IMG/VR virus record: IMGVR_UViG_3300023284_000053
Coordinates: 1 to 37,877 of that record
Source of the DNA: a virus
Direction: 5' to 3' (one strand)
DNA length: 37,877 nucleotides
Part shown: positions 1-37,877 of the stretch, piece by piece
How the letters are laid out: each line of letters begins with the position of its first letter
Numbering within the stretch: position 1 is the first letter of the stretch
The notes under the pieces: generated by a model
Databases searched by the model: none
What the model was told of the DNA's origin: nothing
What the model saw: the letters and a program-made list of their open reading frames with translations, nothing else
Made by a program: the position numbers and the translations under genes

Positions 1-1
1 A

Positions 2-46
2 ATAGAAAGCAGCAAAGCTGCGCTTGCTAACGTGAATGCTAACTAG
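2..46 (+). CDS. 3' end of an upstream gene (partial)
   Basis: Reading from base 2, the frame gives IESSKAALANVNAN and a TAG stop at 44-46, directly before a terminator-like hairpin. The fragment is too short to identify. The other open frame stops at base 30, so the frame choice rests only on the stop abutting the hairpin. Confidence 0.4.
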   Translation: MESSKAALANVNAN

Positions 47-82
47 CCCTCACTGTGACCAGACGCACGGCGAGGGTCTTTT
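47..82 (+). terminator. Probable intrinsic terminator
   Basis: CCCTC (47-51) pairs with GAGGG (72-76), an inner GTG (55-57) can pair with CAC (66-68), and TCTTTT follows at 77-82. The position just after a stop codon and before a new gene with its own ribosome binding site fits a Rho-independent terminator. The stem is only five pairs and the T tract is interrupted, so some read-through is likely. Confidence 0.5.
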
Positions 83-123
83 AGTGCGCACGGACCGCAC
101 ATAACCGAGAGGAGAACACAGCT

Positions 124-315
124 ATGAGTGCTGAAGGTAAAGGCAAACGAGGGGCCGCCGGTGTGTCGAACGCCGAGGCAGAGTTCTATGCGTCCAAGCG
201 GTCGGCGGTCATTGGCGGCCCCCTGCGGCGTGAGGTTTACAAGATGGCTGGGCTTACCAAGATCAGGCCGTATATCCGAGGCGGGCAAACGGGAACGCCG
301 GATAAGAAGGGTTGA
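124..315 (+). CDS. Small basic hypothetical protein (63 aa)
   Basis: The ATG at 124 follows a good Shine-Dalgarno (GAGAGGAG, ending about 10 nt upstream). The product is 63 aa, rich in Gly, Lys and Arg, with no membrane segment or recognisable motif. It is the first complete gene after the hairpin at 47-82 and opens the row of small plus-strand genes. A small host-interaction protein would be typical of this position in a phage, but nothing in the sequence shows a function. Confidence 0.6.
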   Translation: MSAEGKGKRGAAGVSNAEAEFYASKRSAVIGGPLRREVYKMAGLTKIRPYIRGGQTGTPDKKG

Positions 316-350
316 CGAACAGATCAACATGAAGAAGGAGGACTAGTAAT

Positions 351-530
351 ACGGCTATCAACAAAGAAACAGGAGTGCCTGAGAAGAGCGTTCCCACTTT
401 TCGTGACGAATACATGAGCAAGAGGCTTGAGGTTCGTCGGCACACCTACGACGTTATGTTAGAGACCTTGCCTGCTGATAGAAGGTCGGGGTATACTCGC
501 CCCGGTCCGATGAACAGAAAGAGAGGATGA
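351..530 (+). CDS. Small hypothetical protein, probable non-AUG start
   Basis: An open frame runs to TGA at 528-530. A very strong Shine-Dalgarno (AAGGAGG, 335-341) lies nine bases before an in-frame ACG at 351, after which the protein reads AINKETGVPEKS. If ACG initiates, the product is 59 aa. The next in-frame starts are GTG at 375 and ATG at 414, neither with a good binding site. The protein is charged, with an Arg-rich middle and end, and has no recognised family. ACG could be a rare start or a point change from ATG. The binding site overlaps a five-codon ORF (MKKED) at 329-346. Confidence 0.5.
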   Translation, partial: TAINKETGVPEKSVPTFRDEYMSKRLEVRRHTYDVMLETLPADRRSGYTRPGPMNRKRG

Positions 531-531
531 C

Positions 532-690
532 ATGAACGGTATCTTACCGGCTGACCTGATGCCGAGTGTGACCACAGACCTGCCGATGACTATCGGGGAG
601 CTGTGTCGCGTGAATGAGGCGATGGAGACACTCTTCTCTATTCGTAATGCGGAGATGAGCACCATCGAGAACATGGAGGTGATGGAGTAA
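532..690 (+). CDS. Small acidic hypothetical protein (52 aa)
   Basis: The ATG at 532 follows GAGAGG at a normal distance and lies one base after the previous stop. The 52-aa product is acidic and Met-rich, with a predicted helical C-terminal half (NEAMETLFSIRNAEMSTIE). No family recognised. Close packing with the genes on either side indicates one transcript. Confidence 0.6.
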   Translation: MNGILPADLMPSVTTDLPMTIGELCRVNEAMETLFSIRNAEMSTIENMEVME

Positions 691-691
691 G

Positions 692-916
692 ATGAAGTGT
701 ATTGAAGAGATAGAAGGCGAGGTGTATTACGTCTTCCGCACCAGTGACAGACACGCAAGGAAACTTGTGCTCTCTGGTGTGTATAGATATATGCCAAAGT
801 CTTCTTGGAAAACTGGTGGACGTAAACGCATGGGTCCACAAGATCACGAACCCAACAGCATCCATCCTCGCAAGGGGTGGGGCAATCGTGAGAAGAAAGG
901 AAGGTGGGGAAGATAA
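692..916 (+). CDS. Small basic hypothetical protein (74 aa)
   Basis: The ATG at 692 lies one base after the previous stop. The first 40 residues look folded (MKCIEEIEGEVYYVFR, beta-strand-like), while the last 35 are dominated by Lys, Arg and Gly. The end overlaps the next gene by 13 nt. No family recognised; the basic tail could bind nucleic acid, which is inference only. Confidence 0.5.
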   Translation: MKCIEEIEGEVYYVFRTSDRHARKLVLSGVYRYMPKSSWKTGGRKRMGPQDHEPNSIHPRKGWGNREKKGRWGR

Positions 917-1089
917 ACTATTATCGTATAAAATTGGATGGTAGTTGCCGTGGTCTGTTTGAATACACTGGTCCCAACTTCTACTTCGCACGCCGCAAAG
1001 CTTGGCAATTGGCACAAGACTTGGTGAGCCACGGTAAGGTGACTATCGAACTTGCCAAAACTGAAGTGATTTGTAACTCGGAGGAGTAG
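904..1089 (+). CDS. Small hypothetical protein (61 aa), GTG start
   Basis: GTG at 904 follows AGAAAGGAAG and overlaps the previous gene by 13 nt. The product (61 aa) begins MGKINYYRIKLDG and continues through YFARRKAWQLAQDL, a mixed strand-then-helix pattern seen in short phage proteins that take an argument-like X-x-A-x-K-A helix. It ends just before the binding site (GGAGG) of the repeat-bearing gene at 1095. Function unknown. Confidence 0.55.
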   Translation: MGKINYYRIKLDGSCRGLFEYTGPNFYFARRKAWQLAQDLVSHGKVTIELAKTEVICNSEE

Positions 1090-1094
1090 GTAAG

Positions 1095-1727
1095 ATGACA
1101 ACCAACGACGATAGGTTAGCGTGGCACTTTGTCGGCAATACTTTGAGGGATGGTAGGGCTGTTCCATCAGACGGAGTAACCCTCTACCACGAAGGTTCCT
1201 TGAAACTGTGCCACTATGGGCTTCACTGTAGTAAAAAGGTGACACACGCTCTTCTATACGCACCCGGCAATATAATTTGCAGAGTCGCTTATGGGGAGAG
1301 TTTCTTGTCCGGTAGGGACAAGATTGTATCGACAAAGAGAACAATTCTTTGGAGGGTGGACGGAGAGGAGTTACTAAGAAAATTTGCAAAACAGAGAGCT
1401 TTGTCCTGTATCTCGTTGTGGTCCCCACCTCAAATTGTGGTAGATTACTTAGAACAGAGTAGTCCTGAACTTAGGTGCGACGCTAGGGATGCTGCTAGGG
1501 ATGCTGCTAGGGATGCTGCTGGGGCTGCTGCTAGGGCTGCTGCTTGGGCTGCTGCTAGGGCTGCTGCTAGGGGTGCTGCTAGGGCTGCTGCTAGGGATGC
1601 TGCTAGGGATGCTGCTTGGGCTGCTGCTAGGGATGCTGCTTGGGCTGCTGCTAGGGATGCTGCTTGGGCTACTGCCGAAGAAGAACTTATAACTTTAATC
1701 AGAGAGAAAAGGAGTAAGACCTCATGA
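1095..1727 (+). CDS. DUF7666-like phage protein with Ala-rich repeat tail
   Basis: A 210-aa protein in two parts. Residues 1-130 form a compact domain (HFVGNTLRDGRAVPSDG, then GLHCSKKVTHALLYAPG and CRVAYG) that resembles a domain common in phage and bacterial proteins annotated as DUF7666; this assignment is from memory of the family. Residues 130-195 are a perfect-register four-residue repeat, A-A-[RWG]-[DAG], coded by a 12-nt tandem repeat, expected to form one long helix with a charged or aromatic stripe. The start has GGAGG upstream and the stop overlaps the next ATG. Function is unknown; repeat number is likely to vary between relatives. Confidence 0.75.
   Translation: MTTNDDRLAWHFVGNTLRDGRAVPSDGVTLYHEGSLKLCHYGLHCSKKVTHALLYAPGNIICRVAYGESFLSGRDKIVSTKRTILWRVDGEELLRKFAKQRALSCISLWSPPQIVVDYLEQSSPELRCDARDAARDAARDAAGAAARAAAWAAARAAARGAARAAARDAARDAAWAAARDAAWAAARDAAWATAEEELITLIREKRSKTS
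1482..1676 (+). repeat. 12-nt tandem repeat in coding sequence
   Basis: About sixteen copies of a 12-nt unit, consensus GCTGCTAGGGAT, run head to tail within the gene at 1095-1727. Copies differ almost only at two codons: AGG, TGG or GGG (Arg, Trp, Gly) and GAT, GCT or GGT (Asp, Ala, Gly). Because the unit is a multiple of three, copy gain or loss keeps the frame. The near identity of copies suggests slippage or recombination. Confidence 0.95.
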
Positions 1728-1918
1728 GTGTGACCTTTGGAATCTTAGGGGCATCGCCCCGCATCACTGTCACTGTGCCAGAGGTGAAGGGCGGTGATCC
1801 GTTCGCTGCCATGCACAGTGCTCGTCGGAGGTTCGCATCATATGGTGCGGAGCGTGTAACCCTCATCCCTCGCCGTGATGGTGAAGGGTGGAAGAAGAAA
1901 GAGAACAAGAATGGATAA
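1724..1918 (+). CDS. Small hypothetical protein (64 aa)
   Basis: The ATG at 1724 overlaps the TGA of the repeat-bearing gene (ATGA), so translation is probably coupled. The 64-aa product starts MSVTFGILGASPRITVTVPE, strand-rich, and ends in a Lys-rich tail (WKKKENKNG). A GAKGGDPFAAMHSARRR-like helix lies in the middle. No family recognised. Confidence 0.55.
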   Translation: MSVTFGILGASPRITVTVPEVKGGDPFAAMHSARRRFASYGAERVTLIPRRDGEGWKKKENKNG

Positions 1919-2117
1919 CCCGTGCATCGGCACTACTACTTTCACTGTCACATCGGTGGTGAAGGGACGTATCAAGGCCCCTTATTGGGGAGGCACTACT
2001 AATGTAGAGCCTTACGGAGACCACTGCGTCAAATTGCAAATGTCACAACAGTCTTACATTAAGAGTGACCTTCGGTACTTGATCGACAGACTCACTGAGA
2101 TACACGGGGTGTTGTGA
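1911..2117 (+). CDS. Small hypothetical protein (68 aa)
   Basis: The ATG at 1911, after an AAGAAAGAG-type binding site inside the previous gene, gives a 68-aa protein starting MDNPCIGTTTFTVTSVVKG. The frame is open further upstream, but that stretch only mirrors the previous gene in another frame. The stop is TGA at 2115-2117, whose last base is the first of the next ATG. No family recognised. Confidence 0.55.
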   Translation: MDNPCIGTTTFTVTSVVKGRIKAPYWGGTTNVEPYGDHCVKLQMSQQSYIKSDLRYLIDRLTEIHGVL

Positions 2118-2248
2118 TGAGAATCATCGACTGGCTGGTGTCCAATATTGAGTTCATCATCGGCGTGATGTTCATCTGGTCTTTCCTGATTGTCATCGTG
2201 ATGTTCATGGCGGTGGCGGTTATGCTATGGAAAATAGTGCTGTCGTGA
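2117..2248 (+). CDS. Single-pass membrane peptide (43 aa)
   Basis: MRIIDWLVSNIEF is followed by a continuous hydrophobic segment to about residue 38 (IIGVMFIWSFLIVIV and onward), then WKIVLS. One long transmembrane helix is predicted, probably N-out or N-in without a cleaved signal. It starts inside the previous stop (TGATG) and overlaps the next small membrane gene by 22 nt in another frame. Size and layout would suit a holin-like or membrane-modulating peptide, but there is no adjacent endolysin to support that. Confidence 0.6.
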   Translation: MRIIDWLVSNIEFIIGVMFIWSFLIVIVMFMAVAVMLWKIVLS

Positions 2249-2337
2249 AGGTCATTTTCTACCCACTTGTCTACCTTCTCGGGTTTGTGATGGGCTTAGG
2301 AGGGTGGTTTGTAACACTCTTGGAAAGGAGTATATAA
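2227..2337 (+). CDS. Second small membrane peptide (36 aa)
   Basis: ATG at 2227 opens a 36-aa frame, MENSAVVKVIFYPLVYLLG then a Gly-rich hydrophobic stretch and TLLERSI. One transmembrane helix is predicted, containing G-x-x-x-G-like spacing that could pack against another helix. It overlaps the 43-aa membrane peptide by 22 nt in a different frame, so the two are probably made in a fixed ratio. No family recognised. Confidence 0.5.
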   Translation: MENSAVVKVIFYPLVYLLGFVMGLGGWFVTLLERSI

Positions 2338-2339
2338 CC

Positions 2340-2513
2340 GTGAATACGAAGCAGTTTACTGTTGCGGATTGGGAGACACACATTCGCAAGAGTCCCACTC
2401 GGTGTAAAGAACACATCAACAAGGCTGTGATTCAATACCAACGGGGGGACTTGTCTTTGTCCTCCTCCCAACAGAACTTGTTGGAAGCAGCGATCAACAC
2501 AGGAGATTTCTAA
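2340..2513 (+). CDS. Small soluble hypothetical protein (57 aa), GTG start
   Basis: GTG at 2340 lies downstream of AAGGAG (about 10 nt). The 57-aa product (begins MNTKQFTVADWETHIRK) appears to be a small helical soluble protein with KSPTRCKEHINKAV and SSSQQNLLEAA segments. The frame is open upstream of the GTG but without a ribosome binding site. No family recognised. Confidence 0.55.
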   Translation: MNTKQFTVADWETHIRKSPTRCKEHINKAVIQYQRGDLSLSSSQQNLLEAAINTGDF

Positions 2514-2514
2514 C

Positions 2515-2562
2515 ATGAGTACAGAAGCAGACTACTACTGGTGGTGGTGGATAGGAACGTGA
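2515..2562 (+). CDS. Trp-rich leader peptide ORF (15 aa)
   Basis: ATG at 2515 has a good Shine-Dalgarno (AGGAGA, about 9 nt upstream) and codes MSTEADYYWWWWIGT, with two Tyr codons followed by four consecutive Trp codons. Its TGA stop (2560-2562) overlaps an in-frame GTG (2559) of the 285-aa gene as GTGA. This is the arrangement of a translated leader coupled to the next gene. The main gene lacks a good binding site of its own, which supports coupling. The alternative is a minus-one shift in the TGG run joining both frames into one protein. Confidence 0.5.
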   Translation: MSTEADYYWWWWIGT

Positions 2563-3416
2563 TTAGTGATCAAGACCTACTGATATTGGGGAAGAAGTTA
2601 CACACTTGTTTCACTAACGCACGTACCCGTGTCTCTCAGTATGGTGTAGGGTGGGAGGATGGTGATATTCTGGACCTAGAGTACCCTTACTGCCATATGG
2701 CACTGATGAGTGGTGACTACGATGGGGTCGGGGGTTTGGACAACAACGGCAATGGGCCAGTAATCATCAACAACCAAGTGCAGTACAACCACGAGTGTGA
2801 CAGCCCGGTGTTGAACAAACATGAGCGAGAGAAGTTCTATTCTTTCTTGTTCAATGACTCTGTGTTTGCGGAGTGCTATGTTACAAGGGACCCGAGTAAA
2901 TGTGACAATGATGGAATAACAGTACGCACAAGTTTACCTGCTAACCTAGTGGTAGCTGCGTGCATCGCTACTCGTCAAGCGTGGGAGTTTCCTGACATCG
3001 GGAGGTCTACCATACGGATGATCAAGATGGGCCTTGACCCACGCAAAGCGCACCTCGCAGCACACGCCATCAGGGTCTCCGAAGACGGCACCTACTACAA
3101 AAGCCACAGGGGTGGGCACGTTGCCTTATACCACGATGATATGGACACGGGGGCAGTCAGGAATTACCTAGTGGGTACTCTTGATAAGTATATTAACATG
3201 AATATGGTGGATTATCGTGAAGCACGGAACTACGGAGGTATCCCTTATATGTGGGGAAATGGTGACGAAGTTGGGTTGATTATAAGGGATGTGAAGGTGA
3301 TGCCCAAGGTGAACAGTGACCCCTTCAAGTACATCAAGGATGCAGGAGAGATCGAGAAACGTGTCGATGTAGTTGAAGAGGTGGAACTAGCATACGAAAG
3401 GATACTAAAGCAATGA
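2559..3416 (+). CDS. Unknown protein heading the amidoligase operon (285 aa)
   Basis: Not recognised. The frame is open from GTG at 2541 (291 aa), but GTG at 2559 overlaps the stop of the leader ORF and is preferred. The protein is soluble with an N-terminal helix (ISDQDLLILGKKLHTCF), an acidic Asn/Gly-rich middle (GDYDGVGGLDNNGNG), a helical section (PANLVVAACIATRQAWEF) and HxxD-type residues in GHVALYHDDMD. The last part is strand-rich (NGDEVGLIIRDVKVMP) and then helical. Its stop overlaps the ATG of the class I amidotransferase-like gene by 4 nt, so it is translated with the ligase genes and could supply a substrate-binding or tailoring function. That role is inference from position. Confidence 0.8.
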   Translation: MISDQDLLILGKKLHTCFTNARTRVSQYGVGWEDGDILDLEYPYCHMALMSGDYDGVGGLDNNGNGPVIINNQVQYNHECDSPVLNKHEREKFYSFLFNDSVFAECYVTRDPSKCDNDGITVRTSLPANLVVAACIATRQAWEFPDIGRSTIRMIKMGLDPRKAHLAAHAIRVSEDGTYYKSHRGGHVALYHDDMDTGAVRNYLVGTLDKYINMNMVDYREARNYGGIPYMWGNGDEVGLIIRDVKVMPKVNSDPFKYIKDAGEIEKRVDVVEEVELAYERILKQ

Positions 3417-4054
3417 GCAAAACAGTCTACGTAGTTGGTGGGTACACCGAATACATGATCATGTTCGAGGATAATGGGTGGGTTATTACTGACACCATCG
3501 AGGATGCAGACTTGGTGCAGTTCTGTGGTGGTGAGGACGTTAACCCCGCCCTTTATGGGGAGAAGTCACACTGGTCCTCTCATGTCAACTTCGAACGAGA
3601 TCAATATGAGTCCAAGATGTACGAGATGGCGTTCGAAAACCACAGTGCTATCGCTGGTATCTGTAGGGGTGGGCAATTTGTTCATGTTATGAATGGAGGC
3701 AAACTCTTCCAAGATGTGAACAACCACGGTTTGAGGGGTACACACTATGCACTTATCGAGGTGAAGGAGTTGCTACATCTCGCACGCAATGGTGTTGAAG
3801 TCTCAAGTACACATCACCAGATGATGAGAGAGGGCGTTGGCCTTATCTTGTTAACTTCAGGTGAAGCTACCTTCAAGGCGACAGGTACGGGTGAAGAGGC
3901 GTCGCACTCTCCTGATGTGGAGGCTGTGTACCACAAGATTACTAACTCTTTGTGTTACCAACCACACCCTGAGTTCTACAAGAAGGACCACGAGTGTCAG
4001 AAACTATACTTCAACTTAATAGAGGAGCTGTTGTTCAATGACAACGATAGTTAG
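3413..4054 (+). CDS. Class I glutamine amidotransferase-like hydrolase (peptidase C26 type)
   Basis: A 213-aa protein with the alpha/beta hydrolase pattern of PuuD-type gamma-glutamyl hydrolases. CGGEDVNPALYG (38-49) is the family's GGxDxxPxxYG motif, the nucleophile is Cys84 in GICRGGQ, and His185 and Glu187 in QPHPE complete the triad. His134 and His135 lie in STHHQMM. Family members remove or transfer glutamine amide or gamma-glutamyl groups. There is no signal peptide, so it should act in the cytoplasm. It overlaps its neighbours by 4 and 17 nt, next to an ATP-grasp ligase. It may trim gamma-glutamyl intermediates or release ammonia; the substrate cannot be told from sequence. Confidence 0.88.
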   Translation: MSKTVYVVGGYTEYMIMFEDNGWVITDTIEDADLVQFCGGEDVNPALYGEKSHWSSHVNFERDQYESKMYEMAFENHSAIAGICRGGQFVHVMNGGKLFQDVNNHGLRGTHYALIEVKELLHLARNGVEVSSTHHQMMREGVGLILLTSGEATFKATGTGEEASHSPDVEAVYHKITNSLCYQPHPEFYKKDHECQKLYFNLIEELLFNDNDS

Positions 4055-4907
4055 ACGACGTAAGCTAGGCATGTCCTCAGTGAAGGGGGTAGTGGCCTTT
4101 AGTAAAACAGGTATCAAGTGGGTGAGGAGTGATCGTGTCATACCCCGCGATGACTTGTTTATAAGGTGGGGGTGTACGTGTAACCTACCAGCCAACTGTA
4201 AAGATCGTGCAGTTCTCAACGCTGCAAGGGCCATTCACTTGGTGGCTGACAAACTAGAGTTCAGGCGGGTGTTGGAGGAGCATGAGTTGTGCCCGAAGAC
4301 TTGGTTCGCTTACAAGGATTGGTTGAAGGATGCCCGAGATCACAATGATCATCTCCCTGTGATCTTACGAACTAAGACTCATCATCAAGGACGTGGGTTG
4401 TGGATTTACCACGACTCGTATAATCTAGATATAAAGTGCCAACATCTAGGTGAGGATAATTACTACATAAATGAGTTCATCGACAAGGTAGCTGAGTACC
4501 GTGTGTTCGTGGTCTCGGGGAGGGTGGTGTGTGTAGCAGAGAAGACACCGGGTAATAAGGAAGACGTGGCGTGGAACGTAGCCAAGGGTGGTCGGTTCGA
4601 CAACGTGAAGTGGGGTGCTTGGCCCTTGAAGGCGGTGAGAAAGAGCATCGAGGCGTTCAACTTGAGTGACCTTGACTTCGGGGGTGTGGATGTAATGGTG
4701 GACAAAGAGGGTGAGTGCTACATCCTTGAGATCAACTCCGCCCCATCTCTCACGTCCCCTTACCGGCAAGAGTGCTTTGCCAAAGCTTTTGACTGGATTG
4801 TAGAACACGGCAAAGAACGTATCCCTCTGATCGATGGGCGAGGTGGATACCTCAAGTTCATTCACCCCGCCATCAGTGACCATGCTAGGTTGAAGGAGAA
4901 CGAATGA
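4038..4907 (+). CDS. ATP-grasp carboxylate-amine ligase
   Basis: A 289-aa protein with ATP-grasp features. VILRTKTHHQGRGLWI (108-123) is the ATP-binding lysine strand with a glycine-containing loop, YYINEFIDKVAEYRVFV (142-158) is the hinge and next strand, and DFGGVDVM (213-220) with YILEINSAPSLT (228-239) carries the Mg-binding Asp218, Glu231 and Asn233. ATP-grasp enzymes of this type join a carboxylate to an amine through an acyl phosphate. The basic N-terminus (VRRRKLG) may be extra, since a second ATG lies at 4069. The gene starts 17 nt inside the previous one, with GAGGAG upstream, and ends in an ATGATG overlap with the next gene. Probably a peptide or amino-acid ligase; substrates unknown. 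Confidence 0.9.
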   Translation: MTTIVRRRKLGMSSVKGVVAFSKTGIKWVRSDRVIPRDDLFIRWGCTCNLPANCKDRAVLNAARAIHLVADKLEFRRVLEEHELCPKTWFAYKDWLKDARDHNDHLPVILRTKTHHQGRGLWIYHDSYNLDIKCQHLGEDNYYINEFIDKVAEYRVFVVSGRVVCVAEKTPGNKEDVAWNVAKGGRFDNVKWGAWPLKAVRKSIEAFNLSDLDFGGVDVMVDKEGECYILEINSAPSLTSPYRQECFAKAFDWIVEHGKERIPLIDGRGGYLKFIHPAISDHARLKENE

Positions 4908-5962
4908 TGTGTGGATTGTGTGGAGTCTACGGTGCCATTGGTAAGCAAGAGAAGTACGCCTTTGGTATCCTACAAATGTTTGCCCAACTACGAGGAAGAG
5001 ACTCGACTGGTGTAGGTCTGGTTTACCACAACAGGAAACACAAGCCAGACGTGGTGAAAAGTGTAGGTGGTCAAGAGAGTTTGGTTCTTGATAACCCAGA
5101 GTTCTTTGATCTCTTCGACTGGACGTTGTTGGACAGTGGGTTAGTTTGTGTGATAGGACACAATCGATGGGCCACTATTGGTGACGTTACTGAAGAGAAT
5201 GCCCATCCTTTTCACGTTGGAAATATTATAGGGTGTCACAATGGTACCATCCACCTCTACAAGATGGCTCATCTCGACAGCCACAACTATAAATCGACGG
5301 ATTCCAAGATAATCATAGAAGAGTTGGCAAAAGGTAAGGACATTGCCGAGACCATTGAGTACTTGGATGGTGCGTGGGCGTTGACTTGGTATGACACTAA
5401 GAAACGACGGTTGAATATGTGTCGTAACAAAGAAAGAACACTCTTTGTGACTAAGGCAGAGAACAACAAGACCTTGTTCTGGGCTTCTGAGAATTGGATG
5501 TTGGAGGTTGCATTAACTAAGAGTGGTATTAAACATGATGAGATACAGTCTGTGGTGGTAGACAGGCACTTGGTGTGGAAAATTAAAGGAGATGGTAACA
5601 TCATACTCGATGAAGTTAACCTCGCTGTGGGTGGCAAGATAAGAGCAGGCGATTGGGGGAGTTGGTGTGGTATCTCCCGTTGGGGTAGGGATGAAGACGA
5701 CTGGGGTGAAGAGAAAACCTCTACCAAAGGTGGAAATGTGCTCCCTCTACACCGAGAACATTTTGAAGAAGATTATGCCAACACCTTTGAGAACCGATAC
5801 GTCCCTCGCCGAAGGTTCGAACACCTAACTAAAGATGGTTGTTCCAATTGTACTGGGGACATCGGATGGGGAGACAGAAAGACACTGGTGTGGGTCAATG
5901 AAGACAGCCCACTATGTTGTGATTGCCATGAATATTTAAAAGGTAAAATGAAGGTGAACTGA
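4907..5962 (+). CDS. Stand-alone class II glutamine amidotransferase with C-terminal Cys cluster
   Basis: An N-terminal nucleophile amidotransferase. From the ATG at 4907 the protein is MCGLCGVYGAIG, which puts the catalytic Cys at residue 2; the ATG three bases earlier would leave an extra Met. Family motifs follow: QLRGRDSTGVG (RGxDSxG), IGHNRWATIG, NAHPF and GCHNGTI. These match the GlmS/PurF/AsnB glutaminase domain that releases ammonia from glutamine. No synthetase, PRT or SIS domain follows. Instead the C-terminal third has charged linkers and a Cys-x2-Cys ... Cys-x2-Cys (CSNC and CCDC) cluster, likely a zinc ribbon. Ammonia would have to be passed to a partner, plausibly the neighbouring ligases. 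Confidence 0.9.
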   Translation: MCGLCGVYGAIGKQEKYAFGILQMFAQLRGRDSTGVGLVYHNRKHKPDVVKSVGGQESLVLDNPEFFDLFDWTLLDSGLVCVIGHNRWATIGDVTEENAHPFHVGNIIGCHNGTIHLYKMAHLDSHNYKSTDSKIIIEELAKGKDIAETIEYLDGAWALTWYDTKKRRLNMCRNKERTLFVTKAENNKTLFWASENWMLEVALTKSGIKHDEIQSVVVDRHLVWKIKGDGNIILDEVNLAVGGKIRAGDWGSWCGISRWGRDEDDWGEEKTSTKGGNVLPLHREHFEEDYANTFENRYVPRRRFEHLTKDGCSNCTGDIGWGDRKTLVWVNEDSPLCCDCHEYLKGKMKVN

Positions 5963-5963
5963 T

Positions 5964-6794
5964 ATGAAGATATGTGGAACTAACTTCTCTATCGGTGCTG
6001 ATCCCGAGGTGTTTATCCAAGACAAGAAGACAAAGAGATTCATCGGGGCATACGGAATGATACCCGGTACCAAGGAGAACCCAAGGTACTTGCCCGGTGG
6101 TCTTTGCAAAGGACAGGTGGATGGGATGGCGTTGGAGTTCAACACCTTTCCGGCCCACGACGTACACTCCTTCTCATGCCGTGTATCAACTGGTAAGAGA
6201 GGTTTGGATTACGCTCTCGATTGGGGTCATCACATTGTGGTGCAGCCTACAGTAGAATTTGACAATGAGGAGTGGAGGCGTGCCCCCAAGAAGGCGAGGA
6301 GATTAGGATGTGATCCTGACTTTTGTGCTTGGGGTGGTATCCACGTCAATAATCCACCGGATGGCAAGGTGACGTACCGCACTGGTGCTGGACACATACA
6401 TCTTGGGTGGGGTGGAAGTTTTGACATCACGGAGGAGTTCAAAGAAATCTGCGGTGCCCTTGTTCGAGAGCAAGACGCATTAAATGGTGTGGCCTCACTT
6501 TTATATGACCAAGATACCAAGAGACGTAAGCTTTATGGTAAGGCCGGGTGTTTCAGACCTAAGACTTACGGGGTTGAGTACCGCACTTTGTCTAACTCTT
6601 GGGTGAGGAACACGGTCCTGACTAGATACGTAGCACGAAGAACCTTCCAAGCAGCGAGGAACATGATGAGAGGAACCATGATACAGACACCAGAGGTGGA
6701 GGACATTATTAACAGTAACAAGATAGAAGAGGCAAAGTATTTCCTCAACCACAACAATATAACCCTACCTCCTGGCAAGTATAGAGTGGTGTGA
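5964..6794 (+). CDS. phiEco32-type COOH-NH2 ligase (amidoligase, glutamine-synthetase-like fold)
   Basis: A 276-aa protein that matches the phage COOH-NH2 ligase type 2 family described around phage phiEco32. Motifs in order: IGADPEVFI (10-18), QVDGMALEFN (51-60), LGCDPDFCAWG (114-124), RTGAGHIHLGWG (139-150) and a late Arg/Glu block, GCFRPKTYGVEYRTLSN (195-211). The acidic and His residues are those expected to bind metal and ATP in the glutamine synthetase/GCS-like fold. Members are predicted to form amide bonds between carboxyl and amino groups using ATP. The start follows AAGGTG and lies one base after the previous stop. The substrate is unknown. Confidence 0.9.
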   Translation: MKICGTNFSIGADPEVFIQDKKTKRFIGAYGMIPGTKENPRYLPGGLCKGQVDGMALEFNTFPAHDVHSFSCRVSTGKRGLDYALDWGHHIVVQPTVEFDNEEWRRAPKKARRLGCDPDFCAWGGIHVNNPPDGKVTYRTGAGHIHLGWGGSFDITEEFKEICGALVREQDALNGVASLLYDQDTKRRKLYGKAGCFRPKTYGVEYRTLSNSWVRNTVLTRYVARRTFQAARNMMRGTMIQTPEVEDIINSNKIEEAKYFLNHNNITLPPGKYRVV

Positions 6795-6797
6795 TCT

Positions 6798-7364
6798 ATG
6801 TATGTTGATAATAAGGATTACGTTCAGATGAGATTGGTAGGCACAATCGTTAGAGACCTAAAGGCGGGAGGTTTGGTCACTGTCTTAGATGTATACGACA
6901 CACCCCGAGGTCTTTACACTACGGTGTGCAAGGTGGGTGTTGAGGATGATGATGATGAAGAGCGGGAAGATAATCAGTACCGTATTTGTCTGGATGATTT
7001 GGACTTATCCTCGCCTTCTCTCGGTAATATAGATTTTGAAGGAAGCACTTACTATGTGTCACGTTTACCGAAAAGAAACGATTGGAGGCAGGGTTTGAGA
7101 AAGGACAACCTCGTATTTGTTCACGGTGGAGTACGGTACTACTACAACTTACCCTCTATGGATGTGCTGAGTGCTCCTGTATACAACAAGTACAAACTCT
7201 ACCGCAAGGGACAGGCATTTTCCAGAGAGTTTAGTGTTGACAAGGACGGAGATGTGTGGTATAAATGTAGAGAAAAGGTTGGTAAGGACGTTGATGGAGT
7301 GCCAATCTTGCACGAGAAATTTGAGTGGTTGAAGGAGGCTCTTGAAGATGCTCTTGAAAGATAA
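6798..7364 (+). CDS. Unknown protein inside the amidoligase operon (188 aa)
   Basis: Not recognised. The ATG at 6798 is three bases after the previous stop and the end overlaps the second amidoligase gene by 17 nt. The sequence is strand-rich, with an SH3- or KOW-like beginning (MRLVGTIVRDLKAGGLVTVLDVYDTPRG), an acidic loop (DDDDEERED) and paired repeats of the kind GSTYYVSRLPKRNDW and GVRYYYNLP. It ends with a helix (EKFEWLKEALEDALER). Being sandwiched between two ligases, it could be an adaptor, a substrate carrier or an accessory subunit; this is inference only. Confidence 0.75.
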   Translation: MYVDNKDYVQMRLVGTIVRDLKAGGLVTVLDVYDTPRGLYTTVCKVGVEDDDDEEREDNQYRICLDDLDLSSPSLGNIDFEGSTYYVSRLPKRNDWRQGLRKDNLVFVHGGVRYYYNLPSMDVLSAPVYNKYKLYRKGQAFSREFSVDKDGDVWYKCREKVGKDVDGVPILHEKFEWLKEALEDALER

Positions 7365-8292
7365 TATCGGGGATTACTTTGGTTTCGGAGACCTTGAAGA
7401 AAAGGTTGTTGGTATCGAGATCGAGATGGAAGCTGACACAGAGTTCCCAGATAGTAAGGAGACAAGATACTACTGGATCAAGGAACATGATGGGTCTTTG
7501 AGGGGGGAGTACAACATAGAGTACGTCTTGAGAAAACCGATGCCAAAGAAATCAGCCATGAGGGCGCTTGACAAACTGGCACTGGCGTTGAAGCAGTACG
7601 ACACAGAGGTTGTTGATTCTGTCAGAGCAGGCACACACGTACACATCAACGTGAGGGACCTATCCTTCTTGGAGATGTGGACTATGGTAACTTGTTGGTA
7701 CATCGTTGAGAAGTTACTCACTCACACCATGTGCGGAGAAGGTAGGGTGGGTAATCACTTCTGTCTAGGCGTTGAGGAAGCTGACGTTGTGTTGTTCGAA
7801 ATCTGTAAGGTGTTGAGAGGACAACGTATGGGAAGATTGGATAAGGATGAGGTGAGATACTCGGCCCTCAATTTTGTCTCTCTGTTCAATTATGGCTCTC
7901 TAGAATTTCGGGCTATGAGGACACCTATAAACTTCGAAGAGATCAAACAGTGGGTAGACATCCTCCTTGCTATTAAAGAAAACTCCAAGCTCTTCCCCCA
8001 TCCTCGACACGTAATAGAAAACTTTAGTTATGGGGGGGAGAGGAATTTCTTGAGGCAACTTCTCGGTAATGAAAATGCAGAGATGGTAATGCGTCGGGAC
8101 CCTGATTGGGAGAGAAAACTAAAGAAGGGGGTTAGGTTAGCACAAGAAATAGCTTACACCAGAGATAATTGGGGTAAAGAAGAAGAAAGGAAGGAGAGAG
8201 AATTACAAATGTATATTGAGATACCACAAAGACAACATTTAAACATGGAACAATTTGCGAAATTATTTAATGTGGAGATTGATAATGGATAG
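7348..8292 (+). CDS. Second amidoligase (Amidoligase_2 type)
   Basis: ATG at 7348 lies nine bases after AGGAGG (7333-7338) and gives 314 aa; a TTG at 7342 is too close to that site. Motifs of the Amidoligase_2 family are present: VGIEIEME (21-28), KEHDGSLRG (45-53), IEYVLRKP (57-64), AGTHVHINV (94-102) and a late RYSALNF ... GSLEFRAMRTP block (170-193). The Glu, His and Arg residues are those of the metal and nucleotide site in the glutamine-synthetase-like fold. The last 60 residues are charged helix, likely for protein contacts. This family also forms amide bonds with ATP. Two different amidoligases in one operon suggests sequential couplings on one product. Confidence 0.88.
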   Translation: MLLKDNIGDYFGFGDLEEKVVGIEIEMEADTEFPDSKETRYYWIKEHDGSLRGEYNIEYVLRKPMPKKSAMRALDKLALALKQYDTEVVDSVRAGTHVHINVRDLSFLEMWTMVTCWYIVEKLLTHTMCGEGRVGNHFCLGVEEADVVLFEICKVLRGQRMGRLDKDEVRYSALNFVSLFNYGSLEFRAMRTPINFEEIKQWVDILLAIKENSKLFPHPRHVIENFSYGGERNFLRQLLGNENAEMVMRRDPDWERKLKKGVRLAQEIAYTRDNWGKEEERKERELQMYIEIPQRQHLNMEQFAKLFNVEIDNG

Positions 8293-8452
8293 GTGTAAGA
8301 TTTGTAATCGAAAATATGAATTGACTGCCTTATCACGGTTCCCTAAAGAAGGTTACTGTTTGGTATGTGAGATGGAGATACTCATCTGTATCATAGAGAT
8401 GGAAGAGGAACCATGTTGTGAAGAGGAGGAAGAAGAAGATGAACTTGGATGA
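8285..8452 (+). CDS. Small zinc-knuckle protein with acidic tail (55 aa)
   Basis: ATG at 8285 overlaps the amidoligase stop by 8 nt. Cys residues in CKIC (4-7) and YCLVCEME (about 28-35) make a C-x2-C ... C-x2-C pair that could bind one zinc. It continues through CC into a run of Glu residues (EEEEEEDELG) at the C-terminus. A DNA mimic or a zinc-stabilised adaptor are possible; no family recognised. Confidence 0.65.
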   Translation: MDRCKICNRKYELTALSRFPKEGYCLVCEMEILICIIEMEEEPCCEEEEEEDELG

Positions 8453-8630
8453 TAGAACTGAACTGTTTAAAGAAGGCCTGCAATGCGGCTTGGAAGCATC
8501 CATCAGCAGGGCAGAGAAGGTAGCTCACACCTTTGAGGTAGCACTCGATCCCGGTTGTCCCGGTTGTGAGGATGGGGCTCGTGAAGTGGTGGATGAGTTG
8601 AAGAAGCTGAAGGAGGTACTTAATGGTTGA
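8439..8630 (+). CDS. Small helical hypothetical protein (63 aa)
   Basis: ATG at 8439 follows GAGGAGG by 9 nt and overlaps the zinc-knuckle gene by 14 nt. The 63 aa are mostly helical (ELFKEGLQCGLEASISRAEKV), with a CPGC motif in the middle and a Lys-rich helical end. It overlaps the primase-helicase start by 8 nt, so the two are probably co-translated. Function unknown. Confidence 0.6.
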   Translation: MNLDDRTELFKEGLQCGLEASISRAEKVAHTFEVALDPGCPGCEDGAREVVDELKKLKEVLNG

Positions 8631-10164
8631 ACAACACATACCCTGCCCACGGGATGATTGTGACTCAAGCGATGGATACACCCTCTATGATGACGGTCAC
8701 GGGTGGTGCTTCTCTTGTGAGAAAGGTACCTTCCCTAATAAGATGTCGCCGGAAGACTTCGAGCGTAAGTTCGTAGACAAGTTCCGTGGCATACCTAAGA
8801 AGACGTGTGAGAAGCTGGGCATCTACACCTACGTGAACAAAGCAGGTAAACCTATCTTCCGTGAGTACACGTACCCCGAAGGTAAAAAGTTTCGCCGTAT
8901 CCACGATAAAAATTTCTGGGTAGAGGGTGAGTTACCTCCGCTCGGTGGTATGGAACTGTGGAACGCTGGTTCTTCTCACTATGTTACCGTGGTAGAAGGA
9001 GAGGAGGACGGGGCTGCTGCCCACTACATGCTCAACCACGGCAAGCAGAATCCCGAACCTGTGGTGTGGTTAACCTCCGCCTCTATCCCCGGTAAGCACC
9101 GTGATGCTATATATAAATACCTAAGCCAGTTCGAGACAGTGAAATTGGCTATCGAGAACGATGATGCTGGCAAGAGGGTGAAGGAATTGCTCTGCCAGAT
9201 GCTCCCGAACAAAATCAGGGAAGTTAGCTTAACCAAGTTCAAGGACGCTAACGACTATCTGATCAACGGTGCGATGAAGGAGTTCAAACAAGCACACGCC
9301 AATGCCTTGATCTACACACCTGACAATATCTTTCACACAGAGGATGATGTGCTTGAGGTGTTGTCCAACCCTGATGCTGGTCTCTACTTCCCCACCCCCT
9401 TCGAGGACCTCAACGACAAGATCAGAGGTCTAAGCCTCCATCACGTCACCCTCATCACCGGCATGGAGGGATTGGGTAAGACAGAAATCCTCAGAGCCTT
9501 TGAGGTAGAGGCACTGAAACAAGGTGTTAAGATAGGGGTCCTCCACCATGAGGAAACCAAGGACACCTTGTACAAAGGGCTGGCTTGCTATCCTCTTGGA
9601 AAAAATACCCGTGACCCTGATAATCCAGTGGATATAGAAGAGATCATGGGTGCCTTGAGAGGATTGACGAGTGGATTCGAAAACCTCTTTGTCTTCGAGT
9701 TCAAGAAGGACCCTGATGTTAACGATGTCTTGGAACAGATCAACTACCTTGTTCATGTGTGTGGGTGCCAGTTAATCTTCTTCGATCCGATCAATCAGTT
9801 TGACCCAGTAGATGACGGGCAAACTAAGGTGCAATTTCTCGACGCCTTGGCTAAGAAGATTGAGAAATATGTCGTTAACAATCCTTGCGGTGTGGTGTGG
9901 ACAGCCCACGTCAATGATGAGGGGAGTACTAGAGATAGCAGGATGATTGGTAAGGCATGTTCTGTTCGTATCAATATCGAGCGAGACTTGATGGCAGAGG
10001 GAGACACAGAGAGGAACACAACACGGCTGTACGTAGCTAAGAACAGGCCGTTCACTAAAACAGGGCCAGCAGGTGCGTTGTTCTTTGATGAACCTTCCTT
10101 CACAGTATCATCCAGTCACATGACAGAGAAGAAGCTCGACGGGTTAGAACCACTTCCCTTTTAA
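8623..10164 (+). CDS. DNA primase-helicase (T7 gp4-like)
   Basis: A 513-aa bifunctional replication protein. The N-terminal zinc finger has Cys8, Cys13, Cys29 and Cys32. A Toprim core follows with EGEED (from 125) and ENDDAG (near 180) for metal binding. The RecA-like helicase domain carries Walker A GMEGLGKTE (280-288) and a Walker B-type LIFFDP. Family members prime lagging strands and unwind DNA as hexamers. At 513 aa it is slightly shorter than T7 gp4 (566 aa). The C-terminus is acidic and ends LEPLPF, like the phage single-strand binding protein. The gene is translationally coupled to the 63-aa gene before it. Confidence 0.95.
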   Translation: MVEQHIPCPRDDCDSSDGYTLYDDGHGWCFSCEKGTFPNKMSPEDFERKFVDKFRGIPKKTCEKLGIYTYVNKAGKPIFREYTYPEGKKFRRIHDKNFWVEGELPPLGGMELWNAGSSHYVTVVEGEEDGAAAHYMLNHGKQNPEPVVWLTSASIPGKHRDAIYKYLSQFETVKLAIENDDAGKRVKELLCQMLPNKIREVSLTKFKDANDYLINGAMKEFKQAHANALIYTPDNIFHTEDDVLEVLSNPDAGLYFPTPFEDLNDKIRGLSLHHVTLITGMEGLGKTEILRAFEVEALKQGVKIGVLHHEETKDTLYKGLACYPLGKNTRDPDNPVDIEEIMGALRGLTSGFENLFVFEFKKDPDVNDVLEQINYLVHVCGCQLIFFDPINQFDPVDDGQTKVQFLDALAKKIEKYVVNNPCGVVWTAHVNDEGSTRDSRMIGKACSVRINIERDLMAEGDTERNTTRLYVAKNRPFTKTGPAGALFFDEPSFTVSSSHMTEKKLDGLEPLPF

Positions 10165-10188
10165 CAGTAACTAAAGGAGACAAACACA

Positions 10189-10473
10189 ATGCCACAGTAC
10201 GAACGAATTGGACCAAACATCTTAGATAGAAACGGTATAACAAAAGAGACAAGGATAGAACTCTCAAATCAAGCTATCATCTATATCGAAGAGGGACATC
10301 GGTACAGCTCCTTCAAACTTAATTTTGGTAATGGCCGAGATGGATGGTGGATGGGTGAGGAATCAATAGGAGAACTCATTGCAGAGCTGTTGTATATTCA
10401 ACGTGAGATAAAGATGCAGAAAGAAGTTCGTAAGGGGGACGATGAGGAGATGATAGGGGCACCACCTTTCTGA
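10189..10473 (+). CDS. Small replication-region protein with acidic Pro-Phe tail (94 aa)
   Basis: ATG at 10189 follows AAAGGAGA. The product has a strand-rich core (RIELSNQAIIYIEEG, SSFKLNFGNG) and a helix (IGELIAELLYIQREIKMQKE). It then has an acidic tail, GDDEEMIGAPPF, ending in Phe like the neighbouring helicase and single-strand binding protein. That tail suggests binding to the same partner at the replication fork, possibly the polymerase. No family recognised. The consensus promoter begins ten bases after its stop. Confidence 0.7.
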   Translation: MPQYERIGPNILDRNGITKETRIELSNQAIIYIEEGHRYSSFKLNFGNGRDGWWMGEESIGELIAELLYIQREIKMQKEVRKGDDEEMIGAPPF

Positions 10474-10482
10474 AGATTTCTC

Positions 10483-10511
10483 TTGACAACCCTGACAATC
10501 AGGTGTATAAT
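10483..10511 (+). promoter_or_regulatory. Consensus sigma70 promoter with spacer palindrome
   Basis: Perfect TTGACA (10483-10488) and TATAAT (10506-10511) with a 17-bp spacer. The spacer holds a perfect inverted repeat, CCTGA-CAA-TCAGG (10491-10503), a candidate operator where a repressor would block polymerase. Transcription should begin near 10518 and read into the small genes and DNA polymerase downstream. Confidence 0.9.
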
Positions 10512-10545
10512 AGATTTATCAGCCAAACGGAGAGATATACCCAGT

Positions 10546-10755
10546 ATGCCTAACGCTAAGGAAAGACAACGATACAACTACGTCGATTGGTGTTCGTATC
10601 TAAAATCCTCTAAAGGGAAAAATTTAAAGTACAACGAGGATTTCTATAAATACCTTAGAGGAGTAAACATAATCAGGGAGCTTGAGGATTATGAATATGC
10701 CTATATGAACGCTTATGATTGGGTAGTATTCGGTGCAGAGAGGATCAAAGAATGA
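10546..10755 (+). CDS. Small Tyr-rich hypothetical protein (69 aa)
   Basis: ATG at 10546 is the first good start after the promoter, with GGAGAG upstream. The 69-aa product is rich in Tyr and charged residues (KERQRYNYVDWCSY, DYEYAYMNAYDW) and mainly helical. The frame is open back through the promoter, but that part cannot be translated from a transcript starting near 10518. The stop overlaps the next ATG (ATGA). Function unknown. Confidence 0.65.
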   Translation: MPNAKERQRYNYVDWCSYLKSSKGKNLKYNEDFYKYLRGVNIIRELEDYEYAYMNAYDWVVFGAERIKE

Positions 10756-10919
10756 AAGTTTACGTTGTCACGAAGGAAATTGATTATGAAGGAGGTAGTA
10801 TCATCGGTGTATACGACACACAAGAGAAAGCAAAACAAGCTTGTGAGGATGCTTACGGGGTCCGAGTGAGGGATTGCTTTACCACCCACTACAACTACTA
10901 CTCGTGGGAGGTGAAATGA
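10752..10919 (+). CDS. Small DUF-type phage protein (55 aa)
   Basis: Starts with MKVYVVTKEIDYEGG and IIGVYDTQEKAKQAC, a strand-turn-strand-helix pattern seen in many short phage proteins that report a value and then carry a QEKAxxAC helix. It ends NYYSWEVK. It overlaps the genes on both sides by 4 nt, immediately ahead of DNA polymerase. No function is known for this type. Confidence 0.65.
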   Translation: MKVYVVTKEIDYEGGSIIGVYDTQEKAKQACEDAYGVRVRDCFTTHYNYYSWEVK

Positions 10920-12844
10920 GGGTAGTCTACGATGCAGAGTTCGACAGCTTAACACCAACAAGGATTTGGTGTATCGTTTGTAAGGACATAGACACAGGAG
11001 AAAAATATGTTTTCAGATATGATAGAGGAAATTTTAGAGACTTCAGGAAATTTAGTGATGAGGTTCATCAATGGATTGGTGTTAATAATCTTACCTTTGA
11101 TGCTCCTAACCTCTCTTATCTTCTTGGTGAGAATAATGTGGTACCTACTGACAAGCAACTGGACCTTCTGATTGTCTCCCGCTTAGTGTGGTACGCACGG
11201 CCAAAGGGGCACAGTGTAAAGGCGTGGGCTAAACGATTTGATATGCTCAAGCCTGAGATCAAGGTGTATGACGACCCCAAGATGATTGATACATACGTCA
11301 ACAGGTGTGAGCACGACGTGGAGATACAACATCGTATCTACCTTGAGCTGGTCCGACACATAGACAACCCTGAGTTCAAGCGTGCCATTGATGCCGAGCA
11401 CGAGATGCAGCGTATCTGCATAGATATGAATGAGAATGGGTTTGGGTTTGATGTGAGTAGGGCGGAGGACATACACGCAGAGATAACCGGAGAGATGATT
11501 AGGATTGAGCAGAAGATGGAGAAAAGTATCCCTCCTGTCTTAGTTCGAGAACCACCGATTGCACTGAAGAGGAACAAGGATGGACAACCATCAAAGAAAA
11601 CTACAGAGGTTATTGGAGAAAGTTCGTTCCGATCTGGTGTTGTATGGGAACGCTTTCATTATATACCCTTCAATCCGGGTTCCACCAAGCAGCGTATCGA
11701 GTTGCTCAACAAGAGTGGATGGAGACCAACAGAAAAAACCAAAACTCATCTACAGTGTGAGAGGGAACTTAGGGTAGCAAGATGGAAGCGCAGGGATGGG
11801 ATTGATAAACTAGAGAAACGTCTAGAGAAATTTAAAATATACGGATGGAAAGTAAATGAAGAAAACCTCAGTACTCTACCACCTGAAGCACCCGTTGGAG
11901 CGAATCTACTTGCCGCGTGGCTCAGTCTTGAGGGACGCAGAGCTGATCTGGTTGAATGGAGCGCCGCGTATAACGAAAATAGTGGTCGCATCCACGGTAC
12001 CTTTAACGGCATTGGTTCTTGGACGCATCGGATGTCCCACGTACGACCGAACCAAGGCAATATATTCAGCGAGTTCCATCTTGACCAATGCAAGGATGGT
12101 GGTAAACCTACCGCCGTCGAAGATATCAAGCTGCGATTTAATGGTGTACTGCGTGGTTTATGGAGGGCCGAACCCGGAGCCTATCTCTTAGGGTGTGACG
12201 CAGAGGGTATCCAGATGAGGGTGCTCGCCCACTACCTCAATGATGAGGACTATTCACGGGCTATCGTAGAAGGTAACAAGAAGGACAAGACTGATGTACA
12301 TAATGTTAACCGTAGGCTCCTCGGAACTGCCTGTGGTTCAAGAGACGATGCTAAAACTTTCATCTATGCTTGGCTGCTCGGCGCTGGCTTGGCGAAGGTT
12401 GCCCAGATTCTTGGATGCTCCACAAAAGAAGCTAGCAGGGCAGTTCGTCTTTTCGTTGAAGGAGTCCCCGGTTTGGCTGAACTTAAGGGGGGGGAAATCC
12501 CTAGGGATGCTCGCAATGGATATTTTGTCGGCCTTGACGAACGAAAGGTTATCGTTCCGAGTGAACATCACGTCCTCGCAGGCTACCTTCAAAATGGAGA
12601 GAAGCTTGTGATGATGTACGCCAACATCCTCTGGCGTAAGTGGGCCAAGGAAAATGGCATCAGATTCAAGCAAGTAGATTTTGTCCACGATGAGTATCAG
12701 ACAGAGTGTTACACTAAAGATGAAGCAGAGGCGCTAGGTGGTCAACAGTGCCTAGCCATTATACAAGCAGGAGTTGATCTCAACATGAAATGTACTCTTG
12801 CAGGTGAATATAAGATAGGAAGGAACTGGCGTGAAACTCATTGA
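10916..12844 (+). CDS. DNA polymerase, family A (T7 gp5-like) with 3'-5' exonuclease
   Basis: ATG at 10916 (642 aa) overlaps the previous stop by 4 nt. The exonuclease domain has DAEFD (6-10) as Exo I, NNLTFDAPNL as Exo II and a YVNRCEHDVEIQ Exo III-like region. The polymerase domain has motif A LLGCDAEGIQMR with Asp428, motif B DDAKTFIYAWLLGAG and motif C VHDEYQTE with Asp592. It replicates the phage genome; T7 relatives use host thioredoxin as a clamp, and whether this one does cannot be told. At 642 aa it is somewhat short for the family (T7: 704). No intein or intron interrupts it. Confidence 0.97.
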   Translation: MRVVYDAEFDSLTPTRIWCIVCKDIDTGEKYVFRYDRGNFRDFRKFSDEVHQWIGVNNLTFDAPNLSYLLGENNVVPTDKQLDLLIVSRLVWYARPKGHSVKAWAKRFDMLKPEIKVYDDPKMIDTYVNRCEHDVEIQHRIYLELVRHIDNPEFKRAIDAEHEMQRICIDMNENGFGFDVSRAEDIHAEITGEMIRIEQKMEKSIPPVLVREPPIALKRNKDGQPSKKTTEVIGESSFRSGVVWERFHYIPFNPGSTKQRIELLNKSGWRPTEKTKTHLQCERELRVARWKRRDGIDKLEKRLEKFKIYGWKVNEENLSTLPPEAPVGANLLAAWLSLEGRRADLVEWSAAYNENSGRIHGTFNGIGSWTHRMSHVRPNQGNIFSEFHLDQCKDGGKPTAVEDIKLRFNGVLRGLWRAEPGAYLLGCDAEGIQMRVLAHYLNDEDYSRAIVEGNKKDKTDVHNVNRRLLGTACGSRDDAKTFIYAWLLGAGLAKVAQILGCSTKEASRAVRLFVEGVPGLAELKGGEIPRDARNGYFVGLDERKVIVPSEHHVLAGYLQNGEKLVMMYANILWRKWAKENGIRFKQVDFVHDEYQTECYTKDEAEALGGQQCLAIIQAGVDLNMKCTLAGEYKIGRNWRETH

Positions 12845-13016
12845 TCTAGTGAAAGAGAACGATAGGATGAGAGAAGCTCTCGAATGGATTGCGAGACGTA
12901 GGTCCACAATTGGTATAGACCCACCTGAAGATAATTTTTGTGGGTTAGATTTTAATGATAAGTACGTAGCAGAATATATTTTAGATGAAATATATGAAGG
13001 AAGAAAGGACTACTGA
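12831..13016 (+). CDS. Small hypothetical protein (61 aa), GTG start
   Basis: GTG at 12831 after AGGAAGGA overlaps the polymerase end by 14 nt. The product starts MKLIDLVKENDRMREALEWIARR, a helix typical of short phage proteins of the form L-x-x-EN-x-x-L-R-x-A-L-E-x-I, followed by an acidic region with NFCGLDFNDKYVAEYILDEI. Function unknown. Confidence 0.6.
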   Translation: MKLIDLVKENDRMREALEWIARRRSTIGIDPPEDNFCGLDFNDKYVAEYILDEIYEGRKDY

Positions 13017-13189
13017 TGACTAAGAGGTACACATGGGTTGACCCACCTTCGGGTTGGATGTATGGATTCCCAGCTCCTTATGAGGAAGATTATGAGGCAC
13101 AGCTACGGAGACATGGGTACCCTGAGAAGGACATACCTCTTGCCTTGAGGCACAGTAGATATGGAATAAAGGAGGAAGACAGTGTTTAA
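13016..13189 (+). CDS. Small hypothetical protein (57 aa)
   Basis: ATG at 13016 overlaps the previous stop (TGATG). The 57-aa product, MTKRYTWVDPPSGWMYGFPA, is rich in Pro, Tyr and Trp, with a charged second half (EEDYEAQLRRHGYPEKD). It ends TAA at 13187-13189, eight bases into the next gene. Overlaps on both sides support it as real; there is no recognised family. Confidence 0.55.
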   Translation: MTKRYTWVDPPSGWMYGFPAPYEEDYEAQLRRHGYPEKDIPLALRHSRYGIKEEDSV

Positions 13190-13709
13190 ATACGGAGACC
13201 AAGTTCAACTCAAAAACGGGAGATGTTTTGGAAACGGAGAGTCTTGGGCTACTATCATGTATCATAGTGGCAAGGGGTACGCCTTAAGTTACGGAGATAG
13301 GGATGGATCGTGGGTGGAGGGTAGACACCTTGAACTTGTAGACGAGGAGAAGAGAATGAATCCTAAAGATAAAGTTGCCTTGACTAAGCTGGCAATTGGT
13401 TTGCTCCCTGCTACTGGTGTGTTGTGGGGTGCGGCAGCGTGTGCTGATGGTGCTGCTAAGTACGGTGCTTACAATTGGAGAGCGGAGAAAATCTCTTACA
13501 CCGTCTACCTCGACGCCATGTTGCGGCACATCTACTGTCTGTTAGACGGAGAGAACTACGCCAAGGATAGCGGGAAACACCATCTTGGTCATATTATCGC
13601 CACCGCCTCTATCTTAGCAGATGCTATCGAAAATGATTGTATCATAGAAGACAGACCCTTAGTGGGTAGGGCACCAGAGATAATGGAGTTGTATCATGAC
13701 AAAATATAG
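13182..13709 (+). CDS. dNTP pyrophosphohydrolase-like (dGTP_diPhyd_N / MazG-related) protein
   Basis: GTG at 13182 follows AAGGAGG. Residues 1-58 look like a small SH3/KOW-type barrel (KYGDQVQLKNGRCFG). Residues 59-175 match the phage dATP/dGTP diphosphohydrolase N-terminal family: GAAACADGAAKYGAYNWR, YLDAMLRHIYCLLDGE, and HHLGHIIATASILADAIEN, with helix-borne Glu, His and Asp residues for metal binding. Such enzymes hydrolyse dNTPs to dNMPs and shape the pool. An in-frame ATG at 13356 sits five bases after GAGGAG, so a short form lacking the barrel may also be made. It lies among replication genes. No PurZ gene is present, so a 2-aminoadenine genome is not indicated. Confidence 0.82.
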   Translation: MFKYGDQVQLKNGRCFGNGESWATIMYHSGKGYALSYGDRDGSWVEGRHLELVDEEKRMNPKDKVALTKLAIGLLPATGVLWGAAACADGAAKYGAYNWRAEKISYTVYLDAMLRHIYCLLDGENYAKDSGKHHLGHIIATASILADAIENDCIIEDRPLVGRAPEIMELYHDKI

Positions 13710-14166
13710 GACTGACTTCGGTAATCGTAACTGGCTCTCGTTACCTCGTCTAACCCCCTTCGCCATAGGACCACATCACGACCCCTATATGCTACGGTGG
13801 AGGCTGTTCCCTACTAACAAGTGGGGTAACCTGTACCTACACTGGTTCAGGCACGATGATGAGGATAGAGCCTTACACGACCATCCTTGGAAGAGTATGA
13901 GCATCATGTTGTGGGGTGTAACTGATGAAATTTATCTTGACAAAGGATATGATAGGGAACGTATAAGGAGTACCCCTCTCTTTTGGCCTGTGTTTCGTAG
14001 TGCTAAGTTTGCCCACCGTCTTATCATCCACCGTCGTGCCCTCACCTTGTTCTTCACGGGACCTAGGGTGAGGGATTGGGGTTTCCTCTGTCCTAAGGGG
14101 TGGCGACCGTATTGGGAGTTTGTTGATATGAAAAATCCGGGTGAATCTGGGCCGGGGTGTGATTGA
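13696..14166 (+). CDS. Cupin-like phage protein (156 aa)
   Basis: The sequence contains HWFRHDDEDRALHDHPWKS, SIMLWGVTDEIYL, FRSAKFAHRLIIHRR and LTLFFTGPRVRDWGF. This is the small cupin-type family common in phages, where the HDHPW and AHRL blocks carry the putative metal ligands. It begins with 14 nt inside the previous gene and ends in an ATGA-type overlap. Such proteins are predicted metal-binding barrels with unknown substrate. Confident on family, not on role. Confidence 0.75.
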   Translation: MTKYRTDFGNRNWLSLPRLTPFAIGPHHDPYMLRWRLFPTNKWGNLYLHWFRHDDEDRALHDHPWKSMSIMLWGVTDEIYLDKGYDRERIRSTPLFWPVFRSAKFAHRLIIHRRALTLFFTGPRVRDWGFLCPKGWRPYWEFVDMKNPGESGPGCD

Positions 14167-14315
14167 TGACTGTAGGAGAGCTAGTGTGGATGTTGGGCGA
14201 CCTTGGTACCGATGATGCTGAGGTTTTCGTCTTTGACCCAGACTCCGGTGAGTTTGAGTTAGTCACTGGTATGGTATACGACCACGACACAGTGACGATT
14301 ACGGCTGAGAGATAA
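14166..14315 (+). CDS. Small acidic hypothetical protein (49 aa)
   Basis: ATG at 14166 overlaps the cupin-like stop. The sequence MTVGELVWMLGDLGTDDAEV, then FVFDPDSGEFELVTG and DHDTVTITAER, resembles the many short phage proteins with a TVGEL start and alternating D/V strands. It ends just ahead of the second promoter. Function unknown. Confidence 0.6.
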   Translation: MTVGELVWMLGDLGTDDAEVFVFDPDSGEFELVTGMVYDHDTVTITAER

Positions 14316-14320
14316 AAGGC

Positions 14321-14349
14321 TTGACAACCACCCCAATATGGAGTATAAT
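14321..14349 (+). promoter_or_regulatory. Consensus sigma70 promoter upstream of the SSB gene
   Basis: TTGACA (14321-14326), a 17-bp spacer, and TATAAT (14344-14349), followed by AAGGAAAGG and the ATG at 14378. The element shares TTGACAACC and TATAATA with the promoter at 10483 but has no perfect spacer palindrome. It should give the highest expression for the single-strand binding protein and the nuclease that follow. Confidence 0.9.
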
Positions 14350-14377
14350 ATACTTAACAAGGAAAGGAATTTGAAAT

Positions 14378-14908
14378 ATGAGTACCAAAATCGTTTACCT
14401 TCAGGGGCCGGTGAAGTTCGCCAAGGTCTTTGAATTCAACCGAGACAAGGGTAAATACGCCCCTAAGGATGGGCACTACAGCATTGACATTGGCCTTAAT
14501 CCTAAGGATTTCAAGGAAGTGAAGACGTGGAATCGTATGTACAAGGGTAAGGTGTGGGCTAAGATGGATAAGTTCTATCTTCCCGGTGACTCCAAACTTA
14601 CATATGTCACATTCAAACGTAAGCACAAGCATTTCAAGGCTGATGGTGAAGAGGTGATCAACGAGTGGAGTGGTCCTCCAACTGTTGTAGGTTTGGGCGG
14701 AGATGACTGGGCAGATGATGATGGAAAGGTTGATCTTATCGGTAACGGCTCTGTCTGTACTGTCAAGCTAGATGTCACTACTGTCGATGGTCGTACCTTT
14801 GTCCGTCTAGAGGGGGTTAGAGTGGACGAGCATGTTGAGTACGAAGGTGATGGTGAGGAGCGTGAACCTGCTACTGAAGAGAACCGCACTGATGGGTTAC
14901 CCTTCTGA
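14378..14908 (+). CDS. Single-stranded DNA-binding protein (T7 gp2.5-like)
   Basis: A 176-aa protein with an OB-type core. Strand pattern VYLQGPVKFAKVFEFN, YSIDIGLNPKDF, LTYVTFKRKHKHF and VRLEGVRV, with Lys/Arg/aromatic residues for ssDNA, is followed by an acidic tail ending in ENRTDGLPF. T7 gp2.5 and bacterial SSB use such a tail (aromatic last residue) to recruit polymerase and other proteins. The gene has its own consensus promoter and good binding site. The assignment rests on layout and tail, as sequence identity in this family is low. Confidence 0.8.
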   Translation: MSTKIVYLQGPVKFAKVFEFNRDKGKYAPKDGHYSIDIGLNPKDFKEVKTWNRMYKGKVWAKMDKFYLPGDSKLTYVTFKRKHKHFKADGEEVINEWSGPPTVVGLGGDDWADDDGKVDLIGNGSVCTVKLDVTTVDGRTFVRLEGVRVDEHVEYEGDGEEREPATEENRTDGLPF

Positions 14909-14973
14909 TGGAGCCAGCCTTGATCATGGCTATAATCTGGGTGATGCTCATAGCTCTGTGGGGTTTTCTATGA
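14908..14973 (+). CDS. 21-aa membrane micropeptide
   Basis: ATG at 14908 overlaps the SSB stop, and the product MEPALIMAIIWVMLIALWG with FL at its end is almost entirely one hydrophobic helix. The stop TGA (14971-14973) overlaps the ATG of the next gene. It may be a translational bridge between the SSB and nuclease genes or a real membrane peptide. Too short to classify. Confidence 0.4.
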   Translation: MEPALIMAIIWVMLIALWGFL

Positions 14974-15830
14974 AAACAATCGACACGTTGGTAGCAGATA
15001 TTTACAAAACTCTGGATGAAGGAGTAGCTAGTGAAGATTTTGCCGATTACGGAGAAGAACATGCGGCGATTCTTAAGCAGCGGTTGGCTCCTAGAGGAGA
15101 GGAAAGAGAACCCCGACTCCGACTTAGTTCTATTGGAAAGCCGTGCGTCCGTCAACTATGGTACGAGCGATATGATCCATCTCACCGTGAACCTCTCCGT
15201 CCTTTCACGAGAGTTAAATTCCTCTACGGGGACCTCGTTGAAACTATGCTACTTGAACTGGCTCGGAGGTCTGGGCACTTGGTGTGCGGAGAACAGGATA
15301 CTCTTGTCGTCAATGAAGTTGAAGGCCATCGAGACTGCGTTATTGATGGAATGCTCGTCGATGTTAAGTCAGCCTCGTCTTTCTCGTTTAAAAAATTCAC
15401 TGCTGGGTTGCAACGTGACGAGGACGCCTTTGGATACCTCACCCAACTCGGCAGTTACCTTCTTGCATCAGCCGACGACCCCTTAGTCACGTATAAAAAC
15501 GAGGCTGCGTTCCTAGTAGTAGACAAAGTGACAGGACACCTGTGCCTTGATCGTCACACATTCACGGAGGAAGATTTTGTTACCTTATCTCGAAAGATTA
15601 GAGCTGCAAAGAAAATACTTGCAAGACCCGGTACGGTACCGGCAAGAGCTTTCGATGGAGTTCCCGAAGGAAAGTCTGGAAATGAAAAGCTTGGAGTCAA
15701 CTGTTCGTACTGTCCGTTCAAAGCTTATTGCTGGCCGAAACTCAGGACCTTCATGTACGCAGGAGGACGACCCGTTTTCTTAACTCGTGTAGAGAAACTA
15801 CCAAAAGTTCCAGAGGTAATCAATGAGTAA
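14970..15830 (+). CDS. Cas4-like PD-(D/E)XK exonuclease with Fe-S cysteines
   Basis: A 286-aa nuclease. Cys59 (IGKPC) and C-x2-C-x5-C at Cys245, Cys248 and Cys254 (CSYCPFKAYC) form the 4Fe-4S ligand pattern of Cas4/AddB-type proteins. The active site is the PD-(D/E)XK kind, with GHRD (119-122), Asp126, Asp131-Val-Lys133 and Gln159 in YLTQLGSYL. It probably digests duplex ends for recombination or host-DNA degradation, filling the place of T7 gp6. ATG at 14970 overlaps the micropeptide stop. Confidence 0.88.
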   Translation: MKTIDTLVADIYKTLDEGVASEDFADYGEEHAAILKQRLAPRGEEREPRLRLSSIGKPCVRQLWYERYDPSHREPLRPFTRVKFLYGDLVETMLLELARRSGHLVCGEQDTLVVNEVEGHRDCVIDGMLVDVKSASSFSFKKFTAGLQRDEDAFGYLTQLGSYLLASADDPLVTYKNEAAFLVVDKVTGHLCLDRHTFTEEDFVTLSRKIRAAKKILARPGTVPARAFDGVPEGKSGNEKLGVNCSYCPFKAYCWPKLRTFMYAGGRPVFLTRVEKLPKVPEVINE

Positions 15831-16062
15831 AATTAATAAGAGAACTGGGCAAATTTTAGGTAATACTTTAGTGGTAAGATTTTTATACACTAAAAATAAA
15901 ACAATCATGTATCGGAAATCACGTAACACTGTGCCTCACGTTATAGGGATAAGAAAACCACACCCGCCTGACCCCCTCCAACTTGGAGTTTCATATCCGA
16001 TGCGACCTTGGCTCAGGAAACTTTGGGAAGGGGATAATTATGTATCAGAAATACGGAAGTGA
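15823..16062 (+). CDS. Small basic hypothetical protein (79 aa)
   Basis: ATG at 15823 follows GAGGT and overlaps the nuclease end by 8 nt. The product is rich in Lys and Arg (KINKRTGQILGN, FLYTKNKTIMYRKSR), then Pro-rich (RKPHPPDPL). The low GC of the 5' half differs from the surrounding genes. No family recognised. Confidence 0.5.
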   Translation: MSKINKRTGQILGNTLVVRFLYTKNKTIMYRKSRNTVPHVIGIRKPHPPDPLQLGVSYPMRPWLRKLWEGDNYVSEIRK

Positions 16063-16192
16063 TGTTGTGCGAAACTTATTGGTTGACTGTATAAACTCAA
16101 CAGCTATTAAATATGATCAAGCCAGAGAAAATTTAAGACAATATGATTTAAGGGAGGAAAAGGAAAGTGAAATTGTACAAGACCCTAAGTGA
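16040..16192 (+). CDS. Small helical hypothetical protein (50 aa)
   Basis: ATG at 16040 follows GGGAAGGGG. The 50 aa, beginning MYQKYGSDVVRNLLVDCINS, are helical and highly charged at the end (REEKESEIVQDPK). It overlaps both neighbours by about 25 nt. Function unknown. Confidence 0.5.
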   Translation: MYQKYGSDVVRNLLVDCINSTAIKYDQARENLRQYDLREEKESEIVQDPK

Positions 16193-16427
16193 GTTTGATT
16201 ATAGTGATGGTGAAAAGTGTAAGGTCAATAACAAGTATGATCTTAGAAACGAGGATGATCTTGCGTCACTAGATGATGACAGCGCTGATGCTGCCTCGTG
16301 TGTGGAGAAACTATGTCTCAGCTACGACATCAACGCAAGACATTACTCTACTGTTGTTGATGGTGATCGTATAACTGACATGGTGGATGTGCAGTGGACA
16401 TTTTGGGTGGAGAAAGATGATGGATAG
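16167..16427 (+). CDS. Acidic hypothetical protein (86 aa)
   Basis: GTG at 16167 follows GGGAGGAAAAGG. The protein is strongly acidic (NEDDLASLDDDSADAAS) with strands on either side and ends WTFWVEKDDG. The acidity could mimic DNA, but nothing else supports that. The end overlaps the next gene by 11 nt. Confidence 0.6.
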   Translation: MKLYKTLSEFDYSDGEKCKVNNKYDLRNEDDLASLDDDSADAASCVEKLCLSYDINARHYSTVVDGDRITDMVDVQWTFWVEKDDG

Positions 16428-16575
16428 TTTTGAAGAGTTTGTCGAGACCCATCCCTTGACTATAGATCAAGTAGAAGCTATGTACACATTTCTCCACGAC
16501 CTCAGAAACTTAGAGGACTACACTGACATCACAATGGGTGGTCTTATGGATATTTTGGTGCAGTTTTATGAGTAG
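16417..16575 (+). CDS. Small helical hypothetical protein (52 aa)
   Basis: ATGATG at 16417-16422, with GGAG just upstream; the second ATG is better spaced. The 52 aa (DSFEEFVETHPLTIDQVEAM, then FLHDLRNLEDYTD) are helical and acidic. It overlaps the endonuclease I start by 8 nt. Function unknown. Confidence 0.55.
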   Translation: MMDSFEEFVETHPLTIDQVEAMYTFLHDLRNLEDYTDITMGGLMDILVQFYE

Positions 16576-17005
16576 ACGTAGCCCAAAGACCACAGCAGAC
16601 CTCACCTACTGTGGCACTACCTATAAGTCTGGTCTTGAGATTGATGTGGTGAAGCTGCTCTACACCGCCCGCACAAAACTTAAGAAATCTTTCTCCTTCT
16701 CCTATGAGCCTGTTGTCTTTGGGTATGTGGAGAAGGCAAGAAAGTATAATCCAGACTTCGAGATACTTAGGGAGGATGGTAGTACTATTTTTATTGAGGT
16801 CAAGGGGTACCTAGACAGGGATGCACAGAAGAAGATGCTCGCTGTTAAGGAGTGTAACCCCGACGAAACCTTTGTCTTCTTGTTCCTGAGAGATAGCCTT
16901 ATTCGTAAAGGAAGAAAGATGAGGTACTCAGGGTGGTGTGAAAAACACGGGTTTGACTACGCAATTGGGGAGATACCTGAGAGATGGCTAAAGACGGCCT
17001 CTTAA
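16568..17005 (+). CDS. Endonuclease I, Holliday-junction resolvase (T7 gp3-like)
   Basis: A 145-aa match to T7 endonuclease I. The catalytic set is Glu24 (SGLEID), Asp63 (YNPDFEI) and Glu77 with Lys79 (FIEVKGY). The C-terminal block, WCEKHGFDYAIGEIPERWLK, closely parallels T7's EFCEKHGIKFADKLIPAEWIK. It resolves branched DNA before packaging and helps break down host DNA. T7's enzyme has 149 aa, so the length is normal. The ATG at 16568 lies within the previous gene's end and gives the family's usual start. Members work as domain-swapped dimers. Confidence 0.95.
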   Translation: MSRRSPKTTADLTYCGTTYKSGLEIDVVKLLYTARTKLKKSFSFSYEPVVFGYVEKARKYNPDFEILREDGSTIFIEVKGYLDRDAQKKMLAVKECNPDETFVFLFLRDSLIRKGRKMRYSGWCEKHGFDYAIGEIPERWLKTAS

Positions 17006-17208
17006 TCTACTTCGTCACCGATGGTCCTGTCCCAATGTACACCAGTGAGGGTCGTGAAGTGTGGCAAGTACAGGCACAAGTAAGTGACGACAATGGAAAG
17101 ACGTGCGAACCTATGGTCTTTACGTTTGACACAGAAGAACACGCAATCAAGTTCAAGAGGGACATCAATTACAAGATGGAACCCACTAAATTGGGAGAGA
17201 AAGAATGA
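16984..17208 (+). CDS. Small hypothetical protein (74 aa)
   Basis: ATG at 16984, 22 nt inside endonuclease I, gives 74 aa with a strand-helix pattern (LLIYFVTDGPVPMYTSEG, WQVQAQVSDDNG, FTFDTEEHAIKFKRDI). Its stop overlaps the next ATG by 4 nt. No family recognised. Confidence 0.6.
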   Translation: MAKDGLLIYFVTDGPVPMYTSEGREVWQVQAQVSDDNGKTCEPMVFTFDTEEHAIKFKRDINYKMEPTKLGEKE

Positions 17209-17741
17209 GTTATCGACCTATCACCGATATATGGTTTCTAGCTAGAGCTAGACTACAAAGTGGGGTTAAATACTATGGAGCCTACCTTGGTGGTTTTCCT
17301 GAGAGAGCAAGAGCTTTACTAGGAGTAAGATTGGATGAACAAGTTCTTCATGTGTGCGGGGGTATGGCAAAACTTTATCCCTATAAAGGAGGTTTTGGCC
17401 CGCAAGATATGACACTAGATATGGACCCTGAATGTAATCCCGACTACTTACAAGATGCTCGTAATCCCTTCCCTAAAGGGTTTAAGGCTATTCTTATGGA
17501 CCCACCTTACAGCGAAGAAGACGCGGCACATTACACACCGGGTTCAGACTGCTACCCAAAACCAAATATATTGATAAAGAACGCGATGAACGCCTTACCT
17601 ATAGGTGGTAGAGTTGGTCTTATCCACTACATTCTCCCCGCAAAACCTAAAAATGCTAAATTTGTAGCCGCTATTGGGGTTATGTGTGGGTTTAACAATC
17701 GTATTAGAGTTTACTCCGTTTTTGAAAAGATAGAAAAATGA
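17205..17741 (+). CDS. DNA methyltransferase-like protein (DPPY motif)
   Basis: A 178-aa protein with a short Rossmann-type pattern. EQVLHVCGGMAK (45-56) occupies the AdoMet motif I position, but with CGG in place of FxGxG. LDMDPE is a motif II-like acidic strand, and ILMDPPYSEED (96-106) is the catalytic D-P-P-Y motif of N6-adenine or N4-cytosine methylases. No target recognition domain and no cognate nuclease are seen. It may methylate phage DNA to escape restriction, but the weak motif I leaves open a different substrate. Overlaps neighbours by 4 nt. Confidence 0.75.
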   Translation: MSYRPITDIWFLARARLQSGVKYYGAYLGGFPERARALLGVRLDEQVLHVCGGMAKLYPYKGGFGPQDMTLDMDPECNPDYLQDARNPFPKGFKAILMDPPYSEEDAAHYTPGSDCYPKPNILIKNAMNALPIGGRVGLIHYILPAKPKNAKFVAAIGVMCGFNNRIRVYSVFEKIEK

Positions 17742-18499
17742 GTAAGACACATTTAGTTTTGCCAGACCCCCACGCCCACCCTGACTTTCACAATCAAAGG
17801 GCTGATTGGGTGGGTAAACTAATTAAAGACATACGTCCTGATATAGTGGTGAATATAGGTGATGCAGCCGACATGCCCTCTTTGTCTTCCTATGACAAGG
17901 GAACACGGGCGTTCCAAGGCAGGAACTATCGCAAGGACATCGACGCTCACCTTGATTTCCAAGAGCGTATGTGGGCACCAACCAAACGGGCTAAGAAGAA
18001 GCGGCCCTATCGTGTAGTCCTCGAAGGCAACCATGAACACCGCCTGAAACGGGCCTTGAACCTATCACCCGAACTAGAGGGAGCCATCTCCTTCAGAGAC
18101 TTCGACTTCAACAAGTATTACGATGATGTCGTTGAGTATGATGGTAACGGGCCGGGGTCTATTGAGATAGACGGTGTTCACTACGCTCACTTCCACCCAT
18201 CAGGTGTGAAACTCTTGCCTATTGGTGGTGAGCACGGTGCTTACTCCCTCTTGGTCAAACGATTTGTCTCTTCTACACAGGGGCACATTCACACCGCTGA
18301 CTTCGCCATCCGAACTAACGGTGATGGGAAGAAAATCTTTGGATGTATAGCGGGTGTGTTTCAAGATTACTGGTCGGACTGGGCTGGTGTTGCCAACAAA
18401 CTTTGGTGGCGTGGGTTATTGGTTAAGCGTAACGTAGAAAATGGGTGCTACGACCCACAATTCATAAGTATGGAGGCACTCAAGAAAGAGTATGGTTAA
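17738..18499 (+). CDS. Calcineurin-like metallophosphoesterase
   Basis: A 253-aa protein with the full metal-site order: DPHAH (10-14; family D-x-H), NIGDAADMPS (GD), LEGNHEHRLKR (GNHE) and STQGHIHTADF (GHxH), after a YAHFHP segment. These residues bind two metals that hydrolyse phosphodiesters or monoesters. In a phage replication region possible roles include RNA or DNA ends, cyclic nucleotides or a host-repair counter-measure; none is shown by the sequence. ATG at 17738 overlaps the methyltransferase-like stop. Confidence 0.88.
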   Translation: MSKTHLVLPDPHAHPDFHNQRADWVGKLIKDIRPDIVVNIGDAADMPSLSSYDKGTRAFQGRNYRKDIDAHLDFQERMWAPTKRAKKKRPYRVVLEGNHEHRLKRALNLSPELEGAISFRDFDFNKYYDDVVEYDGNGPGSIEIDGVHYAHFHPSGVKLLPIGGEHGAYSLLVKRFVSSTQGHIHTADFAIRTNGDGKKIFGCIAGVFQDYWSDWAGVANKLWWRGLLVKRNVENGCYDPQFISMEALKKEYG

Positions 18500-18665
18500 C
18501 GACGATATCTACCAGCAACTAGCAGAGGACTACGGCCTTGATGTAATCTTGGAACAGAATGATATAGAGGAATATAAAGTTTTACGTTGGTTATTTCAGA
18601 TGGGTTTTCTTGATTTAAATGAATACATCTTTAGTGAGCTAGAGGACCTTGGGGATGACGACTAA
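18492..18665 (+). CDS. Small acidic hypothetical protein (57 aa)
   Basis: ATG at 18492 overlaps the phosphoesterase end by 8 nt. The 57-aa helical protein is very acidic (VNDDIYQQLAEDYGLDVILE; ELEDLGDDD at the end). Coordinated overlaps with both neighbours support it. Function unknown. Confidence 0.55.
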   Translation: MVNDDIYQQLAEDYGLDVILEQNDIEEYKVLRWLFQMGFLDLNEYIFSELEDLGDDD

Positions 18666-18822
18666 ACGAGAACATAAATACCGCAACCCTGAGGCTCGTA
18701 AGTTGAGAGAGGAGCCAGCATTTAGGCTGAAGATACGTAGAGATAAGAGAGTACCACCCGTAGAAGAGGTCTCTGTTCAAGAGGCTACAATCTTAATGGA
18801 AAAGGATGAACAAGATGAATAG
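18655..18822 (+). CDS. Small charged hypothetical protein (55 aa)
   Basis: ATG at 18655 lies inside the previous acidic gene. The product is a basic segment (TKREHKYRNPEARKLREE, RLKIRRDKRV) followed by an acidic tail. The basic part, NP-x-AR-x-L-x-x-x-P-x-FR, recalls a motif seen in many small phage proteins; a likeness to ribosome-rescue ArfA was considered and is too weak to use. It overlaps the protease signal sequence by 17 nt. Confidence 0.55.
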   Translation: MTTKREHKYRNPEARKLREEPAFRLKIRRDKRVPPVEEVSVQEATILMEKDEQDE

Positions 18823-19627
18823 ACTTAAGCAGACTATCGGAGCAGGGGCACTTGTGCTTGGCTTGGCTATGGCTACTCCCCTTGCTGCTTGGGAGAGCGT
18901 CAGTGAGATGAATACAACTGTCGATGAGACTAACTTCATCGTAGGTAGGGGGTGTTCAGGTACCTTGATCAGTACAGAGTACCGTCTCATCGTCACTGCG
19001 TACCACTGTGTCTCCTCTAACATCAGGACTGTCACCAAGGACGTGGTAGGTAAAGATGGGAAGATAGAGAAAGAACAGTTCGAGAAGCGTAAGCGTATGA
19101 CTGTGCAGCAGAAAGACTACGATGAGTTTGATCAGGTGGGTTCTTTGTCCTACGAGACAGAGATTGTGGCTTACTACAAGGAGCGCGACCTTGCTCTTCT
19201 TCAGTTGGTGGGTACCAAGCTTCGGTCTACACAGTCTGCCAACGTCCTTCCTAAAGGTGTGAAGGTACTGCGCGGAGAGAGAGTGGTAGCTGTCGGCAAC
19301 CCACGTATGATGGACGCAAGCATCACTGCCGGTATTGTCTCCTCCACCACCCGTAAGTTTGCGATTTTCCCATCTGAGGAAGCGCCTTACATCCAGTTCG
19401 ATGCCAACATCCAGCCGGGTTCTAGTGGTGGTGCTCTTTTCAACGATAAAGGTCAGTACATCGGCACCACTGTAGCTGCCTTCCCCGGCAGTGACCTCAG
19501 CCTTGCTATTCCTGTCTATGAACTACACACGATGTTAGACAAGGCTTGCTTTGCTTCTATCTACGACCCGGATGCAGACGATGAACTCTGCCGTAACCCC
19601 GTGGAGGATGAAGGCGACGATGACTGA
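18806..19627 (+). CDS. Secreted trypsin-like serine protease
   Basis: A 273-aa chymotrypsin-fold protease. Residues 1-28 form a signal peptide: Lys/Arg start, hydrophobic core (GALVLGLAMA), and AWES after Ala-x-Ala-like residues, so it is exported to the periplasm or beyond. The catalytic triad is His67 (TAYHC), Asp128 (RDLALLQL) and Ser207 (PGSSGG). Cys50 and Cys68 sit where trypsins have a disulfide next to the active-site His; Cys248 and Cys262 may form another. No PDZ domain, and an acidic C-terminus. It overlaps the RNR gene by 8 nt. Secreted proteases are uncommon in lytic phages; it could act on the envelope, a host receptor or virion proteins. Confidence 0.88.
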   Translation: MNKMNRLKQTIGAGALVLGLAMATPLAAWESVSEMNTTVDETNFIVGRGCSGTLISTEYRLIVTAYHCVSSNIRTVTKDVVGKDGKIEKEQFEKRKRMTVQQKDYDEFDQVGSLSYETEIVAYYKERDLALLQLVGTKLRSTQSANVLPKGVKVLRGERVVAVGNPRMMDASITAGIVSSTTRKFAIFPSEEAPYIQFDANIQPGSSGGALFNDKGQYIGTTVAAFPGSDLSLAIPVYELHTMLDKACFASIYDPDADDELCRNPVEDEGDDD

Positions 19628-21392
19628 ACATCAGAACAAAGAAGTAGCAGAGTTTATCTACAGAGAGAAGTATCTACAGAGTGGAGAAACCTTTGAAGAG
19701 GGAATGACACGTATAGCAGGGGCGTTGCAAGATGACGAAGAACACTTCAGGACGTTTCGTGACATCCTCCTCGATCAGAGGTTTCTCCCGGCGGGTCGTA
19801 TCCAAGTTGCAGTGGGAGCTACCCGTTCTTGCACCCCTTACAATTGCTTTGTCTCTGGTATTATTGAGGACTCGATGGAGGGGATTTGTAACCGCTTCAC
19901 TGAGAGTCTACAGACGATGCGTCTCGGTGGTGGGATTGGTTATGATTTTAGTACTCTCCGCCCTGCTGGGGAACACATCGCTTCTGTGGATAGCAGTAGT
20001 TGTGGTCCCGTGGGAGACGAACATAGGTCTAAAGGTTTTATGGATATGTTTGATGCTGGGTGTGCAGTTATCTCTAGTGCTGGTCACAGGCGTGGCGCTC
20101 AGATGGCTGTTCTTCGGGTGGACCACCCAGACATTCGACATTTTATCCACTGCAAACGAAACAGAGACCGACTAACCAACTTCAACATATCAGTAGGAGT
20201 TACAGATGAGTTTATGCGGGCGGTGGCCGACGACGGAGAATTTAATCTCCAATTTAACGGAAGAATTTACGAAACTATTAGAGCAAGGAATTTATGGGAC
20301 GAAATCATGCGGTCCACTTGGGATTACGCCGAGCCGGGAGTACTCTATCTTGATACCATTAACAGAAAAAACAATCTGTGGTACTGTGAAGATATCGTTG
20401 CAACTAACCCATGTGCCGAGCAACCCTTGCCACCTTTTGGAGCCTGTTTGTTGGGAAGTTTCAACCTAATTAAGTACCTCCATAAACACATCCAATGGAC
20501 CTCAGACTGTGGGCAACACGAATGGTTTAGTTTTGATTGGGAGAAGTTCAAGCATGATATACCACCCGTGGTACGAGCAATGGATAACGTCATTGATCGA
20601 GCTATCTATCCCCTTCCAGAGCAGGAGAGAGAAGCAAAGAGTAAGAGACGCATGGGCCTTGGCATTACTGGGTTGGCTAACACCGCCGAGATACTAGGGT
20701 TTCCCTACGGTTCGGACAAGATGATCGCCTTCATGAAAGGTGTGTTGTGCACCCTCCGAGATTCAGCCTACATGAGTAGTATCTCCCTTGCTATAGAGAA
20801 GGGATCGTTTGAGAAATATGATTCAATGGTATATATTGATGATTTAGATGTATCTGATTCTTTTTCTAATAGATTACCTGACTATATAAAGGAGTTAATT
20901 ATAGAAAATGGACTTCGTAACAGCCACCTTCTTAGTATCGCTCCAACTGGCACTATTAGCTTGGGTGCTGGTAACATATCTAGCGGGATCGAGCCTCCGT
21001 ACACTGCTGGTGGGTATTCCCGTAATATTTATCAGTCTGATGGAGGTGTTCGTTCTTTTCAGATGATGGACTGGGCTGAGGCAGAGTATGGGGTAGTGGG
21101 TGTGACTAGTGAGGAGTGTAGCGTTGAAGATCACGTCAAGGTTCTTTGTGTAGCGTCCAAGTATGTAGACAGTAGTGTATCCAAGACGTGTAATGTCGGC
21201 CCGGAGGTCTCCTTCCTTGAGTTTAAGGATGTGTACCTAAGTGCGTACAAGGGTGGAGCCTCCGGTATTACTACCTTCCGACCTGCTGAATACGGTGGCA
21301 AAAGGGTTGGAGTACTCACGAAAAAAGCCACCCCAACCGAAGATGGAGCAGCTTGCTTCATTGATAATAATGGAAATAGGAGTTGTGACTAA
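19620..21392 (+). CDS. nrdJ: Ribonucleotide reductase, class II (adenosylcobalamin-dependent)
   Basis: ATG at 19620 gives 590 aa. Family motifs include LPAGRIQVAVGATR, NCFVSGIIEDSMEGI, RLGGGIGYDFSTLRP and the GHRRGAQMAVLRVDHPDI block, NFNISVGVTDEFM, NPCAEQPL with the radical/redox Cys and Glu, GLGITGLANTAEILG and LSIAPTGTISLGAGNISSG. The C-terminus has paired Cys (ACFIDNNGNRSCD) for re-reduction. NPCxE and the single-chain form without an NrdB gene mark class II, which needs vitamin B12 from the host. It makes dNTPs for replication. Codon and base use drop to high AT at 20818-20910, unlike the flanks. Confidence 0.95.
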   Translation: MTEHQNKEVAEFIYREKYLQSGETFEEGMTRIAGALQDDEEHFRTFRDILLDQRFLPAGRIQVAVGATRSCTPYNCFVSGIIEDSMEGICNRFTESLQTMRLGGGIGYDFSTLRPAGEHIASVDSSSCGPVGDEHRSKGFMDMFDAGCAVISSAGHRRGAQMAVLRVDHPDIRHFIHCKRNRDRLTNFNISVGVTDEFMRAVADDGEFNLQFNGRIYETIRARNLWDEIMRSTWDYAEPGVLYLDTINRKNNLWYCEDIVATNPCAEQPLPPFGACLLGSFNLIKYLHKHIQWTSDCGQHEWFSFDWEKFKHDIPPVVRAMDNVIDRAIYPLPEQEREAKSKRRMGLGITGLANTAEILGFPYGSDKMIAFMKGVLCTLRDSAYMSSISLAIEKGSFEKYDSMVYIDDLDVSDSFSNRLPDYIKELIIENGLRNSHLLSIAPTGTISLGAGNISSGIEPPYTAGGYSRNIYQSDGGVRSFQMMDWAEAEYGVVGVTSEECSVEDHVKVLCVASKYVDSSVSKTCNVGPEVSFLEFKDVYLSAYKGGASGITTFRPAEYGGKRVGVLTKKATPTEDGAACFIDNNGNRSCD

Positions 21393-21550
21393 TGGAAAGT
21401 TTTCTTAATTCTCTAGAATACTTCTTCGCCCTTGAGTTCCTCGTTGACTTCGGGGACTTCTGGATCAAGCAGTGTGCTGAGATCGGTGGCGAATGGGTCA
21501 ACGACGAGTGTGTTGCTAACTTGGTCGAAGACTGGGTTAAGGACCGCTAA
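21392..21550 (+). CDS. Small acidic hypothetical protein (52 aa)
   Basis: ATG at 21392 overlaps the RNR stop. The 52-aa product has a hydrophobic and aromatic first half (LNSLEYFFALEFLVDFG) and Cys/Trp/Asp-rich end. Possibly a thiol or membrane-associated partner of RNR, though nothing but position suggests it. No family recognised. Confidence 0.55.
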   Translation: MESFLNSLEYFFALEFLVDFGDFWIKQCAEIGGEWVNDECVANLVEDWVKDR

Positions 21551-21552
21551 AG

Positions 21553-21618
21553 ATGTCTTACGAACCAAAGCAACCTGAAAAGACACCCGGTGGTCCCGGT
21601 GGTGGCGGGGATTTCTAA
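21553..21618 (+). CDS. 21-aa Pro/Gly-rich micropeptide
   Basis: ATG at 21553 starts two bases after the previous stop. MSYEPKQPEKTPGGPGGGG then DF ends at TAA (21616-21618). It is likely unfolded. The final Asp-Phe resembles the acidic-Phe ends of other replication proteins here, although the rest is not acidic. It may be the last gene of the arm, or a translated remnant. Confidence 0.35.
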   Translation: MSYEPKQPEKTPGGPGGGGDF

Positions 21619-21652
21619 CAATTAAAGAGATGCCGCTAGGGTTGGTATCGAA

Positions 21653-21681
21653 GAGGCTCCTTTAATCGGGGCCTCTTTTTT
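21653..21681 (+). terminator. Strong intrinsic terminator between convergent arms
   Basis: GAGGCTCC (21653-21660) pairs with GGGGCCTC (21668-21675; one G-T pair) around a 7-nt loop, followed by six Ts (21676-21681). It ends the plus-strand arm a few bases from the stop of the minus-strand tail gene (21684). The opposite strand has no good T tract, so it works mainly on plus-strand transcripts. Confidence 0.93.
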
Positions 21682-21683
21682 AT

Positions 21684-23267
21684 TTACAATTGATACCCAA
21701 CACCATAAATCGTGCCGCCGTCGATATTGTTGGAAGGCTCTGTGAATAGACGAAACCCGTCCTCCACTTGGCTCTCTTGTCTAACGCCCGCGACCATTGG
21801 AAGGTTGGATGTATCCTCGTAAAACAAATTGGAGTGAACCATTTGCGTAATAGAGGGTTGTGGCAACCCGACAAACATACCAAGTAGTCCTTGGATCGTG
21901 TTGGCTATTTGTGACATGAGAAATTTGGATAGCTCCGATACGTTGTCACCAGTAGATGATATACTTGTGTTGAGGTAATCCGTGCTCCCGTTGTCTTGCA
22001 CCCCATCTAACATAACGCGAAGCTCGATACCAGATGAACCAGCAAGGGTCAAGTCAAACGACGACAAAATAATAGCATTGGCGTTAGTGTTAGACAGCCC
22101 TGTTACATCAAACGAACTGGCCGGAGTGGCCGAGAAGTCCTCGTTTAATAGAATAGTTGCCTTAGCCTCGTATGTTTGAACATAGATAGTACCCTCGTCG
22201 ATGGTTAATCCTGTACCACTATCAAAATAGAGTTGACTGTAGTTTGTTGCAGCCTTCCTCATACCTGCTCTAACCTGTGCTTCAGCCGAGTCAACAAACT
22301 GCTGCTGAAAAAACGTCAAGGGCGCACCTACATTTAAATTCCATAGAGAAATATAGTCGTAGATACCCCCAACTCCACTGCCGGAAAACATGCCGGGTGG
22401 TTCTGAAACAAGGTTGCTTGCGCTATCAAAATTGTAAGCTCGAAAACCGGAAACTGGCGTACCTCCAACGGAAGGACGTACTCTTACAGCCCCCGAGGCC
22501 GAGAGAGCTACATCTTCCATGTAAATACTGGCAATCGTGTGTCCGGCGGGAATGTTAACAACCCATGAGGTGCCGGGGCTGGTGGTAAAGTCGCGGGTTT
22601 GGAGTGATCCCACCTTTGTCCTGTACCCGACCAGATACACAGTGCCCGAGCTAAACGTCGGAGTACCTGAATTTATGTCCAACGTCAACCTGATCGCGTC
22701 ATGCGCTTCGGCAACTGTGGTCATTGTCCTCTGACGTGACGGTGTGCCGTCGCCGAACACTAACTGCTGGTTCTGGATCATCGTGGGGCAGGGTTGGTTC
22801 ATGTCAGAGATGAACGTAGACAGGTCATAGGGACCAGCACCATTATAAGCAAGAGCGTGGCTGTCATTTGACAAGGTAGTGCTCCCGGTGCTCGTTATAA
22901 CATTCTTGTAATAACCTCCTGCCGTCTCGAAAGTAGAGCCACCGTCCGTGGATAGTTGCATAACCAATCCGGCGATTGACCCACCACCAATCAGAGTCAA
23001 ACCATCAATAAACATCGTGACGAAAGCAAAATCGCCCATTGGAACACCGCTGATACTCGTAAAGTCGATGGTATTTTTGCTCTCGGCTATGACAGTGTGT
23101 TGTTCGACGACAGGCCCTAAGTTTGGACCGCCCCCTCGACCACGACCACGACGCATACCACCGCCACGACCGCCACCACCACCTTGGCCGCCGCCTTTAT
23201 TGCCCTTGGTTTTACCTAACCCAGAGCCAGAAATATGGCCCCACCGTCTCTCTTGCCAACCACTCAT
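21684..23267 (-). CDS. Large tail/fibre-type virion protein with triplicated domain
   Basis: A 527-aa protein, last in the late operon. Residues 20-48 are an unusual Gly/Arg/Met-rich stretch (GGGQGGGGGRGGG). Three beta-rich units of about 150 aa follow, each ending in a similar strand: GTVYLVGYR (208-216), GTIYVQTYE (359-367) and GTIYGVGYQ (518-526). Openings also align: IDFTSISG, SWVVNIPAG and SFDVTGLSN. This is consistent with a repeated jelly-roll-like fibre or spike. The position after the internal proteins is that of T7 gp17. A receptor-binding role is likely but not proven. Confidence 0.75.
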   Translation of the reverse strand: MSGWQERRWGHISGSGLGKTKGNKGGGQGGGGGRGGGMRRGRGRGGGPNLGPVVEQHTVIAESKNTIDFTSISGVPMGDFAFVTMFIDGLTLIGGGSIAGLVMQLSTDGGSTFETAGGYYKNVITSTGSTTLSNDSHALAYNGAGPYDLSTFISDMNQPCPTMIQNQQLVFGDGTPSRQRTMTTVAEAHDAIRLTLDINSGTPTFSSGTVYLVGYRTKVGSLQTRDFTTSPGTSWVVNIPAGHTIASIYMEDVALSASGAVRVRPSVGGTPVSGFRAYNFDSASNLVSEPPGMFSGSGVGGIYDYISLWNLNVGAPLTFFQQQFVDSAEAQVRAGMRKAATNYSQLYFDSGTGLTIDEGTIYVQTYEAKATILLNEDFSATPASSFDVTGLSNTNANAIILSSFDLTLAGSSGIELRVMLDGVQDNGSTDYLNTSISSTGDNVSELSKFLMSQIANTIQGLLGMFVGLPQPSITQMVHSNLFYEDTSNLPMVAGVRQESQVEDGFRLFTEPSNNIDGGTIYGVGYQL

Positions 23268-23273
23268 TTTTTA

Positions 23274-23612
23274 TTACCCGAAGCTAAAGATTACATCAAC
23301 GTCATTGATAGAAGCATCACCAGAGGGCCGAATAAACTGAGCACCAGTGCTTATTTCAGCAACACCGGCTGCGGTAAATGTAACATCGGTGCCGTGGACA
23401 TCTTTGATAGTATTCCAGTTGGTACCGTCGTTACTAACCTGAATGGTCATGGTGCCACTGTTAAAGCCGGTACCCCCACCGACAACAGCTTGGATATTCA
23501 AAAGAAGGCCAACACCCGCGTCCATAAAGATCGGCTGGCCTGTGTCGCTTGCACTCAGAGTCGTAAAAGTGAACTTCTGGTTGGCGACATTCACATAATT
23601 AATGACTGCCAT
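23274..23612 (-). CDS. Small beta-rich virion protein candidate (112 aa)
   Basis: AGGAGA lies eight bases before the ATG. The sequence is strand-rich (INYVNVANQKFTFTTL, GTMTIQVSNDGTNW, VDVIFSFG), and NDGTNWNTI is a motif common in phage beta-sandwich decoration or fibre proteins. It lies between the lysozyme-like gene and the fibre gene, transcribed with them. Likely a structural or accessory tail protein; no named family. Confidence 0.6.
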   Translation of the reverse strand: MAVINYVNVANQKFTFTTLSASDTGQPIFMDAGVGLLLNIQAVVGGGTGFNSGTMTIQVSNDGTNWNTIKDVHGTDVTFTAAGVAEISTGAQFIRPSGDASINDVDVIFSFG

Positions 23613-23615
23613 AGT

Positions 23616-24314
23616 TTATTCTCCTATATCTGCCAGAGCGTACAGTTCTTTGTACTGCTCGAAAGCTTTTTCGCCTTTGAAGGCCTTATTGACACCATCA
23701 CCCCTGTAGTAACTCTGGCCGATAGCGATTATTCGCCTCCCACGTCTATCTTCTTTCAACACAGGAAGAGAAGCCCACTCCCGCGCCATCTTATTCGCAA
23801 AACTATCTCCGTCAAGGTCCCCAGTAAGAAATTTCTGTAAACCCCTACCGTTCATTAGACTAATAGCCATACGGTCTTGTAGTTCGTTGTCGAACAGTTC
23901 GTCACCCTTCAGTCCCATACTCCTAACAAGACCCATTAGGGTTGGTCTGATGATTTGGTAAGCACCAGCAGCAGAGGTGTCAGGACCAGTGGGATTGGAG
24001 GCAACCTGCCAAGACAATACCTCGTTGATGGTTAACTTCGTTAGGTCTTTAGATGGGGCAAACGGTCCTCTCTTAAAACCTCTACCGAAGTAGTCATTGT
24101 ACCCATGATTAGGGGACTCGTGACTACGTATCTCAGCCAACATCCTCTCTGTGAAGCCTCCTTCACCTTTATTCATTGCTCTCACCTCTACTTCTGGGGG
24201 CATCTCTTCTGCCGTTTCCTGTGGTTGGTTAAGATTTATGAACCAACTGGGTAGCTGGGTTACAACATCCGCTTCCTTAGCGTCGAAGAACCAACTAGGT
24301 AAATGATTACTCAT
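23616..24314 (-). CDS. Lysozyme-like virion protein (lytic transglycosylase type)
   Basis: ATG at 24314 (232 aa); a TTG at 24320 would add two residues. After a linker the enzyme domain contains EIRSHESPNHGYNDYFG (61-77, candidate catalytic Glu66), SAAGAYQII (114-122) and a final REWASLPV block. This order matches the lambda R-type GH104 muramidase fold, where GAGRYQL and IWASLPG occupy the same places. It probably cuts peptidoglycan for genome entry, and sits with internal virion proteins where T7 has this activity within gp16. Two copies of LPSWF occur at residues 5-9 and 21-25. Overlaps the gene before it by 8 nt. Confidence 0.82.
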   Translation of the reverse strand: MSNHLPSWFFDAKEADVVTQLPSWFINLNQPQETAEEMPPEVEVRAMNKGEGGFTERMLAEIRSHESPNHGYNDYFGRGFKRGPFAPSKDLTKLTINEVLSWQVASNPTGPDTSAAGAYQIIRPTLMGLVRSMGLKGDELFDNELQDRMAISLMNGRGLQKFLTGDLDGDSFANKMAREWASLPVLKEDRRGRRIIAIGQSYYRGDGVNKAFKGEKAFEQYKELYALADIGE

Positions 24315-26298
24315 CCCCAATACCCGTTGGGAACAGGAAGCTCTCAGACCCTCGTGTCACTAGGATGGGCTTACCATCACTGCCGATGACAATATACTCC
24401 TGACCACTGGGTAGGTTTGGCACAATCTCGTTGTATTCTTCCGCACTGCTGATCACCGGCCTAACCGCAAGCTGTTCCTCAATCCGAGGAAGGACGTGCT
24501 GGGCGATATCTGGCAAACGTGCGACAGTAGAGGTGATCTTGTTGAGGTAAGTTACCTCTTTACGAAGGTCCCGAAGATTGCCCTCGATGGGTCCAAGACC
24601 AGCGGCGTTCACCGTGATTGGGTCTAGGTCACTTAATCTAAGAATACCACTCATGTTTCTCGGTAGCCCGAACTGGTCTAACCTAGCCAAAAGCTTTTTC
24701 TCAACCGCAGTAGACCCAGCCCCGACAGTGTTAAACCCGAGGACAATCTCCCCGTCCTTGAAGCTCAGACCGAGGGAAGGCACACTATCGAAGCTATTAG
24801 TGATACGAGTAGAGGCGAGCTTTGTCCTCTGGGAGAAGAGAACTGAAAGGTTGTGCGTCACTTCAGTCTGTAGTTTACCAGCCACCTCATCCCCAAATTT
24901 TGTGATGTTGGTGTAGGTGTTGAAAAACTTCGCGTCGTACATACGATCAAAGACATCTACAGACACAGGCTGTGGGCTTGTGGTCATTGCTAAAGAGGCT
25001 AAGGTGAAGCCTTCCACTGCGGTAGCCCTGTAGTTTTCATCAACACCGTTTTCAATGATATAAGCTCCAAAGTTAGCCAGACCACCCATCACCTCGGTTT
25101 GCCTTTCATCTCTAGACAACTCAGAGGCGATTACCTTAGCCTGTGGTGTAGCAGCACCTCCTTCTGTCGGAGGATTTGCTTCTGTCACAGGAGCAGCACC
25201 CACAGAGAACAGAGGTCTGTCAACAAGAGTAGCTTTAGTCTTCGATGCCCTCAAACCCTCTGCCAAAGCAGTAAGTTCGCTCGAACCACCCACAATGATA
25301 TTTCTAAAGACGTAATCAATAACCTCTGGCTGGAACCCACCGACACCAGTTACAGCATTGATAGTCTCACCAAGATTGATAGAACTTGACGCTCGCATCG
25401 CCTCGAAGAGTCTCGGGATATCCTCCTGCTGCCTCACAAGAGCCTCAATGGCGTTGTCGTAAGAACGTAGAGGAATAGATACATCCCAATCATCGTGGTT
25501 AGCAAAACCCCCTTGCCTCGCCTTTGCTTCAAACTTGTTGGCAAGCTGTGCCCTCTGATCCCGTAGTTGGCCGATGACCGTGGTACCATCCGCGACAGTA
25601 GCGTTGGTGGAAAGAGCCCCCCTTATGACACCTTGGAAGTGTCCTTGGGCCTCATTACCAAACTTAAATAACCACTCATCGACAACACCCTTAAGCCGTA
25701 CTTCATTAACACCGCTTTTAGCTTGCTCGATACCTAGTTGTACGTTCAATCTGGCTAACTCAGCGTCATCCTTGGCATCCTCTGCCTGTGCGGCGATGGC
25801 ATTGAGGACAAGTAGGTCGTTGTCCAGTTCACCATCAACCAAGGACCGGCTCATTAGGTCAGGCAATCGCGCTGCGCCTTCATCAGTGTTGAGATAGGAA
25901 ATGGCGTTCTTTTCTATAGAACCAAGTACATCAATTTCTTCTGTACCAATCTCAAGCCCAGTTAGTCCGACAACACCGGCTCTTGCCTCTGCTACCAACA
26001 GTGGGTTGGTCGAGACAAAGGAAGAAAACACACCATTGAGCCTTGCTTTGAATTGGCCGGGTCCAAGCTCTTCCCTCTGAGCTTCAAGACGCGCAATGTC
26101 ACTCATAAAAGGTTGTAGTGTGAGGGTGTCCCTGTCCTTTTGGGTGGGTCTTACCTTACTTCCTGTTTCGGTGAAGGCTGCATCAAAAATCTTAGCGACA
26201 CCTGTGAGGGCATCACCAACAGATGTGTCAGCAGGAGCAACAGGTGCTCTAGGGGCCGGGGCGATATCAGGTAGGGTGGGGGCGAGAAAACCAGCCAC
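24307..26298 (-). CDS. Internal virion protein (663 aa)
   Basis: GTG at 26298 after AAGGAGAG. The first 25 residues are Pro/Ala-rich (TLPDIAPAPRAPVAPA), followed by a long mostly helical body with repeated Ala/Glu/Leu segments (DDAELARLNVQLGIEQAKS). It has no transmembrane helix and no enzyme motif. Size, helicity and the position after the 1477-aa protein fit a T7 gp15-like ejection protein that joins the DNA-injection conduit. Identity is from context, not from sequence family. Confidence 0.65.
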   Translation of the reverse strand: MAGFLAPTLPDIAPAPRAPVAPADTSVGDALTGVAKIFDAAFTETGSKVRPTQKDRDTLTLQPFMSDIARLEAQREELGPGQFKARLNGVFSSFVSTNPLLVAEARAGVVGLTGLEIGTEEIDVLGSIEKNAISYLNTDEGAARLPDLMSRSLVDGELDNDLLVLNAIAAQAEDAKDDAELARLNVQLGIEQAKSGVNEVRLKGVVDEWLFKFGNEAQGHFQGVIRGALSTNATVADGTTVIGQLRDQRAQLANKFEAKARQGGFANHDDWDVSIPLRSYDNAIEALVRQQEDIPRLFEAMRASSSINLGETINAVTGVGGFQPEVIDYVFRNIIVGGSSELTALAEGLRASKTKATLVDRPLFSVGAAPVTEANPPTEGGAATPQAKVIASELSRDERQTEVMGGLANFGAYIIENGVDENYRATAVEGFTLASLAMTTSPQPVSVDVFDRMYDAKFFNTYTNITKFGDEVAGKLQTEVTHNLSVLFSQRTKLASTRITNSFDSVPSLGLSFKDGEIVLGFNTVGAGSTAVEKKLLARLDQFGLPRNMSGILRLSDLDPITVNAAGLGPIEGNLRDLRKEVTYLNKITSTVARLPDIAQHVLPRIEEQLAVRPVISSAEEYNEIVPNLPSGQEYIVIGSDGKPILVTRGSESFLFPTGIGDE

Positions 26299-26300
26299 TA

Positions 26301-29300
26301 TTACTCTCCTTCATCTCTATGTAGGTCGATATTAGCTTGTCCACGTCGGATAGATTTATTAAGCATATCGTCCATGAACGTGCTGGCGTCAGGAACCCAG
26401 AAAAACTTACTCTCTTCTTGTGCCCAAGGTTCCATTATCGCCACAGCATCAGCCATTTGTTTTGATAATGCAGCGGCACCTTCCATGTCTCCGTTGAGCA
26501 CCTTTTGTCTCATCCTACGAGCCATTTCACCTATACGCTTACCATGCTCTTTGATATACGCGTCTTGGTTTTGCATCACTTGTAGGCGAGAGTAAGCAAG
26601 TTCAATTTCTTGTAGCGGAGCACCTGCAAGATAGACCAAAGCATCTGTTTTATTCAAGCCTTGGGCAATTAACGTCTCATTACGGGCAAGATAATCCCCG
26701 GTGGTGTAGATTACCCAAGCATTATATGCTTTGTTGGGACCAGTGAAGTTACGAAGCAGTTTTTGGACGTCCCCAGCAAGCATAGTGGTGTTGCCATTGG
26801 CTACATCTACCATACTCTGAAAAATAATATCTGAAAAGTCTGTGACAGTCTGGATTGAGGGACCACCGACAGCTTCGAAGAGTGTCTTCTCTGAGAAGTC
26901 TTCCCAAAGGTTCCAGAAGCCTTCTCCTACCGCCAAACGGGCACCAAACGCAGTATCAGCACCAGTAGAGATACCAATAGCCCAGTCCAAGACACCATAT
27001 CGAAGGGCTGTATACTCATCTGGGTCCATCTCAAGCCCACCGGCAGTGACATAATAGTCCAGAATAGGTCCACCTATACCAGTACCCGCTGCTCCCCAGA
27101 AAGCAAGCTGTGCAGTCAGTAGTTTTGCACGCTCCACCTTAGTGAGGAGGCGGTTTGAGAAGATACTCTCCATCATACGGGACGAGTAACTCAAGAACTG
27201 AAAGGGGACACTCAAGGGACCTTTCTGCCACACAGCGGCACTAGATCGAGTCATAGACGCAGTGAGAACATCTTGTCTAGACGTGATCCAAACAATACCG
27301 TGATCCCCAAAAGGGTCGAGCTTAGGAAACTTCTTGGCATACTCTTTCCACGCTACGTGCATGGCGACCATACGAGGGAACCGTTCCCCTTCATCAAAAA
27401 ATACACGCCCAATCTCTGCTACTCTACCCACCATGCCTTTAGCCATGACTTGGTTGACTGAGTTCAGCTCTGAGACTTCACCACCAATTACAGTACGACC
27501 ACTCTCACGCACCCACCGGGAGAACCTCACAAACTCATCTACATCCATACCTGTGAAAGCAGCGCTTCTGCGGCCAACTTCCTTAGCAAATGCCTCCGAG
27601 GTGTTAATGAGGGTCATACGTAGAGGGGTAGCGGAAGCCATAGCAGGAAAGGTACGAATAGGGCCAGCAATAGCAATGATGTTGAATACCTGAGAACTCT
27701 GAACGAAGAGCTGATCGAAGGCAAACAACCCCAGCTTGGAGTGAAAGGCAAAAGCCCTCAGAGACTCAAGGGGGCGTTTGGACAACTGTGCTTGGGCTAT
27801 TGTAGTGCCAGTTTTTTTCCAACCCTTGTCGTAGATACGCTCAGAGAGACGTTCAATGTAGCCGTTCCACCTCTTTTCGTACTCAGAAACGTGGCCGAGG
27901 GTACGATTGATCGAGTCACGCGCCTTCATGTACGCCCGCAACTGCTCGTTAGGGTTTTTAGGGAACACCACGGCGTTCATAGCGTCACGAGGTTTAAGAC
28001 CAGCAAGGTCGTCTATATTGAGGTGTTTTTCAACTCCCTTTAACCAACCACCCACCGCCTGAAAGTTGTAAGCTGAGAAAGCTCGTTCATGTGTGGTGCG
28101 AATGAAATCATTGGAGATCATGTCGAGAGGTGATCTTGTCTGTGCTTGGTCCCCACCAAATCCGATCAAGGGATCGTTCTGCCGAGGGCCGTTTCGAGGA
28201 GAGTTCAACACCCCGTCAAAGTCCGACCTGTGGGTTTCCCCTTTCCTCACGTTGTAAATCAGGTTGCCAGCATCGTCGGCTATAGCCAGAGCGTCGTCCA
28301 TGTGGGCTGTACCTACGTTGAGACGAGGGTCTAGGCTGAAGTCCTCAAGAAACTTAATGAAGTCGTCCACATTCTCAATGTTGAGGTTCCAGTCGTTGTT
28401 TTTGAGTACAACTTCTAAAAGTTCTGGATCGTTCCCGATAGACCGAAGAGAGTCCATCGCATTGGCCTTGGTCCCTTTGCGTAAGTCTGGGGCTATCTCC
28501 CTAATCTTGGCAAAGATGAGGTTCACCTGCTCTACAGCAGTCTCCGCTTCTTTAGCTGTAGCCGTGCCTAGAAATGTACGTGCCCTACCGGGGGCTGTAG
28601 TACCGTCGATGAAACGTACCTCACTCCCTTGCTTAACAGCATGGTTAATGAACTCGTACCCGCGAGGACCACCGGGGTTATACCCAAGAACATCGCTGTG
28701 GAATACACGGCGCGTACCTTTTGCGTCAGCTATGATGTACCGAGCCACTTCTCCACCGACATCAACCCCACCGTCTATAACGAAAACCTTCTGATTGGCC
28801 TTTAGGTCAGACTTAGAAAGGCGGACACCAGTACCGGGGTCATAAATAAGAGTAGAGTCTGGTAGATCATCAGGGGCGAGGCGCATTAGTATGTTACGTT
28901 CCACCATATCACCGTCTTTGTTTACGTGACGATAGACAGAGACCGTATTTCCCTCGTCAACTACCTCTTTGAAGATACGATCAGCCTTGAGGAAGTACAG
29001 GGCGTCATTTAACTCCTGAATTGTTAGGTAGAGGTCTTCAGCAGCCTTAGACGGAGTAGGTCCACCACTCAGTTTTGACCATTCATTACGAAATTCGGGC
29101 ATCGTGAGCGCACGACGATAGTGGGAGAGGTTGTCCCCATCCCTAAGAGCCCAGAAGATTTGTTCAACCCTTTTGGTGTCCTCTTTACCAGTGTTTTTGA
29201 TAGCACCACGGACGATAGGGGCAATCTCTAAGGTGAGCCTACCAAGAACACCCTCTCCACGTTTGGCTAAGGATTCCAACCTTTGGGGGATGGTGAGAAA

Positions 29301-30734
29301 GGTGGCCCCCCACTCTCCAAAGAAGTGATTACCGATCTCCCACGAATCAAGGGGATCGACAAGACCCGCAGTAGACAGATTTTTTGTCTGTTCTACCATG
29401 TAGAGTGTCTTGTCACCTTGAGTGATAGGAACAAGGTCCCCACCGTGCTTGTTCTTGAACTTAGTAGCGTTGCCTTTGGTCAGAAATGGAGTACCATCTC
29501 TACGACCGAATAGGATACCGCCAAAAATATTACCACTATCATCAGGGTCAACACGCAAACTCAATACATTACTGCGAGAGGTGGTATCTAGGTCATCGTG
29601 AAGAGCCTTCAACCCCTTCGGCACCCAAGTATCAAAGACCTCCGGGTTAATCCTACGACCAAAGTTGTAGCTGCGTATGATGTTGAAGAAGAGGTTGGTA
29701 CGTTCATTCTTAGCAGCGGCGTCAAAACCCGGAGCACTCCACGCCTGAGGATCAACACTCGAATTAGGGGTGCGTAGGTAACCGGGGAGCGTGTGCTCTG
29801 GAATACCCGCAGTAGCAGCTTCGACAGTACCGGGCCTTTCAAGAGCACTAGTAAGTATCTCTCTAGAGGCGGAGGGTCCACGCATAGAGGCTATGACAGA
29901 GGTAGTGCTACGAGCCGATCTAAAACCACGAACAGCAAGTTTGCCAACACCCAACGCCGCTCCGGGTAAAAAGGCTGCATCAAGAACAGTACCAATTTTA
30001 TCTAGTCTAGCAGTAACACCAATACCACCTTCCTGTAGGTTAGCAATCTCACCAAACAAGAACAAAGCGTTCTCATCTGAAAACCAACCAGCATCCCTCG
30101 CCTCTTCGATTACCTCGTCCAGTCTGGTGTTGAAAGCTTCTTCAGAGATGTCAGCAGACAGAAGAGTTTGAATTTCTCGTGCAAGATCAGCTCTTTTGAA
30201 CCCACCACCAGTTAAAACGTCAAAGGGGAACGAAGCAACGATGTCAGCAAAGTCAAGAAGACCACTGAGAATTGTCAGTTCAGTCTTTCCTGCAACTTCT
30301 GCAAGTTTTTTGTGAAAGACTGAGGTACGTGCGGCAGTCCTACTGGTGGTAACATCCCACACATCACCGAGGTTGGTCTGAGTTTCAGCCAAGACTTCAG
30401 GGGCGCGGGAGTTATCTACCACTTCCTGCTCTTGCACCCTAGTTGCTTCAGCATCAAACACACCAGAAGGGGATTGGTTTTCAACCGCCTCAGCGACAGA
30501 CTCAGAAAACCGTCCAGACACAAGAGCGCTGGCTTCAGTCCGAGATCGTCCGCTGAACAACGTATCACCTAGTGCTTCAATCTCCTGTCTGGCAACCTCA
30601 ACAGGCGTACCTGTACGTAGTGAATGAATTGCAGCAAGGTACTGCTTCATCTCACTGCCGTAGTCAACACTCTCCACAGTAGGAAAGGCGTTAAACTCTC
30701 CACTAGCTTCAAGATCAAATTCTATTTCTGCCAT
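26301..30734 (-). CDS. Giant internal virion (ejection) protein, T7 gp16-like
   Basis: A 1477-aa protein, the longest in the window. The N-terminal 250 aa are charged and helical. A central region shows mixed domains, and near residues 1180-1290 comes a hallmark of large podovirus internal proteins: PFQFLSYSSRMMES with ERAKLLTAQLAFWGAAG. Hydrophobic segments (GPILDYYV, LTILSGLLDF) may enter the host membrane during DNA ejection. Unlike T7 gp16, the peptidoglycan-cutting domain is on a separate gene nearby. The gene lies two bases from the next one on each side, so the block is transcribed as one. Confidence 0.8.
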   Translation of the reverse strand: MAEIEFDLEASGEFNAFPTVESVDYGSEMKQYLAAIHSLRTGTPVEVARQEIEALGDTLFSGRSRTEASALVSGRFSESVAEAVENQSPSGVFDAEATRVQEQEVVDNSRAPEVLAETQTNLGDVWDVTTSRTAARTSVFHKKLAEVAGKTELTILSGLLDFADIVASFPFDVLTGGGFKRADLAREIQTLLSADISEEAFNTRLDEVIEEARDAGWFSDENALFLFGEIANLQEGGIGVTARLDKIGTVLDAAFLPGAALGVGKLAVRGFRSARSTTSVIASMRGPSASREILTSALERPGTVEAATAGIPEHTLPGYLRTPNSSVDPQAWSAPGFDAAAKNERTNLFFNIIRSYNFGRRINPEVFDTWVPKGLKALHDDLDTTSRSNVLSLRVDPDDSGNIFGGILFGRRDGTPFLTKGNATKFKNKHGGDLVPITQGDKTLYMVEQTKNLSTAGLVDPLDSWEIGNHFFGEWGATFLTIPQRLESLAKRGEGVLGRLTLEIAPIVRGAIKNTGKEDTKRVEQIFWALRDGDNLSHYRRALTMPEFRNEWSKLSGGPTPSKAAEDLYLTIQELNDALYFLKADRIFKEVVDEGNTVSVYRHVNKDGDMVERNILMRLAPDDLPDSTLIYDPGTGVRLSKSDLKANQKVFVIDGGVDVGGEVARYIIADAKGTRRVFHSDVLGYNPGGPRGYEFINHAVKQGSEVRFIDGTTAPGRARTFLGTATAKEAETAVEQVNLIFAKIREIAPDLRKGTKANAMDSLRSIGNDPELLEVVLKNNDWNLNIENVDDFIKFLEDFSLDPRLNVGTAHMDDALAIADDAGNLIYNVRKGETHRSDFDGVLNSPRNGPRQNDPLIGFGGDQAQTRSPLDMISNDFIRTTHERAFSAYNFQAVGGWLKGVEKHLNIDDLAGLKPRDAMNAVVFPKNPNEQLRAYMKARDSINRTLGHVSEYEKRWNGYIERLSERIYDKGWKKTGTTIAQAQLSKRPLESLRAFAFHSKLGLFAFDQLFVQSSQVFNIIAIAGPIRTFPAMASATPLRMTLINTSEAFAKEVGRRSAAFTGMDVDEFVRFSRWVRESGRTVIGGEVSELNSVNQVMAKGMVGRVAEIGRVFFDEGERFPRMVAMHVAWKEYAKKFPKLDPFGDHGIVWITSRQDVLTASMTRSSAAVWQKGPLSVPFQFLSYSSRMMESIFSNRLLTKVERAKLLTAQLAFWGAAGTGIGGPILDYYVTAGGLEMDPDEYTALRYGVLDWAIGISTGADTAFGARLAVGEGFWNLWEDFSEKTLFEAVGGPSIQTVTDFSDIIFQSMVDVANGNTTMLAGDVQKLLRNFTGPNKAYNAWVIYTTGDYLARNETLIAQGLNKTDALVYLAGAPLQEIELAYSRLQVMQNQDAYIKEHGKRIGEMARRMRQKVLNGDMEGAAALSKQMADAVAIMEPWAQEESKFFWVPDASTFMDDMLNKSIRRGQANIDLHRDEGE

Positions 30735-30736
30735 AC

Positions 30737-31225
30737 TTAAAAGGGCCTCGGCACAGGAAGTGGCGCTCGAACTGGTGCGGCTGAAGGACGACCGAAAGCA
30801 CCCGCGTTACTAAACAAAGCACCACCAAGGTTAGTTACACCACCAGCAATGGCACCAAAGCTTGCAGCACGTCTCGCCTTGCCACCGAACGAAGCAATCT
30901 TTTGTCCAATATTTTCAGTCTGTACATTGAAACCTATGTTGGCACCAGCCTGTGCCCCGATACTAGCAAGACCACCGGCAAGGCCAGAAGAACCCTGAGC
31001 GCCAACTTGACCAGCAACGTTAAGTGTCTGGCCCCGAGCAATCCGGGCTTGTCTAATCTCTTGCCTACGTTGCCGAGCCGCCGTCAGTTTAGCTGCCCTT
31101 TTCTCTTCTGACGCAGCCTTCTTTGCAGCAGACGACTGTTGCTGCTGTGCGATAAAAGAACCAGCCGTACCAACAGCAGCCAAGGCAAGACCAGCGACAA
31201 TTAATGTGGAAGTAGCGACTGGCAT
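30737..31225 (-). CDS. Internal virion protein, T7 gp14-like (162 aa)
   Basis: The ATG at 31225 touches the previous stop (TAAATG) with AAGGAG upstream. Residues 5-25 are a hydrophobic helix (TLIVAGLALAAVGTAG), followed by a Gln/Ala/Lys/Arg coiled-coil-like helix (SAAKKAASEEKRAAKLTAAR). Gly/Ala-rich stretches come next, and a Pro-rich end. This plan is that of gp14-type ejection proteins, which insert into the outer membrane. The function is by layout and location. Confidence 0.72.
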   Translation of the reverse strand: MPVATSTLIVAGLALAAVGTAGSFIAQQQQSSAAKKAASEEKRAAKLTAARQRRQEIRQARIARGQTLNVAGQVGAQGSSGLAGGLASIGAQAGANIGFNVQTENIGQKIASFGGKARRAASFGAIAGGVTNLGGALFSNAGAFGRPSAAPVRAPLPVPRPF

Positions 31226-31693
31226 TTAAAGCTCCTTCACAAAAGTATTTTCTACCATTTTGTAACCCATTCGCCCATATAATTTTGCTACTTTGTCACC
31301 CTTCAGTACATTGAGGTTGACTAAGATCGAGCACACTGCTCCGTGTTCTACCGCCCATTGTTCGTAGAGTTCTACCATGTACCGTGCTTCCTTTGACCCA
31401 CGATGGTCAGGGTCAACGTACCACACAAGCTCCGAGGCTTGCACCACATCTGAGAAGAAACAAGGAGCCACAAAGGAAATGAGCATCCCTACTATTTCAG
31501 TTTCGTGGCGCAATATAAAAACACCGAAGTCGTCTCTAGAAATAGCGTCTAGAAGGGAGGCGAATACTTTGGTGGAGTTCCATCCTAGTAGTTCGTTCTG
31601 GGACTCTTTTACAAACTGTTTGCCTAGAATTGCAAGATCAATGGCGTCTTCTTTGGTAGCCTCGTGGATACTATAGTCCTTGGTTTTTGGCAT
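31226..31693 (-). CDS. GNAT-fold acetyltransferase-like virion-operon protein
   Basis: A 155-aa GNAT protein: IHEATKEDAIDLAILGKQF at the start, FILRHETEIVGMLI, ELVWYVDPDHRGSKEARYMVE with an acetyl-CoA loop, and LNVLKGDKVAKLYGRMGYK at the end. T7 gp13-like proteins are structurally related and lie at the same place, between nozzle and internal proteins, so the fold here may be structural or chaperone-like. Whether it binds acetyl-CoA is not clear; the loop HRGSKE partly keeps the Q/RxxGxG/A pattern. It overlaps the nozzle gene by 23 nt. Confidence 0.8.
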   Translation of the reverse strand: MPKTKDYSIHEATKEDAIDLAILGKQFVKESQNELLGWNSTKVFASLLDAISRDDFGVFILRHETEIVGMLISFVAPCFFSDVVQASELVWYVDPDHRGSKEARYMVELYEQWAVEHGAVCSILVNLNVLKGDKVAKLYGRMGYKMVENTFVKEL

Positions 31694-33863
31694 TGATTAC
31701 CTCATACCCCTGAAGCTGAAAGTCTTTACCAGTAGTACTTTCAAACCTCAGTTTTAAATTACGCCCTCTACCACGAATACGATTACGTGTGATAACAGAC
31801 TCAAATGGATAAGCAAAAGAAGAAAGGTTTCCTGTATCAACAACGATTGGTATTAGGAACCTGTAGGCTTGTTGTGAACTACTAGAGGATCGCTTGAGGT
31901 CCCAAAAAGCGGACATTAGGCAACTAGATGGATTAAGAAAGGCGTACCCAGTAGTTTCATTCCCACTAAACCCAGTCTCGGTTATATCAAAGTATGTAGT
32001 GACGTACACACCGTGCTTGTAGGTAGTCATGTCGTCTTCAAAGTCATATCCAGCTTCAGCAAAGCTGAGATAGTCTTCAGTGGTCCAGTCTAGGAACGTA
32101 AGACTAGTAACAGTAGCAAAACTAAGTTTACCTGTGTCCCCATCCCTCACTAAGAATTTAATCTCTGTGGTACCAAGAGCAGTAGGGATAGACTGTGTGA
32201 CTACAACGTCAACACTGTTGGCCTCTACTTGTACCGTGTTTTCTTCAACATCAAGAGTTTCTGTGGTGGCTCCTAAGCCAGAAAAATAAGACATCCCCAC
32301 CACGTAGTTAGTATTCGAACTCTCATCCTCAAATTCCCAAGGATAGAATGCTTGTAGAGGAACGTCCATTATTAAGACTTTATTGTACTTATAGCGAGTA
32401 ACAGAGTCGTTACCATAGAGCCAGAAGACCCTATTATTTATTCCATCGTAATTTCCTACAGCATCGTTTCTCTGATCTCCATCAATAGCCTCCCAAAAAG
32501 TTTGAACGGTAGATAGAGATATATTAGTTCCTTGTGTACTGGCAGCTACAGTCAAGTCTGTATTAGGAGTTATCGTGTAGATGCCATCAATACCCCACCA
32601 GAACGGTGTGCCCTCTGCATTTACTAGGGCCGCTACGTTCGTGATACCACTAGCACCATTAAGACGGGCGACAGAGAACTCGGTGGCCTTAAATACCCCA
32701 TCTATTCCACTGATCTCCCACACACCATTCTCAGCAAAGACTATGAGGGAATTACTCCACTCGAATAGCGCCCGAATGTTAGAGGCACTAGGGATATTAA
32801 TAACACCACCGTCACTATCAATTAGATCGGAGATAGTCTCAGCGGTAGGATCAGCTTCTTGGTAGAAGTTACCAATCTGGACAAAGCTTTCTATGACACG
32901 GGTGAAGAAAATTTTTGAACCATTCTTCGAACTTTTCAACCCAGCAAACCAAGCACGGCCTGCGAATCCGACTGTAGTAGAGAAACGTGAACTTTCTATT
33001 ACTATGGGTAAGTTTGGTACACTAGAGGCGGTAGAACGGTCTTTGTTATACAGACTAAGGATAAAATGTCCATTACCAAGCAGTGAGTTACCACCACCAA
33101 GCCTTCCAAACTGTGAAAAAGAAAACCTACCATCACTTAATTTAGAAGTGAACCAAGGTAGAGTCAATTCAGGCCAATTACCTGTACGAGTTACAAAACC
33201 CTCATCACTACCAAAAAGGACATCTGCCCCACTTGTGGTATGGTCTACCCACCCGGCGTTGTAGGTATCATACTTACGAACGTCAGAAACAATAGAGGTG
33301 GAAATTCTGTCATTGTATCCTGATATGTCCCCTTGGAACTCAAAGTCCCTGATTTTAGGGTTGATTTGGGTGGTTGTGATAGTGTCTAGATCGGCGTCAT
33401 ACTCAATAAAGAAAGACTCAATAGCAGGAGAAACAACAATAAAATTACCATTGATATTGCTCCCTGAAATACGAGACTCTAATATACTTTCGTTATTAGC
33501 TGCATTGAAAGCACTAAGACTAACAGTGAAAGTTTTCTCACTCCCAGAGATAGGGGACACAGACTTGTCATAGAACCGGAGGGTGTTCCCTACCTGCACC
33601 ACTTCAAACTCAACACCAGCCTGTCCAGACACGTTCTCCCAAGTCACAGAGTGAACAAGGGTACCTTTAGGGAATGTAAAAGAGCTGAGAGAAAAACTAC
33701 TCTCGAACTCAATACCCTTACGACGGCTACGTACTCCCGTCCGCTTGAGGTCACAATTATTCTCATCTACAGAGGCATTTTCAGGGAACGTAAGAGGAGA
33801 CGCCTCAGTAATAAGGCCCCTTACAAACGTACTAACCGGAGTTTGTTTCAGCTCTTGGACCAT
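31671..33863 (-). CDS. Tail nozzle (tail tubular protein B-like, T7 gp12)
   Basis: A 730-aa, beta-rich protein. It starts with QTPVSTFVRGLITEASPLTFPENASVDENN and has repeated propeller-like strands (GNWPELTLPWF, WFAGLKSSKNGSKIFF, SLIVFAENGVWEISG). It ends with RIRGRGRNLKLRFEST and DFQLQGYEV, a C-terminal signature of podovirus nozzle/stabilisation proteins. Six copies cap the adaptor and close the DNA exit channel. Start overlaps the preceding 124-aa gene by 32 nt. High confidence in role from length, signature and location. Confidence 0.85.
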   Translation of the reverse strand: MVQELKQTPVSTFVRGLITEASPLTFPENASVDENNCDLKRTGVRSRRKGIEFESSFSLSSFTFPKGTLVHSVTWENVSGQAGVEFEVVQVGNTLRFYDKSVSPISGSEKTFTVSLSAFNAANNESILESRISGSNINGNFIVVSPAIESFFIEYDADLDTITTTQINPKIRDFEFQGDISGYNDRISTSIVSDVRKYDTYNAGWVDHTTSGADVLFGSDEGFVTRTGNWPELTLPWFTSKLSDGRFSFSQFGRLGGGNSLLGNGHFILSLYNKDRSTASSVPNLPIVIESSRFSTTVGFAGRAWFAGLKSSKNGSKIFFTRVIESFVQIGNFYQEADPTAETISDLIDSDGGVINIPSASNIRALFEWSNSLIVFAENGVWEISGIDGVFKATEFSVARLNGASGITNVAALVNAEGTPFWWGIDGIYTITPNTDLTVAASTQGTNISLSTVQTFWEAIDGDQRNDAVGNYDGINNRVFWLYGNDSVTRYKYNKVLIMDVPLQAFYPWEFEDESSNTNYVVGMSYFSGLGATTETLDVEENTVQVEANSVDVVVTQSIPTALGTTEIKFLVRDGDTGKLSFATVTSLTFLDWTTEDYLSFAEAGYDFEDDMTTYKHGVYVTTYFDITETGFSGNETTGYAFLNPSSCLMSAFWDLKRSSSSSQQAYRFLIPIVVDTGNLSSFAYPFESVITRNRIRGRGRNLKLRFESTTGKDFQLQGYEVINAKNQGL

Positions 33864-34206
33864 TCCGTATCTTTTTCCTCTTTAGGACGGGGGGTGTTTT
33901 ATCACCGAATAATTCGAACTGCTTGGCATCTTGCGTTTTCTTCGCTGTTCGTTCCCATTCCACTACCGCCTTAATCGCTTCTCTACGAGAGAGGTAATAG
34001 CCGTCACTTAGTTTTGTAATCTCACGTCCGTCTTCATAAAGTATTTTCCAACGGGCGAAGTTACCTACAGGGACAAAGATTTTAATCTTCTGTTTTCGTT
34101 TAGAGGTGGTACAGAAAATAATTTGATCTTCAGGATGCTCTTTAAAGAAGAGAGGTTGATTAAGTGCGTCCGTAATTCCGCCTGTCGTTTGGTTTTTGTG
34201 TGTCAA
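33832..34206 (-). CDS. Hypothetical protein between adaptor and nozzle (124 aa), TTG start
   Basis: Starts at TTG 34206, supported by AAGGAG about 11 nt upstream; it overlaps the adaptor's end by 47 nt. The protein has strands (DQIIFCTTSKRKQKIKIFVP) and a KAVVEWERTAKKTQ helix before a basic end. It may be a small head-tail or regulatory protein; no recognised family. Confidence 0.6.
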   Translation of the reverse strand: MTHKNQTTGGITDALNQPLFFKEHPEDQIIFCTTSKRKQKIKIFVPVGNFARWKILYEDGREITKLSDGYYLSRREAIKAVVEWERTAKKTQDAKQFELFGDKTPPVLKRKKIRNGPRAETNSG

Positions 34207-34924
34207 AACGCCACTTCTCCTTCTGTATGAAACTCTTGTGCCTACGCGCCGTCTGTTCTACCTTCTGGTCCAAGGTTTTGTGCAAGACACTGAACGCCCG
34301 GCTCTTAGCCTCAGAGACTAAATAAGGGAAGTACTTCGCTTCGAAGTCAAATGTGAAGATGTCTGTCAGGGTTACAGTAGGAATGAGTTCCCCGTACCCC
34401 CTACTCTTAGACGCCTGTAGAGTGGTATCAGTGGTTAAGAGCCAAGAGTCGAATACAATGTGTTTGTTGTCAAACGATGTGTAGAAGGCGGGCATTCGGT
34501 CGTTGAAGATGAGCAGCTCAGTAGACCCATTAAAGTCTAACACGGTCTTGATTGTGGCGTCAGAGCTATTACGTGTCCTTGTGTCTGCTAGGAAAACCAC
34601 AGGCTCACGATAGAAAATCTCTCGGTACTCCTGCAAGATAGGACTAGCATTACTTTTGTTATACTCTATCGTGTGAATGTTAGCCACTGTATCTGGTAGT
34701 GCCATATAGTTGGGACGTTCACTGTCACTCAAGGCGGTGAGACGAAAGAGTTCAAAGTGTTCTGGAATAACTCTATCAGAAATAAGGTCGAAGTAGGTTT
34801 GGGCTACAATGTTGGCAACCTGAGTAGCCTCAATCGTGTCGTCAATTGAGTTAACACTGTCCGAGTCAAGATCATTCAAGATGTCTTGAACGATTTCGAG
34901 CAAGGTCTTTTTCATTGCTACCAT
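34160..34924 (-). CDS. Head-tail adaptor (tail tubular protein A-like, T7 gp11)
   Basis: A 254-aa protein that starts LLEIVQDILNDLDSDSV and NIVAQTYFDLISDRVIPEHFE, the helical bundle start of podovirus adaptor proteins. It then has strands with PNYMALPDTVANIHTIEYN. The end is helical and basic (LHKTLDQKVEQTARRHKSF). Adaptors form a ring below the portal and carry the nozzle. A GTA/AATG start spaced one base after the previous stop suggests coupling. Context and pattern support the call. Confidence 0.78.
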   Translation of the reverse strand: MVAMKKTLLEIVQDILNDLDSDSVNSIDDTIEATQVANIVAQTYFDLISDRVIPEHFELFRLTALSDSERPNYMALPDTVANIHTIEYNKSNASPILQEYREIFYREPVVFLADTRTRNSSDATIKTVLDFNGSTELLIFNDRMPAFYTSFDNKHIVFDSWLLTTDTTLQASKSRGYGELIPTVTLTDIFTFDFEAKYFPYLVSEAKSRAFSVLHKTLDQKVEQTARRHKSFIQKEKWRFDTQKPNDRRNYGRT

Positions 34925-34925
34925 T

Positions 34926-36197
34926 TTAAACCCCTAACTGGGTGATAGTAAAGGACAGAGTATCAAGATTAAGAACAGTCGTAGCCGTATCTGCTCTAAC
35001 AAATAGTTCGACAAAATCAGTTTGATTCAAATCTACGATACTCTGACAATGAAAAGAATCTGGGTTGGAGCCGTCTAATTCTGTAGTAGAAATTGAACTG
35101 CTAATAATTGTACCATTCTTGGCGATAAAATAACTGTATTGTCTAGTAGCACCACCAACAATCGTAGCAAAAATACTACAGTTGACTAGGAAAACTGAAG
35201 AGATTTTATTATCAAAAGTAAACCTACCAGCAGTACTGACAGTAAATCCTATTTGTTCATCAGCTACAAAAGCTGTACCAAAGTTAGCTACGACAGCGGT
35301 TCCGACTATGACAGTGGTATTCAGAGCACTGTTCTCGATAGAACCTTGAGCATGATCGATATTATCAACCATTCCCAAGTTGCCGCGAACAATCCAACCG
35401 ATATCACCGTTGGCGTAACCTACACTAGCATTGGTTGGGGTTAGGAAGAAGTTGTCTGTGATATACCCAATTCCAGCAGCAGATAAATTAGCACTAGATG
35501 GAGCAATATCAAGACCAGTCACACCTACCGGATTGTCAAAAACAGCATTAATAATAAAGATACGATCAAAAACTGCGGTACCAAAATCAATAATAGGACC
35601 AAGAGTTACAATAAATTTTCCATCAGTAATTTTAAAAGAACCGTGGTTACTGCCAGTGAGGGTGAGACCCCCTGAGGTAGCTGCTGTAACTTGGCATGTA
35701 TCAAAAATTACAGTAATCATATCTGTAATTGCGCCAATAGTATCACAACTATTAACCACACATTTTGTAGCAACAAAGGTTTGTATTCCTGTGCCGTTTA
35801 AGTCTAACCAACTTCCACTACTACAAGTAAATCCTAGATTATCCATAAGAAAAGTATCAGCAGAAGTGATAAGAGCACCTGAGGTTGTCGAAATAATGAT
35901 GTCTGCGAAAGGATTAGTTCCTTTTAACAGAGTTGCAGCACCCATCACTAAACGATCAGAACCAATACTTACATTACCTGCTACAAGATATGTAGTAGCT
36001 GCCGCTAGAGTACGAACGCCAGCAACCGCCGAAGGGAAATCACTGGCTGACTCGACTAATACTTGATTAGATGGAACAATAACTTTATGGGTACCACTAC
36101 CAACCCCATCAGCAACGTACACCTGATTACTCGTGGCAGCGGCGATACCAATTGGCTCATGCAGTTCCGGGTCTGTCAGGACGTTATGTTCAACCAC
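34926..36197 (-). CDS. Beta-helix-like virion surface protein (423 aa)
   Basis: GTG at 36197 after AGGAGAG. After a start with a possible head-binding part (IGIAAATSNQVYVADG) the middle consists of short repeated strands: NVSIGSDRLVMGAATL, NLGFTCSSGSWLDLNG, VTAATSGGLTLTGSN and so on. This is the pattern of a right-handed beta-helix. The last 110 residues form a beta-sandwich-like end, with VNCSIFATIVGG and FVELFVRADTAT. Such proteins are spikes, capsid decorations or receptor binders. It lies between capsid genes and the adaptor, so a head or neck spike is as likely as a tail spike. Confidence 0.68.
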   Translation of the reverse strand: MVEHNVLTDPELHEPIGIAAATSNQVYVADGVGSGTHKVIVPSNQVLVESASDFPSAVAGVRTLAAATTYLVAGNVSIGSDRLVMGAATLLKGTNPFADIIISTTSGALITSADTFLMDNLGFTCSSGSWLDLNGTGIQTFVATKCVVNSCDTIGAITDMITVIFDTCQVTAATSGGLTLTGSNHGSFKITDGKFIVTLGPIIDFGTAVFDRIFIINAVFDNPVGVTGLDIAPSSANLSAAGIGYITDNFFLTPTNASVGYANGDIGWIVRGNLGMVDNIDHAQGSIENSALNTTVIVGTAVVANFGTAFVADEQIGFTVSTAGRFTFDNKISSVFLVNCSIFATIVGGATRQYSYFIAKNGTIISSSISTTELDGSNPDSFHCQSIVDLNQTDFVELFVRADTATTVLNLDTLSFTITQLGV

Positions 36198-36440
36198 AGG
36201 TTACTCTCCTATTCTGAATAAGGTGAGGGGATTAAGTTGGCTCCCCTCGGGCCAGTCACCACGGACCGGACGTTAAACCGACTTCTATAGGACCTCTGGA
36301 AAAAACCAGATGTTGTCGTTGGGCCTTGTGCTAGTACTTCTCAGCACTGCCGTGGTGTAGTTTGCTGGGTGGGGTTACTCTGTCAGGGCGTGGTACCCAG
36401 AGGCGCGTATCCCTCTTACGTCCAACTACCCAGCAAACCT
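36198..36440 (-). ncRNA. Structured non-coding region, possible RNA element
   Basis: A 243-bp gap with no open frame on the minus strand, but with many inverted repeats. A perfect 10-bp stem (TTTGCTGGGT 36361-36370 with ACCCAGCAAA 36428-36437) encloses hairpins CTCTG/CAGAG (36378-36402) and CGTA/TACG (36406-36420). Further toward the next gene are TCTGG/CCAGA (36295-36310), a hairpin CCAGTC/GACCGG (36252-36269) and GAGGGGA/TCCCCTC (36225-36248). In the 36252 hairpin one mismatched pair on the plus strand becomes G-U on the minus strand, which favours minus-strand RNA. It lies 5' of the beta-helix protein gene. Could be a processed leader, a packaging-type RNA or a regulatory UTR. Confidence 0.6.
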
Positions 36441-36779
36441 TTAAGAAGCGGTCATAAGACCGTGCTCTTCCAAGACATTAAGAATGCTCAGAACAGCGGT
36501 ACGAACAACCGCAGTCTCATTTTCCAAGACACCAGTAGCAGCAGCCAGAGAGGTGACTTCATTCTCCAAAGTCGCCAAGGCAGCAGCCGTAGTATCAAGG
36601 TCAGTAGCAGCATTACTGGTCACAGCTACAGCACCCGAAGCATGGGCAGTATAGCCAGTGATCGTCTCTGACACATCAGTCAGAGCAGCGGGGTCTGCCA
36701 CATTAGCCTGCCGATCACCAATCAAGGCGTCGCCAGTCCTATCAGCAAGTAGTGCCCGATTATTACGAGGATTACCCAT
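36441..36779 (-). CDS. Head-fibre-like protein (112 aa)
   Basis: ATG at 36779 after GGAGG. The protein begins MGNPRNNRALLADRTGDALIG, then ADPAALTD, and ends with a long Ala/Thr/Leu-rich helix (TSNAATDLDTTAAALATLEN, NETAVVRTAVLSILNVLEEHG). The NSAATDLDTTAAALATLEN-VTxL pattern is seen in phage head-fibre proteins, where it forms a trimeric coiled coil. Its place beside the capsid gene agrees. A head decoration is the best call. Confidence 0.65.
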   Translation of the reverse strand: MGNPRNNRALLADRTGDALIGDRQANVADPAALTDVSETITGYTAHASGAVAVTSNAATDLDTTAAALATLENEVTSLAAATGVLENETAVVRTAVLSILNVLEEHGLMTAS

Positions 36780-36797
36780 TGGTTAAGTCCTCCTATT

Positions 36798-37313
36798 TTA
36801 CGGGGTGATCTGGATGTACTCAATGACGATCCTTGCAACGCCCGCAGTGTACGTACCAGTGGCCGCAACCACAAGGTAAGCATCCTGAAGCAGAAGGTCC
36901 TGAGTAGCAACCAACTGACCATTCATGTCAACAGCCTCATTGGCACCCATGTCAGCAACGGCAACAGCAGCATCGAGACCATTGGCATCGATAACCGTAC
37001 CGTCCTGTTCATAGAGGCCCAGATCGTACGAGGTACCGGAAGCAAAGCCAGTGCTTACGATGAGCCAAGCTCGCGTGATGTACGCCCCTTTAGGGATGTA
37101 AGCATCACTATCCGAGAAGCCATTGAGCGTTCCGTCGTTGTTCAGGTCGGCAGTGAAGGTCGGGAGATCGTCGAAGTTTAACTCGGCAACCATGTACTCG
37201 ACCGGAGCACCAGCGACAGGGGCCTTACCCATAATAGACTTGGTTTCCCGAGCCTGATTCTGACCGAACGGAACCTGAAGGCCATCATCATTAGTCCAAG
37301 TTTGAGAAGTCAT
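36798..37313 (-). CDS. Capsid-associated virion protein candidate (171 aa)
   Basis: The ATG at 37313 has GAAAGGAGGG upstream. The product is beta-rich and acidic with few charged patches: TKSIMGKAPVAGAPVEYMVA, TADLNNDGTLNGFSD, YITRAWLIVSTGFASG and GVARIVIEYIQITP at the end. A capsid decoration or head-stabilising protein would fit the position directly after the capsid gene. No family named. Confidence 0.6.
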   Translation of the reverse strand: MTSQTWTNDDGLQVPFGQNQARETKSIMGKAPVAGAPVEYMVAELNFDDLPTFTADLNNDGTLNGFSDSDAYIPKGAYITRAWLIVSTGFASGTSYDLGLYEQDGTVIDANGLDAAVAVADMGANEAVDMNGQLVATQDLLLQDAYLVVAATGTYTAGVARIVIEYIQITP

Positions 37314-37330
37314 TTGATGTCCCTCCTTTC

Positions 37331-37877
37331 TTACACGCTAGTCTGCGACGGGACGACGATGAGATTCTCAGGACGGAACAGAGCAAGACCGTAACGAGCA
37401 GTTGTCACGAACTCGGTGCGCTGTTTATCCTTATTGAACTCAGTATCGACCTGAGGCATCTGACGCCAAGCACCCTTAAACGGTGACACACCCGGAGCAG
37501 CCGAGAAGAAGAGATTGTTGGCAAAGCCGCTAACAGCGACAGTCTCCAACGTCTCAACGCCATTGGTCTTGAGGTGGTTTGAGGACCACACATCAAATCC
37601 GTAGACGTTCTTCACGAACTTCATACCCGAAGCGATACCATCCGAAACAATACCTTCCCACATACGGTTGTTGGAAATATTGACAAGGTTAGTCTGGGTA
37701 TTCAGGGTGTACTCGACCGACGGGTCAACGATAGCGATGAGGTTAGTGTCCGGCACGTTCGCCTTCTTCAGCGAGAGGCGGGCACGGGCAAAATCCTCAA
37801 CAGACATCGTGTTACTAGTACCAGTGGCAACATAGCGATGCTTCTCGCCGTTGATGTCATTAGTATTAGCAGCAGTC
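37331..37877 (-). CDS. Major capsid protein, C-terminal part (cut by window edge)
   Basis: The frame is open to the right edge of the window, so the start lies beyond it. The visible part includes NDINGEKHRYVATGTSNTMS, then DFARARLSLKKANVPDT, AIVDPSVEYTLNTQTNL, SGMKFVKNVYGFDVWSSNHL, SAAPGVSPFKGAWRQMPQ and ends VTTARYGLALFRPENLIVV. The pattern of a P22/N4-type HK97-fold coat protein with VDP, GFDVW-SNxL and RPE-LIVV is clear. A portal, scaffold and terminase should lie further right. Good confidence in identity; the length cannot be judged. Confidence 0.85.
   Translation of the reverse strand, partial: TAANTNDINGEKHRYVATGTSNTMSVEDFARARLSLKKANVPDTNLIAIVDPSVEYTLNTQTNLVNISNNRMWEGIVSDGIASGMKFVKNVYGFDVWSSNHLKTNGVETLETVAVSGFANNLFFSAAPGVSPFKGAWRQMPQVDTEFNKDKQRTEFVTTARYGLALFRPENLIVVPSQTSV

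Follow-up and report, generated by a model that had tools for sequence, protein, structure and literature searches.

The window analysed here is a stretch of 37,877 nucleotides of viral DNA (positions 1-37,877 of IMG/VR record IMGVR_UViG_3300023284_000053). Seven overlapping or near-touching genes on its plus strand form a unit at 2541-8292, with intergenic distances of -23 to +3 bases, and replication genes (primase/helicase) adjoin this cassette. The initial annotation located six of the genes correctly as adjacent or overlapping; the true start of the unit lies earlier, as a seventh gene at 2541-3416, encoding a protein termed UP, had been missed. Promoter and terminator scans gave signals no better than those of shuffled sequences. 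Comparisons across phages drew among others on 59 loci with full flanks (complete loci), which were chosen by their COOH-NH2 ligase and not selected by the C26 hydrolase.

The five enzymes of the cassette were matched to PHROGs families with E-values of 2e-28 to 5e-64, and alignments with relatives showed the catalytic residues to be intact in every one of them. The gene at 3413-4054 encodes a C26-type class I glutamine amidotransferase (GATase)-like hydrolase, a predicted gamma-glutamyl amide hydrolase (PF07722, 4.4e-19, 69.6 bits vs. a cut-off of 20.5; phrog_7218, 9e-53). Cys84, His185 and Glu187, previously singled out as its catalytic residues, are invariant in 8 sequences, and the protein contains the motif STHHQMM. 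In a search of PDB sequences the best-scoring solved relatives of the C26 profile were C26-type proteins, PuuD among them; the small chain of carbamoyl-phosphate synthase, an ammonia-channelling subunit, scored far below these. Assignment as a gamma-glutamyl-CDP-amidate hydrolase of the Campylobacter type was rejected (NF045546, 24.7 bits vs. a cut-off of 250).

An ATP-grasp ligase of RimK-like type is encoded at 4038-4907 (PF08443, 1.1e-8; TIGR00768, 9.4e-16), with scores of 35.3 bits for RimK and 34 bits for R2K_3, both over the cut-off. Residues K72, R111, E153, R155, D218, E231 and N233 are invariant and the ExN motif is kept. The nearest solved relatives include RimK-like and D-Ala-D-Ala-ligase-like ATP-grasps. 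Identity with the ribosomal S6 glutamate ligase RimK proper was rejected (NF007764, 17.4 vs. a cut-off of 331 bits; TIGR00768, 58 vs. 143). A subfamily tree placed the protein in a second ('before') subfamily, whose gene sits between those of the C26 hydrolase and the glutaminase; that of the usual subfamily follows the Amidoligase_2 gene. About a fifth of the complete loci carry the second subfamily without the usual one.

The stand-alone class II glutaminase (4907-5962) is of the PurF/GlmS type (GlmS/PurF-N-like; GATase_6, 6.4e-16; phrog_4736, 2e-55), with the Cys, Arg, Asn-Gly and Asp of the Ntn site in place: R87, N112, G113 and D132 are invariant, and Cys2 is present in 13 of 15 sequences. 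The previously reported Cys2 nucleophile is residue 2 when translation begins at the second ATG (4907), but not from 4904; the second ATG is preferred on the basis of relatives and the spacing from GAAGGAG. The reported Cys-pair tail is present at the C-terminus (CxxC...CxxC), its first pair being nearly invariant. A LysW-like carrier role for the tail, suggested by the sequence DDWGEE, was dropped, as relatives do not keep this motif.

The phiEco32-type COOH-NH2 ligase (5964-6794; PF14395, 2.1e-7, 30.9 bits vs. a cut-off of 25; phrog_3815, 2e-62) has 21 invariant columns in 14 sequences and keeps the conserved acidic/His/Arg set. The Amidoligase_2 enzyme (7342-8292; PF12224, 7.7e-9, 36.2 bits vs. 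a cut-off of 22; phrog_7469, 5e-64) starts with TTG, with an in-frame ATG at 7348 as the alternative; E26/E28/E30 (ExExE), E60, H99/H101 (HxH) and E188/R190 (ExR) are invariant. Together with the residues kept in the ATP-grasp protein, these matches uphold the identities first given to the three ligases. A possible glutamine-synthetase (GS/GCS) fold was considered for both amidoligases; neither profile had a significant match among PDB sequences or linked to a solved gamma-glutamyl ligase, and comparison of the two profiles with each other detected no similarity. The intervening gene (6798-7364; phrog_11055, 5e-21) encodes UNK, a protein of 188 aa, which was modelled with a pLDDT of 91. Its fold search returned generic SH3/Tudor barrels only (residues 4-103, in the N-terminal half), including Tudor/chromo-barrel matches with Z up to 6.4, and no Foldseek match at E <=0.001. 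UNK is accordingly given no function beyond that of a probable non-enzymatic partner.

The gene for UP (291 aa, no assigned function) shares its last 4 bases with the C26 gene. The family is linked to the cassette, 51 of the 59 complete loci having a member ahead of the hydrolase, and residues C51, S107, R145, E149, G164 and H193 are conserved. The AlphaFold core is confident, and the fold had no match with Z >=2 among the PDB chains compared. BFVD matches include proteins of phages CVT22, CW02 and GAP52. UP may be akin to the two genes that precede the COOH-NH2 ligase in phiEco32 and LUZ24, its profile being weakly similar to theirs (probability 84 and 62); the GAP52 matches support this putative relationship.

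Glutaminase and Amidoligase_2 are present in all 59 complete loci, and ATP-grasp and UNK in 58. In the reverse direction, all 70 loci picked by the C26 hydrolase carry the other five genes. The order COOH-NH2 ligase-UNK-Amidoligase_2 is kept in 98 of 106 loci, and homologues of the COOH-NH2 ligase occur in 311 phage records. Hundreds of phages carry the cassette. They include E. coli phages (phiEco32 and Bas92, for instance), Pseudomonas phages, a cyanophage and a crAss-like phage, as well as phage tf, in which a cassette member was located. Because co-occurrence is near absolute when seen from both directions, the gene set is not a chance assembly, and a scattering of these genes in relatives, which would have spoken against an operon, is contradicted by the related loci. 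The first description as an operon for amide or peptide bonds akin to the phiEco32 set is supported, and sequence evidence gives good support to the prediction of an amide-ligation gene set.

The C26 hydrolase is present in 50 of the 59 complete loci, and a gamma-glutamyl cyclotransferase (GGCT; best match 4e-22 to PF06094 GGACT, gamma-glutamylamine cyclotransferase) in seven of the nine that lack it (Fisher p 0.003, kinship ignored), giving 57 loci with one or the other. Three loci have GGCT in the position of C26: in RIO-1 and Slicky01 it is flanked by UP and the glutaminase, and in locus L040 it directly precedes the glutaminase. In LUZ24 the GGCT is gp22. Strict mutual exclusion was rejected, since 12 of the 59 loci carry both. 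Locus L086 has neither by HMM and keeps the remainder of the cassette. The state of C26 changes about 5 times on the tree, with only 2 independent pairs on well-supported branches, too few for the alternation to reach significance after correction for kinship.

A cyclotransferase is not known to yield ammonia from glutamine; the function common to GGCT and C26 would therefore be gamma-glutamyl cleavage. A separate glutaminase in the cassette is already an ammonia source. The initial annotation counted two amidotransferases, which stands for the glutaminase; for the C26 protein, alternation with a gamma-glutamyl cyclotransferase favours the role of gamma-glutamyl hydrolase over that of ammonia supplier, although it could have a class I amidotransferase role. 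The alternation points to a gamma-glutamyl intermediate, and from it the C26 protein is predicted to hydrolyse gamma-glutamyl amides.

The cassette is already known from other phages, the usual published guess being an alteration of the host cell wall. The phiEco32 amidoligase set was reportedly described by Iyer and Aravind in 2009. A 'peptidoglycan modification' cassette of RIO-1/PSA-HP1 is ascribed to Hardies 2013 in the citation given by PMC5498523. Both sets share with the window GGCT or C26, the class II glutaminase, COOH-NH2 ligase, Amidoligase_2, ATP-grasp and a small protein encoded between the two ligases, all ahead of primase/helicase; the window differs in having C26, not GGCT, and an ATP-grasp of the other subfamily, placed between C26 and glutaminase and not after Amidoligase_2. 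Paundecimvirus PA11/TC6 has C26, glutaminase, COOH-NH2 ligase, UNK, Amidoligase_2, ATP-grasp and primase in common with the window, with the ATP-grasp after Amidoligase_2 and proteins 24-42% identical. New here are UP as a cassette-linked family with no PDB match, the usual presence of GGCT where C26 is missing and the second ATP-grasp subfamily in the window phage. In the PuuA-PuuD (putrescine) and BtrJ-BtrG (butirosin) systems a ligase adds a gamma-glutamyl group, which a C26 hydrolase or GGCT-family enzyme takes off. This ligate-then-cleave logic is alike, but the ligase families differ, and the likeness is one of analogy, not membership.

The preferred reading, to which a probability somewhat below one half (about 0.45) is given, is an amide-ligation pathway that runs via a gamma-glutamyl intermediate and is probably produced at an early stage of infection. 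In the reaction order, substrates, product and roles of UP and UNK that we infer, the class II glutaminase would release ammonia from glutamine, and the ATP-grasp and the two ATP-dependent amidoligases, joined by UNK, would make as many as three amide bonds in succession, one or more of them between a glutamate gamma-carboxylate and an amine. C26 (GGCT in relatives) would then strip the gamma-glutamyl group, like PuuD after PuuA or BtrG after BtrJ. UP, possibly cysteine-dependent, may act first or last. Homologous genes of PSA-HP1 are expressed immediately (PMC7082346).

A possible, if rather doubtful, alternative is peptidoglycan modification, in which the ligases would furnish wall precursors with unusual linkages on their peptide side chains, blocking superinfection or preparing lysis. 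The initial annotation regarded such sets as predicted without a known product, which overlooks papers proposing peptidoglycan modification for RIO-1/PSA-HP1 (PMC5498523) and LUZ24-like phages (PMC11945000) and citing the phiEco32 set as cell-wall modification (PMC10580990). Visible hosts among the matches listed are Gram-negative, immediate expression would suit superinfection exclusion, and RimK-like and D-Ala-D-Ala-ligase-like enzymes are both close to the ATP-grasp. However, C26 and GGCT act on gamma-glutamyl groups with a free alpha-amine, and D-Glu within the wall stem has none. The cassette showed no lipid-carrier domain and none for MurNAc recognition, and neither published muropeptide data on the cassette nor an experiment on its product was found in the literature.

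Protein tagging, in which the ATP-grasp and amidoligases would attach a glutamyl residue or short peptide to a protein of the host or the phage, is unlikely. RimK-type ATP-grasps glutamylate ribosomal protein S6, and that of the window falls in the broad RimK family. Peptide tagging by R2K ATP-grasps has also been proposed for phages (PMC4431377), R2K_3 being over the cut-off here. With two extra ligases, the glutaminase and the gamma-glutamyl hydrolase, the cassette nevertheless exceeds the needs of a tag, a conserved acceptor protein was not identified, and the protein tag suggested earlier as a product gained no specific support. Salvage of nitrogen or amino acids, in which glutathione, gamma-glutamyl polyamines and similar compounds of the host would supply phage synthesis, is very improbable: C26/PuuD and GGCT are catabolic enzymes in cells, and NAD-salvage genes (Prs, nicotin(am)ate phosphoribosyltransferase) are found close to the cassette in Slicky01, 7-11 and Lbo-JY46, but three ATP-using ligases indicate synthesis rather than breakdown.

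Least probable of all is the gain of an amino-acid or amide group by a base or the nucleotide pool, which the PurF/GlmS-type glutaminase, the adjoining replication genes and a distant locus (L109: COOH-NH2 ligase, immediately next IMP dehydrogenase, then adenylosuccinate synthetase) would favour. The annotated window genes, however, include neither a thymidylate-synthase-like nor a hydroxymethylase partner. The earlier statement that base-modification genes are absent nearby needs qualification for a DPPY-type methyltransferase-like gene at 17205-17741, though this lies 9 kb off and outside the cassette. Phage tf DNA is cut by RsaI, HpaI, EcoRV, SmaI and HaeIII (PMC3517423), and DNA of the cassette-bearing, LUZ24-like phage U17 by 11 of 16 enzymes of varied sites, the other 5 leaving it uncut when site counts in the genome are left aside (PMC11945000). 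These digests argue against a bulky genome-wide base modification and lend indirect support to the earlier preference for a peptide or amide.

Under the gamma-glutamyl reading, a small amide or peptide, or else an adduct on a peptide of the cell envelope, is a likelier product than a modified base. More speculatively, and on balance improbably, the phages would make a new small molecule or envelope adduct by gamma-glutamyl protection, ligation and deprotection right after infection, with UP as a new fold and enzyme family and the two exchangeable ATP-grasp subfamilies giving different versions of the product in different phages. This costly multi-enzyme set is retained by hundreds of sequenced phages, and the gamma-glutamyl link, UP and the two ATP-grasp subfamilies sharpen the vague label of 'cell wall modification' into testable predictions.

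The window, an IMG/VR virus record of 37,877 bases, carries genes for a primase/helicase, DNA polymerase, nucleases and ribonucleotide reductase on the plus strand; genes of its later half lie mostly on the minus strand. The cassette consists of seven tightly packed plus-strand genes (2541-8292), with successive spacings of -4, -17, -1, +1, +3 and -23 bases. All six genes listed in the initial annotation are present and packed as described; a seventh, UP (2541-3416), had been missed. It lies at the upstream end, overlaps the C26 gene by 4 bases and is a regular cassette member. The window also encodes a DUF7666 protein (1095-1727) with a near-perfect Ala/Arg/Asp repeat (AARDAAWAAARDAA...) making up its C-terminal half, a cysteine-dioxygenase-like protein (13696-14166; phrog_4786, 6.7e-39), a DPPY-motif protein outside the cassette matching the DNA methyltransferase family phrog_3816 (17205-17741), and a homologue of trypsin-like serine proteases that seems to carry a signal peptide (18806-19627; protease phrog_9683), uncommon cargo in a small phage.

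Pfam and PHROGs concur on a C26 hydrolase (class I amidotransferase-like, 3413-4054), a RimK-like ATP-grasp ligase, a class II glutaminase, a phiEco32-type COOH-NH2 ligase and Amidoligase_2. Aligned with relatives, these enzymes show little or no variation at their catalytic positions: the C26 triad Cys84/His185/Glu187, the ATP-grasp Lys/Arg and ExN, the glutaminase Arg, Asn-Gly and Asp, and the acidic, His and Arg sets of both the COOH-NH2 ligase and Amidoligase_2 are kept. The glutaminase Cys is residue 2 if translation starts at 4907, with which the Shine-Dalgarno spacing agrees; the Cys-pair tail initially ascribed to this protein was borne out by its conservation in most aligned relatives.

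The UP model (pLDDT 81) gave no PDB match at Z of at least 2 among the chains compared. Significant BFVD matches include CVT22, CW02, GAP52 and Proteus 3H10_20, with RIO-1 weaker, and the conserved residues C51, S107, R145, E149 and H193 would fit an enzyme. In phiEco32 (L114, 6812-8993) and LUZ24 (L003, 5443-7380), two diverged proteins encoded immediately before the COOH-NH2 ligase may be remote relatives of UP that bear a CFG motif at the N-terminus. UNK, encoded between the two ligases (6798-7364), was modeled confidently (pLDDT 91); the likeness of the N-terminal half of this predicted model to SH3/Tudor/chromo barrels (Z up to 6.4) is too generic to assign a function. From its constant position between the ligases, we infer a scaffold.

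Relatives of the COOH-NH2 ligase and Amidoligase_2 were found in 311 and 288 phage records, respectively. The same gene set lies upstream of the primase/helicase in the annotated phages PA11, LUZ24, CVT22, CW02, RIO-1 and KIT05, and also in Salmonella 7-11, BUCT695, phiM6, QDWS535, Slicky01, phiEco32 and Bas92; a crAss-like phage and a cyanophage carry more distant versions. HMM scans of 59 loci with complete flanks, fetched by homology to the ligases and nearly all via the COOH-NH2 ligase, detected glutaminase and Amidoligase_2 in 59/59, ATP-grasp and UNK in 58/59, UP in 51/59 and C26 in 50/59. In the reverse test, the other five families were present in all 70 C26-fetched loci having enough downstream sequence. 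The order COOH-NH2 ligase, UNK, Amidoligase_2 was kept in 98 of 106 loci. In the 3628-13557 stretch of L109, a 176-kb contig from an 'archaeon' MAG with sigma-70 and PhoH genes, the COOH-NH2 ligase is directly followed by IMP dehydrogenase and then an adenylosuccinate synthetase, with a glutaminase-Amidoligase_2 pair 5 kb upstream. NAD-salvage genes (phosphoribosyl-pyrophosphate synthetase, nicotin(am)ate phosphoribosyltransferase) lie about 6 kb or less upstream of the cassette in three unrelated phages (L006, 1-1755; L009, 46-2609; L111, 2757-6966).

Among 99 distinct complete loci, a pool chosen in part by C26, 68 have ATP-grasp solely downstream of Amidoligase_2, 20 solely upstream and 10 at both positions. 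A provisional FastTree phylogeny, read with a long-branch warning, parts the two kinds almost completely ('after' label, 2 changes vs 33 in shuffles). The window ATP-grasp falls provisionally in the 'before' clade, so the phage has a recognizable minority version of the cassette; its nearest relative (63% identical) is from L180, a locus carrying both kinds.

C26 and gamma-glutamyl(amine) cyclotransferase (GGCT) are unrelated families that both cleave gamma-glutamyl amides. GGCT, represented in these loci by PF06094 (GGACT), occurs in 7/9 complete loci without C26 vs 12/50 with it (Fisher p 0.003). It occupies the usual C26 slot, exactly between UP and glutaminase, in RIO-1 and Slicky01, and immediately precedes glutaminase in L040. 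Since a cyclotransferase supplies no ammonia from glutamine, the common denominator would be removal of a gamma-glutamyl group. Both enzymes co-occur in many loci, and L086 has neither; the COOH-NH2 ligase tree holds only about five C26 changes and two independent pairs lie on branches with good support, whereas a formal test would need more. The pattern is a suggestive clue to gamma-glutamyl removal in the cassette.

The peptidoglycan-modification label reportedly traces to Iyer and Aravind in 2009 and Hardies in 2013. Under the name peptidoglycan modification cassette, the gene set has been proposed to exclude superinfecting phages or make the wall weaker ahead of lysis (PMC5498523, PMC11945000, PMC10580990). 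The PSA-HP1 cassette genes are expressed immediately, ahead of host-takeover and DNA-metabolism genes (PMC7082346). A literature search found no biochemical or genetic test of the cassette. Of the main options, a modified base ranks last in likelihood. RsaI, HpaI, EcoRV, SmaI and HaeIII digest DNA of the cassette phage tf (PMC3517423), and 11/16 enzymes cut that of LUZ24-like U17 (PMC11945000), which makes bulky genome-wide base modification unlikely. A wall precursor, a free metabolite and a protein are candidate targets.

The operon initially described is confirmed and extended, and its interpretation as machinery for a peptide, amide or protein tag is supported in part, the target less so than the chemistry. 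The best-supported part is the predicted chemistry: ATP-dependent amide bonds formed in series, ammonia supplied by the glutaminase, and a step that cleaves off a gamma-glutamyl group. The window cassette belongs to a published phage type that is widespread, and represents its minority ATP-grasp version, which might use a different acceptor or amino acid.
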